64,000 nucleotides of DNA, from assembly GCF_000993785.3 (NCBI RefSeq), contig NZ_CP009922.3:4898001-4962000 (forward strand). Reading direction: 5' to 3'. This document shows, one piece after another, positions 1 through 64,000 of this stretch. Every line of letters begins with the position of its first letter. The stretch's first letter is position 1. The translations under genes and the position numbers were made by a program. Source of the DNA: Streptomyces xiamenensis (GTDB lineage: Bacteria > Actinomycetota > Actinomycetes > Streptomycetales > Streptomycetaceae). The notes beneath the pieces are model-generated. The model searched no databases, had not been told where the DNA came from, and saw nothing but the letters and a program-made list of their open reading frames with translations.

Positions 1-1
1 C

Positions 2-601
2 GGCCCGGTCACCGTGTGCGCCGCCGTCACCGGACTGCGCCGCCCGCCCGAGGGGCTGACGGACTCCAAACTGCTCACCCCCGCCCGCCGGGTCGCGCTC
101 GCCGAGGTGCTCGGGGGCTGGGTGACGTCCCATGCCCTGGGTCACGCATCGCCGCAGGAGATCGACGCGCTGGGCATGACGGCCGCGCTGCGGCTGGCCG
201 CGGTGCGCGCCCTGGAGGCGCTGCCGGAACGGCCCGACGCGGTGATCCTCGACGGAAAGCACGACTATCTGGGCGCGCCCTGGCAGGTCCGCACGGTGAT
301 CAAGGGCGATCTGTCCTGCGTGGCGGTCGCCGCGGCCTCGGTCATCGCCAAGGTGCACCGGGACGCGATGCTCGCCGAACTGGGCCGCGAGCACCCCGCC
401 TTCGGGTTCGACAGCAACGCCGGTTATCCCTCACCGGTGCACCGGGCCGCGCTCGAGGAGCAGGGCCCCACCGCACACCACCGCCTTTCCTGGGCCTACC
501 TCGACCAACTGCCGCGCTGGCGCCACCTGAAGCTGCCGCCGCACCGGGAGGCTCCGGGGCGGGAGTCGCTGGAGGACGCCGGCCAGCTGGGCTTCTTCTG
601 A
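2..601 (+). CDS. rnhB: Ribonuclease HII (5' end outside window)
   Basis: RNase HII removes RNA paired to DNA and single misincorporated ribonucleotides. The gene is cut by the left edge: the frame is open from base 2 and the first visible residues, GPVTVCAAV, follow the family's N-terminal DEAGRG motif, so two catalytic acidic residues lie outside. Seen here are DSKLL, the LDGKHDYL aspartate region, and the KGD...[12 protein letters not shown] block, all typical of bacterial RNase HII. About 199 residues remain, close to full length. A GTG at 14 is an internal valine, not the start. The stop is TGA at 599-601, and the gene converges on the RecQ-type helicase with a 13 bp gap. Confidence 0.93.
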
Positions 602-614
602 CGCCGGGGCCCGC

Positions 615-2828
615 TCACGCCTGCACGGCGAGCACCAGCGGCAGGACCGCCGTGGCGCCGGAGGTACGCAGCAGCCTGGCCGCCACCGCCAGCGTCCATC
701 CCGACTCCGTGTAGTCGTCCACCAGCAGGACCGGACCTCCGGCCGAGCGCAGCGCCTCGGCCAGCGAGGCCGACAGCTCCAGTGAGCCGTGCAGCGCGCG
801 CAGCCGCTGGGCGCTGTTGCCGGGTGCGACCGGCCCCGCCGAGCCGTTGTGGTGCACGGTGCCCAGCAGGGGGAGCCGGCCCACGGTGGCGATCCGTTCA
901 CCGAGCGAGTGCACCAGGCGCGGCCTGGTTCTGGAGTCCAGTACCACCACCCCGACCGGCCTGGCGGGGGCATCCGGGTCGTCCGAGGCCCAGCCGCCGG
1001 GGCCCTTGGCCCAGTCCGCGAGCACGGTGACCACGGCCTGGGCCACATCGTCGGGGACCGGGCCGTCCCCCGCGTCCGGGGTCAGCATCGGGCGCAGCCG
1101 ATTGCCCCAGCCGATGTCGGAGAGCCGTCCCAGGGCCCGCCCCGGGGACGCCTGTTCCTGCGGCGGGATGCGCCCCTTGAGGTCGAGACCGATCGAAGGC
1201 AGCCCGGTGGGCCACATCCGGCGCGGCTCCACGGCGGTTCCGGGCCTGGTCAGCTCGCCGTGGGCCGCGGCCAGGGACCCGGGGGCGACGACCGCGTCGA
1301 AGCGGGCGCCCGCGCAGTTGTCGCAGCGGCTGCAGGCGGTGGCCTCCGGATCGTCCAGCTGCCGGCGCAGGAACTCCATCCGGCAGCCGTCCGCCGAGAC
1401 GTAGTCGCGCATGGCCTGCTGCTCGGTCGCCCGCTGCCGGGCCACCCAGGCGTAGCGCCGCGTGTCGTACTCCCAGGGCTGCCCGGTGGCGATCCAGCCA
1501 CCGCGCACCCGCCGTACCGCGCCGTCCACATCGAGGACCTTGAGCATCATCTCCAGCCGGGAGCGGCGCAGATCCACCAGAGGCTCCAGCGCGGGCAGCG
1601 ACATCGGCGCGCCGGCGTCCTCCAGCGCGCGCAGGGTGCCGCGCACCTGTTCCTCGGCGGGGAAGGCCAACGAGGCGAAGTAGCGCCAGATGGCCTCGTC
1701 CTCGGGCCCGGGCAGCAGCAGGACCTCGGCCTGCTCCAGGGCGCGCCCGGCGCGGCCGATCTGCTGGTAGTAGGCGATGGGTGAGGAGGGGGAGCCCAGA
1801 TGGACGACGAAGCCCAGGTCCGGCTTGTCGAATCCCATGCCCAGCGCGGAGGTCGCGACCAGCGCCTTGACCCGGTTGGCCAGCAGGTCGGCTTCGGCGG
1901 CCTCGCGGTCGGCGTTCTCGGTGCGTCCGGTGTAGGAGGAGACGCGGTGGCCCCGCGCGCGCAGATAAGCGGTGACCTCTTCGGCGGCGGCCACGGTGAG
2001 GGCGTAGATGATGCCGGAGCCCGGCAACTGCTCCAGGTGTCCGTCCAGCCAGGCGAGCCGGTGCGCGGCATCCGGCAGCCGCAGGACGGACAGCCGCAGG
2101 CTCTCGCGCTCCAGCGGCCCGCGCAGCACCAGGGTCTCGCCGTCGCCGGCGGTGCTCGTCTCCAGCTGTTCGGCGACATCGGCGGTCACCCGGGCGTTGG
2201 CGGTGGCGGTGGTGGCCAGTACCGGCACTCCGGTGGGCAGTTCGGTCAGCAGGGTGCGCAGCCTGCGGTAGTCGGGGCGGAAGTCGTGGCCCCAGTCGGA
2301 GATGCAGTGGGCCTCGTCGACCACCAGCAGACCCGTGGAGGAGGCCAGTTCGGGAAGCACTTCGTCACGGAAGTCCGGGGAGTTGAGCCGTTCGGGAGAG
2401 ACCAGCAGGACATCCACGTCGCCCGCCGCCACCTCTTCACGGATGGTGGCCCACTCCTGCGGATTGGCCGAGTTGATCGTGCGGGCCCGGATGCCGGCCA
2501 GTTCCGCGGCGTCGATCTGGTTGCGCATGAGCGCGAGGAGCGGCGAGATGATCACGGTGGGCCCGCGGCCCCGCTCGCGCAGCAGGGCGGTGGCCACGAA
2601 GTAGACGGCCGATTTGCCCCAGCCGGTGCGCTGGACGACCAGGGCCCTGCGCCGGTGGGCCACCAGCGCTTCCACGGCGCGCCACTGATCGGGGCGCAGC
2701 CGGGCGGCGCCGGTGGTGTCGGCCACCAGTCGCGCGAGCACGGCGTCGGCGGCCGTGCGCAGGTCCTCGGTCTCGGACGGGGAGAGCGGGGCGGGCCCCG
2801 CGGTGGTCTGCTGCTCCATGCGCCCCAT
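615..2828 (-). CDS. RecQ-family DNA helicase with C-terminal phosphoribosyltransferase-like domain
   Basis: This is an ATP-dependent 3'-5' DNA helicase for repair and recombination. Visible motifs are the Walker A motif GWGKS (about residues 69-73), DEAH (171-174) followed by CISDWGHDFR, the GRAGR helicase motif VI, and the RecQ zinc cysteines ending CSRCDNC. Unlike E. coli RecQ (about 610 residues) it has no obvious HRDC domain. The last 120 or so residues instead resemble a type I phosphoribosyltransferase, with VLLVDDYTESGWTL as the PRPP-binding loop near residue 700. That architecture is seen in other actinobacteria. The role of the added domain is unknown. Starts at 2828 and 2819 are both possible and neither has a clear ribosome site. 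It is divergent from the DUF4192 gene. Confidence 0.9.
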   Translation of the reverse strand: MGRMEQQTTAGPAPLSPSETEDLRTAADAVLARLVADTTGAARLRPDQWRAVEALVAHRRRALVVQRTGWGKSAVYFVATALLRERGRGPTVIISPLLALMRNQIDAAELAGIRARTINSANPQEWATIREEVAAGDVDVLLVSPERLNSPDFRDEVLPELASSTGLLVVDEAHCISDWGHDFRPDYRRLRTLLTELPTGVPVLATTATANARVTADVAEQLETSTAGDGETLVLRGPLERESLRLSVLRLPDAAHRLAWLDGHLEQLPGSGIIYALTVAAAEEVTAYLRARGHRVSSYTGRTENADREAAEADLLANRVKALVATSALGMGFDKPDLGFVVHLGSPSSPIAYYQQIGRAGRALEQAEVLLLPGPEDEAIWRYFASLAFPAEEQVRGTLRALEDAGAPMSLPALEPLVDLRRSRLEMMLKVLDVDGAVRRVRGGWIATGQPWEYDTRRYAWVARQRATEQQAMRDYVSADGCRMEFLRRQLDDPEATACSRCDNCAGARFDAVVAPGSLAAAHGELTRPGTAVEPRRMWPTGLPSIGLDLKGRIPPQEQASPGRALGRLSDIGWGNRLRPMLTPDAGDGPVPDDVAQAVVTVLADWAKGPGGWASDDPDAPARPVGVVVLDSRTRPRLVHSLGERIATVGRLPLLGTVHHNGSAGPVAPGNSAQRLRALHGSLELSASLAEALRSAGGPVLLVDDYTESGWTLAVAARLLRTSGATAVLPLVLAVQA

Positions 2829-2962
2829 GCAAACGGAAAGGGCGGCCGGATGCGAATGCGGGGCTGTGGAAAACCGAGCCGAACATCAGTAAATAGCTCA
2901 GTATGTCCAGGGTTGTGGATAACTTTCAGCACAGATCGCGTGATCTCAGGCACAGTCATCGC

Positions 2963-4159
2963 ATGACTCCACACAGCAACACCACGCAGCCCGTCACCGC
3001 CCTCGACTCCGATGTCACCCTGCGCAGCCCGGGCGACCTCGCGGACGCCCTTCCCTATCTGCTCGGCTACCACCCCGAGGACTGCATCGTGATCGCCGGC
3101 CTCTACGGAGCGCGCGGCCGGGTCATCGGCCGGATCCGCGCCGCACTGCCCGCCGACCCGGCCGAATGGCCCCTCCAGGCCGACGCGCTGGCTGCCGCTC
3201 TGGTGAGCGGCGGTCCGGTCGGCCCCGAGCCGCTCACCGGCGCCGTCGTCTACCTGTGCCCGAACGCCGATGACCCCGGCACCGCACGCGAGGGCATGGA
3301 ACGGCTGCGTCCCCTGGCCCAGTTGCTCCGCACCGCCTGCGGGGCCCGGGAGATCCCGGTGTGCGAGGCCCTGTTCATCACCGACCGCCGGTTCTGGTCC
3401 TATCTCTGCGTCCGTGGTGGCTGCTGCGACGCCGACGGCACCCCGCTGCCCGAGGCCGGTTCCACCGAACTGGCCGCGGCCTCGGCCGTCAGCGGCATCC
3501 GGGTCCAGGGCACCCAGCGCGAACTGGAGGGCCGGCTCCGTCCACTGCGCGGAGCGGCGGCCGCCCGCCAGATCAGGGAGCTGGACGCGGCGGCGCGAAC
3601 GCTGATGCCCCGGCTGCTGGGCCCCGAGGCGGCCGCGGTACGCCAGGAGACACTGGAACTGGCCCGCCGGCTGGTGAGCCGGCTGCGCCGGGCCCCGGGC
3701 CCGGCCCTCGTCCCCGCCCAGCGGACCGCGGGCGGTGATCACGAGCAGCGTCCCGAGAAGGACCGGCCGGCCCGGCCGGACGACCGCGACGACGCGCTCA
3801 TCACCTCGGACGAAGCCGCCCGGATGATCCTCGGACTCCAGGACCTGACCCTGCGCGACACCCTCGCCGAGTGGATGGAGGGCCCCGACGCCGCGCCGGC
3901 CCTGCGCCTGTGGCGGGCGCTGGCCCGCCGCTGCGTCGCGGCCTACGAAGGGCACGCCGCCCCGCCGCTCACCCTGGCCGGCTGGGTCTCCTGGTGTGCC
4001 GGGGACACGGTGGGTGCCCGGATCGCCCTGATGAAGGCCCTGGAGACGGACCCCGAGTACCTGTTCGCCGCACTGCTGCACCAGGCGATGAACGAGGGCA
4101 TGGACCCCGAGCCGCTGCGCCGCTGCATGCGCGGGCAGCGCTCCGTCCCAAGGCTCTGA
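2963..4159 (+). CDS. DUF4192 domain-containing protein
   Basis: This is a cytoplasmic protein of about 398 residues that matches the actinobacterial DUF4192 family; its function is unknown. The diagnostic N-terminal block is [19 protein letters not shown], and the C-terminal half is a helical, alanine/arginine-rich region ending in a TPR-like stretch ([23 protein letters not shown]). The start ATG at 2963 (MTPHSNTT) is preferred over 2903, because the extra 20 residues from 2903 are unlike the family and fall in the divergent promoter region. It is followed after 32 bp by a Nudix gene on the same strand, and the two are probably cotranscribed. Confidence 0.85.
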
Positions 4160-4191
4160 TGTGGCGTCATGGGGAGCCCTATGATCACGGC

Positions 4192-4932
4192 ATGCCCTAC
4201 GACCCGTCCGACTTCCCGCCGTTCGCCGTCACCGTCGATCTGGTCGTGCTCACGGTCCGCAGGCACGCGCTGTGCGCGCTCACCGTGCGGCGTGGCGAGG
4301 AACCGTACCGGGGCAGATGGGCGCTGCCCGGCGGGTTCGTCAGAACCGGTGAATGCCTCGACTCGGCGGCGGCCCGTGAGCTGTCCGAGGAGACCGGTCT
4401 GCGGGCGCACGGCGAGGGGAGCCGGCTGGCCGGTGCGCATCTGGAACAGCTGGCCACCTACGGCGATCCGGACCGCGATCCGCGCATGCGGGTGGTCAGC
4501 GTGGCGCATCTGGTGCTGGCTCCTGACCTGCCGGCCCCGGTCGCCGGCGGTGACGCGGGCGGCGCCGAGTGGAAGCCGGTGCGTTCGCTGCTCGGCGACG
4601 CGAGCGGCGGCCCCGATGAGGAACTGGCCTTCGACCACGCGCGCATCCTCGCCGACGGAGTGGAGCGCGCCCGTTCGAAGATTGAATACTCCTCGCTCGC
4701 CGCCGCGTTCTGTCCCGCAGAGTTCACCGTGGGTGAGCTGCGCAGGATCTACGAGGCGGTGTGGGGAGTCTCCCTGGATCCCAGGAACTTCCACCGCAAG
4801 GTGACCGGCACCCCCGGCTTCCTGGTGCCGGTCGGCGGCACCACCACGCGCCAGGGAGGGCGTCCGGCCCAGCTGTTCAGGGCCGGCGGCGCCACCATCC
4901 TCAACCCGCCGATGCTGCGTCCCGAGGTCTAG
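4192..4932 (+). CDS. Nudix hydrolase with C-terminal winged helix (NrtR-like)
   Basis: This is a protein of about 246 residues. The N-terminal Nudix domain has an intact Nudix box (GGFVRTGE... then [10 protein letters not shown]), so hydrolase activity is plausible. The C-terminal part ([23 protein letters not shown], then NFHRKV) looks like the winged helix of NrtR-type regulators, which sense ADP-ribose-like ligands and control NAD metabolism. No NAD gene is adjacent, so the regulon is open. The start ATG at 4192 gives [19 protein letters not shown], matching the family's usual N-terminus. Longer upstream reading runs back into the DUF4192 gene in another frame and was rejected. Confidence 0.85.
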
Positions 4933-5077
4933 GACCGCTGTTCCGGAACAACACCCCGGGCCGCGGGGGACGGGGAGTTGCCCGTTCCTGGGGACGTGCG
5001 CGGCGTCGGGCGTGCGCCCAACTGGTCGGAGCCACCCGGCATTGCCAGCGAGAAGTCCATTTCCGTCCGATTAGGCG

Positions 5078-5102
5078 TCAATTATGCGGGAGTCGCCGAT
5101 CA
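5078..5102 (+). promoter_or_regulatory. Candidate WhiG-type promoter of whiH
   Basis: The sequence GCCGATCA at 5095-5102 matches six of eight bases of the sigma-WhiG/flagellar -10 element GCCGATAA. A TCAA lies upstream at 5078-5081, but the spacing is 13 nt rather than the usual 14-16, so the -35 assignment is weak. The whiH start is about 64 bp downstream. whiH transcription in S. coelicolor is known to depend on WhiG, which makes this placement sensible. Confidence 0.45.
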
Positions 5103-5165
5103 CCCTTTCGTGTGCTTTTCACCAAAGACCTCAAGGTGGTTGCGGGGTCCGCCGACAAAGGAGGC

Positions 5166-6077
5166 ATGACTACCCTTGCGCACTCGATGATGACCGCCAC
5201 CCGTTCCACCGACTCCGGCCCGGCCGGTCCCGGTGGCCTCGACCGCTACTCCTACGCCGAGTCCACCGGCTCGGCCCGCACCACCAACGCGCCCGTGTGG
5301 GAAGGAACTGATCCCGATCTCGGCCGTGTCGGCCGCCGCGCCGCCGGCAGCAGGGGCCGCGGGCTGCACGGCCAACTCGTTCAGCAGCTCGGCCAGATGA
5401 TCGTCTCCGGCGACCTGGGTGCCGACCGTCCGCTGGTACCCGAGGAGATCGGGCAGCGGTTCGAGGTCTCCCGCACGGTGGTGCGCGAGTCCCTGCGGGT
5501 CCTGGAGGCCAAGGGACTGGTCAGCGCCCGGCCCAACGTGGGCACCCGGGTCCGCCCGGTGGGCGACTGGAATCTGCTCGACCCCGACATCATCGAGTGG
5601 CGCGCCTTCGGCCCGCAGCGCGAGGACCAGCGCCGCGAGCTGTGCGAGCTGCGGCTCACCATCGAGCCGCTGGCCGCCCGGCTGGCCGCCGGTGACATCC
5701 GGGAGGAGGTGCGCCAGCGGCTCGCCGACATGGTGGAGATCATGAACCACGCGCTCGGCCAGGGTGACGCGCTCACCTTCTCGCGGGCCGACGCCGAGTT
5801 CCACTCGCTGCTGCTCCAGGGTGCGGGAAACCGCATGCTGGAACACCTGTCCGGCATCGTGGGCGCCGCCCTGCAGGTCTCCGGCGGAGCGCTCTCCGGA
5901 TGCGAGCACCCCACCGAGGCATCCCTCCTCCTGCACCAGCGGATCCTCGACGCGATCAGCGCCGGGGAGCCCGTCGCCGCCGAGTCCGCCATGCGGCAGC
6001 TCCTCGCCGTGCACTCCGAGACGGCCGCACCGGCCGGATCCGCGGACCATGTGGTGCCCGCCCCCCGCGAGCACTGA
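5166..6077 (+). CDS. whiH: Sporulation regulator WhiH (GntR/FadR family)
   Basis: WhiH is a GntR-family DNA-binding protein needed for sporulation septation in aerial hyphae. The protein here is about 303 residues: a disordered Ser/Thr/Gly-rich N-terminus, a winged helix around LVPEEIGQRFEVSRTVVRESLRVLEAKG, and a FadR-type helical effector domain with RADAEFHSLL and the C-terminal end VVPAPREH. Position immediately upstream of hrdB supports the assignment. The start ATG at 5166 (MTTLAHSMMTATRS) agrees with the remembered S. coelicolor N-terminus. Its AAAGGAGG ribosome site at 5157-5164 lies only one base from the ATG, which is unusually tight, and in-frame ATGs also occur at 5187 and 5190. 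Confidence 0.88.
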   Translation: MTTLAHSMMTATRSTDSGPAGPGGLDRYSYAESTGSARTTNAPVWEGTDPDLGRVGRRAAGSRGRGLHGQLVQQLGQMIVSGDLGADRPLVPEEIGQRFEVSRTVVRESLRVLEAKGLVSARPNVGTRVRPVGDWNLLDPDIIEWRAFGPQREDQRRELCELRLTIEPLAARLAAGDIREEVRQRLADMVEIMNHALGQGDALTFSRADAEFHSLLLQGAGNRMLEHLSGIVGAALQVSGGALSGCEHPTEASLLLHQRILDAISAGEPVAAESAMRQLLAVHSETAAPAGSADHVVPAPREH

Positions 6078-6405
6078 GCGGGTGCAGGGCCTGTCCGGCG
6101 CGCCCCGTCCGGCCGGGGACAGGTGTCGGACAGGCCCCAGCGGCATCTCCGGGGCCGGGTCCGGGCAGGCCACCGGCGCCGTCGCGGCCTCCGCCCGATA
6201 CAGTCGGGTGTGCGATGTGACTCGGGACACGCGAAAGCGGCGTAACACTTCGGGAAGCAGCGCGATGATTCAAGAGGTAGCAGCGGTGGCCGGTCTCCAG
6301 GACCGCCCCGCTTCCGCCACCGGTGGCCCGTCCGGCCGCCGGTCGGGCCTCCGCTTCCCGTGAGTGGTGCCCAAGCCGTTTTCCAGAGTTTCCGAGAGGT
6401 TGTTC
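6078..6405 (+). other. Intergenic region carrying the hrdB promoter(s)
   Basis: No gene is visible in these 328 bp. The segment around 6217-6250 (TGACTCGGGACACGCG, then GCGTAACAC) looks like an ECF-type promoter with a GGGAC -35 and a CGT -10. That would fit the known control of hrdB by ECF sigma factors (ShbA and SigR in studied Streptomyces). The ribosome site GAGAGG at 6394-6399 precedes the GTG start. Promoter assignment is by eye only. Confidence 0.4.
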
Positions 6406-8022
6406 GTGTCGGCCAGCACTTCCCGTACTCTCCCCGCGGAGATCGCCGAATCCAATTCTGTGATGGCGCTCATCGAGCGGGGAAAGGCCGAGGGGCAGAT
6501 CGCCGGCGATGACGTGCGCCGGGCCTTCGAGGCCGACCAGATTCCGTCAACCCAGTGGAAGAACGTTCTGCGCAGCCTCAACCAGATCCTCGACGAGGAG
6601 GGCGTGACGCTGATGGTGAGTGCCGCCGAGGCCCCCAAGCGCACCCGGAAGAGTGCCGCCGCGAAGACGTCGGCCAAGCGCACGGCGACCAAGACGGTCG
6701 CCGCCAAGACCGTCTCCGTCCACCAGGCCACCGCCACCGCCCGCCCGGGTGCCACGGTCACCGACACCGAGGGTGCCGACTCCGTGGACGAGTCCCCGGC
6801 CGGTGTGAAGAAGGCCACCGCCAAGAAGGCCGCGGCGAAGAAGGCCACCGCGAAGAAGGTCGCCGCCAAGAAGGCGCCCGCGAAGAAGACCACCGCCAAG
6901 AAGACCGCGGCGAAGAAGACCTCCGCCAAGAAGGAGGTCGTCGACGAGCTTCTCGAGGGCGACGAGGAAGGTCTGGAGGAGTCGGCGGCCGAGCGCGCGG
7001 CCAAGGGCGGCAAGCTCGTCGAGGGCCCCGACGGCAAGCCCGAGAACGAGGGTTTCGTGCTCTCCGACGAGGACGAGGACGACGCCCCCGCCCAGCAGGT
7101 CGCCGCCGCCGGTGCCACCGCCGACCCGGTCAAGGACTACCTCAAGCAGATCGGCAAGGTCCCCCTCCTCAACGCGGAGCAGGAGGTGGAGCTGGCCAAG
7201 CGCATCGAGGCCGGTCTCTTCGCCGAGGACAAGCTCGCCGGCTCCGACAAGATCGCCCCCAAGCTCAAGCACGAGCTGGAGATCATCTCCGAGGACGGCC
7301 GGCGCGCCAAGAACCACCTGCTGGAGGCCAACCTCCGGCTGGTCGTCTCGCTCGCCAAGCGCTACACCGGCCGCGGCATGCTCTTCCTGGACCTGATCCA
7401 GGAGGGCAACCTCGGTCTGATCCGCGCGGTGGAGAAGTTCGACTACACCAAGGGCTACAAGTTCTCCACGTACGCCACCTGGTGGATCCGGCAGGCCATC
7501 ACCCGCGCCATGGCCGACCAGGCCCGCACCATCCGTATTCCGGTGCACATGGTCGAGGTCATCAACAAGCTCGCCCGCGTCCAGCGGCAGATGCTCCAGG
7601 ACCTGGGCCGCGAGCCCACCCCGGAGGAGCTGGCCAAGGAACTGGACATGACGCCCGAGAAGGTCGTCGAGGTCCAGAAGTACGGGCGCGAGCCGATCTC
7701 CCTGCACACCCCGCTGGGCGAGGACGGCGACAGCGAGTTCGGCGACCTCATCGAGGACTCCGAGGCCGTGGTCCCCGCCGACGCCGTCAGCTTCACCCTG
7801 TTGCAGGAACAGCTGCACTCCGTCCTGGACACCCTCAGCGAGCGCGAGGCCGGCGTGGTCTCCATGCGCTTCGGCCTCACCGACGGCCAGCCCAAGACAC
7901 TGGACGAGATCGGCAAGGTCTACGGCGTGACCAGGGAGCGGATCCGCCAGATCGAGTCCAAGACCATGTCGAAGCTGCGGCACCCCTCCCGGTCCCAGGT
8001 GCTGCGCGACTACCTCGACTGA
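6406..8022 (+). CDS. hrdB: Principal RNA polymerase sigma factor HrdB
   Basis: HrdB is the essential housekeeping sigma-70 of Streptomyces. The protein is about 538 residues. Region 1.1-like sequence [23 protein letters not shown] is followed by a Lys/Ala/Thr repeat (residues 135-177). Then come region 1.2 ([16 protein letters not shown]), region 2 ([21 protein letters not shown] and [15 protein letters not shown]), region 3 and region 4 ending [18 protein letters not shown]. The start GTG at 6406 (encoding [16 protein letters not shown]) has a GAGAGG ribosome site 6 bp away and matches the remembered S. coelicolor protein. The longer GTG at 6364 was rejected. A strong terminator follows. Confidence 0.98.
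6808..6936 (+). repeat. Lys/Ala/Thr-rich pentapeptide repeat in hrdB
   Basis: Residues 135-177 of HrdB consist of degenerate [15 protein letters not shown] units, encoded by repeated AAGAAG-GCC-ACC-GCC blocks. The stretch is strongly basic, like histone H1 tails, and sits between region 1.1 and region 1.2. Such repeats are normal in Streptomyces HrdB and vary in length between species. It is likely disordered and could contact DNA or RNA polymerase. Confidence 0.9.
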
Positions 8023-8031
8023 CACACCGCC

Positions 8032-8066
8032 CGGTGGCCCGTTCCGGATGCGCGAACGGGCCACCG
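8032..8066 (+). terminator. hrdB terminator hairpin
   Basis: A perfect 13 bp inverted repeat (CGGTGGCCCGTTC at 8032-8044, its complement at 8054-8066) begins 10 bp after the hrdB stop. There is no U-tract, as is usual for Streptomyces terminators. Confidence 0.8.
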
Positions 8067-8112
8067 CGATGACGCTGGGTGACGAAACGACCTCGTACGG
8101 TCAGGAGTCCCC

Positions 8113-8937
8113 ATGTCGTACTTTCATCGGCCGCTGTTGCTCTCCGCGCTCACGGCCCTGTCCGCCGCCCTGCTGCCCGCCCACGCCGCCGCCGACGAAC
8201 ACATCGTCGGCGGCTCTCCCGTCTCGGTGAGCGATCACCCCTGGGTGGTCGCCCTGGCCAGCCGGGACCGGTACGGCGAGGCACGCTCCGGGCAGTTCTG
8301 CGGCGGCGCGCTGGTCGGCCCGGACACGGTGGTCACCGCAGCGCACTGTGTGAGCCCCGAGGTGCTGGGTCGCAACGCCGACGATCCCGGCGATCTGACG
8401 GTGATCGCCGGCCGTGACGATCTCGGTCGGGACGCGGGTCGCGAGGTTGCGGTGCGCGAGGTCCGGATCAATCCGGGCTACGACCCCGCCACCAATGCCG
8501 GTGACCTCGCCGTGCTCACGCTCACCGAATCGCTGCCCGCCGACGACGCCATCCGGGTGGCCGGCGCGGGGCACCCCGGCTACACCCCCGGTACCGAGGC
8601 CCTGGTGCACGGCTGGGGCGACACGACCGGGAGCGGCGGCTACGAGAATCTGCTGCGGGCCGCCGGCGTGCGGATGCTCGCCGACGACGACTGCGCCCGC
8701 GCCTACGAGGCCGTGGGCGGCGGCTTCGACGCGGAGTCGATGGTGTGTGCGGCGGCCCCGCAGGGCGGCCAGGACGCCTGCCAGGGCGACAGCGGCGGCC
8801 CTCTGGTGGCGGCCGGCGCGCTGGTGGGCCTGGTGTCCTGGGGCAATGGTTGCGGGGATCCCGCCTATCCCGGCGTGTACACCAGGGGCTCGTTGATCGC
8901 GGAACTGCTCGACCAGGAGGGCCGCGTCAGCGATTGA
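8113..8937 (+). CDS. Secreted trypsin-like serine protease (S1 family)
   Basis: This is an extracellular endopeptidase of 274 residues. A signal peptide covers about residues 1-27 (basic start, LLLSALTALSAALLPAHAAA). The mature N-terminus follows directly as IVGG, the sequence a zymogen normally exposes on activation. The catalytic triad is visible: His in TAAHC, Asp in NAGDLAVLTL, Ser in DACQGDSGGPLV. The Asp six residues before Ser predicts trypsin specificity for Lys/Arg, and paired cysteines support disulfides. The start ATG at 8113 has CAGGAG upstream. It sits between the hrdB terminator and its own terminator, so it is probably monocistronic. Confidence 0.93.
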   Translation: MSYFHRPLLLSALTALSAALLPAHAAADEHIVGGSPVSVSDHPWVVALASRDRYGEARSGQFCGGALVGPDTVVTAAHCVSPEVLGRNADDPGDLTVIAGRDDLGRDAGREVAVREVRINPGYDPATNAGDLAVLTLTESLPADDAIRVAGAGHPGYTPGTEALVHGWGDTTGSGGYENLLRAAGVRMLADDDCARAYEAVGGGFDAESMVCAAAPQGGQDACQGDSGGPLVAAGALVGLVSWGNGCGDPAYPGVYTRGSLIAELLDQEGRVSD

Positions 8938-8954
8938 ACGGATTCATGACAGGA

Positions 8955-8993
8955 ACGGGCGGCCTTTCCGGTGTCACCGGGAAGGCCGCCCGT
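8955..8993. terminator. Bidirectional terminator between protease and DUF7455 gene
   Basis: An 18 bp stem (one G-U pair) joins ACGGGCGGCC at the left with GGCCGCCCGT at the right around a 3-nt loop, 17 bp after the protease stop. It also lies downstream of the converging DUF7455 gene and can serve both. Confidence 0.8.
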
Positions 8994-9054
8994 GGTCCGA
9001 CCGGGGGCCGGACCGGCCCGTCGTGAGGGCGGGGGACGCGATACGGCGTACGAG

Positions 9055-9285
9055 TCAGCGCTCGTCGTCGCCCGCGGTGCCCGGAGTCGCGGTGAGCTTC
9101 TCCGTCTCGTCCTGTATTTCCGCCGCGATCTTCTTGAGCTCGGGCTCGAACTTGCGGCCGTGGTGGGCGCAGAACAGAAGATCGCCACCGCTGGTGAGGA
9201 CCACGCGCAGATACGCCTGGGCCCCGCAGCGGTCGCAGCGGTCCCCAGCCGTCAGCGGGGTCGCGGGAGTCAGAACAGTAGTCAC
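9055..9285 (-). CDS. DUF7455 small zinc-ribbon-like protein
   Basis: This is a protein of 76 residues with one CxxC (DRCDRCGAQ, residues 17-20 region) and a downstream CAHHG, a pattern suggesting a single zinc-binding ribbon. The C-terminus is acidic and helical. It matches the small DUF7455 family conserved in actinobacteria near the principal sigma factor gene. Function is unknown; the zinc ribbon could bind nucleic acid or RNA polymerase, but that is inference. It is divergent from the parE-like gene across a 414 bp region. Confidence 0.8.
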   Translation of the reverse strand: MTTVLTPATPLTAGDRCDRCGAQAYLRVVLTSGGDLLFCAHHGRKFEPELKKIAAEIQDETEKLTATPGTAGDDER

Positions 9286-9699
9286 GTCGCCTCTTCTCTA
9301 GCTCGACGAGCTGTCGTACCAGGGTCAACATCCAACCAGGCCGAAAACGTTCCCGCTCGCGGCTTTCTTCCCCGAAATTCGCCGGTCGAGGTGGCCGAAC
9401 GCTGCCGGGTGGCGGCGAATGGGCCGGATTGCAGTGCGTGTGGACAGTCGTGGATGGTGGTCGGCCGCTTCGGTGTATCGGGTCCTGCTCTGTTCAGGAG
9501 GACGTGCCCGGAGCCTAAATGGTTCATGCCCCGAAGGGAACGTGATGTACACGTCACCCGATCGAGTTATCGAACAGGGGATCGATTTCGGACGGTTCCG
9601 GACACTCCCCCGGGGAGTGCACAACCGCTCTACAGGGCCTCGGTACCCTCTGAGCGGCGAACCCGCCACGAAAGAAGAATTCAGCGAGGAGCGAACTGC
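9286..9699. other. Divergent intergenic region upstream of parE and DUF7455 gene
   Basis: No convincing gene is present. It holds a near-palindrome GTGATGTACACGTCAC (9542-9557, 12 of 16 bases symmetric) that looks like a dimeric operator. It also holds an 8 bp inverted repeat CACTCCCC/GGGGAGTG (9603-9619) about 80 bp before parE. The ribosome site GAGGAG at 9686-9691 serves parE. No clear -35/-10 pair was identified. Confidence 0.5.
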
Positions 9700-11817
9700 G
9701 TGACCGCCGACACGTCCGTGCCGTCCACCGCACTGTTGACCGGAAGTGACACCGGTGGCAACTACACCGCGCGGCACCTGCTCGTTCTTGAGGGCCTTGA
9801 GGCGGTGCGCAAGCGCCCCGGCATGTACATCGGCTCCACCGACAGCCGCGGGCTCATGCACTGCCTGTGGGAGATCATCGACAACTCCGTGGACGAGGCC
9901 CTGGGGGGCCACGGCGACCGGATCGAGGTCATCCTCCACGAGGACGGCTCGGTCGAGGTCCGCGACAACGGCCGCGGCATCCCCGTCGACATCGAACCCA
10001 AGACCGGCCTGTCCGGCGTCGAGGTCGTGATGACCAAGCTGCACGCCGGCGGAAAGTTCGGCGGCGGCGCCTACGCGGCCTCCGGCGGCCTGCACGGCGT
10101 CGGCGCCTCCGTCGTCAACGCCCTGTCCGCCCGCCTGGACGTCGAGGTCGACCTGGGAGGGGCCACCCACAGCATCAGCTTCCGGCGCGGCACCCCGGGC
10201 ATCTTCACCGAGTCCGGCCCCGAGGCCCCCTTCGACCCGGGCAGCGGCCTGCTCAAGGGCAAGAAGATCCCGAAGAGCAGGACGGGAACCCGGGTGCGCT
10301 ACTGGGCCGACCGGCAGATCTTCCTCAAGGACGCCAAGCTGTCCCTGGAGACCCTGCACGCCCGCGCCAGGCAGACCGCCTTCCTGGTCCCGGGGCTCAC
10401 CCTCGTCGTCCGGGACGAGCGCGGCATCGACGGTGCGGCCCCCACCGAGGAGACCTTCCACTACGAGGGCGGCATCAGCGAGTTCTGCGAGTACCTGGCG
10501 CAGGACAAGCCGATCTGCGACGTCCAGCGGCTGCGCGGCTCCGGGACCTTCAAGGAGACCGTCCCCGTCCTGGACGACCTGGGCCACATGATCCCGACCG
10601 AGGTCAAGCGCGACCTGGACGTCGATGTCGCGTTGCGCTGGGGCACCGGATACGACACCACGGTCAAGTCCTTCGTCAACATCATCGCCACCCCCAAGGG
10701 TGGCACCCACGTCTCCGGCTTCGAGCGTGCCGTCACCCAGACGGTGAACGAGGTGCTGCGGGCCACCAAGCTGCTGCGGGTGGCCGAGGACAACGTCGTC
10801 AAGGACGACGCCCTGGAGGGCCTCACGGCGGTGGTCACCGTACGGCTGGCCGAGCCGCAGTTCGAGGGCCAGACCAAGGAGGTACTGGGCACCTCGGCCG
10901 CCGCCCGGATCGTGCTCCAAGTGGTCTCCAAGGAGCTCAAGGCGTTCCTGACCTCGACCAAGCGGGACGACAAGCAGCAGTCCCGTACCGTCCTGGAGAA
11001 GGTCGTGGCGGCCTCCAGGACCCGGATCGCCGCCCGGCAGCACAAGGAGGCGCAGCGCCGCAAGACCGCCCTGGAGTCCTCCGCGCTGCCCGCCAAGCTC
11101 GCCGACTGCCGCAGCGACGACGTGGACCGCAGTGAGCTGTTCATCGTCGAGGGGGACAGCGCGCTGGGCACCGCCAAGCTGGCCCGCAACTCCGAGTTCC
11201 AGGCGCTGCTGCCGATCCGGGGCAAGATCCTCAACGTCCAGAAGTCCTCGGTCTCCGACATGCTGAAGAACGCCGAGTGCTCCGCCATCATCCAGGTGAT
11301 AGGAGCGGGGTCCGGGCGCACGTTCGACATCGACCAGGCCCGCTACGGCAAGGTGATCTTCCTCGCGGACGCCGATGTCGACGGCGCGCACATCCGCTGT
11401 CTGCTGCTGACACTCTTCCAGCGCTACATGCGGCCCATGGTCGAGCAGGGCCGGGTCTTCTCCGCGGTGCCGCCGCTGCACCGCATCGAGCTGAGCAATC
11501 CGAAGAAGGGCCAGGACAAGTACCTGTACACCTACTCGGACAACGAGCTGCGCCAGACCCTGCTGGACCTGGAGCGGCGCGGGACGCGGTACAAGGACGC
11601 CATCCAGCGCTACAAGGGGCTCGGCGAGATGGACGCCGACCAGCTGGCGGAGACCACCATGGACCCGCGCTTCCGTACGCTGCGGCGGATCAACATCTCC
11701 GACCTGGAGGCGGCGGAGACGGCGTTCAGCCTGCTGATGGGCAACGAGGTGGCGCCTCGCCGCGAGTTCATCACCAATTCGGCGGCCACCTTGGACCGGT
11801 CGCGGATCGACACCTGA
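9700..11817 (+). CDS. parE: DNA topoisomerase IV subunit B (ParE; often named GyrB2)
   Basis: This is the ATPase subunit of the type II topoisomerase that decatenates chromosomes. The protein is about 705 residues. The GHKL ATPase motifs are visible (IIDNSVDEAL, DNGRGIPVD, LHGVGASVVNALS), then the transducer, then TOPRIM with EGDSALG and DADVDGAHI, ending in a GyrB/ParE tail with YKGLGEMDADQL. The start GTG at 9700 has GAGGAG 8 bp upstream. The in-frame upstream sequence is non-coding in character. The partner parC is 1 kb away, on the opposite strand. In Streptomyces these two are distinct from the gyrB-gyrA pair near oriC. Confidence 0.93.
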   Translation: MTADTSVPSTALLTGSDTGGNYTARHLLVLEGLEAVRKRPGMYIGSTDSRGLMHCLWEIIDNSVDEALGGHGDRIEVILHEDGSVEVRDNGRGIPVDIEPKTGLSGVEVVMTKLHAGGKFGGGAYAASGGLHGVGASVVNALSARLDVEVDLGGATHSISFRRGTPGIFTESGPEAPFDPGSGLLKGKKIPKSRTGTRVRYWADRQIFLKDAKLSLETLHARARQTAFLVPGLTLVVRDERGIDGAAPTEETFHYEGGISEFCEYLAQDKPICDVQRLRGSGTFKETVPVLDDLGHMIPTEVKRDLDVDVALRWGTGYDTTVKSFVNIIATPKGGTHVSGFERAVTQTVNEVLRATKLLRVAEDNVVKDDALEGLTAVVTVRLAEPQFEGQTKEVLGTSAAARIVLQVVSKELKAFLTSTKRDDKQQSRTVLEKVVAASRTRIAARQHKEAQRRKTALESSALPAKLADCRSDDVDRSELFIVEGDSALGTAKLARNSEFQALLPIRGKILNVQKSSVSDMLKNAECSAIIQVIGAGSGRTFDIDQARYGKVIFLADADVDGAHIRCLLLTLFQRYMRPMVEQGRVFSAVPPLHRIELSNPKKGQDKYLYTYSDNELRQTLLDLERRGTRYKDAIQRYKGLGEMDADQLAETTMDPRFRTLRRINISDLEAAETAFSLLMGNEVAPRREFITNSAATLDRSRIDT

Positions 11818-11826
11818 CCGGGGAGA

Positions 11827-12726
11827 TCAGGGCAGCGGACGGACGGCGGTGACGGTTATCCGGCTCTGCGGCTGCGGCGCCGCCCCGCAGCTCGCGGGCA
11901 GCGCGGGACCGTCCGCCGCCTGATCGACCGTGACGGCCCAGCGGCGGCCGTCGGTGTGCCGTACGGTCACCGCGGCCGCCGCCCCCTGCGTACCGCCCGC
12001 CTCGACGGTGAACGCGTCCGGGCTCTCCTCGCCGGTCAGTTCGCGCACCGCCAGCTCGGCGGCCTGGCCCGGGCGGTCCCAGACGGAGCGGCCACGGCAG
12101 TGCCGGGTCACCACCCGGCCCTCGCGCAGGGCGGTGGCCACCTCCTTGACCAGCGGCGCCGAGGCCCGGCCGTAGGCGTACCCGTGGGGCAGCATCAGCA
12201 GGGTCGGGGCGAACCGGTGGCCGCCGATATGGGTGATCTCCCAGGCGGAGACGCCGCCGCCGGCCGCCAGCTCGGCGGCCAGCGGCCTGCCCAGCAGGGC
12301 GCAGCAGCGGTCCCGGCGGCCATTGGTGCACACCAGGGCGAGCGGATCACCGTGGTACGGGTCCCCCGTGCCGTCGTGTTCTCCGGCGCCCAGCCGGGTG
12401 AAGTCGAGGGCGAGCAGTTGCCGCGGGTCCCGGACGCGCAGCTCGCGCAGCCAGGAGTGCCCGGGGCGGGTGTGGGCCAGATACACCCGGCGCGGCCGGT
12501 CGGCGGCATCGGCCGCAGGGCGGCCGGGGCGGCGGATCAGCGCCACCCTGACACCGGTGCCCCGGGCCGCCGACTCCAGCGCGTCGCCGATCACGGGGTC
12601 GAGCCGGCTGCCGGTCAGCGCCTGCGGGCCCCAGGGGCCCGGCTGTTCCAGCAGCAGCCAGGTGATGGCGGTGGCGGCGGTGCCCGCCAGCGGTTCCTCC
12701 CGCGTCCAGGACGCGGTCGCGCACAT
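11827..12726 (-). CDS. Sucrase/ferredoxin-like (Suc_Fer) protein, iron-box regulated
   Basis: This protein of about 299 residues belongs to the Suc_Fer-like family, thioredoxin-fold ferredoxins. The signature CTNGRRDRCCALLGRPLA is present near the middle, followed by the GGHRFAPT block and TRHCRGRSVWDRPG. The cysteines of these motifs are the presumed [2Fe-2S] ligands. The substrate is unknown. The start ATG at 12726 (MCATASWTREEP) is chosen because a DmdR1/DtxR iron box ends 7 bp upstream. A longer frame to 12828 would read through that site. Expression should rise under iron limitation, which suggests a role in iron or siderophore metabolism (inference). Confidence 0.85.
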   Translation of the reverse strand: MCATASWTREEPLAGTAATAITWLLLEQPGPWGPQALTGSRLDPVIGDALESAARGTGVRVALIRRPGRPAADAADRPRRVYLAHTRPGHSWLRELRVRDPRQLLALDFTRLGAGEHDGTGDPYHGDPLALVCTNGRRDRCCALLGRPLAAELAAGGGVSAWEITHIGGHRFAPTLLMLPHGYAYGRASAPLVKEVATALREGRVVTRHCRGRSVWDRPGQAAELAVRELTGEESPDAFTVEAGGTQGAAAAVTVRHTDGRRWAVTVDQAADGPALPASCGAAPQPQSRITVTAVRPLP

Positions 12727-12732
12727 GCTCAC

Positions 12733-12751
12733 ACAGGTGAGCCTAACCTTT
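12733..12751 (-). promoter_or_regulatory. DmdR1/DtxR-type iron box
   Basis: On the minus strand this reads AAAGGTTAGGCTCACCTGT and matches 15 of 19 positions of the actinobacterial iron box TTAGGTTAGGCTCACCTAA. It lies 7-25 bp before the ferredoxin-like gene's ATG, where Fe-loaded DmdR1 would block transcription initiation. Confidence 0.85.
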
Positions 12752-12807
12752 CCCGCCGCGCCCGGCCCGGGGGCCACCGGAGCCCGTGCGGCCGACGGGG
12801 CCCCACG

Positions 12808-12847
12808 CGACCGGCCGGGCCCCTCCACGAGGGATCCCGGCCGGTCG
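12808..12847 (-). terminator. parC terminator hairpin
   Basis: A perfect 12 bp inverted repeat (CGACCGGCCGGG at 12808-12819, complement at 12836-12847) lies 65 bp after the parC stop and separates it from the ferredoxin-like gene's promoter. Confidence 0.75.
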
Positions 12848-12911
12848 TGGTGCGCGGCTCATCGGACGGCGGCGCCCCCCGTGGGGGACCTCCAGCGTGA
12901 GCCGGGGGAGA

Positions 12912-15386
12912 TCACATGGGGCCGGCCACGACCGCCACGGCCTTCTCCAGCGGCACCCCCGAGCCGTCCCTGCGCGGGTCGATCTCCGGGAGCGACAGCG
13001 GCGCGCCGGTCTTGGACGCCGCCCGGGCCGGGGTCGCCCCCGCCCAGGCGAAGACCAGCTGGTCCTCGCCCTTGAGGAAGCGCTGACAGCGCACCCCGCC
13101 GGTCGCCCGGCCCTTGCGCGGATACTGGTCGAGCGGCGTCACCTTGGCCGAGCCGTGCGAGCCGTCCAGCGTCTCCTCGCCGCCCGCGACCGTGAACACC
13201 ACGGCCTCGGCGGCCGGATCGACCGCCGTGAAGGAGAGCACCCGGGCGCCCTCGCCCAGCTTGATCCCGGCCATGCCGCCCGCCTGCCGGCCCTGCGGCC
13301 TTACCTGCGCGGCCTGATAGCGCAGCAGCTGTGCCTCGTTGGTGATGAAGACCAGGTCCTCCTCACCCGTGCGCAGCTCCACCGCGCCCACGATCACATC
13401 GCCCTCGCGCAGCGCGATGACCTCCAGCTCCTCCTTGTTCGACGGGAAGTCGGGCACCACCCGTTTCACCACACCCGACTCGGTGCCGATGGCCAGCCCC
13501 GGCGAGGACTCGTCCAGGGTGGTCAGACAGATCACCCGCTCGTCGGAGGCCAGCGACACGAACTCCGACAGCTGGGCGCCGCCTGCCAGCGCGGGCGCGG
13601 TGGCGGACGCCGGCAGCTGCGGCAGATCGATCACCGCCACCCGCAGCAGTCGCCCGGTCGAGGTCACCACCCCGATCTCGGCCCGGGCCGTGGAGGACAC
13701 CGAGGAGACGATGACATCGTGCTTGGCACGCCCGGCCGGCTCGGCGAAGTCGGTGTCCCCGTCGGCGGTACGGGCCAGCAGCCCGGTGGAGGACAGCAGC
13801 ACCCGGCACGGATCGTCCGCCACCTCCAGCGGCACCGCCTGGGCGGGCGCGCCGTCACCCTCCAGCAGCTGGGTGCGGCGCGGTGTGCCGTACTTCTTGG
13901 AGACCTGGGACAGCTCGTGGGAGACCAGCTTGCGCAGTTCGGAGTCCGAGTCCAGGATCTGCGTCAGCTCTTCGATCTCCTCGCGCAGCCGGTCCCGTTC
14001 CGACTCCAGCTCGACACGGTCGAACCGGGTCAGCCGGCGCAGCGGAGTGTCCAGGATGTACTGGGTCTGGATCTCGCTCAGCCCGAACCGCTCCATCAGC
14101 GCGTCCTTGGCCTGGGCCGCGTTGTCGCTGGACCGGATGATCCGGATGACCTCGTCGATGTCGATGAGGGCCACCAGCAGGCCCTCCACCAGATGCAGCC
14201 GGTCGCGCCGCTTGGTGCGGCGGAACTCGCTGCGCCGGCGCACCACTTCGAAGCGGTGGTCGACGTAGACCTCGAGCAGCTCCTTGAGGCCCATGGTGAG
14301 CGGCTGCCCGTCCACCAGCGCCACGTTGTTGATGCCGAAGGTCTCCTCCATCGGCGTCAGCTTGTACAGCTGGGCGAGCACGGCCTCGGGGTTGAAGCCG
14401 TTCTTGACCTCGATGACCAGCCGCAGCCCGTGCTCACGGTCGGTCAGGTCCTTCACATCCGCGATGCCCTGGAGTTTCTTCGCGTTGACCAGGTCCTTGA
14501 TCTTGGCGATGACCTTCTCCGGGCCCACCGCGAACGGCAGCTCGGTGACCACCAGTCCCTTGCGGCGGGCCGTCACCGTCTCCACCGCGACCGTGGCCCG
14601 GATCCGGAAGGTGCCCCGGCCCTTCTCGTAGGCGTCGCGGATGCCGTCGAGGCCGGTGATCAGACCGCCGGTCGGCAGGTCGGGTCCCGGCACGAAACGC
14701 ATGAGCGCGTCCAGGTCGGCGTTCGGGTAGCGGATCAGATGCCGGGCGGCCTGGATCACCTCGACCAGGTTGTGCGGCGGCATGTTGGTGGCCATGCCCA
14801 CGGCGATCCCGCTGGAGCCGTTGACCAGCAGATTCGGGTACGCGGCGGGCAGCGCCACCGGCTCCTGCTCGCTGCCGTCGTAGTTGGGCGCGAAGTCGAC
14901 GGTGTCCTCGTCGATGGACTCCACCATCAGCGAGGAGGCCGGCGCCGAGCGGCACTCGGTGTACCGCATCGCGGCGGGCGGGTCGTCGTTGCCGAGCGAG
15001 CCGAAGTTGCCGTGGCCGTCCACCAGGGGCAGCCGCATGGAGAACGGCTGCGCCATCCGCACCAGCGCGTCGTAGATCGCCGAGTCCCCGTGCGGGTGCA
15101 GCTTGCCCATCACCTCGCCGACGACGCGGGCGCACTTCACGTACGCGCGCTCGGGGCGCAGCCCCATGTCGTGCATCTGGTACAGGATCCGGCGGTGGAC
15201 CGGCTTGAGACCGTCCCGGGCGTCGGGCAGCGCCCGGGAGTAGATCACCGAGTACGCGTACTCAAGGAACGAGCCCTGCATCTCGTCGACGACGTCGATG
15301 TCGAGGATGCGCTCCTCCACATCGGCCCCGGACGATGTTCCGGCGGAACCCCTGCCGGGCGGGGTCTTCGAACTGCGGCGGGCCAT
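12912..15386 (-). CDS. parC: DNA topoisomerase IV subunit A (ParC; often named GyrA2)
   Basis: This is the DNA-cleaving subunit that pairs with the ParE-like protein encoded at 9700. The protein is about 824 residues. The active-site tyrosine is Tyr142 in AAMRYTECR. The quinolone-determining region reads [17 protein letters not shown], with the drug-interacting serine present. The C-terminal beta-pinwheel domain is present but lacks the GyrA box (QRRGGKG), which argues for ParC rather than GyrA. The start ATG at 15386 ([10 protein letters not shown]) has AAGGAG about 10 bp upstream. A longer frame to 15488 has no ribosome site. Confidence 0.93.
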
Positions 15387-15603
15387 CGGGCGCGGGCTCC
15401 TTAGTGTGAACTGAACAGAACGTACGAACCAACGACCAAACGGGCCGTGAACAGGCATGGTGCTGCGGACCATTGTGGCCCGACCCACCGACAGCCCGAA
15501 TCCGACCCGGCCGCCGGTCCCGTACCGTACGGGAACTTCACACCTCGCGGCCTACCTTGCATAAGGTGACACATGTCTCCACCCTCGACAGCGAAGGGAC
15601 CTC

Positions 15604-16950
15604 ATGCCCATGGGCCACACGGCCATCCCGCAGGACACCACAGGCGGGCTGACAGCGACCGAGCACAAGCTGGCCAACGGGCTCAGGGTGGTGCTCTCCG
15701 AGGACCGGCTCACCCCGGTCGCCGCGGTCTGCCTCTGGTACGACGTCGGGTCCCGCCACGAGGTCCCCGGCCGTACCGGTCTCGCCCACCTCTTCGAGCA
15801 CCTGATGTTCCAGGGCTCCGCGCAGGTCAAGGGCAACGGCCACTTCGAGCTCGTCCAGGGCGCGGGCGGCTCGCTGAACGGCACCACCAGCTTCGAACGC
15901 ACCAACTACTTCGAGACCATGCCCGCCCACCAGGTCGAACTGGCCCTGTGGCTGGAGGCCGACCGCATGGGCACCCTGCTGACCGCGCTGGACGAGGAGT
16001 CCATGGAGAACCAGCGCGACGTCGTCAAGAACGAACGCCGTCAGCGGTACGACAACGTGCCCTACGGCACGGCGTTCGAGCGGCTGGTCGCCAAGATCTA
16101 CCCCGAGGGTCACCCGTACCACCACACCCCCATCGGCTCCATGGCCGACCTGGACGCCGCCTCCCTGGAGGACGCCCGGGAGTTCTTCCGCACCTACTAC
16201 GCGCCGGGCAACGCGGTGCTCTCTGTGGTCGGTGACATCGACTCCGCCCAGACGCTCGCCTGGATCGAGAAGTACTTCGGTTCCATCCCGCCGCACGACG
16301 GCAAGCAGCCGCCGCGCGACGGGGCGCTGGAAGGTGTCATCGGCACCGAGCTGCGCGAGACCCTCCACGAGGACGTGCCCTCGCGCGCCCTGATGGCCGC
16401 CTACCGGCTGCCGCAGGACGGCGGCCGCGCCGCCGACGCCGCCGATCTGGCGCTCACCGCGCTCGGTGGGGGCGAGTCCTCCCGGCTGCACAACCGGCTG
16501 GTTCGCCGCGACCGCACCGCCGTCGCCGCCAGCTTCGGCATGATGCGGCTGGCCGGCGCGCCCTCGCTCGGCTGGCTGGACGTGAAGACCTCGGGCGACG
16601 CGCGGATCGCCGAGATCGAGGCGGCCGTCGACGAGGAGCTGGCCCGCTTCGCCGAGGAGGGCCCCACGCCCGAGGAGATGGAGCGCGCCCAGGCCCAGCT
16701 GGAGCGCGAATGGCTGGACCGGCTGGCCACCGTCGGCGGGCGCGCCGACGAACTGTGCAAGTACGCCGTGCTGTTCGGTGACCCCCAGCTGGCGCTCAGC
16801 GGTGTGCGGCGGATGCTGGAGATCACCCCCGAGGAGGTGCGGGAGGTGGCCGCCGCCTGGCTGCGCCGCGACAACCGGGGCGTGCTGGTGTACGAGCCCA
16901 CCACCGACCGGGCGGACAGCGACGACGACAGCGAAGGGGCGGACCGGTGA
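15604..16950 (+). CDS. M16-family zinc metallopeptidase (catalytic member)
   Basis: This protein of 448 residues resembles the insulinase/mitochondrial processing peptidase beta subunit. The inverted zinc motif HxxEH is present as HLFEH (residues 62-66), with the downstream glutamate in NERRQRYDN. The N-terminus KLANGLRVVLSEDRLTPVAAV is typical of the family and there is no signal peptide, so it is probably cytoplasmic. The start is ATG 15604 or 15610, with GAAGGGA upstream. The stop overlaps the GTG of the next M16 gene (GTGA at 16947-16950), so the pair is translationally coupled and likely forms a heterodimer. Confidence 0.93.
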   Translation: MPMGHTAIPQDTTGGLTATEHKLANGLRVVLSEDRLTPVAAVCLWYDVGSRHEVPGRTGLAHLFEHLMFQGSAQVKGNGHFELVQGAGGSLNGTTSFERTNYFETMPAHQVELALWLEADRMGTLLTALDEESMENQRDVVKNERRQRYDNVPYGTAFERLVAKIYPEGHPYHHTPIGSMADLDAASLEDAREFFRTYYAPGNAVLSVVGDIDSAQTLAWIEKYFGSIPPHDGKQPPRDGALEGVIGTELRETLHEDVPSRALMAAYRLPQDGGRAADAADLALTALGGGESSRLHNRLVRRDRTAVAASFGMMRLAGAPSLGWLDVKTSGDARIAEIEAAVDEELARFAEEGPTPEEMERAQAQLEREWLDRLATVGGRADELCKYAVLFGDPQLALSGVRRMLEITPEEVREVAAAWLRRDNRGVLVYEPTTDRADSDDDSEGADR

Positions 16951-17059
16951 CGGACGCGATCACTCCCACCATGGACCAGCACCCCCAGCCCGCCGGCGGT
17001 GAGCCGAAGCCCTGGGCCTTCCCGGCCCCGAGCGCTCCACGCTGCCCAACGGACTCACC

Positions 17060-18364
17060 GTGCTGCGCAGCCACCGCCCCGGCCAGCAGATCATCGCGGT
17101 CGAGGTCAACCTCCTCGCCCCGCTGACCGCCGAGCCCGCCGGGCAGGAGGGCGTGGCCACCATCATGGCCCGCGCCCTGTCCGAGGGCACCGACACGCTC
17201 AGCGCCGAGGAGTTCGCCGCCGAGCTGGAGCGCTGCGGCGCCAACCTGGACGCCTACGCCGACCACCCCGGCGTACGGGTCTCCCTGGAGGTGCCGGCCT
17301 CCCGGCTGGTGAAGGCGCTGGGGCTGCTCGCCGACGCGCTGCGCGTCCCCGCCTTCCCCGAGCACGAGATCGAGCGGCTGGTGCGCAACCGGCTCGACGA
17401 GATCCCGCACGAGCTGGCCAACCCCTCGCGGCGGGCCGCCATGGCGCTGTCCGCCTCGCTGTTCCCGGCCGAGCACCGCATGTCGCGGCCCCGGCAGGGC
17501 ACGGCGCAGAGCGTGCGCCGGATCGACGCCAAGGCGGTACGGGCCTTCTACGAGACCCATGTGCGCCCCTCCTCCACCACGGCCGTGGTGGTCGGAGACC
17601 TGACCGGCATCGACCTGGACGCGGTGCTGGCCGACACGCTGGGCGCCTGGCAGGCGGAGCCCGCCGTACCGTTCGCCATCCCGCCGGTCACCGCGGACGA
17701 CACCGGCCGGGTCGTCATCGTGGACCGCCCCGGATCGGTGCAGACCCAGCTGCTGCTGGGCCGGATCGGCACCGACCGGCACGACCGGGTGTGGCCCGCC
17801 CAGCAGCTCGGCACCTACTGCCTGGGCGGCACCCTCACCTCCCGGCTCGACCGCGTGCTGCGCGAGGAGAAGGGCTACACGTACGGCGTGCGCGCCAGCG
17901 CCCAGGTGCTGCGCTCGGCCGCCGACGGCACCGGACTCTCGCTGCTGGCCATCCACGGCTCGGTGGCCAGCGATGTCACCGGGCCCGCGCTGGCGGACCT
18001 GTGGCAGGTGCTGCGCACCCTGGCCGCCGAGGGACTCACCGACGAGGAGCGCGACCAGGCCGTGCAGAACCTGGTCGGCGTGGCCCCGCTGCGCTACGAG
18101 ACGGCCGGCGCGGTGGCCAACACCCTGGCCGACCAGGTCGAGCAGGAGCTGCCGGACGACTTCCAGGCACAGCTGTACCTGCGGCTGGCGGAGACCGGCA
18201 CCGTGGAGGCGTCCGCCGCCGTGGTGAACGCCTTCCCGGCGGACCGCCTGGTCACCGTCCTGGTCGGCGACCGCGAGCAGATCGAGGGGCCGGTACGGGA
18301 GCTGGGCATCGGCGAGGTCACCGTCCTCAGCGACGGCGGCGCCGAGGCCGACGGCGAGGCCTGA
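17060..18364 (+). CDS. M16-family peptidase-like protein (non-catalytic partner), apparent 5' frameshift
   Basis: The frame 17060-18364 encodes 434 residues of an M16 protein without HxxEH (EGVATIMARALSEGTD lies in its place), like alpha-type partners. The coupled start expected from family and operon context is GTG 16947, giving TDAITPTMDQHPQPAGGEPK and then PWAFPAP, after which the family continues ERSTLPNGLTVL. Here the frame breaks: one G appears missing at about 17028-17031 (CCCCGAGCGC where CCCCGGAGCGC would read through). With that base restored the protein is 472 residues. Without it, translation must start at GTG 17060, which lacks a ribosome site and drops about 38 residues. It may be a sequencing error or a real lesion. 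Confidence 0.8.
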   Translation: MLRSHRPGQQIIAVEVNLLAPLTAEPAGQEGVATIMARALSEGTDTLSAEEFAAELERCGANLDAYADHPGVRVSLEVPASRLVKALGLLADALRVPAFPEHEIERLVRNRLDEIPHELANPSRRAAMALSASLFPAEHRMSRPRQGTAQSVRRIDAKAVRAFYETHVRPSSTTAVVVGDLTGIDLDAVLADTLGAWQAEPAVPFAIPPVTADDTGRVVIVDRPGSVQTQLLLGRIGTDRHDRVWPAQQLGTYCLGGTLTSRLDRVLREEKGYTYGVRASAQVLRSAADGTGLSLLAIHGSVASDVTGPALADLWQVLRTLAAEGLTDEERDQAVQNLVGVAPLRYETAGAVANTLADQVEQELPDDFQAQLYLRLAETGTVEASAAVVNAFPADRLVTVLVGDREQIEGPVRELGIGEVTVLSDGGAEADGEA

Positions 18365-18394
18365 TCCCGCCCGGCGCGGCACACAGCAGGCAGG

Positions 18395-18428
18395 ACGGCC
18401 CCGGCGGCCCGCACGGCGCCGGGGCCGT
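18395..18428 (+). terminator. Terminator after the M16 operon
   Basis: A perfect 12 bp inverted repeat (ACGGCCCCGGCG at 18395-18406, complement at 18417-18428) begins 30 bp after the second M16 stop. Confidence 0.75.
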
Positions 18429-18575
18429 TCCGTGTCCTGAATTCCTCTGTGGCGGGCCGAAAGCCACCACCTTCACCAGGGGCCCTATCGGCATTCCGAC
18501 GCCCTTGTCATACAGTTCGGTTGAGTACCGGTGGCAATGCAGAAGGCTTTGCCGGATATGGCAATGGGGGTTTTG

Positions 18576-19253
18576 ATGCGTATCTCCGCGCACACGGTAT
18601 GCACGGCGATTCGTGACGACATTGTCAACGGTGTGCTGCCGCCGGGATCCCGGCTGGCCGAGGAGCAGCTGGCGCAGCGCTACGGGGTGTCCCGGGTGCC
18701 GGTGCGCGAGGCGCTGCGCACCCTGGAGTCCGAGGGGTTCGTGGTCTCCAAGCGGCATGCCGGGGCGTGTGTGGCGCAGCCGGGCGAGCGGGAGGCCGCC
18801 GATCTGCTGGACATCAGGGCACTGGTGGAGCCGCTGGGGGCGGCGCGGGCAGCCCAGCGGCGCACCGAGGCGCATCTGAAGGTACTGCGGGGGCTGGTCA
18901 GGCTGGGGCGGCAGCGCGCAGGTCAGGGGCAGGAGGCGGACCTGCGGTCGCTGGGGGACTGGTTCCACGAGACGGTCGCCCAGGCCACCGGAAGCCCCGG
19001 TCTCACCTCGATGCTGGTGCAGCTGCGCCGCAAGATCACCTGGCTGTACGCGGCGGAGCCGGTGGGCCGGGCGGTGGTCTCCTGGCAGGAGCGGGGCGCG
19101 CTGGTGGACGCGATCGCGCGGGGGGACGCGGAGCGGGCGCGGGCGCTGACGACGGCGCAGTTGGAGCGTACGGCGCCGGCCCGCAAGGTCACGCGCGCCG
19201 CCGGTGCGCGGGTCCTGAAACCTGCCGTCAACACGGGACGCGGCCAGATTTAA
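18576..19253 (+). CDS. GntR/FadR-family transcriptional regulator
   Basis: This is a regulator of about 225 residues. The winged helix is at the N-terminus (TAIRDDIVNGVLPPGSRLAE, YGVSRVPVREALRTLESEGFV), followed by a helical FCD-type ligand domain (EREAADLLDIRALVEPLGAARAA, WFHETVAQATGS). The ligand and targets are not evident. The start ATG at 18576 (MRISAHTV) is chosen because GGGGG lies 5 bp before it and the family begins close to the HTH; ATGs at 18537 and 18558 are less well placed. It is conserved between the M16 pair and ptsH in Streptomyces. Confidence 0.85.
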   Translation: MRISAHTVCTAIRDDIVNGVLPPGSRLAEEQLAQRYGVSRVPVREALRTLESEGFVVSKRHAGACVAQPGEREAADLLDIRALVEPLGAARAAQRRTEAHLKVLRGLVRLGRQRAGQGQEADLRSLGDWFHETVAQATGSPGLTSMLVQLRRKITWLYAAEPVGRAVVSWQERGALVDAIARGDAERARALTTAQLERTAPARKVTRAAGARVLKPAVNTGRGQI

Positions 19254-19354
19254 CAGCGGCCGTATACACCTGGTCGTCAGTCTCGGAATTCCCTCGGTAA
19301 TATTCCCGGGGTGCCTTTCTGCTGCCCGGATTTCATATCCCGGTCACAAAAGTC

Positions 19355-19395
19355 GGCGGAGCGGCACGCGCATCCTGCGCGAAAACCGCTCCGCC
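19355..19395 (-). terminator. ptsH terminator hairpin
   Basis: A perfect 10 bp inverted repeat GGCGGAGCGG/CCGCTCCGCC (19355-19364 and 19386-19395) lies 20 bp beyond the ptsH stop. On the minus strand the stem is followed by GACTTTTGTG, giving a short U-run. Confidence 0.75.
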
Positions 19396-19414
19396 GCAAA
19401 AAGAAGGCAAATCT

Positions 19415-19696
19415 TCAGACGGTTTCCGGGAGCTCCTCGAGCCCTTCGGCGACCAGCTTCGCCAGCCGGTCGAGCACCGCCTCGGCGTCGTCCGCCTCCG
19501 AGGTCAGCACGACCTCGTCGCCGCCCTCGGCGCCCAGGCTCAGCACCGCCAGCATCGAGGCGGCGTTCACCGGGGCACCGTCCTTCTTGGCGATGGTGAC
19601 CGGGACGCCGGCGGCCGTCGTGGCACGGACGAAGATCGAGGCGGGCCGGGCGTGGAGCCCTTCCGCCCAGCCGATGGTGACGCGGCGCTCAGCCAT
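19415..19696 (-). CDS. ptsH: Phosphocarrier protein HPr
   Basis: HPr passes phosphate from enzyme I to the sugar-specific enzyme II components of the PTS. It is 93 residues with the phosphorylated histidine His15 in GLHARPAS and the regulatory serine region NAASMLAVLSL (Ser47), ending LEELPETV. The start ATG at 19696 (MAERRV) has AAGGGC 8 bp upstream. An upstream ATG at 19711 adds MKGNT and overlaps that ribosome site. The gene is isolated, without enzyme I adjacent, and is divergent from the acetyltransferase gene. Confidence 0.96.
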   Translation of the reverse strand: MAERRVTIGWAEGLHARPASIFVRATTAAGVPVTIAKKDGAPVNAASMLAVLSLGAEGGDEVVLTSEADDAEAVLDRLAKLVAEGLEELPETV

Positions 19697-19808
19697 GGTG
19701 TTGCCCTTCAAGCTCGGAACGGCCCTCGCGGGCCTGTCATGCGTGGATCAAGGCCGCCCGAGGACGTTCGGCATCCCGCACGGCTGCCCTCAACCGTACT
19801 GTGAAGCC

Positions 19809-22526
19809 ATGCGGACACCCGAACAGCCTGTCTATCCCGCGCACTGGGAGGCCGACGTCGTGCTGCGGGACGGCGGCACGGCGCGGATCAGGCCCATCAC
19901 CCCCGCCGACGCCGAGCGGCTCGTCCGCTTCTACGAGCGGGTCTCGGACGAGGCGAAGTACTACCGCTTCTTCGCCCCCCACCCCCGGCTGTCCGACAAG
20001 GACGTGCACCGCTTCACCCATCACGACTACGACGACCGGGTCGGTCTCGCCGCCACCGTGGGCGACGACTTCCTGGCCACCGTCCGCTACGACCGCGTCG
20101 ACCGGCACGGCAACCCCGCCTCCCGCTCCCACCCCCCGGCCGGGGACGCCCCCGTCGCCGATCGTGCCGAGGTGGCCTTCCTCGTCGAGGACGCCCACCA
20201 GGGCCGGGGACTGGCCTCCGTCCTGCTGGAGCACATCGCCGCCGTCGCCCGCGAGCGCGGCATCCGCCGGTTCGAGGCCGAGGTGCTGCCCGCCAACAGC
20301 AAGATGATCAAGGTGTTCACCGACGCCGGCTACTCCCAGCGGCGCAGCTTCGCCGGCGGGTCCGTCCACCTCACCCTCGACCTCGAACCCACCGCCGCCT
20401 CGCTCGCCGTCATGCGGGCCCGTGAGCAGCGCGCCGAGGCCCGCTCCCTCCAGCGGCTGCTCGCCCCCCGCTCGATCGCCGTCGTCGGCGCCGGCCGCGC
20501 CCCGGGCGGCGCCGGCCGGCTGGTCCTCGACCGGCTGCGGGCGGGCGGCTTCGCCGGGCCGCTGTACGCCGTCAACCGCGCCCTGCCCGAGGACACCACC
20601 GAGATCGACGGCATCCCCGCGCACCGCTCGCTGCGCGAGATACCCGGGCCCGTGGACCTCGCCGTGCTCGCGGTGCCCGCCGACCGGGTCGACCAGGTGC
20701 TCACCGACTGCGGGGAGCACGGCGTCCAGGGCCTGCTGGTGCTCTCCACCGGCCACACCGGACAGGCCCAGCGCGCACTGGTGCGCAGAGCCCGCTCGTA
20801 CGGGATGCGGCTGATCGGCCCCGGCGCCTTCGGGGTACTCAACACCGCCCCCGGCGTCCGGCTCAACGCCAGCCCCGCCCCGTACCTGCCGCCGCCCGGA
20901 CGGATCGGGGTCTTCACCCAGTCCGCCGCCATCGCCATCACCGTCCTCGAGGAACTGGAGGGCTCGGGCGCCGGACTCTCCAGCTTCATCTCGGCCGGCA
21001 ACCGCGCCGACCTGTCCGGCAACGACGCCCTCCAGTTCTGGGACGAGGACCCGGACACCCATGTGGTGCTGATGTACCTGGAGTCGCTGGGCAACCCGCG
21101 CAAGTTCACCCGTCTCGCCCGCCGCACCGCCGCCGCCGGCAAGCCCGTGGTCGTGGTGCGCGGCGGCCGGCACAGCGGCGGCGCGCTGCCACCGGGCCAC
21201 GTCGTCCCCGCCACCAGCACCCCCGAGGACACCGCCGCCGCCCTCATCCGGCAGGCCGGGGTGATCGAGGCGGACACCGTCACCGAACTCGTGGACACCG
21301 GCGTCCTGCTCGCAGGACAGCCGCTGCCCCCCGGACACCGGATCGCCGTCCTCGGCAACGCGGAGGCCCTGGGCCTGGTCGCCCACGACGCCTGCCGGGC
21401 CCAGGACCTCAGCCCGCTGCCCACTACCGCGCTGCCCCCGGACGCCGGACCCGAGGACTACCGGCACGCGCTCGGCACCGCGCTCGCCGACCCCGACACC
21501 GACGCCGTCGTGGTCACCGCCGTCCCCACCGGCGGTGCCGGGCTCACCGCACCCGCCCTCACCGACGCCCTGCACGCCGCGATCACCGCCGTGCCCGGGC
21601 GCCGGATACCCGTGGTGGTCGCCCATCTGGCCATCGACGGGCTCGCCACCGCCCTCAGCGCCCGGGGTATCCCCGGCTATCCCTCCGCCGAGCGCGCCGT
21701 CCGCGCGCTGGCGCACGCCGTGCGGCACGCCCGCTGGCGCGCCGACGCCGCCGTCCCCGGATCGGTCCCGGCCTTCGACGACATCGACGAACACGCCGCC
21801 ACCCGGGTCATCGCCGCCGCGAGCGCGGGTGAGGCGGCCGGCCGGCACCCCCTGGCCACCGACCGCGCGCAGCGGCTGCTCGCCACCTACGGCATCACCG
21901 TGCTGCCGGCCCTGGCCGCCCCCGGCCCGGACGCCGCCGTCCGCGCCGCCCGCCGACTCGGCTTCCCGGTCGCCCTGAAGGCCACCGCCCCAGGGCTGCG
22001 GCACCGCGCCGACCTCGACGGCGTCCGGCTCGGTCTCGCCACCGAGGGCGAACTGCGCCGGGCCCATGCCGAACTGGCGGCACTCGGCTCGCACGACGCG
22101 CCCCGCCCCGTCGTCCAGGCGATGGCCCCGCGCGGTGTGGACACCGTCGTGCGCGCCGTCGCCGACCCGGCGATCGGTGCCGTCCTCTCCTTCGGCCTGG
22201 CCGGTCCCGCCTCCGAGCTGCTGGGCGACATCGCGCACCGGCTGCTGCCGGTCACCGACCGCGACGTCGCGGCCCTGGTGCGGTCCATCAGGGCCGCCCC
22301 GATGCTGTTCGGCTGGCGCGGCGCCAGCCCGGTGGACACCGACGCCCTGGAGGAACTCCTGCTGCGGCTCGGCCGGCTGGTCGAGGACCATCCCGAGATC
22401 GCCGCCGTGACCCTGGAACCGGTGGTCGTCGCCCCGCGCGGACTGAGTGTGCTCGCCGCCACCGTCGCGCTGGCGCCGCCGTCCCCGAGCCCGGACCTGG
22501 CCCCGCGCCGGCTTCCCGCGTACTGA
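19809..22526 (+). CDS. GNAT acetyltransferase fused to NDP-forming acyl-CoA synthetase (PatA-like)
   Basis: This protein of about 905 residues has an N-terminal GNAT domain (residues about 20-180; acetyl-CoA loop in HQGRGLASVLLE) followed by a CoA-binding domain (SIAVVGAGRAPGGAGRLV), ligase-CoA domains (GVFTQSAAIAITVLEELE) and a C-terminal ATP-grasp domain (PVALKATAPGLRHRADLDGV). The architecture matches the protein lysine acetyltransferase of S. lividans (PatA), which acetylates acetyl-CoA synthetase and has its GNAT domain first, unlike Salmonella Pat. The synthetase half is probably a sensing or structural domain. The start ATG at 19809 (MRTPEQPVYPAHW) fits the family. Target proteins cannot be read from the sequence. 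Confidence 0.88.
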   Translation: MRTPEQPVYPAHWEADVVLRDGGTARIRPITPADAERLVRFYERVSDEAKYYRFFAPHPRLSDKDVHRFTHHDYDDRVGLAATVGDDFLATVRYDRVDRHGNPASRSHPPAGDAPVADRAEVAFLVEDAHQGRGLASVLLEHIAAVARERGIRRFEAEVLPANSKMIKVFTDAGYSQRRSFAGGSVHLTLDLEPTAASLAVMRAREQRAEARSLQRLLAPRSIAVVGAGRAPGGAGRLVLDRLRAGGFAGPLYAVNRALPEDTTEIDGIPAHRSLREIPGPVDLAVLAVPADRVDQVLTDCGEHGVQGLLVLSTGHTGQAQRALVRRARSYGMRLIGPGAFGVLNTAPGVRLNASPAPYLPPPGRIGVFTQSAAIAITVLEELEGSGAGLSSFISAGNRADLSGNDALQFWDEDPDTHVVLMYLESLGNPRKFTRLARRTAAAGKPVVVVRGGRHSGGALPPGHVVPATSTPEDTAAALIRQAGVIEADTVTELVDTGVLLAGQPLPPGHRIAVLGNAEALGLVAHDACRAQDLSPLPTTALPPDAGPEDYRHALGTALADPDTDAVVVTAVPTGGAGLTAPALTDALHAAITAVPGRRIPVVVAHLAIDGLATALSARGIPGYPSAERAVRALAHAVRHARWRADAAVPGSVPAFDDIDEHAATRVIAAASAGEAAGRHPLATDRAQRLLATYGITVLPALAAPGPDAAVRAARRLGFPVALKATAPGLRHRADLDGVRLGLATEGELRRAHAELAALGSHDAPRPVVQAMAPRGVDTVVRAVADPAIGAVLSFGLAGPASELLGDIAHRLLPVTDRDVAALVRSIRAAPMLFGWRGASPVDTDALEELLLRLGRLVEDHPEIAAVTLEPVVVAPRGLSVLAATVALAPPSPSPDLAPRRLPAY

Positions 22527-22614
22527 CCCGGCGCCCGGGCCCGGGGCACGCACCCGGGCACGTACCCGGGCAAGGGGCCCATGGGTGTCGGTGGCGCCCC
22601 GTAGGATGGACTCC

Positions 22615-23202
22615 ATGGCGAAGACCGGTACGACATCACAGGGGTTGCGGGAGGCGATCGAGCGCAGCGGCTACTACCCGGCGCTGGTCGCCGACGCGGT
22701 GGAGGCCGCCGTCGGCCGGGAGGCCGTGGCCTCCTATGTGGTGCACCAGGAAACGACGTTCGACAGCAACGAGGTGCGCCGGCACGCCACCGTCCTGGTG
22801 CTGACCGGGACCCGGTTCATCGTCAGCCACACCGACGAGCAGTCCGCCGACAGCACCGCGCCCGCGCCGTACGCCACCACCTCGACCGAGTCCGTGAAGC
22901 TCGACCGGATCTCCTCCGTGGTGCTCAGCCGGGTCGTCTCCGACCCGCAGTCCTACAAGCCGGGCACCCTGCCCCGCGAGGTGGTGCTCACCATCGGCTG
23001 GGGCGCCGTCTCCCGGATCGACATGGAGCCCGCCAACTGCGGCGATCCCAACTGCGAGGCCGACCACGGCTATACGGGCTCGACCACCGCCGATGATCTC
23101 TCGCTGCGGATCAGCGAGGCCGGGGACGGCCCGGAAACCGTCCGGCAGACCCTGGAGTTCGCCCAGGCGCTGTCGGAGGCCACCGCGGCGGCCGGCAGGT
23201 GA
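22615..23202 (+). CDS. DUF5998 family protein
   Basis: This is a protein of about 195 residues of the actinobacterial DUF5998 family; its function is unknown. Visible features are an N-terminal helical part (LREAIERSGYYPALVADAVEAA), a beta-rich core (ATVLVLTGTRFIVSHTDEQ) and a conserved CGDPNCEADHGY segment whose cysteines and histidine could bind a metal. The start ATG at 22615 (MAKTGTT) is preferred to the ATG at 22606. Its TGA overlaps the GTG of the following phosphodiesterase gene (GTGA), so the two are translationally coupled. Confidence 0.82.
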   Translation: MAKTGTTSQGLREAIERSGYYPALVADAVEAAVGREAVASYVVHQETTFDSNEVRRHATVLVLTGTRFIVSHTDEQSADSTAPAPYATTSTESVKLDRISSVVLSRVVSDPQSYKPGTLPREVVLTIGWGAVSRIDMEPANCGDPNCEADHGYTGSTTADDLSLRISEAGDGPETVRQTLEFAQALSEATAAAGR

Positions 23203-24404
23203 CGCGCGTCCCCGTCCATCAGCACGCGCCGGACCCGGTCCCCCTGGACCCGCGGCAGGCCCCCGCCCCGGCGTACGGCGCGGGGTCGCTCGCCGATCTG
23301 CTGCCCGCCGCCGTCCCGGAGCTGGCGTCCGGTGCCGCCGGCGGGGACTTCGAGCTGGAGCCCGCCGACCGGGTCGCCGTCTTCCTCATCGACGGCCTCG
23401 GCTGGCAGGCGCTGCGCGACCACCCGCATCTCGCGCCGTTCCTCACCTCCCTGCTGCCCTCCTCCCGCGGCGGCACCGGCGCGCCCATCACCGCCGGATT
23501 CCCCTCCACCACGGCCACTTCGCTCGCCTCGGTGGGCACTGGTCTGACGCCGGCCGCGCACGGTCTGGCCGGCTACAGGGTGCGCGATCCCGACCGCGGT
23601 GTCCTGATGAACCAGCTGCGCTGGAATCCCTGGACCGAGCCCACCCACTGGCAGCCGCACCCCACGGCCTTCCAACGGGCGCAGGACGCCGGGGTGGTCA
23701 CCTCCCAGGTGTCCGCACCGCACTTCGAGCACACCCCGCTCACCCAGGTGGCGCTCAGCGGCGGTACCTTCCTCGGCCGGCTCGACGCCGGGGAGCGGAT
23801 GGATGTCGCGGCCCAGCGGCTGGCGGCGGCCGACCGCACGCTGGTGTACACCTACTACGCCGAACTGGACGGCGCGGGACACCCGTTCGGCATGGACTCC
23901 GAGGCATGGCGCGGTCAGCTGCGCTACGCCGACTCGCTCGCCCAGCGGCTCGCCGAGCAACTCCCGCCGCGCAGCGCGCTGTACATCACCGCCGACCACG
24001 GCATGGTGGACGTGCCGCCCGGCGAGGAGTTCCGGCACGACTTCGACGAGGACTGGGAACTGCGCGCCGGAGTAGCGTTGCTGGGCGGGGAGCCCCGCGC
24101 CCGCCATCTGTACGCGGTGCCCGGCGCCGCCACTGATGTGCATGCCGTGTGGCGCGAGGTGCTCGCCGATCAGGCATGGGTCGTCACCCGCGAGGAGGCC
24201 GTGGAGCTGGGCTGGTTCGGGCCGCCGGGCGAGCCGATCCCGCCGCGCGTCGCGGGCCGGATGGGCGACGTGGTGGTGGCGATGACCGGCAACCACGCCG
24301 TCACGGCCACGCTCACCGAACCCAAGGAGTCCGCACTGATCGGGATGCACGGCTCACTCACGGCCGCCGAGCAGTTCGTTCCGCTCCTTGAAGTACGCAC
24401 CTGA
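23199..24404 (+). CDS. Alkaline phosphatase superfamily / nucleotide pyrophosphatase-like protein
   Basis: This is a cytoplasmic hydrolase of 401 residues in the type I phosphodiesterase/nucleotide pyrophosphatase family. The metal and nucleophile motifs are visible: VFLIDGLGWQ near residue 65, the nucleophilic Thr/Ser region GFPSTTATSLASVGTG, YYAELDGAGHPFG, and ITADHGMVDV. No signal peptide is seen. The substrate is unknown; it is likely a phosphate di- or monoester. The start GTG at 23199 overlaps the stop of the DUF5998 gene, and thymidine kinase follows after 17 bp, so the three form one operon. Confidence 0.88.
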   Translation: MTRVPVHQHAPDPVPLDPRQAPAPAYGAGSLADLLPAAVPELASGAAGGDFELEPADRVAVFLIDGLGWQALRDHPHLAPFLTSLLPSSRGGTGAPITAGFPSTTATSLASVGTGLTPAAHGLAGYRVRDPDRGVLMNQLRWNPWTEPTHWQPHPTAFQRAQDAGVVTSQVSAPHFEHTPLTQVALSGGTFLGRLDAGERMDVAAQRLAAADRTLVYTYYAELDGAGHPFGMDSEAWRGQLRYADSLAQRLAEQLPPRSALYITADHGMVDVPPGEEFRHDFDEDWELRAGVALLGGEPRARHLYAVPGAATDVHAVWREVLADQAWVVTREEAVELGWFGPPGEPIPPRVAGRMGDVVVAMTGNHAVTATLTEPKESALIGMHGSLTAAEQFVPLLEVRT

Positions 24405-24421
24405 CGGGAAACTACTGATCC

Positions 24422-25096
24422 GTGGCTGAACTCGCCTTCTTCTCCGGCACGATGGACTGCGGGAAGAGCACTCTCGCACTCCAGATCCAGCACAACCGGT
24501 CCGCGCGCGGGCTGTCGGGCATGATCTTCACCCGCAACGACCGGGCGGGGGAGGGGCGGCTCTCCTCCCGGCTCGGTCTGGTGACGGACGCCGTCGAGGC
24601 GGACGAGAAGTTCGACTTCCACGTGCATCTGGTGAAGCACCTCACGGCCGGTGGCCGGGTCGACTACGTGATCGCGGACGAGGCCCAGTTCCTCTCCCCG
24701 GACCAGGTCGACCAGCTGGGCCGGGTGGTGGACGATCTGGGCATCGACGTGTTCGCGTTCGGCATCACCACGGACTTCCGTACCCGGCTCTTTCCCGGCT
24801 CGCAGCGGCTGATCGAGCTCGCGGACCGGGTGGAGGTGCTCCAGGTGGAGGCGCTGTGCTGGTGCGGCGCCAGGGCGACACACAACGCCCGTACGGTGGG
24901 CGGCCGGATGGTGATCGAGGGCGCCCAGGTGGTGGTCGGTGACGTCGGCGACCCGGCGGGGGCGCGCGGCGAGATCGGCTACGAGGTGCTGTGCCGGCGC
25001 CATCACCGGCGCCGGCTGACCGCGGCCACGGCCGGCGCGGGGGCGCTGTCTCCCGAGGTCCTTCCGGTCGACAGCGCCCACACCGGCAGCCGCTAG
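24422..25096 (+). CDS. tdk: Thymidine kinase (type II)
   Basis: The enzyme phosphorylates thymidine to dTMP in pyrimidine salvage. It has 224 residues with the P-loop GTMDCGKST (residues 9-17), the catalytic base Glu87 in DEAQF, and the zinc site formed by CWC...C..H near residues 150-190 (ALCWCGARATHN, CRRHH). The start GTG at 24422 is placed 17 bp after the upstream phosphodiesterase. The C-terminal 25 residues extend past the usual family end. Its TAG stop overlaps the stop of the converging VOC gene through a shared CTAG (25093-25096). Confidence 0.95.
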   Translation: MAELAFFSGTMDCGKSTLALQIQHNRSARGLSGMIFTRNDRAGEGRLSSRLGLVTDAVEADEKFDFHVHLVKHLTAGGRVDYVIADEAQFLSPDQVDQLGRVVDDLGIDVFAFGITTDFRTRLFPGSQRLIELADRVEVLQVEALCWCGARATHNARTVGGRMVIEGAQVVVGDVGDPAGARGEIGYEVLCRRHHRRRLTAATAGAGALSPEVLPVDSAHTGSR

Positions 25097-25884
25097 CCGT
25101 TCTTCCGGCGGCTCGGGTCCACCAGGGCGAACGGCGCGCCCTCCGGGTCCTCCACCGCCGCCACGATCCCGAACGGGGTGTCGTGCGGCTCCTTCAGCAA
25201 CCGCCCGCCCAGTTCGCCGACCCGCACCGCGTCCCGGTCGATGTCGCGCACCGAGAAGTACGTCATCCAGTGCGGCCCGCGGTCGTGCGGCAGGTCGGAG
25301 CCCACACCGGAGATCCCGGCCACCGAGCGGCCGTCGAGCCGCAGGGTCAGGTGGTCCGAGCCCGCGGGCAGTGCCTGGGTGGGCACCGCCTCATAGCCGA
25401 AGACCATCGAGTAGAACTTGCTGACCAGCGAGGTCTCCGGGGTGATCAGCTCCGTCCAGGCGGGGGCGCCCGGGGTCTCCCGGAACGGCGCACCGTGGTA
25501 CGTACGCCCCTCCCAGATGCCGAACGCGCCGCCGCACACATCCGCGGCGATGGCCAGCCGCCCGACCTGCTGGGCATCCATCGGCCCGACCGCCAGCGTC
25601 CCGCCGCAGTCCCGGATCATGGCGGTGGTGGCGTCGGCGTTGCCCGTGGCGATGTACGGCAGCCAGGCGGACGGACGCCTCAGATCGGCGGCGATCTCCC
25701 CCACCCCGGCGACCGGACGCCCCTCGTGCAGCGCCCGGACATACAGGCCCAGCTGCTGGGGCCCTTCCTCGAACTCCCATCCGAACAGGCTCCGGTAGAA
25801 CTCCTGGCTGCCTGCCAGGTCGTGCACCATCAGACTGGCCCAGCACGGGGTGCCCGGTCTCGGTGGCGGCGTTCCTACGGTCAT
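25093..25884 (-). CDS. VOC family (glyoxalase/bleomycin-resistance fold) protein
   Basis: This protein of 263 residues is built from two VOC modules (about 10-120 and 135-255). Each begins with a typical block: PCWASLMVHDLAGSQEFYRSLFGWEFEEG and PAWTELITPETSLVSKFYSMVFGYE. It resembles the 27-kDa Streptomyces hydroxylase-like VOC proteins of unknown substrate. Metal ligands are not obvious. The start ATG at 25884 has AAGGAG 7 bp upstream. It is convergent with tdk without a terminator between them. Confidence 0.85.
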   Translation of the reverse strand: MTVGTPPPRPGTPCWASLMVHDLAGSQEFYRSLFGWEFEEGPQQLGLYVRALHEGRPVAGVGEIAADLRRPSAWLPYIATGNADATTAMIRDCGGTLAVGPMDAQQVGRLAIAADVCGGAFGIWEGRTYHGAPFRETPGAPAWTELITPETSLVSKFYSMVFGYEAVPTQALPAGSDHLTLRLDGRSVAGISGVGSDLPHDRGPHWMTYFSVRDIDRDAVRVGELGGRLLKEPHDTPFGIVAAVEDPEGAPFALVDPSRRKNG

Positions 25885-26013
25885 GCTCGTCTCCTTGTGA
25901 CCCTCATCGATGCGGTCCGGCGTACGCCGGTGCCGCTCACTTCCAGTGTCCCCTGATCAAGGTCCCTACCGCTATGGCGCCTCGCCATGCCTGCCGGGCG
26001 CGAGAATGGCCGT

Positions 26014-26832
26014 ATGAGCGTGCTGATCACGGCGACGGAGCTCGCCGCAGACCTTCACACCCCCGCCCTGCTCGATGTGCGCTGGCAACTGGGCGGGCCG
26101 CCCGGACGGCCCGCCTACGAGGCCGGACATCTGCCGGGCGCGGTGTACGTGGACCTGGACACCGAGCTGGCGGGGCCGGCAGGCAGCGGGGGGCGGCATC
26201 CGCTGCCGGACCCGGCGGACTTCGGCGCCGCGATGCGGCGGGCCGGGGTACGGGCGGACCGGCCGGTGGTGGTGTACGACGGCGGGCAGGGCTGGGCCGC
26301 GGCGCGTGCCTGGTGGCTGCTGCGCTGGGCCGGTCACCCGCGGGTGCGGGTGCTGGACGGCGGGCTCGCCGCCTGGGAGGGCGAGCTGACGCGCGAGGTG
26401 CCCCGACCGGCCCCCGGCGACTTCACGCCGCGTCCCGGCGGGCTGCCGCTGCTGGACGCGGAGAGCGCCGCCCGGCTGGCCCGCGAGGGACTGCTGCTGG
26501 ACGCCAGGGCGGGGGAGCGGTACCGCGGCGAGGTGGAACCGATCGACCCCGTGGGAGGCCACATCCCCGGCGCGGTGTCGGCGCCGACGACCGAGAACGT
26601 GGCGGCCTCGGGGCTGCTGCGCACGCCCCGGGAACTGCGGGACCGCTTCGCGGCCCTGGGCGCGGCGGACGGCACAGCGGTGGGGGTCTACTGCGGCTCC
26701 GGGGTCTCGGGCGCGCACACGGTGCTGGCCCTGGCCACCGCGGGCGTCGAGGCCGCCCTGTACGCCGGCTCCTGGAGCGCGTGGACGGCCGACCCCACCC
26801 GCCCGGTGGCGACGGGCCCGCTCCCCGGCTGA
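26014..26832 (+). CDS. Thiosulfate/3-mercaptopyruvate sulfurtransferase (tandem rhodanese)
   Basis: This protein of about 272 residues has two rhodanese domains. The first (ALLDVRWQLGGPPGRPAYEAGHLPGA) is non-catalytic. The second carries the active-site cysteine in VYCGSGVSGAHTVLAL, where the CGSGVS loop is the type seen in mercaptopyruvate sulfurtransferases. It transfers sulfane sulfur to thiol acceptors or cyanide in the cytoplasm. The start ATG at 26014 (MSVLITATELAADL) fits the family better than ATG 25987. The ribosome site is weak. It is convergent with sepH. Confidence 0.9.
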   Translation: MSVLITATELAADLHTPALLDVRWQLGGPPGRPAYEAGHLPGAVYVDLDTELAGPAGSGGRHPLPDPADFGAAMRRAGVRADRPVVVYDGGQGWAAARAWWLLRWAGHPRVRVLDGGLAAWEGELTREVPRPAPGDFTPRPGGLPLLDAESAARLAREGLLLDARAGERYRGEVEPIDPVGGHIPGAVSAPTTENVAASGLLRTPRELRDRFAALGAADGTAVGVYCGSGVSGAHTVLALATAGVEAALYAGSWSAWTADPTRPVATGPLPG

Positions 26833-27023
26833 GCACGGTGGCAGGTCCGCCCGGGGCGTCGCCCGGCCGGGGCACCGTACGGCGCAGGTGCCACCGGTCC
26901 CGGTCGGCGGACGGCCGGTGCCGAGAGGATCCCAGCCACCGTGCCATCGGGATGGGGCGGCACGGCCTTGCGCGTTGCCCTGCACGGCCCCGTACCACCT
27001 ACGTGCCGTCGGTACCGGTGGAA

Positions 27024-27054
27024 CGGGCGGCCTGTCCGGGGGACAGGCCGCCCG
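27024..27054. terminator. Terminator between sulfurtransferase and sepH
   Basis: A perfect 14 bp inverted repeat (CGGGCGGCCTGTCC at 27024-27037, complement at 27041-27054) with a 3-nt loop lies 7 bp beyond the sepH stop. It can end both converging transcripts. Confidence 0.82.
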
Positions 27055-27060
27055 CCCCGG

Positions 27061-28047
27061 TCAGTCCTTCTTCTTGCGGCGGGTGCCGAAGACGATCTCG
27101 TCCCAGCTGGGGACGGCCGCCCGGCGGCCCGGGCGGACGCCGTCCGCCTCCGCCTGCCGGTCCGTGCTGCCCGTCAGCCGGTCGCGGTGACCGGCCACCG
27201 TGCGTGGCATCAGCACATCCGCGTACGCCGAACCGGCGCTCGCCGCCGGGGCCGCCGGTTCCACGGCTGTCTCCTCGGCCTCGGCCTCCAGCGGCGGGTC
27301 CTCGGCGCCCGAGGTCAGCTCGGGCACCACCAGATCGCCGCGGAAGCTCGGCACCGCCTCCAGCAGGCTGGTCAGCGAGTCCGGCTCGCTCTCCGCCTGC
27401 TGCCGGGGCGGGGCACTGCCCTCCCGGGGGAGCCGCGCGATCCGCGGCACGAACGGGGTGCTGGGCTCCGGCGGATCCTCGCTCTCGCCGAGCAGGGCCC
27501 GCGCCTCGTCGTCCACGGCCTGCACCAGCCGGCGCGGCGGGTCGTACATCCAGCTCGCGGAGTGCATCTCCCCGGCAACCCGGTAGACCAGCAGCACCTC
27601 CCAGGTGCCGTCGTCCCTGCGCCACGAGTCCCAGCGCACCGCGTCCTTGTCCGCGCCGCGCAGCATCAGCCGCTCGGCGACCGCGTCGCCCAGCTGCGGC
27701 CCCGCGCTCTCGCCGGGCCGCCGTACGGGGGTCTTGCGGGCACGCTCCGCCATGAAGGCGCGCTCGGCCAGCACCGGACCCTCGAAGCGCCGCACCCGGT
27801 CCACCGGGATGCCGGCGAGCTGGGCCACCTCTTCTGCCGTGGCCCCGGCTCGTATGCGGGCCTGGATGTCCCGGGGGCGGAGGTGGTTCTCCACCTCGAT
27901 CTCGATCTGCCCCAGACGCGCACGGTCGTTGCGCACCGCGGCGCGCAGCCGTTCGTCGATCGGCAGGGTGTATTCCGTGTTGTCGGCAGCCTTGAGCACC
28001 AGACGTGTGCCGTCATTGCTCACGGCCACGACACGCAGTTCGGGCAC
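27061..28047 (-). CDS. sepH: Septation protein SepH
   Basis: SepH promotes FtsZ assembly and is required for normal cell division in Streptomyces. The protein is about 328 residues. The N-terminal DUF3071 domain begins VPELRVVAVSNDGTRLVLK and contains a helix-turn-helix (ATAEEVAQLAGIPVDRVRRF), the part known to touch FtsZ. A long acidic Pro/Glu/Ala linker follows, then the conserved C-terminal basic tail SWDEIVFGTRRKKKD. The start GTG at 28047 has GGGAGG 6 bp upstream. Its upstream DNA contains nested inverted repeats. A terminator follows. Confidence 0.93.
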   Translation of the reverse strand: MPELRVVAVSNDGTRLVLKAADNTEYTLPIDERLRAAVRNDRARLGQIEIEVENHLRPRDIQARIRAGATAEEVAQLAGIPVDRVRRFEGPVLAERAFMAERARKTPVRRPGESAGPQLGDAVAERLMLRGADKDAVRWDSWRRDDGTWEVLLVYRVAGEMHSASWMYDPPRRLVQAVDDEARALLGESEDPPEPSTPFVPRIARLPREGSAPPRQQAESEPDSLTSLLEAVPSFRGDLVVPELTSGAEDPPLEAEAEETAVEPAAPAASAGSAYADVLMPRTVAGHRDRLTGSTDRQAEADGVRPGRRAAVPSWDEIVFGTRRKKKD

Positions 28048-28127
28048 GAGGACCTCCCGGTGGTGCCTGCCGACGTCACGTACGTCGCTGCTCCCGCTGG
28101 ACGAGTGTGACCTGCCCGGGTGCAGCC

Positions 28128-28217
28128 TGCCACAACCTTGCCGACCCGCCCGGCGTGTCGGGCCACGGCCCGACACGTCCGTTGTGGCACAGTCACCACT
28201 TTGCCACGTGTGGTGAC
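28128..28217. promoter_or_regulatory. Nested inverted repeats upstream of sepH
   Basis: TGCCACAAC (28128-28136) pairs perfectly with GTTGTGGCA (28181-28189) and encloses a second perfect 10 bp stem CGTGTCGGGC/GCCCGACACG (28154-28163 and 28168-28177, loop of 4). A third repeat, GTCACCAC/GTGGTGAC, spans 28192-28217. The block lies 80-170 bp before the sepH GTG. It could be operators or a structured mRNA leader. Confidence 0.55.
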
Positions 28218-28482
28218 CGGCGCGGATGTGGCGATCCGAGCGGTCCGGACAGCAGCTGAGGCCAGGAATGTTCACACTACTCCATTTGGGCCATGGGAGT
28301 GGGGCGCCGCGCCGTGGAAGTTCTCCCGGGACAAGGGAGTTGGTCGCCGAGCAAAACATGGCATTCCGGATGTCATCCACTCCAAGACGGTGAAATCGGA
28401 TGGCCTGCGCGGCCGGTCCCGCCGGCCGTCCCCCGTCTTCCCGGGTGGAGTACACCGTTGTGCGGCACCCGGGGGAACCTCG

Positions 28483-28520
28483 GCCCCCGATCCTGCCGGG
28501 TGGGTGGCAGGATCGGGGGC
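28483..28520 (+). promoter_or_regulatory. Perfect hairpin abutting the hemH start codon
   Basis: GCCCCCGATCCTGCC (28483-28497) pairs with all 15 bases of 28506-28520 across an 8-nt loop, and the ATG of hemH begins at the next base, 28521. The 3' arm contains the only purine-rich ribosome-site candidate (GGGGG), so folding of the mRNA should hide it. Confidence 0.65.
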
Positions 28521-29648
28521 ATGGATCGCGCGACCGACCCCCGCCCCTATGACGCCCTGCTGCTGCTCTCCTTCGGCGGTCCGGAGGGCCCGGACGACGT
28601 ACTGCCGTTTCTGGAGAACGTCACCCGGGGACGCGGCATCCCCCGCGAACGGCTGGCCGAAGTCGGCGCCCACTACCACCTCTTCGACGGCGTCAGCCCG
28701 ATCAACGGTCACAACCGCGACCTGCTGGCCGCGCTGCGCGCCGACTTCGCCGACCACGGCCTGGACCTCCCGGTCTACTGGGGCAACCGCAACTGGGCGC
28801 CCTATGTGACCGACACCCTGCGCGAGATCGTCCGGGACGGCCACCGCCGGGTGCTCACCCTGGCCACCAGCGCCTACTCCTCGTACTCCAGCTGCCGCCA
28901 GTACCGCGAGGACCTCGCCGCCGCGCTGGCCACGCTCGCCGAAGAGGGCCTGGATCTGCCGCACGTGGACAAGCTGCGGGTGTACTACAACCACCCCGGC
29001 TTCCTGGAGACCATGGCCGACGGGGTGCTCACCGCCCTGGACGCGCTGCCCGCCGGGGTGCGGGACGGGGCCGTCCTCGCCTTCAGCACCCACTCCATTC
29101 CCACCGCGGCCGCCGACACCTCGGGCCCGCCCGACGGACACGGCCCGGGCGGCGCCTACGTCGCCGAACACCTGGACGCCGCCCGCTGGATCGCCGACGC
29201 CGTGGCCGAACGCACCGGCGTCACCCGCGACTGGGAGCTCGTCTACCAGTCCCGCAGCGGCGCCCCGCACATCCCCTGGCTGGAGCCGGACATCTGCGAC
29301 CACCTGCGCACCCTGCACGGCAAGGGCGCCCCCGCCGTGGTGATGGTGCCGATCGGGTTCGTCTCCGACCACATGGAGGTCCTGTACGACCTCGACACCG
29401 AGGCGCTGACGGTCGCCGCAGAGCTTGGCCTGCCCGCCGTGCGCTCCGCCACCGTCGGCACCGACCCCCGGTTCGTCGAGGGCGTCCGCGACCTGGTGCT
29501 GGAGCGGGCCGCCACCGAGCGCGGGGAGGCCCCGCGGCGCTGCGCGCTCGGCACGCTGGGCCCCGGCCACGACCTGTGCCCGGTGGGCTGCTGCGCCGCC
29601 CGCACCCCGCGCCCGGCCGCCGCGGGAGCCGACAGCCCCTATGCCTGA
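28521..29648 (+). CDS. hemH: Ferrochelatase (coproporphyrin ferrochelatase type)
   Basis: The enzyme inserts Fe(II) into a porphyrin. In actinobacteria the substrate is coproporphyrin III, so cpfC would be an equally apt symbol. The protein has 375 residues: [18 protein letters not shown] at the start, the [15 protein letters not shown] block, the conserved metal-site His in FSTHSIP, and [19 protein letters not shown] near the second half. The C-terminal [18 protein letters not shown] cysteines fit the [2Fe-2S] cluster of actinobacterial enzymes. The start ATG at 28521 directly follows a perfect hairpin. An inositol monophosphatase gene follows after 28 bp on the same strand. Confidence 0.95.
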
Positions 29649-29676
29649 TCACCGACCCACCAAGGAGCCCCGGCCC

Positions 29677-30495
29677 ATGCCCGAGTCCGTGTCCCCGACC
29701 GAACTGCTCGCCCTCGCCCGGGAGGCCGGGCGGCGCGCCGGTCTGCTGCTGCGGGACGGGCGGCCCGCCGATCTGGGGGTGGCCGCCACCAAGTCCAGCC
29801 CCATCGACGTGGTCACCGAGATGGACATCGCCGCGGAGAAGCTGATCACCGGCTATCTGTCCGAGCACCGGCCCGAGGACGCCTTCCTCGGTGAGGAGAG
29901 CGGCACCAGCACCGGCACCAGCGGGGTGCGCTGGATCATCGACCCGCTGGACGGAACCGTCAACTACCTCTACGGGCTGCCCCAGTGGGCGGTGTCCATC
30001 GCCGCCGAGCTGGACGGCGAGGTGGTGGCCGCCGCCGTGGAGGCGCCGATGCGCGGCGAGGCGTACTACGCGGTACGGGGCGGTGGCGCCTTCCGGGTGC
30101 GCACCGGGAACAACCCCGAACAGATGTACTGCCGTCCGGCGGCCCCGCTCGAACAGGCGTTGATCGGCACCGGGTTCAACTACGTGACCGCCGTGCGCAC
30201 CGCTCAGGCCGCCCTGGCCCAGCGATTGATCCCGCAGGTCCGCGACATCCGGCGCTCGGGCTCCGCGGCCATCGATCTGTGCGATGTCGGGGGCGGCCGG
30301 CTCGACGGGTTCTACGAGCGCGGCCTGTTCCCCTGGGACCTGGCGGCCGGTGACCTGATCGCCCGGGAGAGCGGCGCCCGTACCGGCGGACGCCCGGGGC
30401 AGGGCCCGGACGGCGAGCTCACGGTGGCGGCCACCCCGGCGGTCTTCGACCTGCTCCAGCCGCTGCTGGAGGAGCTGGGCGCCTGGCACGACTGA
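29677..30495 (+). CDS. Inositol monophosphatase family protein
   Basis: This is a Mg-dependent phosphatase of about 272 residues that hydrolyses inositol-1-phosphate or a related sugar or nucleotide phosphate. Metal-site motifs are visible: GEES (about residue 73), WIIDPLDGTVNYLYG, and the C-terminal PWDLAAGDLIARESGA. The start ATG at 29677 has AAGGAG 9 bp upstream (29662-29667). ATG 29641 would overlap the ferrochelatase end and lacks a site. It is likely cotranscribed with hemH. The true substrate is undetermined. Confidence 0.9.
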   Translation: MPESVSPTELLALAREAGRRAGLLLRDGRPADLGVAATKSSPIDVVTEMDIAAEKLITGYLSEHRPEDAFLGEESGTSTGTSGVRWIIDPLDGTVNYLYGLPQWAVSIAAELDGEVVAAAVEAPMRGEAYYAVRGGGAFRVRTGNNPEQMYCRPAAPLEQALIGTGFNYVTAVRTAQAALAQRLIPQVRDIRRSGSAAIDLCDVGGGRLDGFYERGLFPWDLAAGDLIARESGARTGGRPGQGPDGELTVAATPAVFDLLQPLLEELGAWHD

Positions 30496-30568
30496 GCCCG
30501 CGGGACCGGCCCTCACCGGCACGGGGGCAGCCGTACGGTCACCGTCACCCGTACGGCACCGGCACGAA

Positions 30569-30604
30569 CGAGGGCCCCGGGAGCAGCAGCTCCCGGGGCC
30601 CTCG
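30569..30604. terminator. Bidirectional terminator
   Basis: A perfect 15 bp inverted repeat (CGAGGGCCCCGGGAG at 30569-30583, complement at 30590-30604) with the loop CAGCAG sits between the converging phosphatase gene and the small gene at 30617. Confidence 0.85.
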
Positions 30605-30616
30605 CCCGGTCCGATG

Positions 30617-30787
30617 TCAGACGGCGGAGCCGACCTGCACACCGTGTTCCGCAGCCAGCCGGCGAAGGTCGTCCAGCTCGGCCTGCTCGACATCCACGGT
30701 GAACACATCTCCTGCCGCGCGAGCGCGGTACAGATCGGACTCGGTGCTCTCGATGCGCTGCAGGATTCCAGCGGTGAACGCGTCCAT
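30617..30787 (-). CDS. Small conserved actinobacterial protein, function unknown
   Basis: This is a protein of 56 residues (MDAFTAGILQRIESTESDLYR... ending HGVQVGSAV). It is acidic and predicted to be helical, with alternating Leu/Ile positions that could form a short coiled coil; there is no membrane segment or cysteine. The start ATG at 30787 has GAGGGGG upstream, and a strong terminator follows the stop. I recall similar short proteins at this position in other Streptomyces but no function. A longer frame reaching 31042 runs through the promoter region and was not used. Confidence 0.7.
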   Translation of the reverse strand: MDAFTAGILQRIESTESDLYRARAAGDVFTVDVEQAELDDLRRLAAEHGVQVGSAV

Positions 30788-31125
30788 GGTGCGCCCCCTC
30801 GTCTTCGATCGGCGGCACTGGGGAGGTGCCGAGTGGGTGCGGTCACAGCGGGCCCGACCGGTCAGCAGCACGCGTGGGCTTGCTGCCTGCAGGGGGTGAT
30901 CGCGGGGTTGGAGGGCTTTTCCCCGGCGCCCGCCGCCCGGAAACCTGCGCCCCGGGAAAAGTCCCCGCGCCGCCCGGAGGCCATCCCGGATTCGCCCGCG
31001 GGTCGCCCGCGCGCCACCGGGGGCGGCCGGGTCCCTTACCACCGGTTTACCGGCGGGCGAGGCAGGATGGAGCGGGGAGCCCCGTCGGGGTCCCGTCGGG
31101 GCTGTGCGAGGGAAGGATCAAGGAC
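30788..31125. other. Intergenic region upstream of cutR
   Basis: No gene is seen in these 338 bp. There is an imperfect inverted repeat with arms CTTTTCCCCGG and CCGGGAAAAG around 30915-30962. A repeated TTACC...CGG element lies around 31034-31055, about 80 bp before cutR, and might be a response-regulator site. No promoter was assigned. Confidence 0.35.
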
Positions 31126-31779
31126 GTGCGCGTACTCGTCGTGGAGGACGAGCAACTGCTCGCGGACGCGGTGGCCACCGGGCTGCGCCGGGAGGCCATG
31201 GCGGTGGACGTGGTGTACGACGGCGCCGCGGCCGGTGAGCGCATCGATCTCAACGACTACGACGTGGTCGTCCTGGACCGCGACCTGCCCCTGGTGCACG
31301 GCGACGACGTGTGCCGGCGGATAGTGGAGCTCGGGCTGCCCACCCGGGTGCTGATGCTGACCGCCTCGGGCGACGTCAGCGACCGCGTGTCGGGCCTGGA
31401 ACTGGGGGCGGACGACTATCTGCCCAAGCCGTTCGCCTTCACCGAGCTGGTGGCCCGGGTGCGGGCGCTGGGGCGCCGTTCGGTGGCCGCGCTGCCGCCG
31501 GTGCTGGAGCAGTCCGGCATCCGGCTCGACCCCAACCGCCGGGAGGTCTTCCGGGACGGCCGGGAGATCCATCTGGCGCCCAAGGAGTTCGCCGTGCTGG
31601 AGGTCCTGATGCGCGGCGAGGGCACGGTGGTCTCCGCCGAGCAGCTGCTGGAGAAGGCCTGGGACGAGAACGCGGACCCGTTCACCAATGTCGTCCGGGT
31701 GACGGTGATGACCCTGCGGCGCAAGCTGGGCGAGCCTCCGGTGATCACCACCGTGCCGGGCGCCGGATACCGGATCTGA
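31126..31779 (+). CDS. cutR: Two-component response regulator CutR (OmpR/PhoB family)
   Basis: This is a DNA-binding regulator of 217 residues. The receiver domain starts VRVLVVEDEQ and has the phospho-acceptor Asp51 in VVLDRDLPLVHG, the switch Thr in MLTASG and Lys in YLPKPFAF. The C-terminal winged helix includes LAPKEFAVLEVLMR and VRVTVMTLRRKLGEP. The sequence closely resembles the remembered S. coelicolor CutR. The start GTG at 31126 is preceded by AAGGA. The partner kinase gene cutS begins 5 bp after the stop. In Streptomyces, CutRS has been linked to secretion/envelope stress and to antibiotic production. Confidence 0.92.
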   Translation: MRVLVVEDEQLLADAVATGLRREAMAVDVVYDGAAAGERIDLNDYDVVVLDRDLPLVHGDDVCRRIVELGLPTRVLMLTASGDVSDRVSGLELGADDYLPKPFAFTELVARVRALGRRSVAALPPVLEQSGIRLDPNRREVFRDGREIHLAPKEFAVLEVLMRGEGTVVSAEQLLEKAWDENADPFTNVVRVTVMTLRRKLGEPPVITTVPGAGYRI

Positions 31780-31784
31780 CCGCC

Positions 31785-33098
31785 ATGGCCGCCGCTTCCT
31801 CGCCCTCCTCCCCGCCGCCACCGCCACCGCCCTCCCAGCCGCCGCACGCCTCCGGCCGTCCGGCGCCCAGACGGCCGGCCGCGCCGCCCCGCCCCGACTT
31901 CGACCCGCCGGAGGCCGATCCGCAGCGCAGCTGGCTGCGGCCCACGATCCGGATCCGGCTGACGCTGCTGTACGGCGGGATGTTCCTGTTCGCCGGGATG
32001 CTGCTGCTGACGATCATCTATCTGCTGGCGGCCGAGGCACTGCACAAGGGGAACGCGCTGCCGTTCCTGATCACCAGCGACACCCGGGTGCAGATCACCT
32101 CCGACTCCTGCCAGGGGATCTCGGGGAACGTCACCAGCGACCAGTTCAAGGACTGGCTGTCGGGCTGTGTGGACATCCAGCGGGACGTGGCGCTCAAGGC
32201 GCTGCTGCGGCGGTCACTGATGGCGCTGCTGGGGCTCGCGGTGGCGGCGTTCGCGTTCGGCTACGTGATGGCCGGGCGGGTGCTGTCCCCGCTGGGCCGG
32301 ATCACCCGTACCGCCCGTCAGGTGGCCGGGTCGGATCTGCACCGGCGGATCGAGCTGGACGGTCCGGACGACGAGCTGAAGGAGCTGGCGGACACCTTCG
32401 ACGAGATGCTGGACCGCCTCGACCGGGCCTTCACCGCCCAGCAGCGGTTCGTCGCGAACGCCTCGCACGAACTGCGCACCCCGCTGGCGATCAACCGCAC
32501 ACTGCTGGAGGTGCAGCTCTCCGATCCGCAGGCGTCTCCCGAGGTGGTGCAGCTGGGCAACACGCTGCTGGCCACCAACCGGCGCAGCGAGCAGCTGGTG
32601 GAGGGCCTGCTGCTGCTTGCCCGCAGCGACAACCAGATCGTGGAGCGCAAGCCGGTGGACCTCGCCGAGGTGGCGGGACAGGCGCTGGAGCAGACCCGTG
32701 GCGAGGCGCAGGCCAAGGGCGTGGAGCTGTCGGGGGTGCGGCCCCCGGTGTACGTCCAGGGCAACGGCGTGCTGCTGGAGCGGGTGGCGCTGAACCTGCT
32801 GCAGAACGCGGTGCGGCACAATCTCGCCGAGGGCGGCTGGGTCCGGGTGGACACGGAAGCCCGGCCGGGACAGGCGGTGCTGATCGTCGAGAACAGCGGG
32901 CCGATGGTGCCCGCCTACGAGGTCGATAATATGTTCGAGCCTTTCCGGCGGCTCGGCAAGGACCGCACCGGCAGCGACAAGGGAGTCGGGCTCGGCCTGT
33001 CGATCGTCCGCTCGGTGGCCAGGGCGCACGGTGGCCATGTGGTGGCCGTGCCCCGGGAGAGTGGGGGGCTCGTGATGCGGGTGACCCTGCCGGTCTGA
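31785..33098 (+). CDS. cutS: Sensor histidine kinase CutS
   Basis: This membrane kinase of 437 residues is the partner of CutR. A proline-rich cytoplasmic N-terminus (1-48) is followed by TM1 (about 58-82), a short extracellular loop, TM2 (about 145-165), HAMP, HisKA with His228 in ASHELRTPLAI, and HATPase (LLQNAVRHN, GVGLGLSIV). The extracellular loop contains exactly two cysteines, Cys109 (DSCQGIS) and Cys128 (SGCVDIQ). Paired cysteines in the CutS sensor loop have been proposed to report extracellular thiol/disulfide state, and this protein keeps both. The start ATG at 31785 lies 5 bp after cutR. Confidence 0.92.
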   Translation: MAAASSPSSPPPPPPPSQPPHASGRPAPRRPAAPPRPDFDPPEADPQRSWLRPTIRIRLTLLYGGMFLFAGMLLLTIIYLLAAEALHKGNALPFLITSDTRVQITSDSCQGISGNVTSDQFKDWLSGCVDIQRDVALKALLRRSLMALLGLAVAAFAFGYVMAGRVLSPLGRITRTARQVAGSDLHRRIELDGPDDELKELADTFDEMLDRLDRAFTAQQRFVANASHELRTPLAINRTLLEVQLSDPQASPEVVQLGNTLLATNRRSEQLVEGLLLLARSDNQIVERKPVDLAEVAGQALEQTRGEAQAKGVELSGVRPPVYVQGNGVLLERVALNLLQNAVRHNLAEGGWVRVDTEARPGQAVLIVENSGPMVPAYEVDNMFEPFRRLGKDRTGSDKGVGLGLSIVRSVARAHGGHVVAVPRESGGLVMRVTLPV

Positions 33099-33146
33099 GA
33101 TCATGCACGGGCGGGATCTCGGTCGGCATTGAGCGGAAATAAGCCA

Positions 33147-33164
33147 TATGTGATATATCGCATA
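33147..33164. promoter_or_regulatory. AT-rich near-palindrome upstream of DUF4193 gene
   Basis: TATGTGATATATCGCATA is symmetric at 16 of 18 positions and stands out in GC-rich DNA. It lies 228 bp before the DUF4193 start in an unusually AT-rich patch (33135-33205). It is a plausible operator for a dimeric regulator; the regulator is unknown. Confidence 0.45.
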
Positions 33165-33391
33165 AGCAAGCCCCATTTTTCGGGGATAGCGGCGGTTATT
33201 ACTGGCTTGTCCGCTGCCCTGAGCCCGGTCGACGGGCGGAGATGATCACCTCTTCAGGCGTTCGATCGGGTGTCGATTGAGTAACAGGACTTGATGTGAG
33301 GCAAAATCTCCGCCTCGGGCCGGGCACAAAGTTCGACCCTCCCGCGTTACCTGCGCTGGAGAGACCACAGAACCCAGAGGGGGAGAGAATC

Positions 33392-33688
33392 ATGGCTACG
33401 GATTACGACAGTCCACGCAAGACTGATGACGATGTCAACGAAGACAGCATCGAGGAACTCAAGGCCCGGCGGAACGACAAGTCGGCCTCCACGGTCGATG
33501 TCGACGAGTTCGAGCAGGCCGAGGGCCTGGAGCTGCCCGGGGCGGACCTTTCCAACGAGGAGCTGTCCGTCCGGGTGCTGCCGCGGCAGGCCGACGAGTT
33601 CACCTGCATGAGCTGCTTCCTGGTGCACCACCGTTCGCAGCTCGCCAGTGAGCGCAACGGTCAGCCGATCTGCCGCGACTGCGAGTGA
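33392..33688 (+). CDS. DUF4193 family protein
   Basis: This is a protein of 98 residues with an acidic N-terminus (MATDYDSPRKTDDDVNEDSIEELKARR) and a C-terminal zinc-ribbon-like module, FTCMSCFLVHHRSQLA...PICRDCE, with CxxC and CxxC pairs. The DUF4193 family is highly conserved in actinobacteria and reported essential in mycobacteria. Function is unknown; RNA polymerase or ribosome contact is only a guess from the ribbon. The start ATG at 33392 has AGGGGGAGAG upstream. Confidence 0.9.
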   Translation: MATDYDSPRKTDDDVNEDSIEELKARRNDKSASTVDVDEFEQAEGLELPGADLSNEELSVRVLPRQADEFTCMSCFLVHHRSQLASERNGQPICRDCE

Positions 33689-33693
33689 GTGTC

Positions 33694-33727
33694 CGCCCGG
33701 ACCCAGGCGTCAGGCCACGTCCGGGCG
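33694..33727. terminator. Terminator between DUF4193 and DUF3093 genes
   Basis: The 8 bp inverted repeat CGCCCGGA/TCCGGGCG (33694-33701 and 33720-33727) begins 6 bp after the DUF4193 stop and overlaps the last codons of the converging DUF3093 gene. Confidence 0.55.
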
Positions 33728-34159
33728 GGCCGAAAGCGCCGCGGCGAGTCGATCCGGCCGCCGGGTCGACAGATAGAGATACGGCGTCGGGTCCTCGGGG
33801 TCCGTCACCTCGACCCGGACCGCCGTGGGGATGTAGGCGCGCAGCAGCATATGAGCCCGGGCATCCGCACGATGGGTGCGCCACTCGCGCGCCTCATCGG
33901 CGTCGAGCGCCCGGGCCTCACCCAGGGCCGACAGCGGAATCCGGGCATCGCCCGCCACCAGTGCACCGGACACCACCCGGATCCGCGCGGCCCCGTAGCT
34001 GCTCAGCGCCACCCCCGCCACCGCAACCCCCACCACCAGACCGGCGATGAGCCCCGCCGTGCCCAGCGGAAGCAGCGAGATGGCCAGCAGCGCCACCACC
34101 CCGGCGGCCATCAGCCACCAGGAACGGGGCACGGTCAGTCGTTCGTCGTACGGCTTCAT
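33710..34159 (-). CDS. DUF3093 membrane protein
   Basis: This is a protein of about 149 residues with two adjacent transmembrane helices near the N-terminus (about 16-34 and 38-57: SWWLMAAGVVALLAISLLPL and GLIAGLVVGVAVAGVALSS). A soluble C-terminal domain follows, ending with a PYLYLSTRRPDRLAAAL block. It matches the DUF3093 family of actinobacteria, of unknown role. The start ATG at 34159 (MKPYDERLTVPRSWW) resembles family N-termini better than ATG 34171. It is divergent from dut. Confidence 0.85.
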   Translation of the reverse strand: MKPYDERLTVPRSWWLMAAGVVALLAISLLPLGTAGLIAGLVVGVAVAGVALSSYGAARIRVVSGALVAGDARIPLSALGEARALDADEAREWRTHRADARAHMLLRAYIPTAVRVEVTDPEDPTPYLYLSTRRPDRLAAALSARPDVA

Positions 34160-34251
34160 ACGGCCAAGCATGGCAGGCAGCCGCCGGCGGTCGCGGGCGG
34201 CGGTAGGGTCTGCACCGTGAGTGCTCGCCGTACCCTCCCCGAGGTGACCCT

Positions 34252-34764
34252 GTGAACCCAGCCGCCCTGGACGTCCCCCTGAGGCGTATCGATCCGGAGG
34301 TCCCGATCCCCTCCCGGGCGCACCCCGGGGACGCGGGCGTCGACCTGGTCACCACCGAGCCCGCGGAACTGGCCCCCGGCGAGCGTGCCGTCCTGCCCAC
34401 CGGGGTTTCCCTGGCCCTCCCCGAGGGGTACGCGGCCTTCGTGCACCCACGTTCAGGTCTCGCCGCCCGGTGCGGGGTGTCCATGGTGAACTCCCCCGGC
34501 ACCATCGACGCCGGGTACCGTGGTGAGATCAAGGTCATCGCGATCAATCTCGATCCGCGGGAGAGCGTGCGGTTCGAACGTTTCGACCGCATCGCACAAC
34601 TGGTCGTCCAGCGGGTCGAGACCGTGCGGTTCCACGAGGTCGATCAGCTGCCGGAATCCGTACGTGCCACGGGGGGTTTCGGCTCCACGGGCGGTCATTC
34701 CGGCCTGGACAACCCCTATGCTGCGGTCGGCTCCGGCGGGATCGCCGGCCGGAAAGGACAGTGA
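34252..34764 (+). CDS. dut: dUTP diphosphatase
   Basis: dUTPase hydrolyses dUTP to dUMP and keeps uracil out of DNA. The protein has 170 residues with all five trimeric dUTPase motifs: [15 protein letters not shown], the [13 protein letters not shown] block with the catalytic Asp, RIAQLVVQ, and the C-terminal arm [15 protein letters not shown] 20-residue tail after motif 5 exceeds the usual end. The start GTG at 34252 has GAGGTG upstream. The next gene (DUF3710) starts 1 bp after the stop, and that linkage is constant in actinobacteria. Confidence 0.96.
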
Positions 34765-34765
34765 C

Positions 34766-35521
34766 GTGTTCGGACGTCGTCGCAAGAACGAGGAGCCCGA
34801 GGACGCGGTCGAGGCGACCGCGCAGGAGGCACCCGACGAGGCCGAGGTGCGGCGGGTCAAGCTGGAGCCCGCGCCCCGCCCCGAGGGGCCCTGGGATCTG
34901 AGCGAGGTCGGCAGCCCCGCCGAGGGCCGGGTCGACCTGGGCGGTCTGTACGTCCCCGGTGTCCAGGGCATGGAGCTGCGGGTCGAGGTCGCCGGGGACG
35001 CGATCGTCGCCGCCACCGTCGTCCTCAAGGACAGCGCCGTCCAGCTCCAGGCGTTCGCTGCGCCCAAGCGGGAGGGCATCTGGTCCGAGGTGCGCGAGGA
35101 GATCGCCTCCGGCATCACCCAGCAGGGCGGCGTCATCGACGAGACCGAGGGCCCGCTGGGCTGGGAACTGCGCGCGCAGGTGCCCGTCCAGTTGCCCGAC
35201 GGCAAGCGCGGCATGCAGACCGTGCGGTTCGTCGGCGTGGACGGCCCCCGCTGGTTCCTGCGCGGCGTGATCTCCGGCCAGGGTGCCGTGCAGCCGCAGG
35301 CCGCCGGGGTCCTGGAGCAGATCTTCCGCGACACGGTCGTGGCGCGTGGCGACGGCCCGATGGCTCCGCGCGACCCGATCGTCCTCAAGCTGCCGGAGAA
35401 CGCCCAGATGGTGCCGGACGGCGTCAAGCAGGAGCCGGCGGGCGAGCCCACCGAGACCTCCCGCTTCGCCGGCGGCCTCGACCACCTGCGCCGCGGCCCG
35501 GAGATCTCCGAGGTCCGCTAG
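34766..35521 (+). CDS. DUF3710 family protein
   Basis: This is a soluble protein of 251 residues. A charged N-terminus (FGRRRKNEEPEDAVEATAQE) precedes the conserved DUF3710 domain (GPWDLSEVGSPAEGRVDLGGLYVPG, AFAAPKREGIWSEVREEIASGI, RWFLRGVISGQGA, ARGDGPMAPRDPIVLKLPE). Function is unknown. It is in an operon with dut. The start GTG at 34766 follows the dut stop by one base and has GGAAAGG within the dut 3' end as ribosome site. A 12 bp hairpin follows the stop. Confidence 0.88.
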   Translation: MFGRRRKNEEPEDAVEATAQEAPDEAEVRRVKLEPAPRPEGPWDLSEVGSPAEGRVDLGGLYVPGVQGMELRVEVAGDAIVAATVVLKDSAVQLQAFAAPKREGIWSEVREEIASGITQQGGVIDETEGPLGWELRAQVPVQLPDGKRGMQTVRFVGVDGPRWFLRGVISGQGAVQPQAAGVLEQIFRDTVVARGDGPMAPRDPIVLKLPENAQMVPDGVKQEPAGEPTETSRFAGGLDHLRRGPEISEVR

Positions 35522-35536
35522 CACTGGTCCGACGGC

Positions 35537-35607
35537 CGCGAGGAGGCCGCGGACGTCCGTGTCACCGGCCTCCTCGCGGGTACCCGCCGCGGGACTGCGA
35601 GGAGGCC
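35537..35607 (+). promoter_or_regulatory. Mutually exclusive hairpins controlling the gene at 35613
   Basis: Segment B, GGCCTCCTCGCG (35567-35578), pairs perfectly with upstream segment A (35537-35548, 12 bp, terminator-like after the DUF3710 stop). It pairs equally well with downstream segment C (35597-35607, 11 bp), which contains the ribosome site GAGGAGG of the next gene. A:B and B:C cannot form together, so this has attenuator or translation-switch geometry. Confidence 0.55.
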
Positions 35608-35612
35608 GAATC

Positions 35613-35894
35613 ATGGACAACCGCGATCCGCGGCGGCGCTCCGGCACCGAGCCGGTCACCGCCCAAAGCGATCTGCCGCTGCGCCAGCTGCTGTCGACGA
35701 TCTTCATCCCGGTGTTCGCCGCGGCCACCGTGCTGTTCGCGATCTGGGCCGGCAACTCCACCTCCGGCTCCAGCCCGGGACGCCCCGCGCTCATCACCCT
35801 GGCGGTCGTCTGCGGCGTTCTGACCCTGATCGCGTTCCTCGACCTGCTGATCATCAGGCGCCGCAGACGCGAGGTGCGCGCCGCCCGCCGCTGA
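35613..35894 (+). CDS. Small two-helix membrane protein (DUF6343-like)
   Basis: This is a protein of 93 residues. After a polar N-terminus (DNRDPRRRSGTEPVTAQSDLPLRQ) come two transmembrane helices (about 27-46 and 60-80: IFIPVFAAATVLFAIWAG and LITLAVVCGVLTLIAFLDLLII) and an arginine-rich cytoplasmic tail. The SGTEPVTA N-terminal motif resembles DUF6343 proteins of Streptomyces. Function is unknown. The start ATG at 35613 has GAGGAGG 7 bp upstream, inside a hairpin arm. Confidence 0.72.
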   Translation: MDNRDPRRRSGTEPVTAQSDLPLRQLLSTIFIPVFAAATVLFAIWAGNSTSGSSPGRPALITLAVVCGVLTLIAFLDLLIIRRRRREVRAARR

Positions 35895-35960
35895 CCACCC
35901 GCACCCCGCCCCACCGACCTGCCCGGCCGTGCTTTCCGGCCGGACACCGACAATGGATCC

Positions 35961-38570
35961 ATGGCACGCCGCGGCACACTGCGCATCTACCTGGGGGCCG
36001 CCCCCGGGGTCGGCAAGACGTACGCCATGCTCAGCGAGGCCCACCGCCGCGCCGAGCGGGGCACCGACATCGTCGTCGGCTTCGTCGAGACCCACGACCG
36101 GCCCCGCACCGAGGCCCTGCTGCGCGGCCTGGAGACCGTCCCGCGCCGCCCGCCCCCGGGAGCCGGCCGCGGCGAGATGGACACCGAGGCCGTCCTGCGC
36201 CGCGCCCCGGCCGTGGCCTGCGTCGACGAACTCGCCCACAGCAACGCCCCCGGCTCCCGGCACGACAAGCGCTGGCGCGACATCGACACCCTGCTGGACG
36301 CCGGCATCGACGTCATCTCCACCGTCAACATCCAGCACCTGGAGTCCCTGGCCGACGTGGTGGCCGCCATCACCGGGGTACGGCAGCGCGAGACCGTGCC
36401 CGACGCCGTGGTGCGCCGCGCCGACCAGATCGAACTGGTCGACATGACCCCCGAGGCGCTGCGCCGCCGGATGGCACACGGCAACATCTACGCCCCGGAC
36501 AAGGTGGACGCGGCCCTCTCGCACTACTTCCGTCCCGGCAACCTCACCGCGCTGCGCGAACTCGCGCTGCTGTGGACCGCGGACCGGGTCGACGCGTACC
36601 TCCAGCGCTACCGCACCGAGCAGGGCATCCGCTCCACCTGGTACGCCCGTGAACGCATCGTCGTGGCGCTGACCGGCGGGCCCGAGGGCTCCACCCTCAT
36701 CCGGCGGGCCGCCCGGATGGCCGCCAAGAGCTCCGGCGGCGAGATCCTGGCCGTCCACGTCTCGCGCGCCGACCGGCTCACCGCCGTCTCGCCGCGCGAA
36801 CTGGCCAGCCAGCGCACCCTGGTGGAACAGCTCGGCGGAACCTTTCACCACGTCATCGGCGACGACATATCCAGCGCCCTGCTGGACTTCGCCCGCGGCG
36901 TCAACGCCAATCAGATCGTGCTCGGCTCCTCCCGCCGCAAGACCTGGCAGTACGCCTTCGGGCCCGGCGTGGGCGCCAGTGTCGCCCGCGACAGCGGACC
37001 CGACCTCGACGTCCACATCGTCACCCACGCCGAGGTGGCGCGCGGGCGCGGCCTGCCCAACGCCCGGGGCGCCCGGCTCGGCCGCTCCCGCACCGTCGCC
37101 GGCTGGCTCATCGGCCTGGCCGGCCCGCCCCTGCTGACCGTGCTGCTGGCCGCGCCCCCGCGGCCGCTGGCCGAGTTCGCCAGCGACGTGCTGCTGTTCC
37201 TGTCGGTGACCGTGCTGGCCGCCCTGGTCGGCGGCTTCTACCCGGGCCTGGTCTCCGCCGCGCTGGCAACCTTGCTGCTCGACTACTTCTTCACCGAACC
37301 GCTGCGCGAATGGGGCGTGGGCAGCGGCCACGACGTGATCACCGTCGTGATCTTCTTCGCCATCGCCCTGGCCGTCGCCTCGGTGGTCGACATGTCCGCC
37401 CAGCGCACCCAGCAGGCCGCCAGGCTCCGCGCCGAGTCCGAGACCCTCACCGTGCTCGCCGGCAGCGTGCTGCGCGGCGAGGACACCCTGCGCGCCCTGC
37501 TGGGCCGCGCCAGGGAGACCTTCGGCATGGACTGCGCCGCGCTGCTGGAACGCGATCACGACGGCGGTCGTTGGCGCTGTGTGGGAAGTGTCTCCGCCAT
37601 CGCCGACAACCCCCGCCCGCTGCTGCGGCCCCAGGACGCCGACGTCGACGTGCCGGTGGGCGAGCACACCATGCTCGTGCTCTCCGGCCGGGTGCTGCCC
37701 GCCGAGGACCGGCGGGTGCTCAGCGCGTTCGCCGCGCAGGCCGCCACCATCCTGGACCGGCAGCGGCTGCTGACCGAGGCCGCCCGCGCGCACAAGCTCG
37801 CCGAGGGCAACCGCATCCGTACCGCGCTGCTCGCCGCCGTCTCGCACGATCTGCGCACCCCGCTGGCGGCCATCAAGGCCTCGGTGTCCTCGCTGCGCTC
37901 GGACGACGTGGAGTGGTCCCCGCAGGATCGCGCCGGGCTGCTGGAGAGCATCGAGGACGGCGCCGACCGTCTGGACCAGCTGGTGGGCAACCTGCTGGAC
38001 ATGTCCCGCCTGCACACCGGCACCGTACGGCCGCTGATCCGCCGCACCGGCCTGGACGAGGTGGTGCTGCGGGCCCTGGCCGGGGTGCCCGTGGACGTCG
38101 TGGACCTGGATGTCCCCGAGTCGCTGCCGTGGGTGGCCGCCGACCCGGGGCTGCTGGAGCGCTCGGTGGCCAACATCGTGGAGAACGCGGTGAAGTACCG
38201 GCCGCCGGACACCCGGGTGCTGGTGCGCGGCAGCGCGCTGGGCAACCAGGTCGAACTGCGTGTGGTCGACCGCGGCCCCGGTGTCCCGGACGCCGACAAG
38301 GGCCGGATCTTCGAGCCCTTCCAGCGGCACGGTGACATTCCGCGCGGCAACGGGGTGGGGCTCGGCCTGGCCGTCGCCCGCGGCTTCACCGAGGCCATGG
38401 GCGGCACCCTGGACGCCGAGGACACCCCGGGCGGTGGGATGACGATGGTGCTCACCCTGCCCACCGACATCCCGGCCCCGGCCGCCGCGGGAGCCGGGGC
38501 ACCCGCAGAACGAGAATCCGAACAAGGGGAACAGGGGGGAGCCCATGCACCGGGTACTCGTGGTCGATGA
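35961..38570 (+). CDS. kdpD: KdpD-type sensor histidine kinase
   Basis: This is a potassium/turgor-sensing kinase of 869 residues. Domains in order are the KdpD N-terminal domain with Walker A AAPGVGKT (about 14-21) and CVDELAHSNAPGSRH, a USP-like domain (about 230-350), four transmembrane helices (about 385-480), GAF, HisKA with SHDLRTPLAAIK, and HATPase (NIVENAVKYRPP, GVGLGLAVA). The response regulator gene overlaps its 3' end by 26 bp. No kdpFABC transporter gene is near, so targets lie elsewhere. The C-terminus after the ATPase is a short Ala/Gly-rich tail. Confidence 0.92.
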   Translation: MARRGTLRIYLGAAPGVGKTYAMLSEAHRRAERGTDIVVGFVETHDRPRTEALLRGLETVPRRPPPGAGRGEMDTEAVLRRAPAVACVDELAHSNAPGSRHDKRWRDIDTLLDAGIDVISTVNIQHLESLADVVAAITGVRQRETVPDAVVRRADQIELVDMTPEALRRRMAHGNIYAPDKVDAALSHYFRPGNLTALRELALLWTADRVDAYLQRYRTEQGIRSTWYARERIVVALTGGPEGSTLIRRAARMAAKSSGGEILAVHVSRADRLTAVSPRELASQRTLVEQLGGTFHHVIGDDISSALLDFARGVNANQIVLGSSRRKTWQYAFGPGVGASVARDSGPDLDVHIVTHAEVARGRGLPNARGARLGRSRTVAGWLIGLAGPPLLTVLLAAPPRPLAEFASDVLLFLSVTVLAALVGGFYPGLVSAALATLLLDYFFTEPLREWGVGSGHDVITVVIFFAIALAVASVVDMSAQRTQQAARLRAESETLTVLAGSVLRGEDTLRALLGRARETFGMDCAALLERDHDGGRWRCVGSVSAIADNPRPLLRPQDADVDVPVGEHTMLVLSGRVLPAEDRRVLSAFAAQAATILDRQRLLTEAARAHKLAEGNRIRTALLAAVSHDLRTPLAAIKASVSSLRSDDVEWSPQDRAGLLESIEDGADRLDQLVGNLLDMSRLHTGTVRPLIRRTGLDEVVLRALAGVPVDVVDLDVPESLPWVAADPGLLERSVANIVENAVKYRPPDTRVLVRGSALGNQVELRVVDRGPGVPDADKGRIFEPFQRHGDIPRGNGVGLGLAVARGFTEAMGGTLDAEDTPGGGMTMVLTLPTDIPAPAAAGAGAPAERESEQGEQGGAHAPGTRGR

Positions 38571-39225
38571 CGAGCCGCAGATACTCCGTGCCCTGGTGAT
38601 CAGCCTCAAGGCGCGCCGGTACGAGGTGGACACCGCCCCGGACGGCGCCACCGCGCTGCGGCTGGCCCACGAGCGGCACCCCGACGCGGTCATCCTGGAC
38701 CTGGGGCTGCCGGACATGGACGGCACCGAGGTCATCGCCCGGCTCCGCGGCTGGATGCGGATGCCGATCATCGTGCTCTCCGCCCGGCACACCTCCGACG
38801 AGAAGGTGCAGGCGCTGGACGCGGGTGCGGACGACTACGTCACCAAGCCGTTCGGCATGGACGAGCTGCTGGCACGGCTGCGGGCCGCTGTACGCCGCGC
38901 GGAGCCGGCCGCCGCCGAGGAGGACACCGTCATCCACACCGCCGACTTCACCGTCGACCTCGCCGCCCGCAAGATCCACCGGGAGGGCCGCGACATCCGG
39001 CTCACCCCCACCGAATGGCATCTGCTGGAGGTCCTGATCCGGCACAGCGGCCGGCTGGTCAGCCAGCGGCAGCTGCTCCAGGAGGTGTGGGGCCCGGCGT
39101 ACGGCACCGAGACCAACTATCTGCGCGTCTACATGGCCCAGCTGCGCCGCAAGCTGGAGGCCGACCCCGCCCACCCCCGGCACTTCGTCACCGAGCCGGG
39201 CATGGGTTACCGCTTCGAACGCTGA
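38545..39225 (+). CDS. kdpE: KdpE-type response regulator (OmpR family)
   Basis: This is a regulator of 226 residues. The receiver domain has Asp52 in VILDLGLPDMDG, Ser in VLSARH and Lys in YVTKPFGMDEL. The winged helix includes LTPTEWHLLEVLIRHSGRLVSQ and YLRVYMAQLRRKLEADPA, highly typical of KdpE. It would activate potassium transport genes when phosphorylated by the overlapping KdpD. The start ATG at 38545 lies within the end of kdpD, preceded by GGGGGGAG, indicating translational coupling. Confidence 0.92.
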   Translation: MHRVLVVDDEPQILRALVISLKARRYEVDTAPDGATALRLAHERHPDAVILDLGLPDMDGTEVIARLRGWMRMPIIVLSARHTSDEKVQALDAGADDYVTKPFGMDELLARLRAAVRRAEPAAAEEDTVIHTADFTVDLAARKIHREGRDIRLTPTEWHLLEVLIRHSGRLVSQRQLLQEVWGPAYGTETNYLRVYMAQLRRKLEADPAHPRHFVTEPGMGYRFER

Positions 39226-39255
39226 GCGGGCGGAGTGGGACGTTACGCTGAAGGC

Positions 39256-39684
39256 ATGAGCGCGGGTGAAAGGGCCGGGGAACACCCCGGCAGGCGGCGG
39301 GGCCGGCCACGGTGGTGGCCCGGCAGGTCGGCCGCCGAGGCACACGCCGCCGCCGAGGGCGCCGAGCGGGCGGCCGACGAGGCCGAGCGGGCGCGCTGCA
39401 CCCCCATCAGGGACTGCGCCGAGGGCCCGGCGGGCCGCCCGGTGGTCAGCGTGACCGGTACGCTGCGCTCGGTGAGTGAACGTACGGTGGCGGGGCTGCC
39501 CGCCCTGGCCGCCGAGCTGGACGACGGCTCCGCCCGGCTCGAGGTGGTCTGGCTGGGCCGGGCCGCCATCGCCGGGATCGTGCCCGGCCGGGAGCTGGTC
39601 GCCTCCGGACGGATCGCGTTGGCGCACGGCCGTCCGGTGCTGTTCAACCCCCGATACCAGCTGCGACCCCTCGACAAGGAGTAG
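39256..39684 (+). CDS. OB-fold nucleic acid binding domain protein
   Basis: This protein of about 142 residues has a basic, low-complexity N-terminus (GRRRGRPRWWPGRSAAEAHAA) and a C-terminal OB-fold (VVSVTGTLRSVSERTVAGLPALAAELDDG, RLEVVWLGRAAIAGIVPG, RPVLFNPRYQL), as in single-stranded nucleic acid binding modules. It is probably cytoplasmic. The start ATG at 39256 is used because family proteins begin close to this point. It is followed after 4 bp by the DUF3159 gene, a pairing I recall from other Streptomyces. Confidence 0.8.
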   Translation: MSAGERAGEHPGRRRGRPRWWPGRSAAEAHAAAEGAERAADEAERARCTPIRDCAEGPAGRPVVSVTGTLRSVSERTVAGLPALAAELDDGSARLEVVWLGRAAIAGIVPGRELVASGRIALAHGRPVLFNPRYQLRPLDKE

Positions 39685-39688
39685 CCAG

Positions 39689-40444
39689 GTGACCCCACCT
39701 GACCAGCAGTCCCCGGACGGACGACCGCCCATGGCCCCGCAGGCACCCGATCAGGCGGCCACCAAGGCGGCGTTCTTCGAGGCGTTCGGCGGCGTGCGCG
39801 GCATGGTGGAGACCACGGTGCCCGGCCTGGTGTTCGTCCTCAGCTACACGATCAACCGCGACATCAAGATCTCCGCGATCGCCGCCCTGACGATCTCCGC
39901 GGTGCTCGCGGTGAGCCGGCTGATCCAGCGCGACACCGTCAAGCACGCCTTCAGCGGCGTCTTCGGGGTGGCGTTCGGCGCGGTCTTCGCGATGATGTCG
40001 GGCGACGCCAAGAACTTCTACCTGCCCGGGATGCTCTACACCCTGGGCCTGGGCGTCGCCTATGTGGCCACGGCGGCGGCGGGCGTGCCCCTGCTCGGGC
40101 TGATCCTGGGCCCGGTGTTCCGCGAGATGCTCTCCTGGCGCACCCGCAACCCGGGGCGCAAGGCCGCCTACGTCAAGGCGAGCTATGTGTGGGGCGCGAT
40201 CCTGCTGGCCAAGTCGGCGATCACCTTCCCCATCTACTTCTGGGGGGACGCCACGCAGCTGGGCTGGCTGCGGGTGGCGCTGGGCATCCCACCCTTCCTG
40301 CTGGCCGTCTATCTGACCTGGATCATCCTGGTGAAGGCCCCGGCACCGATCGATGTGGTCGCCGAGATGGAGGCCGAGGAGAAGGCCGAGAAGGAACGCG
40401 AGGCGGAGCGCAAGCGGGCGGCCGCCGCCGAGAAGATGCCCTAG
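39689..40444 (+). CDS. DUF3159 integral membrane protein
   Basis: This is a membrane protein of 251 residues with about five to six hydrophobic helices (GLVFVLSYTI, ISAIAALTISAVLAVS, AFSGVFGVAFGAVFAMM, LPGMLYTLGLGVAYVATAAAG, and two more near ILLAKSAITFPIYF and ALGIPPFLLAVYLTWIILV). The C-terminal tail is charged and coiled-coil-like (EMEAEEKAEKEREAERKR). The DUF3159 family is of unknown function. The start GTG at 39689 has AAGGAG 7 bp upstream, inside the end of the OB-fold gene. A terminator separates it from the converging trkA pair. Confidence 0.87.
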   Translation: MTPPDQQSPDGRPPMAPQAPDQAATKAAFFEAFGGVRGMVETTVPGLVFVLSYTINRDIKISAIAALTISAVLAVSRLIQRDTVKHAFSGVFGVAFGAVFAMMSGDAKNFYLPGMLYTLGLGVAYVATAAAGVPLLGLILGPVFREMLSWRTRNPGRKAAYVKASYVWGAILLAKSAITFPIYFWGDATQLGWLRVALGIPPFLLAVYLTWIILVKAPAPIDVVAEMEAEEKAEKEREAERKRAAAAEKMP

Positions 40445-40461
40445 CCTTCCCGGCTCCGCCC

Positions 40462-40487
40462 GGTTCTGTCCCGGCCGGGACAGAACC
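40462..40487. terminator. Bidirectional terminator, 26-bp perfect palindrome
   Basis: GGTTCTGTCCCGG (40462-40474) is followed directly by its complement (40475-40487). It lies between the converging DUF3159 and trkA genes and can fold in either transcript as an 11 bp stem with a 4-nt loop. Confidence 0.8.
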
Positions 40488-40493
40488 CCCGGT

Positions 40494-41183
40494 TCACCCG
40501 GTGTTCTTCCCGCCCTCCTTGGGCGGGCGCGGCGACAGCAGGGCCTGCAACTGGGCCTCGCGGGCGGGTGCGGCGACGAACAGCAGCTCGTCGCCCGCCG
40601 CCAGCGCGTCGTCCGGATCCGGGATCAGCACCTTCACCCCGCGGATGATCGTCACCAGCGCGGTGTCCTGCGGCCAGGCCACCTCGCCCACCCGGGTGCC
40701 CACCAGCGCCGCGCCCTGCGGCAGGGTGAGCTCCACCAGGCTGGCCTCGCCCTGGCTGAAGCGCAGCAGCCGCACCAGATCGCCGACGCTCACCGCCTCC
40801 TCCACCAGCGCCGACATCAGCCGCGGCGTGGAGACCGCCACATCCACGCCCCAGGCGTCGTTGAACAGCCACTCGTTCTTGGGGTTGTTGACCCGGGCCA
40901 CCACCCGTGGCACCCCGTACTCCGTCTTGGCCAGCAGGGAGACCACCAGGTTGACCTTGTCGTCGCCGCTGGCGGCGATCACCACCTGGCAGCGCTCCAG
41001 GGCAGCCTCGTCCAGGGTGGCGATCTCACAGGCGTCGGCCAGCAGCCACTCGGCCTCCGGGACCCGTTCCACCGCGACCGCCTCGGGCGCGTTGTCGATC
41101 AGCAGCACCTCGTGGCCGTTCTCCAGCAGCTCCCCGGCGATGGAACGGCCCACCGCACCGGCCCCGGCGATCACCACCCTCAT
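40494..41183 (-). CDS. TrkA/KtrA-family potassium uptake regulatory protein
   Basis: This is a cytoplasmic gating subunit of 229 residues. The RCK-N Rossmann domain binds NAD(H) or nucleotides (MRVVIAGAGAVGRSIAGELLENGHEVLLID with GAGAVG loop), then an RCK-C domain (about 140-215; GAALVGTRVGEVAWPQDTALVTI, DALAAGDELLFVAAP). It is the second of two tandem TrkA genes; its ATG overlaps the stop of the first (41180-41183). The pair parallels mycobacterial ceoB/ceoC. The ion channel they gate is not in the window. Confidence 0.9.
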   Translation of the reverse strand: MRVVIAGAGAVGRSIAGELLENGHEVLLIDNAPEAVAVERVPEAEWLLADACEIATLDEAALERCQVVIAASGDDKVNLVVSLLAKTEYGVPRVVARVNNPKNEWLFNDAWGVDVAVSTPRLMSALVEEAVSVGDLVRLLRFSQGEASLVELTLPQGAALVGTRVGEVAWPQDTALVTIIRGVKVLIPDPDDALAAGDELLFVAAPAREAQLQALLSPRPPKEGGKNTG

Positions 41184-41851
41184 GGCTGCCGCCCCTCGTC
41201 AGGACCCTGGAGGCAGGCCGCCTCGACATCGGCCACCTGATCGCTGTACATCATCACGTGCACCAGATCGCCCTCCTGGAGAACGGTGCGCGACGTCGGC
41301 AGCATCGCCTCACCCATCCGGGTGAGGAAGGCGACCCGGACACCGGTGCGTTCCTGGAAGTGGCTCACCTTGTGCCCCACCCACGCCGGGGTGATGTGCA
41401 CCTCGGACAGCTGCACCCCGCCGCTGGGGTCGCGCCACAGCGGCTCGGCGCCCGCGGGCAGCAGCCGCCGCAGCATCTGGTGCGCAGTCCAGCGCACGGT
41501 GGCCACCGTCGGGATGCCGAACCGCTCGAACACCTCGGCGCGGCGCGGGTCGTAGATCCGGGCGGTCACGTTCTCCACACCGAACACCTCGCGGGCCACC
41601 CGGGCGGCGATGATGTTGGAGTTGTCGCCGCTGCTGACGGCGGCGAACGCCCCCGCGTCCGCCATCCCGGCCTCGGCCAGGATGTCCCGGTCGAAGCCGG
41701 GGCCTGTCACCCGCTGGCCGCCGAACCCGGAGCCCAGCCGGCGGAACGCCTTGGGATCCTGGTCGATGACCGCGACCGAATGCCCCCGCTCCTCAAGGGT
41801 CTGCGCGAGGGTCGCACCGACGCGTCCGCAGCCCATGATCACGATGTGCAT
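41180..41851 (-). CDS. TrkA-family potassium uptake regulatory protein
   Basis: This protein of 223 residues has an N-terminal Rossmann RCK domain (MHIVIMGCGRVGATLAQTLEERGHSVAVIDQD, GCGRVG loop) and a C-terminal RCK-C domain (VQLSEVHITPAWVGHKVSHFQERTGVRVAFLTR, VLQEGDLVHVMMYSD). The start ATG at 41851 gives the family N-terminus; a much longer frame reaching 43582 is an antisense artefact of the methyltransferase gene. It is translationally coupled to the second TrkA gene. The pair lies 2 kb from the KdpDE genes, so potassium functions cluster here. Confidence 0.9.
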   Translation of the reverse strand: MHIVIMGCGRVGATLAQTLEERGHSVAVIDQDPKAFRRLGSGFGGQRVTGPGFDRDILAEAGMADAGAFAAVSSGDNSNIIAARVAREVFGVENVTARIYDPRRAEVFERFGIPTVATVRWTAHQMLRRLLPAGAEPLWRDPSGGVQLSEVHITPAWVGHKVSHFQERTGVRVAFLTRMGEAMLPTSRTVLQEGDLVHVMMYSDQVADVEAACLQGPDEGRQP

Positions 41852-42106
41852 AGCCGTTGCGCCCGCACCTTCTCTCCGCCGGCCGGTACCCGTTACCCGG
41901 CCCGTCGGCACCACGCTACCCGGCCGCCCCCGCACTGTCCGGCCGGGCGCCCGGCACGCGGTGCGCCGCCCGCGTACGGGCCGCCGGGCGCGTTGATGGC
42001 GGCCGGGCGGCGGGGCACTGCCGTTCGGCGGGCGGCGGGGGAGCCCGTAGACTGGGCGGCCGTTGTTTCCCTCACCCCCTCTTCGCGCTCTGGAGCCGTC
42101 GCCACC

Positions 42107-43465
42107 ATGCCTGAATCCACCCCCACGGCGGCGTCGCTGGTCGGCGAGGAGTACGAGGTCGAGATCGGCCCGGTCGCCCACGGCGGCCACTGCGTGGCAC
42201 GCACTCCCGGCGGCCAGGTCCTCTTCGTACGGCACACCTTCCCCGGCGAGCGGGTCGTCGCCCGCGTCACCGACGGGCGTGCCGACTCGCGCTTCCTGCG
42301 CGCCGACGCCGTCACCGTGCTCGACCCCGCCAAGGAACGCATCGAGGCGCCCTGCCCCTTCTCCGGCCCCGGGCGCTGCGGAGGCTGCGACTGGCAGCAC
42401 GTGAAACCGGGCGCCCAGCGCAAGCTCAAGGCCGCGGTCCTCACCGAGCTGCTGGCCCAGCTGGCCGGGGTCACCCCCGAGGAGGTCAGCTGGGACGGCA
42501 CGGTCGAGCCCGCCCCCGGTGACAAGGTCGCCCCCGGCGAGGTGCCCGCCTGGCGCACCCGCGTGCAGTACGCGATCGACGCCGAGGGCCGCGCCGGGCT
42601 GCGCCGCAGCCGCTCCCACGAGGTGGAGCCGATCGACCGCTGCCTGATCGCGGCCGAGGGCGTCAGCGAGCTGGGCGTCGAGGCGCGCAGCTGGCCGCAG
42701 ATCGCCTCCGTGGACGCGATCGCCGCGACCGGCTCCAACGACCGCATGGTGGTGCTCACCCCACGCCCCGGCGGGCGGCTGCCGCTGGTCGAGCTGGACC
42801 GGCCGGTGTCCGTGATGCGCGCCCAGGAGAAGCGCGGCAAGGGCGGTGGCCCCGGGCAGCGCACCCTGCACCCGGTGCACGGGCGGACCTTCGTACGGGA
42901 GCGGGCCGATGGCCGTACCTGGCGGGTCGGCGAGGGCGGCTTCTGGCAGGTGCATCCGCAGGCCGCCGAGCTGCTGGTGGACGCCCTCATGCGCGGGCTC
43001 ACCCCGCGCAAGGGCGAGACGGCGCTCGATCTGTACTGCGGCGTGGGCCTGTTCGCGGGCGCGCTGGCCGCCCGCGTCGGGGAGACCGGCGCGGTGGTCG
43101 GCGTCGAGTCCTCCAAGCGCGCGGTGGAGGACGCCCGGCACAACCTGGCGGACGCTCCCCGCGTCCGGATCGAGCACGGCCGGGTCGATCAGGTGCTGCC
43201 GCGCACCGGAATCACCCGCGCCGACCTGATCGTGCTGGACCCGCCCCGGGCGGGCGCCGGCAAGCGCACGGTGGAACACCTGGCGACCCTGGGCGCCCGC
43301 CGCATCGGCTACGTCGCCTGCGACCCGGCCGCCCTCGCCCGCGACCTGGCGCACTTCCGCGCGGTCGGCTACGTCCCGCGCTTCCTGCGGGCGTTCGACC
43401 TGTTCCCGATGACGCATCACATGGAGTGCGTGGCGATCCTGGAGCCCGCGGCCAAAGGTGCCTGA
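42107..43465 (+). CDS. TRAM-domain RNA (uracil-C5) methyltransferase, RlmD/TrmA family
   Basis: This protein of 452 residues methylates uracil C5 in rRNA or tRNA. The TRAM domain is first (YEVEIGPVAHGGHCVARTPGGQVLFVRHTFPGE). A [4Fe-4S] cysteine cluster follows (CPFSGPGRCGGCDWQH), then the SAM-binding domain with LYCGVGLFAGALA, LDPPRAGAGKRTVE, and the nucleophile region YVACDPAALARDL, with the general base Glu in MTHHMECVAIL. The start ATG at 42107 is used. The exact target (23S rRNA or tRNA) cannot be decided from the sequence. Confidence 0.9.
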   Translation: MPESTPTAASLVGEEYEVEIGPVAHGGHCVARTPGGQVLFVRHTFPGERVVARVTDGRADSRFLRADAVTVLDPAKERIEAPCPFSGPGRCGGCDWQHVKPGAQRKLKAAVLTELLAQLAGVTPEEVSWDGTVEPAPGDKVAPGEVPAWRTRVQYAIDAEGRAGLRRSRSHEVEPIDRCLIAAEGVSELGVEARSWPQIASVDAIAATGSNDRMVVLTPRPGGRLPLVELDRPVSVMRAQEKRGKGGGPGQRTLHPVHGRTFVRERADGRTWRVGEGGFWQVHPQAAELLVDALMRGLTPRKGETALDLYCGVGLFAGALAARVGETGAVVGVESSKRAVEDARHNLADAPRVRIEHGRVDQVLPRTGITRADLIVLDPPRAGAGKRTVEHLATLGARRIGYVACDPAALARDLAHFRAVGYVPRFLRAFDLFPMTHHMECVAILEPAAKGA

Positions 43466-43871
43466 GCCGCGGTGACGGCCGGGGTCCGCCGCGCGCCCGC
43501 GCGGACTCCGCACGGTTGACACCGCACGGGCCGTTCTCCCGGTGGTGGCTTCCGCACGATCGCTGTCACCGCGACGTTGCACTCCGCGTGAACCAATATC
43601 TGTGTCCGTGAGGTGAGAATTTCACGGGCCGTGCGGCGAGGCTTTTGCCGTAGCGGGTGACGGGAAATTATTCACCGGGCAGGCGCTGTTCCCGTGTGCT
43701 ACTGTCGGTCTCAGTTGCAGTTGTGGTTCCCGAAACTTCAAGTGCCCTCGCCCGCTTCGCCGGCCGAGAGCTCTTTTGTATTTCCGGTCATTTCCGGGCG
43801 GGTTGATCATTGCGGCAATACGGGGTCCGTGCAATGCGGACTTCGATATACTGCCTCAAAGGAGATATAAA
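43466..43871 (+). other. Long upstream region of the cold-shock gene
   Basis: No gene is seen in 406 bp. The DNA is more AT-rich than its neighbours. A TGCTACTGT extended -10-like element occurs at 43697-43705, and a TATACT at 43847-43852 just before the ribosome site. A small hairpin GTCCG/CGGAC (43825-43829 and 43837-43841) lies about 20 bp before the ribosome site. A long structured leader is typical of cold-shock genes, but no start site was fixed. Confidence 0.4.
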
Positions 43872-44075
43872 ATGGCTACTGGCACCGTGAAGTGGTTCAA
43901 CGCGGAAAAGGGCTTCGGATTCATCGAGCAGGACGGTGGCGGCGCCGATGTGTTCGCCCACTACTCGAACATCTCGGCCCAGGGCTTCCGTGAGCTGCTC
44001 GAAGGCCAGAAGGTGAGCTTCGACATCGCGCAGGGCCAGAAGGGCCCGACGGCCGAGAACATCGTTCCGGCCTGA
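43872..44075 (+). CDS. Cold-shock protein (CspA family)
   Basis: This is a single-domain RNA/DNA chaperone of 67 residues. The beta-barrel RNA-binding motifs RNP1 (KGFGFIEQ) and RNP2 (VFAHYSNI) are intact, and the N-terminus [16 protein letters not shown] is diagnostic. The start ATG at 43872 has AAAGGAG 7 bp upstream. It heads a cold-shock island with a DEAD-box helicase, a CBS protein and a MerR regulator, but it has its own strong terminator. Confidence 0.97.
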
Positions 44076-44091
44076 CACTGACGCACGTTAC

Positions 44092-44131
44092 GCAGCTGGG
44101 GTCGTACCCTTCGGGGTACGAGCCCAGCTCC
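44092..44131 (+). terminator. Terminator of the cold-shock gene (UUCG loop)
   Basis: A long stem capped by a TTCG tetraloop (44110-44113) pairs AGCTGGG-TCGTACCC with GGGTACGA-CCCAGCT. It is followed by GCGTTTTGTG, a real T-run. It starts about 17 bp after the csp stop. Confidence 0.9.
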
Positions 44132-44335
44132 GTGCGTTTTGTGATCCGGTACTCATTCGTTCGGCGAACCGGAGCAGTGCGCATGATCTCCCAGAATGCT
44201 GGGCGCGCCGATATGACGCCTCCATTGCCCCACGTATTTAGAACCGCACCGGTATAAACATCATCCGGCCCTGTCAGGGCTTTATCTGTCATCGGTCCAT
44301 ACTTGTATTCTCCGGGCTGCTCATAGCCGCGGGAT

Positions 44336-44360
44336 TCCTTGATATGTGCCGTATCAAGGA
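44336..44360 (+). promoter_or_regulatory. Hairpin sequestering the ribosome site of the DEAD-box helicase
   Basis: TCCTTGATA (44336-44344) pairs perfectly with TATCAAGGA (44352-44360) over a 7-nt loop. The 3' arm contains the AAGGA of the ribosome site AAGGAGGG (44356-44363), which serves the ATG at 44370. The stem is A/U-rich for this genome, so its stability should depend on temperature. Confidence 0.65.
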
Positions 44361-44369
44361 GGGTTCCGC

Positions 44370-45848
44370 ATGAACCGCACCCGTACGAAAGACCGTTCCG
44401 CCGGCACCCGTCACACCGGTGCGGGCGCCGGAAAGGGAGGCGGCCGCTTCGGCGCTTCCGCGCCGCGCCGTTCCGAAAGGCCCGCACGCTCGGGTGGTCA
44501 CGGCCACCGGAACGCCGCGGTACAGGGTGAGTTCGCTCCCCCCAAGACGATCACCCCAGCGCTGCCCGCCGCCGCGGCCTTCGCCGATCTCGACATGCCG
44601 CGGCAGCTCCTGGCCGAACTCGGGAAGCAGGGTGTGACCGCCCCGTTCCCGATCCAGAGCGCGACACTGCCGAACTCGCTCGCCGGCCGCGACGTACTGG
44701 GGCGCGGTCGCACCGGTTCCGGCAAGACGCTCGCGTTCGGTCTCGCCCTGCTCGCCCGCACCGTCGGCCGGCGTGCCGAGCCGCGCCAGCCGCTGGGGCT
44801 CATCCTCGTGCCGACGCGTGAGCTGGCGCAGCAGGTGACCGACGCGCTCACGCCGTACGCCCGCTCCGTCAAGCTGCGGCTGGCCACGGTGGTGGGCGGG
44901 ATGTCGATCGGCAAGCAGGCCGGCGCCCTGCGCGGTGGGGCCGAGGTCGTCGTCGCGACCCCCGGCCGGCTCAAGGACCTCATCACCCGGGGCGACTGTC
45001 GACTGAACCACGTGGACATCACGGTGCTGGACGAGGCCGACCAGATGGCCGACATGGGGTTCATGCCGCAGGTCACCGCGCTGCTCAACCAGGTGCGCCC
45101 GGAGGGGCAGCGGATGCTGTTCTCCGCCACCCTGGACCGCAACGTCGATCTGCTGGTGCGCCGCTATCTGACCGACCCTGTCGTGCACTCGGTCGATCCC
45201 TCGGCCGGTGCTGTGACGACCATGGAGCACCACGTCCTGCACGTCCACGGTGCCGACAAGCACGCGACCACGACCGAGATCGCCGCCCGTGACGGACGCG
45301 TGATCATGTTCCTGGACACCAAGCACGCCGTGGACCGACTGACCAGGGATCTGCTCAGGAGCGGAGTCCGCGCCGCCGCGCTGCACGGTGGCAAGTCACA
45401 GTCGCAGCGGACCCGCACGCTGGCGCAGTTCAAGGCGGGGGACGTCAGTGCGCTGGTGGCGACCAACGTCGCGGCGCGTGGCATCCACGTGGACAACCTC
45501 GACCTCGTCGTGAACGTCGATCCGCCGGCCGACCACAAGGACTACCTCCACCGGGGCGGCCGTACCGCCCGCGCCGGCGAGTCCGGCAGTGTCGTCACCC
45601 TCGTCACGCCGAACCAGCGCCGGTCCATGGCCAAGCTCATGGCGGACGCCGGAATCCAGCCGCAGACCACCCAGGTCCGCTCGGGCGACGCCGCCCTGAG
45701 CCGGATCACCGGAGCCCAGGCCCCGTCCGGCATCCCGGTCGTGGTCGCGGCACCGGTGGTGACCGAACGCCCCAGGAGCAGCGCTTCTTCCCGGGGCAGG
45801 CGCCGTCCCACCGCGGCGGCCCGGCGCGCGTCCGCACGCAAGCCCTAG
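44370..45848 (+). CDS. DEAD-box ATP-dependent RNA helicase (cold-shock type)
   Basis: This RNA helicase of 492 residues unwinds structured RNA. A basic Gly/Arg/Ser-rich N-terminal extension (about 1-65) is followed by the Q-motif region (FADLDMPRQL, FPIQ), Walker A GRTGSGKT, PTRELAQQV, DEAD in VLDEADQMADMGF, SAT in FSATLDR, and the C-terminal RecA domain (MFLDTKHAVDRL, TNVAARGIHV, HRGGRTARAG). An Arg/Ala-rich tail ends the protein. The start ATG at 44370 has AAGGAGGG 6 bp upstream, buried in a hairpin. Position after csp suggests cold induction. Confidence 0.95.
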   Translation: MNRTRTKDRSAGTRHTGAGAGKGGGRFGASAPRRSERPARSGGHGHRNAAVQGEFAPPKTITPALPAAAAFADLDMPRQLLAELGKQGVTAPFPIQSATLPNSLAGRDVLGRGRTGSGKTLAFGLALLARTVGRRAEPRQPLGLILVPTRELAQQVTDALTPYARSVKLRLATVVGGMSIGKQAGALRGGAEVVVATPGRLKDLITRGDCRLNHVDITVLDEADQMADMGFMPQVTALLNQVRPEGQRMLFSATLDRNVDLLVRRYLTDPVVHSVDPSAGAVTTMEHHVLHVHGADKHATTTEIAARDGRVIMFLDTKHAVDRLTRDLLRSGVRAAALHGGKSQSQRTRTLAQFKAGDVSALVATNVAARGIHVDNLDLVVNVDPPADHKDYLHRGGRTARAGESGSVVTLVTPNQRRSMAKLMADAGIQPQTTQVRSGDAALSRITGAQAPSGIPVVVAAPVVTERPRSSASSRGRRRPTAAARRASARKP

Positions 45849-45896
45849 CCAGGACCTCCTGATCAGAAAGCCGACCCTTTCCCTTGGGAGGAACCC

Positions 45897-46286
45897 GTGA
45901 CGCCGATTCAGACGCAGTACGCCCCGGCGAGCCCCGCCTCGGCGCACAGGACACCGGACCAGGACATGGACCCGGCGGGGCCGCAGGTCTGTGACGACAT
46001 GAGTGTCGAGGTGGCCTGGGCCGTCATGACCGCCGCAGGCACGGGCCGACTGGTCGTCTGTGACCAGGACGACCAGGGCACCGGCTCGGTGACCCGGGCC
46101 GAACTCGCCGCCGTGCGGGAATGCTCCGCGTATACGGACCGCGTCCGCCTGCGCGACATCATCGGTGATCACGGAGCGTTTCCCTCAGCCGTGACCGCCG
46201 CGGCGGTGACCGAGCGCGCCGCGGGCTCCTGCCGGGGTACCGGCCCGCGGGCCGGTACCCCGGGCGGGCTCCTCCGTTCTCACTGA
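45897..46286 (+). CDS. Small CBS-domain-like protein
   Basis: This protein of 129 residues has a central CBS-like segment: VEVAWAVMTAAGTGRLVVCDQDDQ, then GSVTRAELAAVR, YTDRVRLRDII. That is one CBS repeat, a module that binds adenosyl ligands as a pair, so the protein probably dimerises. Both termini are low complexity. The start GTG at 45897 has GGGAGGAA about 5 bp upstream. It lies 48 bp after the helicase gene on the same strand, so it is likely cotranscribed. Such a gene follows the DEAD-box gene in other Streptomyces too. Confidence 0.72.
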   Translation: MTPIQTQYAPASPASAHRTPDQDMDPAGPQVCDDMSVEVAWAVMTAAGTGRLVVCDQDDQGTGSVTRAELAAVRECSAYTDRVRLRDIIGDHGAFPSAVTAAAVTERAAGSCRGTGPRAGTPGGLLRSH

Positions 46287-46340
46287 TCCGTCACGTCTCC
46301 GGTCGGACCCCCTTCCCTCTCCTTCTCGCTGTGAGGTCAC

Positions 46341-46613
46341 ATGCGCTGCGTCATCGCCCGTTTCCCCTTCGAGCTCACCAAGGACGGCGTGCTGGCATCG
46401 ATGAAGGGCGTCAAGCCCGAACCGATCACCGGCGAATCGGTGATCATCGGCCGTCGCCACTACCCGGTCAAGCAAGTCGGCCAGGTCATCACCCGCCAGG
46501 ACCGCCGTGACTTCAGCGCGGGCGAGGTACTCCGGGCCATGACGCGGCTCGGCTTCACCTGCCGCTCTCTTCCCGACGCGGTGCCCGCGACCACGAGCGC
46601 CCCGCTCCCGTAA
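46341..46613 (+). CDS. SCO5918 family protein
   Basis: This is a basic soluble protein of 90 residues beginning MRCVIARFPFELTKDGVLASM, with a core GVKPEPITGESVIIGRRHYPVKQVGQVITRQDRRDFSAGEVLRAMTRLGFTC. I recognise it as the Streptomyces family named after SCO5918, found beside cold-shock DEAD-box genes. Function is unknown; the small basic beta-rich core would suit RNA binding (inference). It starts 54 bp after the CBS gene and continues that operon. Confidence 0.75.
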   Translation: MRCVIARFPFELTKDGVLASMKGVKPEPITGESVIIGRRHYPVKQVGQVITRQDRRDFSAGEVLRAMTRLGFTCRSLPDAVPATTSAPLP

Positions 46614-47421
46614 GGGACCGGGGAGCGGGACGCCCCCGCCCCGCCTCTGCCTCCCAGCCCGGCCTGCCGGATCGACCATGTCGATCAGCGGTGTGCCGGG
46701 CTTCGGCATGTGCACATCGCGTGTACCGGCCTGGGCCAGGAGCCCGTTCGGGCCGGTGCGGGTCGGTATTCCGGGGGCCGCAACCGTCCGGGCGCGAAGC
46801 AGCCTCGCGCCCCGGGGCCGGGCAGCGGGTTTCTCATCTTCGGGCAAGCAGAAATCTATGGCGTCTGGAGTAGCTTTTCGACGGCAGTGCCGTTATGGTT
46901 TCTCTTGTAGCGGAGATCAGGGAAGCCCGGCAGACACGAACTGCCGGGCAGCAGTAGACGCAGTTCGCAGGACGGTGCGGTGGTGGAGCGTCGGAGCCGG
47001 AGTTGTCGCAGGGCGACGGGGCTGACGACCGGACCGGGTGGCCCGCGGTGATCAGGGGCCACCGCGAGCGGTAAATTGGCTGAGCGGCGGCGCTTCATCC
47101 TCGGCGTCGCCGCTGCAGCAGCACAGCGCAGTACGCAGTGCCCGTTTGACGAGTCAGGGATACAGAGGGAAGAACGGAGGACCTCGGCGCCATCGAGATC
47201 GCCCGGGCGGCAGGCATGAGCCCGGTACCGCAGGACACCGAGACCCAGGTGATCCCCGGTCACACATCCGCGATCTCCGCATTCCCCGCCCACTCCCGGG
47301 TGGACCTGCGGAACAAGAAGGCCGGTGCGGAACAAAGGCCGGCAGATGGTGTAGCAGTTCCTTCAGGGCCCTGGTGCCGGTACGGCACCAGGGCCCTCCA
47401 GGCGTTCCACAGAGAGGCAAG
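46614..47421 (+). other. Long non-coding interval before the MerR gene
   Basis: No gene with Streptomyces-like codon pattern and a ribosome site was found in these 808 bp. Visible structure: a 9 bp hairpin GCCCGGCAG/CTGCCGGGC (46925-46949) just after an AT-richer patch (46846-46915) that probably holds a promoter, and a 15 bp hairpin at 47365-47397. A long leader RNA for the MerR gene, or a separate small RNA, would fit, but neither is shown. Confidence 0.45.
47365..47397 (+). terminator. Perfect 15-bp hairpin 24 bp before the MerR start
   Basis: AGGGCCCTGGTGCCG (47365-47379) pairs with 47383-47397 around a 3-nt loop. It could terminate an upstream RNA or act as an attenuator in the MerR leader. 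It stops short of the ribosome site GAGAGGCAAG. Confidence 0.6.
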
Positions 47422-47760
47422 ATGACAGCGGACGACTCCTTCGGCCGTCTCGACGACGACGATTACCCCGCTTACACCATGGGCCGGGCTGCCGCGATGC
47501 TCGGCACCACTCCCCAGTTCCTCCGCGCCATCGGTGAGGCCCGGCTGATCACCCCGCTCCGCTCGGAGGGCGGTCACCGGCGCTACTCCCGCTACCAGCT
47601 GCGCATCGCGGCCCGCGCCCGGGAACTCGTCGATCAGGGCACCCCCGTCGAGGCCGCGTGCCGCATCGTCATCCTGGAAGACCAGCTCGAAGAGGCCCAG
47701 CGCATCAACGCCGAACACCGCCGCGCCGCCGGCCCACCCGACTCGCCGGGCGAGGCCTGA
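47422..47760 (+). CDS. Small MerR-family helix-turn-helix protein
   Basis: This is a regulator of 112 residues containing only the MerR winged-helix DNA-binding domain (AYTMGRAAAMLGTTPQFLRAIGEARLITPLRSEGGHRRYSRYQLRIAARARELVDQG) and a short helix (AACRIVILEDQLEEAQRI) for dimerisation. It has no effector domain or cysteines, so it probably does not sense metals. The N-terminus is acidic (DDDDY). The start ATG at 47422 has GAGAGGCAAG upstream. It is associated with the cold-shock island in Streptomyces. Targets are unknown. Confidence 0.85.
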   Translation: MTADDSFGRLDDDDYPAYTMGRAAAMLGTTPQFLRAIGEARLITPLRSEGGHRRYSRYQLRIAARARELVDQGTPVEAACRIVILEDQLEEAQRINAEHRRAAGPPDSPGEA

Positions 47761-48057
47761 GACGAGGGTGCCCCCCGTCACCCGCGCCCCGGGGCGCCGC
47801 CGTGCGCGCGGTGATGGTGACCGTCCGCCGGGGCCACCGGCCGCTGGGCCGTGGCGCTCCTTCGAAGATCCGGGTGTCCACCACCCGGCCGGGCGGCCGC
47901 AGAACCCCGTGCCGCCCCACGGTTCACCCTGGTCATGGCGGAGCCGGCGGCCACCGCGCCGGGCACGGCGCGGCGGCTGAGGGGCCGCGTTCCCGCGTTC
48001 CGTACCGCCCGGGTGGCGGGCCCGGTGCCCGCCGCCCGTCCCGACGGTGATAGACCC

Positions 48058-48399
48058 ATGGGCGTGACCGACTCCGCACACTCTCACCGGATCGCCGCTC
48101 TCCAGGACCGGCTGGCGGCCTTCGCCGCCGCCCGGGACTGGGGGCAGTACCACACGCCCAAGAACCTGGCGGCCGCCCTGAACGTGGAGGCCGGGGAGTT
48201 GCTGGAGATCTTCCAGTGGCTCACCCCCGAGCTGTCCGCGACCGTCATGGAGGACTCCGAGAGCGCCGCCCGGGTCGAGGACGAGATCGCCGACGTGCTC
48301 GCCTACCTGCTCCAGCTGTGCACGGTGCTGGGCGTGGATCCGCTGGCCGCGCTCGACGCCAAGATCGACCGCAACGAGGAGCGCTTTCCCGTTCAGTGA
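48058..48399 (+). CDS. MazG-like nucleotide pyrophosphohydrolase
   Basis: This protein of 113 residues is of the all-alpha NTP pyrophosphatase type (dCTPase/MazG-like). The metal-binding signature is EAGELLEIFQW...E(D)EIADVLAYLLQL: EAGELLE near residue 48 and DEIADVLAYLL near 78. It hydrolyses non-canonical or surplus (d)NTPs to monophosphates. The start ATG at 48058 is used; GTG 48064 is an alternative. It lies 23 bp before the LLM oxidoreductase gene. Confidence 0.88.
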   Translation: MGVTDSAHSHRIAALQDRLAAFAAARDWGQYHTPKNLAAALNVEAGELLEIFQWLTPELSATVMEDSESAARVEDEIADVLAYLLQLCTVLGVDPLAALDAKIDRNEERFPVQ

Positions 48400-48422
48400 T
48401 CTCCAGGGGACACAATGGGGCC

Positions 48423-49343
48423 ATGGATCTGCGTATCTTCACCGAACCGCAGCAGGGCGCCAGCTACGAGACCCTGCTGTCCGTCGCCAAGGCCACGGAG
48501 GAATACGGCTTCGACGCCTTCTTCCGGTCCGATCACTATCTGAAGATGGGCAGTGTGGACGGGCTGCCCGGCCCGACCGACGCGTGGATCACGCTGGCCG
48601 GCCTGGCGCGCGAGACCAGCCGTATCCGTCTGGGCACCCTGATGACCGCGGGCACCTTCCGGCTGCCCGGCGTGCTGGCCATCCAGGTGGCCCAGGTGGA
48701 CGCCATGTCCGGCGGCCGGGTCGAACTGGGGCTCGGTGCGGGGTGGTTCGAGGAGGAGCACACCGCGTACGGCATCCCGTTCCCGAAGGAGAAGTTCCCG
48801 CGCCTGGAGGAGCAGCTGGCCATCGTGACCGGCCTGTGGGAGACCCAGCCGGGCGACACCTTCTCCTACGACGGTGCCTACTACCAGCTGGCCGACTCGC
48901 CCGCGCTGCCCAAGCCCGCGCAGGCGAAGGTGCCGGTGCTGCTCGGTGGCCTGGGCCCCAAGCGGACCCCGGCGCTGGCGGCCCGCTACGCGGACGAGTT
49001 CAACATCCCCTTCGCCTCGGTCGCCGACAGCGCGGCCCAGTTCGACCGGGTGCGGGCGGCCGCCACCGAGATCGGCCGGGACCCGGGCGAGCTGGTCTAC
49101 TCCAACGCCCTGGTGGCCTGTGTCGGCCGGGACGACGCCGAGGTCGCCCGCCGTGCGGCGGCGATCGGCCGCCAGCCGGACGAACTGCGCGAGAACGGAC
49201 TGGCCGGCTCGCCCGCCGAGGTGGTCGACAAGATCGGCCGCTACGCCGAACTCGGCGCCACCCGGATCTACTTCCAGATCCTGGACCTGTCCGACCTGGA
49301 CCATCTGGAGCTGATCGCCTCCCAGGTGCAGAGCCAGCTCTGA
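48423..49343 (+). CDS. LLM-class (F420-dependent type) oxidoreductase
   Basis: This TIM-barrel flavin/F420 oxidoreductase of 306 residues has the luciferase-like N-terminus DLRIFTEPQQGASYETLLSVAKATEEYGFDAFFRSDHY, the RIRLGTLMTAGTFRLP strand, SGGRVELGLGAGWFEEEH and the VPVLLGGLGPKRTPALAARYADEFN block. These are typical of actinobacterial F420-dependent family members. The substrate is unknown. The start is ATG 48423. Its TGA overlaps the ATG of the next gene (TGATG at 49341-49345), indicating coupling. Confidence 0.9.
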   Translation: MDLRIFTEPQQGASYETLLSVAKATEEYGFDAFFRSDHYLKMGSVDGLPGPTDAWITLAGLARETSRIRLGTLMTAGTFRLPGVLAIQVAQVDAMSGGRVELGLGAGWFEEEHTAYGIPFPKEKFPRLEEQLAIVTGLWETQPGDTFSYDGAYYQLADSPALPKPAQAKVPVLLGGLGPKRTPALAARYADEFNIPFASVADSAAQFDRVRAAATEIGRDPGELVYSNALVACVGRDDAEVARRAAAIGRQPDELRENGLAGSPAEVVDKIGRYAELGATRIYFQILDLSDLDHLELIASQVQSQL

Positions 49344-50209
49344 TGCCGCCTCCCGCGCCCCTGGTTCTCGACGGCGGTCTCTCCGACCGGCTCCGGGACC
49401 AGGGGTGCGAGCTGTCCGGGGAGCTGTGGACGGCGCGGCTGCTGGCGGACGATCCGGGGCAGCTGCTGGCGGCACACCGCGCCTACGTACGGGCCGGGGC
49501 GCGGGTGTTGATCACCGCGAGCTATCAGGCGTCCTTCGAGGGCCTCGCTCGCCGGGGGGTCGCGGCTCCGGCGGCGGCCGGGCTGCTGCGCGACAGCGTG
49601 GCCCTGGCCCGCGAGGCGGGCGGCCCAGGCGTACTGGTGGCCGCGTCGGTGGGCCCGTACGGGGCGGTGCTGGGGGACGGGAGCGAGTACCGGGGCGGGT
49701 ACGGGCTGACCGAGGCGGAGCTGACCGCCTTCCACCGGCGCCGCATCGAGGCGCTGGCGTCAGCCGGGCCCGATCTGCTGGCGCTGGAGACGGTGCCGGA
49801 GGTGACCGAGGCCCGGGCCATGCTGCGGGCGGCCCGCGGCTGTGGCATCCCGGTGTGGCTGTCGTACACGGTGGCCGGCGGGCGCACCCGGGCCGGGCAG
49901 CCGCTGGCGGAGGCGTTCGCGCTGGCGGCGGGGGAGGAGCAGGTGGTGGCGACCGGGGTGAACTGCTGCGCGCCGGACGAGGTGACGGACGCGGTACGGC
50001 TGGCGGTGCGGCTCACGGGCAAACCGGCGATCGCGTATCCCAACAGCGGTGAGCTGTGGGACGCGGCGCGGGGCGGCTGGTACGGCCCCGACCGGTTCGA
50101 TCCGGCGCTGGCCCTGGAGTGGCGGGCGGCGGGGGCCGGGCTGATCGGTGGCTGCTGCCGGGTGGGGCCGGCCCGGATCGCCGAGCTGGCAGCCGTGTTG
50201 CGGGTGTGA
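49343..50209 (+). CDS. mmuM: Homocysteine S-methyltransferase
   Basis: This enzyme of 288 residues transfers a methyl group from S-methylmethionine (or SAM) to homocysteine to give methionine. Zinc-binding cysteines are seen in TGVNCCAPDEV and GGCCRVGP near the C-terminus. Other family blocks are LVLDGGLSDRLRDQGCEL at the start, ASYQASFEG, SVGPYGAVLGDGSEYRG and LALETVPEVTEA. The start ATG at 49343 overlaps the stop of the LLM gene. No SAM riboswitch was recognised upstream. Confidence 0.92.
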   Translation: MPPPAPLVLDGGLSDRLRDQGCELSGELWTARLLADDPGQLLAAHRAYVRAGARVLITASYQASFEGLARRGVAAPAAAGLLRDSVALAREAGGPGVLVAASVGPYGAVLGDGSEYRGGYGLTEAELTAFHRRRIEALASAGPDLLALETVPEVTEARAMLRAARGCGIPVWLSYTVAGGRTRAGQPLAEAFALAAGEEQVVATGVNCCAPDEVTDAVRLAVRLTGKPAIAYPNSGELWDAARGGWYGPDRFDPALALEWRAAGAGLIGGCCRVGPARIAELAAVLRV

Positions 50210-50496
50210 ATTCCAGCCGTGTTGTGGGGGCGCCCGGCAGCCCGGTGGTGGTGCCCGGACGGACAAAGGCCCAGGTGAGCACCGTACCGATGAGCTTGAA
50301 TCTTTAACAGTATGTAGCTATTGCACTACGCATCGTGACCTGATCACGGTGTCACGGTGCGCGGGACGTGCGGAACTCCGGCAGAATCGCACCGGTGCCG
50401 CGAACCTCCGCCGTGCAGGGCAGAGGTGCGCCGCCACCTCCGGAGCGCGCGCCGGCCATCGCTTCCCCGCCCGTCCGGCCCGCGCTCCGGCCCTCC

Positions 50497-51267
50497 TCAC
50501 ACGGGGTTGCGCAGAAAACCCACCAGCAGGTCGGCCACCTCCGCCGGGCGCTCCAGGGACGGCAGATGGCCGGCCCAGGGCAGCTCCAGATGGCGGGCGT
50601 TGGGCAACTGGTGCGGCAGGGACGCGGCGATCTCGCGGAAGTCGGCGAAGTCATGGGCGCCGGAGACCGCCAGCACGGGAATGGCGCCGATCCGGGCCGG
50701 CCGCGGCGGCTCCGGCGGCGGCAGCGCGTCGAACTCCTCGGCCGCCAGCTGCACATCGAACGCCCGCCGCTGCATCAGCCGTACCATCGCCCGGGTGTTG
50801 CCGTCGGCGTCCGGGCCCAGCCAGGTGCTCACGTTCAGCTCGACCGCCCCGGCGATGTCATCCGCCTCGATCAGCTGGTCCTCCTTGTCGTCGAAGGCGG
50901 CCAGCGAGGGCGAGGGCCGGTGGCCGGGGGCGCCCGCGCACAGCAGGGCGAGCGAGCCGACCCGTTCGGGCCAGCGGGCGGCGAACTCCAGCGCCACCCG
51001 CCCCCCGAAGGAGGAGCCGACCACGGCCACCCGGTCCACGGTCAGCTCATCGAGCAGATCCCGGACGTCCTCCGCGTCACTGTGCGGACCGAGCGGGGCC
51101 GCGCTGTCACCGTGCCCCCGGAAGTCGGGCCGGATCAGCCGGAAGCCCGCGTCGATCAGGACCCGCCACTGCGGGTCCCACATCCGGCGGTCGCAGACCG
51201 AGGAGTGCAGCAACAGCACCGCCGGTCCTTCTCCTGCAACATCATGGGAGAGATAAGGGTGGCTCAT
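50497..51267 (-). CDS. Alpha/beta hydrolase
   Basis: This is a serine hydrolase of about 256 residues with an oxyanion block (VLLLHSSVCDRRMWDPQW), RPDFRGHGDS, nucleophile elbow GSSFGG, acid region VSGAHDFADF and catalytic His in LPWAGHLPSLE. It resembles 3-oxoadipate enol-lactonase/haloperoxidase-type hydrolases; no aromatic-degradation genes are nearby, so the substrate is open. The start ATG at 51267 (MSHPYLSHDVAGEG) has AAGGAA upstream. A longer frame to 51357 would cross the divergent promoter. It is divergent from the O-methyltransferase gene. Confidence 0.88.
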   Translation of the reverse strand: MSHPYLSHDVAGEGPAVLLLHSSVCDRRMWDPQWRVLIDAGFRLIRPDFRGHGDSAAPLGPHSDAEDVRDLLDELTVDRVAVVGSSFGGRVALEFAARWPERVGSLALLCAGAPGHRPSPSLAAFDDKEDQLIEADDIAGAVELNVSTWLGPDADGNTRAMVRLMQRRAFDVQLAAEEFDALPPPEPPRPARIGAIPVLAVSGAHDFADFREIAASLPHQLPNARHLELPWAGHLPSLERPAEVADLLVGFLRNPV

Positions 51268-51338
51268 CCGATTCCTTCGTTGCGGAACCCTGTGAATCCC
51301 CTCGTTCACGAGGAGTAGGTCAGGGACATCATCACCCC

Positions 51339-51956
51339 ATGACGGAGCGTGGGACAAACGCCTACAAGCAACTCACCGATGTGCCCCCGCCGGTGGCGCG
51401 GGCCCTGCGGGCGGCACGGGCGGCGGGTTTCGCCTTCTCGTGCCGCCCGGAGCAGGGCCGGCTGCTGTACGCGCTGGCGGGCGGGGCCACCGCGGCGATC
51501 GGGGAGACCGGTACGGGCTGTGGCGTCGGGCTGGCCTGGCTGGCCGCCGGGGCGGGGCCCGGGGTGCGGCTGGTGAGTGTGGAACGCGACGCGCGGCGGG
51601 CCGCGCTGGCGGCCGAGGTGTTCGCGGACGACGCGCGGGTCACCGTGGTGCACGCCGAGTGGACCGCCCTCGTCGCGCACGGCCCGTTCGACCTGCTGGT
51701 GCTGGACGGCGGCGGCCAGGGCAAGGCGCCCGGGGACACCCCGGCCGACCCGCGAGATCTGCTCGCCCCGCACGGCACGGTGGTCATCGACGACTTCACG
51801 CCGTCCACCACCTGGCCGCCCACCCACGGGGGAGCGGTCGACCACGCCCGCCTGCACTGGCTCACCCACCCCGCCCTGCACGTCACCGAACTGCGCCTCG
51901 CCCCCGACCTGGCCACGGTGGTAGGCACCCGGCGCCAGCCGTCGGACATCTCCTAG
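51339..51956 (+). CDS. O-methyltransferase family protein (SAM-dependent)
   Basis: This is a class I methyltransferase of 205 residues. Motif I is AAIGETGTGCGVGLAWLA, the acidic residue of strand 2 is in VRLVSVERDARRA, and FDLLVLDGGGQGKAPGD and GTVVIDDFTPSTTW correspond to the caffeoyl-CoA-type O-methyltransferase core. The substrate is unknown. The start ATG at 51339 is used. Its TAG shares the CTAG palindrome (51953-51956) with the stop of the converging glycosyltransferase. Confidence 0.85.
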   Translation: MTERGTNAYKQLTDVPPPVARALRAARAAGFAFSCRPEQGRLLYALAGGATAAIGETGTGCGVGLAWLAAGAGPGVRLVSVERDARRAALAAEVFADDARVTVVHAEWTALVAHGPFDLLVLDGGGQGKAPGDTPADPRDLLAPHGTVVIDDFTPSTTWPPTHGGAVDHARLHWLTHPALHVTELRLAPDLATVVGTRRQPSDIS

Positions 51957-53392
51957 GCGCCGGTCCCGGCCGTCTCCCGGCGGGTGACGAGGTCGACCTC
52001 CACGGCGGAGCGGGTGCCCCAGCGGTTCACCCGGTGGCAGGTGGCCATGGCGTACAGATACAGCGGACGCAGCACCACCGTGCGCCAGGCGGCGGCGAGC
52101 GGGGCGGCGGCGAACAGCAGCGCGGTCTGCCACCCGGTCATGTCGGTGCGCCCGACCGTGAACAGGCGCAGGGCCATCAGATAACTCATGGCCACCCCGA
52201 TCAGCAGACCCAGCGTCACGACCGTGCCCAGGTGGGGCCGGTAGCCGGGGTGCGCGAGCAGGACCACCGGGATGACGAGGCCGAGCAGGATGTGCAGATA
52301 CTCGGCGACCGTGGTCCAGAACACCACACCAGCGGCCGGCATGTAGCGCAGCCACCACAGATGCCGCACGGTGGTGCCGCGCATCCACCGCATCTGCTGG
52401 CGCAGATAGTGCGACCAGCGCTGCGGCACGAGGGTGAAGACCAGCGCGGACGGCTGGTGGACGGTGTCCCCGGCGAGCAGCGCGTAGAAGGTGAGCATCG
52501 AGTCGTCGTTCATCTGCATCGGCCGCCCGCGAAACCGCTCGTTCTCGTAGACGCCCGCGGCGGCGCGCACCGGACCCGCGCGGTAGAAGGCGAGGGTGCC
52601 AGAGTTGATGGTGACCCGGCGCAGCACCGACTGGGCGCTGCGCAGACCCCGGGTGAACGGCAGATAGAGCAGGGTGATCAGCCGGGTCAGCGCGTTGGCG
52701 TCGTGGTTGAGCACCAGCACCTGGCCGGCCACGGACTGGACCGCGGGGTCGGCGAAGGGCTTGAGCCCTTCCGCCACGGCGTCCGGGTCCAGGACGGAGT
52801 CGCTGTCGAGGGTGACGAAGATGTCGGCGTCGTCCTGCGCCAGGACGTGCATCTGGGCGTGCCGCTTGCCCCGGTTGGGGGTCCGGTCCCAGGTCGCGGT
52901 GATGCCGCGGGCTGCCGCGCGCCGCAGGAACGTGTCGCGGACGCCGTCGTAGGTGAGGGGAGTGCCGTCCGGGTGCGCCGATCCGTCGTCGACGACGCGG
53001 ATCCGGGTGACCGGCCTGGACTGCACGAGCACCGAGTGCAGGCAGGCGCGCAGGATGGCCGGGTCCTCGTTGTAGACCGGGATCTGCACCGTCACCGTGA
53101 GGGCATCCGGGTGATGGCCGGGGGCGGGGGGCGGTTGCCTGGGGCGTTCGAGCCAGGAGAGCGGCACCCACCACAGCAGGACGAAGGAGACGAGCCAGGG
53201 AACGGCGAGGCCGCCCGGGTGCGCTCCCAGGAGTTCGCGCACGGTGGTCACGGCGTGCGCGATGACCCACGCGGCGAAGCCGGTCAGCGGCACCAGGCCC
53301 AGCGGGACGAGCAGCCAGGGTGAACGGTGCCAGGCCCGGTGCAGTACGGGGACGCCCGGCCAGCGGCCGACCCCCGAGGCCCGGTGCGTCAC
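51953..53392 (-). CDS. Processive GT2 glycosyltransferase (hyaluronan/cellulose synthase-like), membrane
   Basis: This is an integral membrane polysaccharide synthase of 479 residues. Two transmembrane helices (about 28-48 and 64-82) precede the GT-A domain with VTVQIPVYNED, DDGS (135-138), DSDS, the acceptor region MNDDSML and the processivity motif QQMRWMRG (QxxRW). Several C-terminal helices follow and would form the export channel. It probably makes a surface polysaccharide; the sugar is unknown. The start GTG at 53392 overlaps the stop of the tiny membrane-protein gene upstream (GTGA), so it is translationally coupled and has no ribosome site of its own. Confidence 0.9.
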   Translation of the reverse strand: MTHRASGVGRWPGVPVLHRAWHRSPWLLVPLGLVPLTGFAAWVIAHAVTTVRELLGAHPGGLAVPWLVSFVLLWWVPLSWLERPRQPPPAPGHHPDALTVTVQIPVYNEDPAILRACLHSVLVQSRPVTRIRVVDDGSAHPDGTPLTYDGVRDTFLRRAAARGITATWDRTPNRGKRHAQMHVLAQDDADIFVTLDSDSVLDPDAVAEGLKPFADPAVQSVAGQVLVLNHDANALTRLITLLYLPFTRGLRSAQSVLRRVTINSGTLAFYRAGPVRAAAGVYENERFRGRPMQMNDDSMLTFYALLAGDTVHQPSALVFTLVPQRWSHYLRQQMRWMRGTTVRHLWWLRYMPAAGVVFWTTVAEYLHILLGLVIPVVLLAHPGYRPHLGTVVTLGLLIGVAMSYLMALRLFTVGRTDMTGWQTALLFAAAPLAAAWRTVVLRPLYLYAMATCHRVNRWGTRSAVEVDLVTRRETAGTGA

Positions 53393-53550
53393 GGCGAGAG
53401 CGCCCCGCGCCGCCGCCGGAAGGACACCCGCACCACGAGCGCCCCCACCAGGACGAAGGCGGCACTGGCCACCACCAGCCACAGCTGTCCGGCGGCCAGC
53501 CCGGTGGCGGCGAGGGTTCCGCCGGGCCCGGCGATCGATCCATAGGACAT
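53389..53550 (-). CDS. Very small membrane protein coupled to the GT2 gene
   Basis: This is a protein of 53 residues (MSYGSIAGPGGTLAATGL...). One transmembrane helix (about 20-42, LWLVVASAAFVLVGALVVRV) is followed by a basic tail SFRRRRGALSP. The layout recalls the C-terminal half of a cell-wall sorting signal without LPxTG. The start ATG at 53550 has GGAGG 7 bp upstream. Overlap with the glycosyltransferase start suggests an accessory or stabilising subunit (inference). Confidence 0.72.
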   Translation of the reverse strand: MSYGSIAGPGGTLAATGLAAGQLWLVVASAAFVLVGALVVRVSFRRRRGALSP

Positions 53551-53655
53551 GAGCACCTCCACGGGAAGCGATACCGGGAGAATATGACCATCTGTCCTGC
53601 GGCGCAGCGCGGCGGAGGGCGCCACGAGGGCCCCCGTCCGCCGCCCGGCGGTGGC

Positions 53656-54201
53656 TCAGCCGGTGTACTCCGGCGGCCGCAGCTCGTTCTCCAGCACGGT
53701 CATGAGGATCAGGTCGTGCCAGCGCCCGTCGCGGCGGAAGCCGTCGCGCTGCCGGCCGTCCTCGGTGAATCCGGCCTTGGCGTACGCGCGGCGGGCGGCG
53801 GCGTTGTCGGCCGCCACCCACAGCGTGATGGAGTGCAGCCGCAACTGGTCGAAGCCGTAGCGGCACAGCGTGCGGACGGCGTCCGTGCCGTAGCCCTGGC
53901 CCCAGGAGTCCTTCTCGCCCAGGTAGATGTCCAGCACGGCCATGCCGTTCTCGGCCTCGAAGTCGCGTAGATCGGTCACCCCGATCAGCCGGCCCTCGTC
54001 CCGGGTCTCGACGGCCAGCAGCAGCCGTTCATAGCTGCTGTTGGGCTCCCGTTCCTCGATCCGGCGGCGGGTCTGCGCGAGTGACTGGGGGTAGGAGGTG
54101 TCCAGCCAGCGCATCACCTGCGGGTCGTGGTTCCAGCGCCACAGGGCTTCGGCATCGTCGGGCTCCATCGCCCGCAGTCGTACAAGATCTCCGGTCAGCA
54201 T
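53656..54201 (-). CDS. GNAT family N-acetyltransferase (RimJ/RimL-like)
   Basis: This acetyltransferase of 181 residues has the RimJ/RimL layout: VRLRAMEPDDAEALWRWNHDPQVMRWLD at the start, IGVTDLRDFEAENGMAVLDIYLG in the core, acetyl-CoA loop SWGQGYGTDAVRTLCRYGF, then LHSITLWVAADNAAARRAYAKAGF. The substrate is unknown. The start ATG at 54201 (MLTGDLVRLRAM) is chosen over 54237, which lacks a ribosome site and adds residues unlike the family. It lies downstream of argF on the same strand. Confidence 0.87.
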   Translation of the reverse strand: MLTGDLVRLRAMEPDDAEALWRWNHDPQVMRWLDTSYPQSLAQTRRRIEEREPNSSYERLLLAVETRDEGRLIGVTDLRDFEAENGMAVLDIYLGEKDSWGQGYGTDAVRTLCRYGFDQLRLHSITLWVAADNAAARRAYAKAGFTEDGRQRDGFRRDGRWHDLILMTVLENELRPPEYTG

Positions 54202-54269
54202 CCCTGACAGATACCAGCCAACCCCGCCCGCGCTCAACGCATTTCCCGGCGCGGGCGGTCACCGGGGCG

Positions 54270-55268
54270 TCAGCCCAGGGTCGCCACCATCACTGCCTTG
54301 ATGGTGTGCATCCGGTTCTCGGCCTGGTCGAAGACCACCGAGTGCTGCGACTCGAAGACCTCGTCGGTGACCTCCAGCGAGCTGAGACCGTAGCGTTCGT
54401 GCAGCTCACGGCCCACCTGGGTGCCCAGGTCGTGGAAGGCGGGCAGGCAGTGCAGGAAACGGACGTCCGGGTTTCCGGTGGCGCGCAGCACGTCCATGGT
54501 GACGGCGTACGGGGTCAGCAGCCCGATCCGCTCCTCCCACGCCTCGACCGGCTCACCCATCGACACCCACACATCGGTGGCCACGAAGTCCGCGCCCGCC
54601 ACGCCCTCGGCGACATCCTCGGTCAGCGTGATCCGGGCCCCGGTGCGCTCCGCCAGCTCCCGCGCCGCGGCGACCACCGTGTCCTCGGGCCACAGCACGC
54701 GCGGCGCGACGATCCGTACGTCCATGCCGAGCAGCGCGCCGGTGGCCAGGTAGGAGTTGCCCATGTTGTTGCGGGCGTCGCCGAGGTAGGCGTAGGCGAT
54801 CTCCTCCAGCGGCCGGTCGCTGTGCTCGGTCATGGTCAGCACGTCGGCGAGCATCTGGGTGGGGTGCCAGTCGTCGGTGAGGCCGTTGTACACCGGGACC
54901 CCGGCGTGCGCGGCCAGCTCCTCCACCGTCTGCTGGGCGGAGCCCCGGTACTGGATCGCGTCGAACATCCGGCCGAGCACCCGCGCGGTGTCCTTGGCCG
55001 ACTCCTTGTATCCGACGTGGGTGCCCGAGGGGTCCAGATAGGTGGTGGCGGCCCCCTGGTCGGCCGCCGCCACCTCGAACGAACAGCGGGTACGGGTGGA
55101 CGCCTTCTCGAAGATCAGCGCGATGTTCTTGCCCACCAGCCGCCGCTCCTCGGCCCCGGCGCGCCGGGCGGCCTTCAGCTCGGCGGCCAGGGTGACCAGG
55201 GAACGGAACTCCTCCGGGGTGAGGTCCAGTTCCTTGAGCAAGTGGCGGCCGGTGAGTTCTGTCGCCAT
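54270..55268 (-). CDS. argF: Ornithine carbamoyltransferase (probably the catabolic enzyme of the arginine deiminase pathway)
   Basis: This enzyme of 332 residues interconverts citrulline and ornithine plus carbamoyl phosphate. Carbamoyl-phosphate motif [13 protein letters not shown], ornithine-side motif [15 protein letters not shown], and [19 protein letters not shown] are intact. Its position directly downstream of arginine deiminase suggests the catabolic direction (arcB would then be apt); the sequence does not decide this. The start ATG at 55268 has AGGAG upstream. A well-formed promoter lies in the 101 bp gap (55318-55348), so it can be expressed without arcA. Confidence 0.93.
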
Positions 55269-55317
55269 GAGAGGGCTCCTGATCCGAAAAGATGACTGAC
55301 GGTGTTCGATGGCTGGA

Positions 55318-55348
55318 ATTCTATACGGGCCCTCTCATGGCTATGCAA
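55318..55348 (-). promoter_or_regulatory. Sigma-70-type promoter for argF
   Basis: On the minus strand TTGCAT (55348-55343) and TATAGA (55325-55320, followed by AT) are separated by exactly 17 nt, close to the HrdB consensus and striking in this GC-rich DNA. The TTGCATAGCCATG part also resembles half of an ArgR (ARG) box, so arginine control is possible. Confidence 0.7.
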
Positions 55349-55369
55349 GGGCCGTCGGGCCCGGCCGGC

Positions 55370-56605
55370 TCAGCTCACCGGATCCCGCTCCACCGGGCAG
55401 CTCATGCAGCGCGGCCCGCCCCGTCCCCGCCCCAGCTCACTGCCCGGGATCTCCAGCACCTCGATGCCGCTGCGCCGCAGATACGTATTGGTCGTCACGT
55501 TGCGCTCGTACGTCACCACCACGCCCGGCTCCACCGCCAGTACGTTGCAGCCGTCGTCCCACTGCTCCCGCTCCGCCGCGTGCACATCCTGCGTCGCGGT
55601 CAGCACCCGGATGGAGTCCAGGCCCAGCGCCGCCGCGATCGCCCGGTGCATGTGCTCCGGCGGATGGTCGGTCACCTTCAGCCCCCCGTCGTCCGAACCC
55701 GGCTCGATGGTGTACGACCGCAGCATCCCCAGCCCCGCGTACTGGGTGAAGCTCTCCGCGTCCACCATCGTCAGCACCGTGTCCAAGTGCATGAACGCCC
55801 GCCGCTTGGGCATGTCCAGCGCCACGATCACGCGCGCCGAACCCGTCGCGAACAGCCGCCGCGCCAGCAGCTCCACCGCCTGCGGCGTGGTCCGCTCGCT
55901 CATCCCCACCAGCACGGCACCGCCGCCGATCACCAGCACGTCCCCGCCCTCGATGGTGGACGGATGCCCGCCCTGCCCCTCCGACCACCGGTGGAACGCC
56001 CCGGCCCCGGGCCCGGCGAACAGCGGGTGGTGCCCGTAGATCGCCTCGAAGTGCACGCTCTCGCGCTGCCTGGCCGGCCAGCGCATCGCGTTGATGGCCA
56101 CCCCGTCGTACACCCACGCCGAGGTGTCCCGGGTGAACAGGTGGTTGGGCAGCGGCTGGAGCAGGAAGTCGTCCTGCTCCATCACGTGGAACCGCACCGA
56201 GGACGGCTCGCGGTGCGCGTCCAGGTACTCCCGCTTGGTCATGCCCCCGATCAGCGCCTCGGCCAGCTCCTCGTCCGGCAGCCCCTCGAACACCGAACGC
56301 AGTTCATCGGTGGCCAGCGGCCCGTACTCGCGCTCGTCGAAGACCCGGTCGAGCACCAGGCCCCGCGCCGCCGGGATCGCCAGCGACTCGGCGAGCAGCT
56401 CCCCGAACAGATGCACGGTGACGCCGCGCTCGCGAAGCAGCTCGGCGAAGGTGTCGTGCTCCTGCTGCGCCCGGCGCACCCACAGCACGTCGTCGAAGAG
56501 CAGATCGTTCTTGTTGCTCGGGGTGAGCCGCTTCAGTTCAAGACCGGGCCGGTGCAGGATGACGCGGCGCAGCCGCCCGGTCTCGGAGTCGACATGGAAG
56601 GTCAT
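55370..56605 (-). CDS. arcA: Arginine deiminase
   Basis: The enzyme converts arginine to citrulline and ammonia. The protein is 411 residues with the catalytic cysteine near the C-terminus (Cys400 in GGPRCMSCP) and the guanidino-binding segments [19 protein letters not shown] and [12 protein letters not shown], all intact. The start ATG at 56605 ([12 protein letters not shown]) matches the family; ATG 56623 adds six residues. It is upstream of ornithine carbamoyltransferase. No carbamate kinase or arginine/ornithine antiporter gene accompanies them here, so the energy-yielding last step would need a gene elsewhere. Confidence 0.95.
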
Positions 56606-56744
56606 GTCCCCATCCTGCGTCATCCGTCCCGTGCTGCCCCTCCCGTTGCGCGATCAGGTTCCTGACAGTCCGCGCGGGCGGGCGGGACCGTGTCCCGGGC
56701 CGGGGCGCCGTGTGCTCCGGGCCGATGGCCCATAGTGTCGGAAC

Positions 56745-57716
56745 ATGGCGCGCAGCAGGCTGTACCGTGGCGGATCGCTGATCCGGGAGGACTTCCCGGT
56801 CCAGGAGATCTCCGATCATCTGGCCGATCCCGCCACGCTGATCTGGCTGGACCTGCTCCACCCCAGCGCGGAGAAGCTCGCCCGGGTCGGCCAGGAGTTC
56901 GGCCTGCACGAGCTGGCCCTGGAGGACGCCGCCAAGGCCGGCCAGCGCCCCAAGCTCGACCGCTACCGGGCGCACGAGTTCTTCAGCGGCTACGCGGTCA
57001 TCGTCGAACCGGGCGGCGGGCTGCGCACCACCGAGATCGCCGCCTTCATCACCGGCCAGGCGCTGATCACCGTGCGCCAGGACGACGGGTTCGACATCGA
57101 TGACGTCGTCGCCCGCTGGGACGACAGCCCCGACCTCGCGGACCAGGGCGTGGGCTTTCTGCTGCACGGGCTCCTGGACCATCTCGTGGACGGGCACTTC
57201 CAGGCCGTCCAGCAGATGGACGACGCCATCGAGGAACTGGAGGAGCTGCTGTTCGCCGAGGACCCGGGGCGGATCCGGCAGGTGCAGCGCGACGCGTACG
57301 AGCTGCGCAAGTCCCTGGTGGGGCTGCGCCGGGTGGTGCTGCCGATGCGCGAGGTCGTCAACACCCTGATGCGCCCCGGGCTGGGGGTGGTGACCGGCCC
57401 GCTCATGCCGTACTACCAGGACATCTACGACCACGTGCTGCGGGCCGCCGAGTGGACCGAGTCACTGCGCGACATGGTGGCCTCCGTGATGGAGACGAAC
57501 CTGTCCGTCCAGAGCAACCGGATGAACCTCATCATGAAGAAGGTGACCAGCTGGGCGGCGATCATCGCCGTGCCCACCGCGATCACCGGGTTCTACGGGC
57601 AGAACGTCCCGTACCCCGGTTTCAGCGACCACTTCGGGCTGATCACCTCCAGCACACTGATCGTGGGCATCACCGTGCTGCTGTTCGTGCTCTTCCGCCG
57701 CAACGACTGGCTGTGA
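56745..57716 (+). CDS. corA: CorA-family magnesium/cobalt transporter
   Basis: This is a divalent cation channel of 323 residues. A cytoplasmic alpha/beta domain and long helix (EELEELLFAEDPGRIRQVQRDAYELRKSLVGLRR) precede two C-terminal transmembrane helices (about 265-285 and 298-315), ending in the basic RRNDWL. The selectivity motif usually written GMN appears here as GQN (residues 285-287, YGQNVPYPG). I recall this variant in some Streptomyces homologues, but it may alter ion preference. The start is ATG 56745. It is divergent from arcA. Confidence 0.9.
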   Translation: MARSRLYRGGSLIREDFPVQEISDHLADPATLIWLDLLHPSAEKLARVGQEFGLHELALEDAAKAGQRPKLDRYRAHEFFSGYAVIVEPGGGLRTTEIAAFITGQALITVRQDDGFDIDDVVARWDDSPDLADQGVGFLLHGLLDHLVDGHFQAVQQMDDAIEELEELLFAEDPGRIRQVQRDAYELRKSLVGLRRVVLPMREVVNTLMRPGLGVVTGPLMPYYQDIYDHVLRAAEWTESLRDMVASVMETNLSVQSNRMNLIMKKVTSWAAIIAVPTAITGFYGQNVPYPGFSDHFGLITSSTLIVGITVLLFVLFRRNDWL

Positions 57717-57743
57717 CGCCCACGGGGCGCGGGGCCGTGCGGG

Positions 57744-58019
57744 TCAGGGCAGGAAGGCCCCGGCCAGCAGATAGGGCAGGCTCCCGGCCAGCAGCCCGGC
57801 GAAGATCACGGTGGCGGCCGTCGTCGCGACACTGTCGTGCCGCCGCGCCAGCACCCCGGTGGCGACCAGCCCACCCGCGCCGAACAGCAGCCCGTACAGG
57901 GCGATGACGGGGGAGGCGAGCAGGGCCAGCAGGCCGGTGGCGGCGAACAGGAACAGTGTCCAGCGGGCTGTCCGGTGCTCCATCGCACGACCCGGTGTCT
58001 GATGCGTCGTCTGGTTCAT
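57744..58019 (-). CDS. Small hydrophobic membrane protein, function unknown
   Basis: This is a protein of 91 residues with three hydrophobic segments (about 20-36 LFLFAATGLLALLASPV, 37-58 ALYGLLFGAGGLVATGV, 68-90 TAATVIFAGLLAGSLPYLLAG). It has no charged pore residues or known motif. The start ATG at 58019 has GAGGAG 8 bp upstream. It is convergent with corA and divergent from the TOPRIM gene. Confidence 0.7.
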   Translation of the reverse strand: MNQTTHQTPGRAMEHRTARWTLFLFAATGLLALLASPVIALYGLLFGAGGLVATGVLARRHDSVATTAATVIFAGLLAGSLPYLLAGAFLP

Positions 58020-58187
58020 GATGGAACTCCTCAGCGCAGTCAGATGGTTGACCGTCCGTGAGGGAGTGTTCCCCCGTCGCGCACACGATCATGCACCGAT
58101 GGGCGCCTGGATCGCACAGTTCCCACACATGGGTGTGCCGGGGAAAACCTCTGTCCTGCCGCCCGGTGGGGGAGGAGACTCGGAGTC

Positions 58188-58805
58188 ATGGCTGATATGG
58201 AGTCCTTCCGGGAGGCGGTCATCACGTGGGCCGCCGGTGGCCCCGGCGACGTGGCGGCCGAGCTGGCCGCGCGCCTGCCCGTACGGGCGGCCGTCCTGCT
58301 GGAGGGCCCGAGCGATGTCGCGGCGGTCGAGGCGCTGGCCGCCGGCCGTGGCCGGAAGCTGGATGCCGAAGGGGTCTGCGTCCTGCCCATCGGCGGTGCG
58401 ATGAGCGTGGGGCGCTTCGCCCGCCTGCTCGGTCCTGAGGGTCTGGGCCTGCGCCTGACCGGACTGTGCGACGCGCGGGAGCGCCCCTTCTACGAGAAGG
58501 CGCTGGCGCCCACGGCCGCTTCGCCGCGCACGTTCTTCGTCTGCGCCGCCGACCTGGAGGACGAGCTGATCCGCGCCCTGGGCGTGCCCCGGGTGCGCGA
58601 GCTGATCCGGGCGGAGGGCGACCTGCGGGCCCTGGAGACCTTCGAACGCCAGCCCGCCCAGCGCGAGCGCACCGCGCACCAGCGGATGCGACGCTTCCTC
58701 GGCACGAAGAAGGGGCGCAAGATCCACTACGGCCGGGTCCTGGTCGAGGCCCTGGGGCCACGCGACGTCCCCGCCCCGCTGGAGGAGCTGTTCGCCACGC
58801 TGTGA
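58188..58805 (+). CDS. Stand-alone TOPRIM nucleotidyltransferase/hydrolase domain protein (OLD-like)
   Basis: This protein of 205 residues is related to the TOPRIM half of OLD-family nucleases. Seen motifs are VLLEGPSDVAAVEALAA (TOPRIM glutamate, about residue 38), CVLPIGGAMSVGRFARLLG and the acidic GLCDARE. A helical C-terminal domain includes RMRRFLGTKKGRKIHYGRVL. It has no ABC ATPase domain and none is encoded nearby, unlike OLD or Gabija-type nucleases. Activity is uncertain. The start ATG at 58188 (second ATG at 58197) follows GGAGGAG. It is convergent with the tetR gene. Confidence 0.8.
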   Translation: MADMESFREAVITWAAGGPGDVAAELAARLPVRAAVLLEGPSDVAAVEALAAGRGRKLDAEGVCVLPIGGAMSVGRFARLLGPEGLGLRLTGLCDARERPFYEKALAPTAASPRTFFVCAADLEDELIRALGVPRVRELIRAEGDLRALETFERQPAQRERTAHQRMRRFLGTKKGRKIHYGRVLVEALGPRDVPAPLEELFATL

Positions 58806-58857
58806 ACGACGGGCCGCGCGTCCGGTCCCGCCCCGGTGAACGACGCCGTGCGGCGGA

Positions 58858-59505
58858 TCAGGACGCCGGCGCCTGAACGCCCGGCGGCTGGAGAAGACGT
58901 TCCAGCAGCAGCAACCCGCTCTTCAGATCGGCGCTCTCGTCGAGCAGCCACTGGGTGCTGAGCCCGTCGGCCACGGCGAGGACCAGGGAGGCCGCCTCGT
59001 CCAGAGGGATGTCCGACCGGACGGTACCGGCCGCCCGGCCCTCTTCGAGAAGCGTCCGGATCTCACCCCGCAGATGGGCGTACCGCTCGGAGAAGTGCGC
59101 CCGTGAGCGGTCGTTCCCGGCCTCCAGCGCGTGCGCCACCATGCTGTTCAGCAGGGCCATCAGCCCCGGTACCCGCATGCTGTGCTCGGCCGAGCGCTGG
59201 ACGAGGTCGATGAAGGAGCCGGCGTCCCGCTCGGTGGTGTCGAGGAAGCGCCGGTCGTACTCCTGGAGCACTTCCAGGAAGAGCTGTTCGCGGGTGCCGA
59301 AGTGGTGCTTGAGCACCGGATGCGTCACGCCGATCGCCTCCGCGACGGCGCGCAGCGACGTTCCCTCGAACCCCAGCCGGTCGTAGACCGCCAGCACTTC
59401 GTCAATGATCTGCTGCCGCCGGGCGAGGCCCTTGGCGTACTTCCCCCGCTTGGTCTCGCCGTCCTGCCGGGGCGGCCGGTCGTCCGATGGGCCCTGGCCG
59501 GTCAT
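58858..59505 (-). CDS. TetR/AcrR-family repressor of the divergent MMPL exporter
   Basis: This is a regulator of 215 residues. The helix-turn-helix lies at about 30-75 (RQQIIDEVLAVYDRLGFEGTSLRAVAEAIGVTHPVLKHHFGTREQLF), and the rest is a helical ligand-binding domain. It is divergent from the MMPL transporter gene. The intergenic DNA contains one perfect 22 bp palindrome (59574-59595), the obvious operator, through which it should repress the exporter and itself until a ligand binds. The ligand is unknown. Confidence 0.9.
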   Translation of the reverse strand: MTGQGPSDDRPPRQDGETKRGKYAKGLARRQQIIDEVLAVYDRLGFEGTSLRAVAEAIGVTHPVLKHHFGTREQLFLEVLQEYDRRFLDTTERDAGSFIDLVQRSAEHSMRVPGLMALLNSMVAHALEAGNDRSRAHFSERYAHLRGEIRTLLEEGRAAGTVRSDIPLDEAASLVLAVADGLSTQWLLDESADLKSGLLLLERLLQPPGVQAPAS

Positions 59506-59573
59506 GGCACACCTCCACTGCGCTCGCCGGGCCGGTGCGGCACGGCCCGCCCGATCCTATGACTGCGACCACG

Positions 59574-59595
59574 AAAATATCCACCTGGATATTTT
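59574..59595. promoter_or_regulatory. TetR operator palindrome
   Basis: AAAATATCCA (59574-59583) and TGGATATTTT (59586-59595) are perfect complements with a 2-bp centre CC. It lies 69 bp from the tetR start and 100 bp from the MMPL start, and is very AT-rich for this genome. Confidence 0.88.
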
Positions 59596-59694
59596 TGCGG
59601 TACGGTCGTTCCAGCGACCGCTCACGAAGGTGACGTCACGGGAAACCGCACCCACCCGACGCGGCGCGGACGAGCACACACAGGAGGAATGGCC

Positions 59695-62001
59695 ATGGCA
59701 TGGCAGTTGTTCAGGCTCGGACGCTGGTCGTTCCGGCACCGCTGGACCGTGGTGGGAATCTGGACCCTGCTGCTCCTCACCCTCGCCGTCGGAGCGACGA
59801 CCCTCTCCGGCAGGACGAACGACAACTTCGAGCTGTCCGGCCTCGAATCGACCCAGGCGTTCGACCTCATCAAGGAACGCGACCCCGAGGCCGCCCCCGA
59901 CGGCGCCACCGCCAGGATCGTCTTCCAGGCACCGGAGAACGCCTCCCTGACGGACCCGGCCGGCCAACAGGCGGTGACCGAGGCCCTCGCCGCCCTGACG
60001 ACGGACAACGTGCACGCGGTCCTCGACCCGTTCACCTACGGCACGATCACCGAGGACGGCCGCACCGGCTACGCCTCGGTCAGCTACGCCCACAGCGCCG
60101 CCGACCTCTCCCCGGCCGACCGCGAAGCCCTCGAAACCGCCCGCGACATCGCCGAACGGGCCGGCCTGACGGCCACCGTCGGCGGCGATGTCCTCGGCGT
60201 CGAGATGGACGGGGCCCTCGCCGAACTGATGGGCATCGCCATCGCCCTCGTGGTGCTCGCCCTGACCTTCGGATCGCTCCTCGCGGCCGGGATGCCGCTG
60301 CTCACCGCGCTGGTCGGCGTCGGCATCGGCGTCGCCGCCATCGCCACCCTGACCGGCTTCACCGAGCTGAGCACCACGACTCCCGCGCTCGGCACGATGC
60401 TCGGCCTGGCCGTCGGCATCGACTACGCGCTGTTCATCCTCTCCCGCTACCAGAGTGAGGTGCGCCAGGGCCGCCCGCTGGAGGAGGCGGCGGGCCGCGC
60501 CGTGGGCACCGCCGGTTCGGCGGTGGTCTTCGCCGGACTCACCGTCATCATCGCGCTCGTCGGCCTCTCCGTGTGCGGCATCGGCTTCCTCACCGAGATG
60601 GGCCTGGGCGGGGCGTTCACCGTGGCCATCGCCGTACTCGTCGCCCTCACCCTGCTGCCCGCACTCCTCGGCCTCGCCGGCCCCCGCGTCACCGGACGAC
60701 GCTCCCCGAAGAAGCCCACCGCCGCGTCCGACGCCGATGACGCCCCCGCCACCCGCCCCCGTACCCTCGGCCGCCGCTGGGTCGAAGGCCTCGCCCGGTA
60801 CCGCTGGCCGGCACTCGTGGCCGGGATCGCGATCGCCGCCGTCGCCGCCCTCCCCGCGGCCTCCCTGCAACTCGCGCTCCCCGGCGACAGCACCAAGCCC
60901 GCCGGCAGCGACGCCCGCGTCGCCTACGACGTCATCTCCGACGAGTTCGGCGCCGGAGCCAACGGCCCGCTGCTCGTGGTCATCGACACCGACCGGGCCC
61001 CGGACCCTGCCTCGGCGGTCGACACCGCCACGCAGACCCTGGCGACGCTGGCCGCCCGCGACGACTCCTCCATCGCCGCCGTCATCCCGGCTCTCACCAG
61101 CGACAACCCCGAAGCGGTACAGGCCTACACGCAGCAACTCGCCACGGCCCGCCTCGCCACCCTCACGGTGATCCCCGTCGCCGGTCCCTCGCACCAGTCC
61201 ACCAAGGACCTCGTCGCCGACCTCCGCACCACCCTGGCGGACCTGCCCGAGCAGACCGGCGCCCGTGCGATGGTCACCGGCCTCACCGCCGTCGATGTCG
61301 ACATCTCCAACGCGCTCATCGACGTGTTCCCGCTCTATCTCGCCGTCGTCGTCGGCCTGGCCGTCATCCTCCTGATCGCGGTCTTCCGTTCCCTCTGGGT
61401 ACCGCTGAAGGCCGCCCTCGGCTTCCTCTTCTCCGTCGGCGCCGCCCTGGGCGCGACCGTCGCGGTCTTCCAGTGGGGCTGGCTCAACCAACTCGTCGGA
61501 CTCGACGCCACCGGCCCGGTGCTCTTCCTGCTGCCGATCCTGCTGACCGGCATCCTGTTCGGCCTGGCGATGGACTACGAGGTCTTTCTCGTCACCCGCA
61601 TGCGGGAGGCGTATGTCCACGGCACCCCGGCACGGCAGGCCGTCATCGACGGATTCACCCACAGCGCCCGCGTCGTGGGGGCCGCCGCCCTCATCATGGT
61701 CGGCGTCTTCGCGGGCTTCACCCTGACCGACGACATCATCCTCAAGACCATCGGATTCGCCCTCGCCGTCGGTGTCCTGGTCGACGCGTTCCTGGTCCGC
61801 ATGCTCATCGTCCCGGCGGTCATGTTCATCATCGGCCGGCGCATCTGGTGGATGCCCCGCGCGATGGACCGCCTCATCCCCACCGTGGACGTCGAGGGCG
61901 AGGCCCTCGCCGCCCGCCTCGCGGCGAACGGCCCGCACACACCGGAGAACAACGCGGCGGCAGCCCCCAACAGGTCAGCCACGAGGGAACCCATCGCTTA
62001 A
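59695..62001 (+). CDS. MMPL-family (RND) transporter
   Basis: This is a membrane exporter of about 768 residues with the duplicated RND layout. One transmembrane helix near the N-terminus (about 20-40) is followed by an extracellular domain (about 45-170), five helices (about 175-330), then a second set: helix near 375, extracellular domain 400-530, and five helices to about 720. Proton-relay residues are seen in GLAVGIDYALFILSRY and GLAMDYEVFLVTRM, the MMPL Asp-Tyr motifs. It exports lipids or hydrophobic drugs; the substrate is unknown. The start ATG at 59695 has AGGAGG 7 bp upstream, better than ATG 59689. It is controlled by the divergent TetR. Confidence 0.92.
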   Translation: MAWQLFRLGRWSFRHRWTVVGIWTLLLLTLAVGATTLSGRTNDNFELSGLESTQAFDLIKERDPEAAPDGATARIVFQAPENASLTDPAGQQAVTEALAALTTDNVHAVLDPFTYGTITEDGRTGYASVSYAHSAADLSPADREALETARDIAERAGLTATVGGDVLGVEMDGALAELMGIAIALVVLALTFGSLLAAGMPLLTALVGVGIGVAAIATLTGFTELSTTTPALGTMLGLAVGIDYALFILSRYQSEVRQGRPLEEAAGRAVGTAGSAVVFAGLTVIIALVGLSVCGIGFLTEMGLGGAFTVAIAVLVALTLLPALLGLAGPRVTGRRSPKKPTAASDADDAPATRPRTLGRRWVEGLARYRWPALVAGIAIAAVAALPAASLQLALPGDSTKPAGSDARVAYDVISDEFGAGANGPLLVVIDTDRAPDPASAVDTATQTLATLAARDDSSIAAVIPALTSDNPEAVQAYTQQLATARLATLTVIPVAGPSHQSTKDLVADLRTTLADLPEQTGARAMVTGLTAVDVDISNALIDVFPLYLAVVVGLAVILLIAVFRSLWVPLKAALGFLFSVGAALGATVAVFQWGWLNQLVGLDATGPVLFLLPILLTGILFGLAMDYEVFLVTRMREAYVHGTPARQAVIDGFTHSARVVGAAALIMVGVFAGFTLTDDIILKTIGFALAVGVLVDAFLVRMLIVPAVMFIIGRRIWWMPRAMDRLIPTVDVEGEALAARLAANGPHTPENNAAAAPNRSATREPIA

Positions 62002-62081
62002 GACCTTTAAGCGACGTCTGACCGTTCGCGGCAGCGCACGCCATCGGGCGACGCCCAGCGACCGCGACACAACCCACCACC

Positions 62082-62119
62082 CCCGCCGGGCAGGAGCACC
62101 CCGCTCCCTGCCCGGCGGG
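62082..62119. terminator. Terminator between MMPL and ATP-binding protein genes
   Basis: CCCGCCGGGCAGGAG (62082-62096) pairs with 62104-62119 with a single bulged C, giving a 15 bp stem and 7-nt loop. It lies 80 bp after the MMPL stop and 8 bp beyond the stop of the converging gene. Confidence 0.78.
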
Positions 62120-62127
62120 CACCTGTG

Positions 62128-62577
62128 TCACCCGCCACTCCTCGTCGAGAGCACTGCCCGGACGGTCTTCCCACTCGGCGGATACGGAACGACGTCCCAG
62201 TGCTCGCTGAGCGCCGCGACCAGCGCCAGACCACGCCCTGACGGCAGCAGCTCATCGACCGTCGTACACACCGGGGGAGCCTGCGGAAAGACGTCCCCCC
62301 GGGCGTCCGTGACCTCGACCCGCAGACAGCCGGCCGAGGGGGCGAAGACCATCCCGAACCGGAAATCACGCCCTGGCACCCGGCCGTGCAGCACGGCGTT
62401 GGTGGCGAGTTCCGCGATGACGATCTCGGCCCGCTCGACCAGATCCTCCGGTGCGCCCCAGCACCGCAGTTCGTCCACACCCAGCAGCCGTGCGAGCCGG
62501 GCGCCGCGCCAGGTGGACGAGAACAGCTGGCTGGAGGTGCGGACGGTGGCGCCGACGTGTGGAGTCGCTTGGTTCAT
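62128..62577 (-). CDS. HATPase-domain ATP-binding regulatory protein (RsbW/SpoIIAB-like)
   Basis: This protein of 149 residues has the GHKL anti-sigma-type ATPase fold: the N box ELATNAVLHGRVPG, the G1-like VEVTDARGDVFPQ, and the G2 loop SGRGLALVAALSEHW. Such small kinases in Streptomyces regulate sigma factors or partner proteins. No sigma or anti-anti-sigma gene is adjacent. Instead it is divergent from an XRE/DUF397 pair, a combination common in Streptomyces and resembling the whiJ and abaA loci. The start is ATG 62577. Confidence 0.85.
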   Translation of the reverse strand: MNQATPHVGATVRTSSQLFSSTWRGARLARLLGVDELRCWGAPEDLVERAEIVIAELATNAVLHGRVPGRDFRFGMVFAPSAGCLRVEVTDARGDVFPQAPPVCTTVDELLPSGRGLALVAALSEHWDVVPYPPSGKTVRAVLSTRSGG

Positions 62578-62746
62578 GCCGCCAGATTGGCGGCCGTTCC
62601 GCCCGTCCGCGATCCCTTCGCCCCGTACACGGCGTCAACGTACGCACACGCGGAGTGGACAGTACGCGGGCGGTGTCAGCAGGCTGGAGGACGCGTGGAC
62701 AGCGCTCGGAGCACGTCGCGGAGCGGCGCGGAGAGGAAGGCGGCGC

Positions 62747-63634
62747 ATGGACATCGCCGAAGAGAACACGGCCCCGGCCACGGTCGCGGAGGCACTTCCG
62801 GCCCCGGCGGGGGAGTACGAACGCGAACCCCACCCCTCCGACAGTCTGCGCACCTTCGGCGCGGTCGTCCAGGCCCTGCGCGAACACGCCGGACTCAGCC
62901 GCGTCGAACTCGGCGAGCGGGTGCGGTACTCCAGGCACACCGTCGAATCCGTGGAACTGGGCCGCCGGATGCCGGACGAGGCGTTCGTGGAACGCGCGGA
63001 AGAAGCCCTCGGCAACACCGGCGCCCTCCGCCGCGCCGCCCGCCACCTCACCCGGGGCGAGGCCGGGTTGGCGGCATGGTTCCGCCGCTGGGCTCGGCTG
63101 GAACGCGAGGCGGTGAGCCTGTGCACCTACGAATGCCGACTGGTGCCGGGCTTGTTGCAGTCGGAGACGTACGCGCGGGCGGTGTTCGAGGGCACGATCC
63201 CCCTGCGTACCGACGAGGAACTGGAAGCCCAGCTCGCCGCCCGAATGCACCGCCAAGAGACGATGCGCGAACGGCCCACTGTCCCCTTCAGCTTCATCGT
63301 CGAGGAGCACGTCTTCCGTCGCCGTTTCGGCGACGCGCAGGCGATGCGCGAACTGATCGACCACGTGCTGGAACGCAGCGCTCCACGCAACGTCTCACTG
63401 CAAGTGGTTCCGCTCGAAGGCGGCCTGCACGCGTGCCTGGACGGCCCGGTCCAGGTACTGGAAACCCCGGAGGGCCGCCGGCTCGGATACTCCGAAGGAC
63501 AGAAGAACGGGAGGCTCATCTCCGACGCAAAAGAGGTGAGTGCACTCTGCCAGCGCTATGACACACTGCGCTCGCAGGCCCTGAGCCCGGGCGCATCCCG
63601 GGACCTGCTGGAGCGACTGCGAGGAGAGCTATGA
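62747..63634 (+). CDS. XRE-family regulator with DUF5753 (WhiJ-like)
   Basis: This protein of 295 residues has an acidic N-terminal extension (1-35), an XRE helix-turn-helix (TFGAVVQALREHAGLSRVELGERVRYSRHTVESVELGRRMP) and a C-terminal DUF5753 domain (SLCTYECRLVPGLLQSETYARAVFEG, PFSFIVEEHVFRRRFG, VSLQVVPLEGGLHACLDGPVQVLE). Members such as WhiJ control development together with small DUF397 proteins. The start ATG at 62747 has GAGAGGAAGG upstream. The stop overlaps the DUF397 start (ATGA, 63631-63634), so the two are coupled. Confidence 0.9.
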   Translation: MDIAEENTAPATVAEALPAPAGEYEREPHPSDSLRTFGAVVQALREHAGLSRVELGERVRYSRHTVESVELGRRMPDEAFVERAEEALGNTGALRRAARHLTRGEAGLAAWFRRWARLEREAVSLCTYECRLVPGLLQSETYARAVFEGTIPLRTDEELEAQLAARMHRQETMRERPTVPFSFIVEEHVFRRRFGDAQAMRELIDHVLERSAPRNVSLQVVPLEGGLHACLDGPVQVLETPEGRRLGYSEGQKNGRLISDAKEVSALCQRYDTLRSQALSPGASRDLLERLRGEL

Positions 63635-63822
63635 GCAGCGGCACGACTGGACTCGCCTGGTTCAAGTCCAGCTACAGCGGCAGCGAGGGCGACAGCTGCG
63701 TGGAGATCGCCATCACCGAACAAGCCATCCACGTACGGGACTCCAAGGACCCCACCCACCCGCCCTTCACGATCAGCCGCCAAGGCTGGTCCCCCTTCGT
63801 ACGCTTCGCGATCCAGCACTGA
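63631..63822 (+). CDS. DUF397 domain protein
   Basis: This is a protein of 63 residues with the DUF397 signature: LAWFKSSYSGSEGDSCVEIA, then VRDSKDPTHPPFTISRQGWSPFVRFA. DUF397 proteins occur in Streptomyces beside XRE/DUF5753 regulators and are thought to antagonise or modulate them. It overlaps the upstream regulator by 4 bp (ATGA). It is the last gene before the CRISPR repeat. Confidence 0.92.
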   Translation: MSSGTTGLAWFKSSYSGSEGDSCVEIAITEQAIHVRDSKDPTHPPFTISRQGWSPFVRFAIQH

Positions 63823-63875
63823 ACAAACGACACAGCCCGTCGGCCGCCGGGCACCCCCAATGTCGGCCCAAAGCC

Positions 63876-63904
63876 AAGCAGCGGTCGCCCAATGACCGCT
63901 GCTT
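63876..63904. terminator. Hairpin between DUF397 gene and CRISPR repeat
   Basis: AAGCAGCGGTC (63876-63886) pairs perfectly with GACCGCTGCTT (63894-63904), an 11 bp stem with a 7-nt loop. It could end the DUF397 transcript, or, on the minus strand (followed by GGCTTTGGG), the CRISPR precursor RNA if that is transcribed leftward. Confidence 0.65.
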
Positions 63905-63962
63905 GCCCTCCAATCCAGTCCTGACGGCCGTGCTGGATCATCGGCAAGTGGAACGACCCGTC

Positions 63963-64000
63963 CGGAACACCCCCGCAGGTGCGGGGACGACGTGCAGACG
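63963..64000. CRISPR. First visible repeat of a type I-E-like CRISPR array, cut by window edge
   Basis: Bases 63963-63991 form a 29-nt unit that begins CGGAACAC, contains the stem CCCCGC/GCGGGG around AGGT, and ends GACGAC. Its complement has the layout of the E. coli type I-E repeat (TCCCCGC...GCGGGG...CCG) and closely resembles remembered Streptomyces I-E repeats. Nine bases of the first spacer follow (63992-64000). No second repeat is found to the left, so the array extends right, outside the window. By repeat orientation, transcription would run leftward and this would be the leader-distal end. Confidence 0.8.

What the first reader, a model, noticed from the sequence alone, without database searches (positions are those of the whole stretch)
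63963..64000. A CRISPR array starts at the right edge of the window
A single 29-nt unit with the type I-E stem-loop, the conserved CGGAAC...GACGAC ends and a 9-base spacer start is seen. The preceding 140 bp lack another copy, so this is an array terminus and the system (repeats, possibly cas3-cse1-cse2-cas7-cas5-cas6e-cas1-cas2) would lie just outside. Orientation by comparison with the E. coli repeat suggests the leader is on the far side.
Basis: partly seen in the sequence, partly recalled or inferred. Interest (0 to 1): 0.75.

Follow-up and report, generated by a model that had tools for sequence, protein, structure and literature searches.

The report
Edge of ordinary type I-E CRISPR locus

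Summary
The unit at 63963-63991 is the leader-distal repeat of a 21-repeat array that continues past the window edge at 61-62 bp spacing to what would be base 65213. Beyond it lie eight cas genes in standard type I-E order (cas3-cas8e-cas11e-cas7e-cas5e-cas6e-cas1e-cas2e), then a second, 15-repeat array with a different repeat, transcribed the other way. Array 1 reads right to left; its leader lies in the 190 bp before cas3 and shares a conserved block with the second array's leader and with S. harbinensis.

The genome matches Streptomyces xiamenensis 318 in size. Its paper reports CRISPR arrays and Cas proteins (PMC4705527), and Qiu et al. 2016 (PMC4762764) list this strain's repeat as type I-E. 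The layout matches the experimentally active S. avermitilis system.

Spacers match DNA of other Streptomyces: one is 31/33 identical to a phage-type RecT gene with an AAG PAM. Four of the five best-matched spacers have AA upstream, fitting the AAN PAM reported for S. avermitilis.

One refinement: the invariant repeat is 28 nt; base 29 varies (16 G, 16 C, 2 T). Ordinary; low interest.

The parts
63963..63991 (-). Leader-distal (last) repeat of array 1. In crRNA sense (minus strand) GTCGTCCCCGCACCTGCGGGGGTGTTCC+G; the invariant 28-nt core is 63964-63991. The array continues outside the window as 20 more repeats to genome 4963213 (would be 65213).
63992..64000 (-). First 9 bases of the leader-distal spacer (spacer 20 counted from the leader), 32 nt, cut by the window edge at 64000; the rest is outside the window.

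Best explanation
This is the trailing end of the upstream CRISPR array of a complete type I-E CRISPR-Cas locus in Streptomyces xiamenensis. The array is transcribed leftwards from a leader next to cas3. Cas6e cuts the transcript in the repeat hairpin; the crRNAs load Cascade (Cas8e, Cas11e, Cas7e, Cas5e, Cas6e); Cascade finds AAN-flanked protospacers in mobile DNA; Cas3 degrades them. Cas1-Cas2 insert new spacers at the leader end, far from the window, so the spacer at the window edge is the oldest. Shown here: anatomy, leader homology, open reading frames, protospacer matches. Inferred from the S. avermitilis and E. coli systems: transcription, processing, interference and acquisition in this strain.
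For: 21 regularly spaced repeats with unique spacers. Full set of eight I-E cas genes, identified by NCBIfam, Pfam and PADLOC, open reading frames without internal stops. Homologous leaders at both arrays, conserved in S. harbinensis. Repeat RNA folds into a hairpin like the E. coli repeat. Spacers match 30 other Streptomyces genomes against 7 for reversed-spacer controls. Spacer A1_9 is 31/33 identical to a RecT gene with an AAG PAM. Four of five best-matched spacers have AA upstream. S. avermitilis has the same layout and is active (PMC4762764); its PAM is given as AAN (PMC12231136).
Against: Activity in this strain was not tested. Most spacers have no identified target: none in plasmids, one weak match in phages. 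Several protospacer hits are homologues of one gene, so independent cases are few.
Confidence: 0.97

Rival explanations
1. The unit is a chance GC-rich inverted repeat and not part of an array.
For: Only one copy lies inside the window, and the bare stem pattern is expected 0.93 times by chance in this sequence.
Against: 20 more copies follow in register beyond the window edge, next to type I-E cas genes.
Confidence: 0.001
2. The locus is intact in sequence but silent or inactive in this strain: an inherited array kept without current immunity.
For: No expression or activity data were found for this strain. The second array's first two spacers are identical, which may be duplication rather than fresh acquisition. 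A review notes that few actinomycete systems have been tested, and that one (pSHK1) showed no activity in its assays.
Against: All cas frames are open, leaders are conserved and repeats nearly identical. The spacer set is not shared with the nearest relative found, suggesting turnover. A first-spacer duplication was also seen in the active S. avermitilis system.
Confidence: 0.2

Closest known systems
Type I-E CRISPR-Cas of Streptomyces avermitilis (Qiu et al. 2016, PMC4762764)
   Same: Eight cas genes flanked by two arrays; the upstream array transcribed opposite to the cas genes and the downstream one with them; the two arrays have different repeats; conserved CCCCGC-N4-GCGGGG stem; AA-type PAM (AAG in acquisition; AAN effective according to PMC12231136).
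   Different: Repeat sequences differ. There, 29-bp repeats and a conserved AAG acquisition PAM are reported; here base 29 varies (G, C, T) and likely protospacers have AAG, AAC and AAT. No transposase interruption was seen in the arrays here. Activity shown there, not here.
Streptomyces xiamenensis 318 CRISPR arrays as already published (PMC4705527; repeat listed in PMC4762764)
   Same: Same genome size within one base (5,961,402 here, 5,961,401 published); the listed type I-E repeat is exactly the array 2 repeat found here.
   Different: The repeat listed in PMC4762764 is that of array 2, not the array at the window edge. Supplementary table S8 of PMC4705527, which lists its five arrays, could not be read here.
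Streptomyces harbinensis type I-E locus (L014)
   Same: Cas8e 85% identical; arrays on both sides; both leader types conserved; upstream repeat differs by one base.
   Different: No spacer shared at 6 or fewer mismatches (part of that array is masked with N).
Escherichia coli K-12 type I-E system
   Same: Same gene order and the same stem position in the repeat; leader next to the first repeat (own knowledge; PMC4762764 as quoted; fold).
   Different: The 29th repeat base is usually G there (own knowledge); variable here. Two arrays flank the cas genes directly here.

Membership tests
Type I-E CRISPR-Cas | CRISPR array: near-identical short repeats at regular spacing with unique spacers | tested here: met
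   21 repeats, 61-62 bp spacing, 20 unique spacers
Type I-E CRISPR-Cas | Signature Cas8e (Cse1) and Cas11e (Cse2) | tested here: met
   PF09481 E 1.7e-95; PF09485 E 1.4e-28; PADLOC Cas8e and Cas11e
Type I-E CRISPR-Cas | Cas3 with HD nuclease and helicase parts | tested here: met
   Cas3_HD, Helicase_C, Cas3_C and PADLOC Cas3e E 1.1e-196
Type I-E CRISPR-Cas | Cas7e, Cas5e, Cas6e in the same operon | tested here: met
   TIGR01869, TIGR01868 and TIGR01907, all over their cut-offs
Type I-E CRISPR-Cas | Type I-E adaptation pair Cas1e-Cas2e | tested here: met
   TIGR03638 over cut-off; PF09707 and PADLOC Cas2e
Type I-E CRISPR-Cas | Leader next to the first repeat | tested here: met
   Conserved block directly before the first repeat of both arrays and in S. 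harbinensis
Type I-E CRISPR-Cas | AA-type PAM at targets | tested here: met
   AA upstream for four of the five best-matched spacers; small sample
Type I-E CRISPR-Cas | crRNA processing and interference activity | not testable with these tools
   Needs experiment

The most novel reading that the evidence does not exclude
One type I-E cas operon in S. xiamenensis serves two arrays with clearly different repeats while acquiring spacers with a relaxed AAN PAM, so that repeat base 29 is often not G. This would be a modest variation on S. avermitilis, where the acquisition PAM was reported as AAG.
Probability: 0.4. Interest if true: 0.15.

Novelty: already known. Interest (0 to 1): 0.06.

Why it matters
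It matters little beyond this genome: it is a normal immune locus cut by a window edge. It is a good positive control for the scan, since one repeat was enough for a correct call on type, orientation and gene content. The spacers are a small log of past encounters with phages and mobile elements, and the variable 29th base could be used to measure how relaxed PAM choice is in Streptomyces type I-E acquisition.

Tried and rejected
An apparent Cse1-Cse2 fusion (808-aa frame) was rejected: the front of that frame is out-of-frame translation over cas8e, which is a separate 602-aa gene. Rfam found no RNA family at gathering threshold in this locus. Spacers against plasmids gave no match, and against phages one weak match, 29/33 in Streptomyces phage Raleigh with a GAG flank. 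The core of that spacer had no exact match in viral contigs. No spacer is shared with relatives' arrays. No self-target outside the arrays at E 0.001. Matches of spacer A1_19 in many Streptomyces genomes cover only part of the spacer (5-6 mismatches, no AA flank) and were not counted as protospacers.

Full report
Observation. The 29-mer CGGAACACCCCCGCAGGTGCGGGGACGAC is at 63963-63991 and nowhere else in the window at up to 3 mismatches; no match was found in 100 shuffles. The stem alone, CCCCGC-N-GCGGGG, is not remarkable in this GC-rich sequence (0.93 expected), so the decisive test is whether the unit repeats beyond the edge.

The test. The window is bases 4898001-4962000 of a single 5,961,402-bp contig. 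Reading on, the unit recurs 20 more times at 61-62 bp steps to genome 4963213, giving 21 repeats and 20 unique spacers. The edge unit is the last copy on the left.

Surroundings. After a 190-bp intergenic stretch come cas3 (genome 4963404-4966373, 989 aa), cas8e (4966562-4968370, 602 aa), cas11e (ends 4969047; exact start not resolved), cas7e (4969093-4970274), cas5e (4970274-4971119), cas6e (4971124-4971924), cas1e (4971929-4972987) and cas2e (4972984-4973262). All are on the + strand and open; they were identified with NCBIfam, Pfam and PADLOC. A second array of 15 repeats, GTGGTCCCCGCACACGCGGGGATGGTCC, follows to genome 4974208. Its last repeat is degenerate and its first two spacers are identical. 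The Cse1 and Cas1 families were each found at this one locus only in the genome, so both arrays share one cas set.

Orientation. In crRNA sense the array 1 repeat is GTCGTCCCCGCACCTGCGGGGGTGTTCC. The flank of array 1 on the cas3 side and the flank of array 2 on the cas2 side align over ACCGAATGAAAAC and CAG[GC]TCAA[GA]AAG directly before the first repeat, and the same blocks occur in S. harbinensis. New spacers are added next to the leader (established knowledge), so the spacer at the window edge is the oldest (inference).

Repeat length. Base 29 varies: array 1 has 12 G, 6 C and 2 T, array 2 has 10 C and 4 G. The invariant unit is 28 nt. By the known type I-E mechanism, base 29 comes from the PAM of the acquired fragment.

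Targets. Against 393 Streptomyces genomes the spacers matched 30 genomes other than their own, against 7 for the same spacers reversed. Spacer A1_9 is 31/33 identical, with AAG as PAM, to a stretch inside a RecT-family gene (PF03837; PHROG RecT-like) beside a RecE-like exonuclease gene, a phage-type recombination module. A2_6 matches in several genomes with AAC; in L063 the gene is a Prim-Pol primase/polymerase (PF09250). A2_14 matches with AAG and A1_8 with AAT, the latter in or over a frame with an HD domain. The one phage hit is A2_13 in Streptomyces phage Raleigh, 29/33 with GAG. AA is rare in such GC-rich DNA, so AA at four of five spacers supports real protospacers and an AAN PAM; several A2_6 and A2_14 hits are homologues of one gene and count as one case each.

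Known status. The identity of the strain rests on this length and on the identical array 2 repeat. Qiu et al. 2016 list strain 318 (NZ_CP009922) among type I-E systems with the array 2 repeat, and describe the same two-array layout with different repeats in S. avermitilis, where the system is active (PMC4762764). A 2025 review gives AAN as the effective PAM there (PMC12231136). Related loci are common in Streptomyces and other actinomycetes (42 loci; arrays).

Verdict. Real, correctly interpreted, ordinary and already known.

Noticed in passing
63631-63822 and the frame ending at 63634, + strand: An HTH_31/DUF5753 regulator followed by a 63-aa DUF397 protein (a common Streptomyces pair, own knowledge) lies directly left of the array end.
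   Followed up: partly
54270-56623, - strand: Arginine deiminase (55370-56623) next to ornithine/aspartate-type carbamoyltransferase (54270-55268), as in an arginine deiminase pathway.
   Followed up: partly
58858-62001: A TetR-family regulator (- strand, 58858-59505) divergent from an MMPL-family transporter (+ strand, 59689-62001).
   Followed up: partly
L010:11828-11977 (genome 4973327-4973476): The two leader-proximal spacers of array 2 are identical, a repeat-spacer duplication like the one reported in S. avermitilis.
   Followed up: partly
L010:12798-14324, - strand (genome 4974297-4975823): A MurA-like enolpyruvyl transferase with an N-terminal helix-turn-helix domain lies just right of array 2; an unusual-looking fusion that was not examined further.
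   Followed up: no
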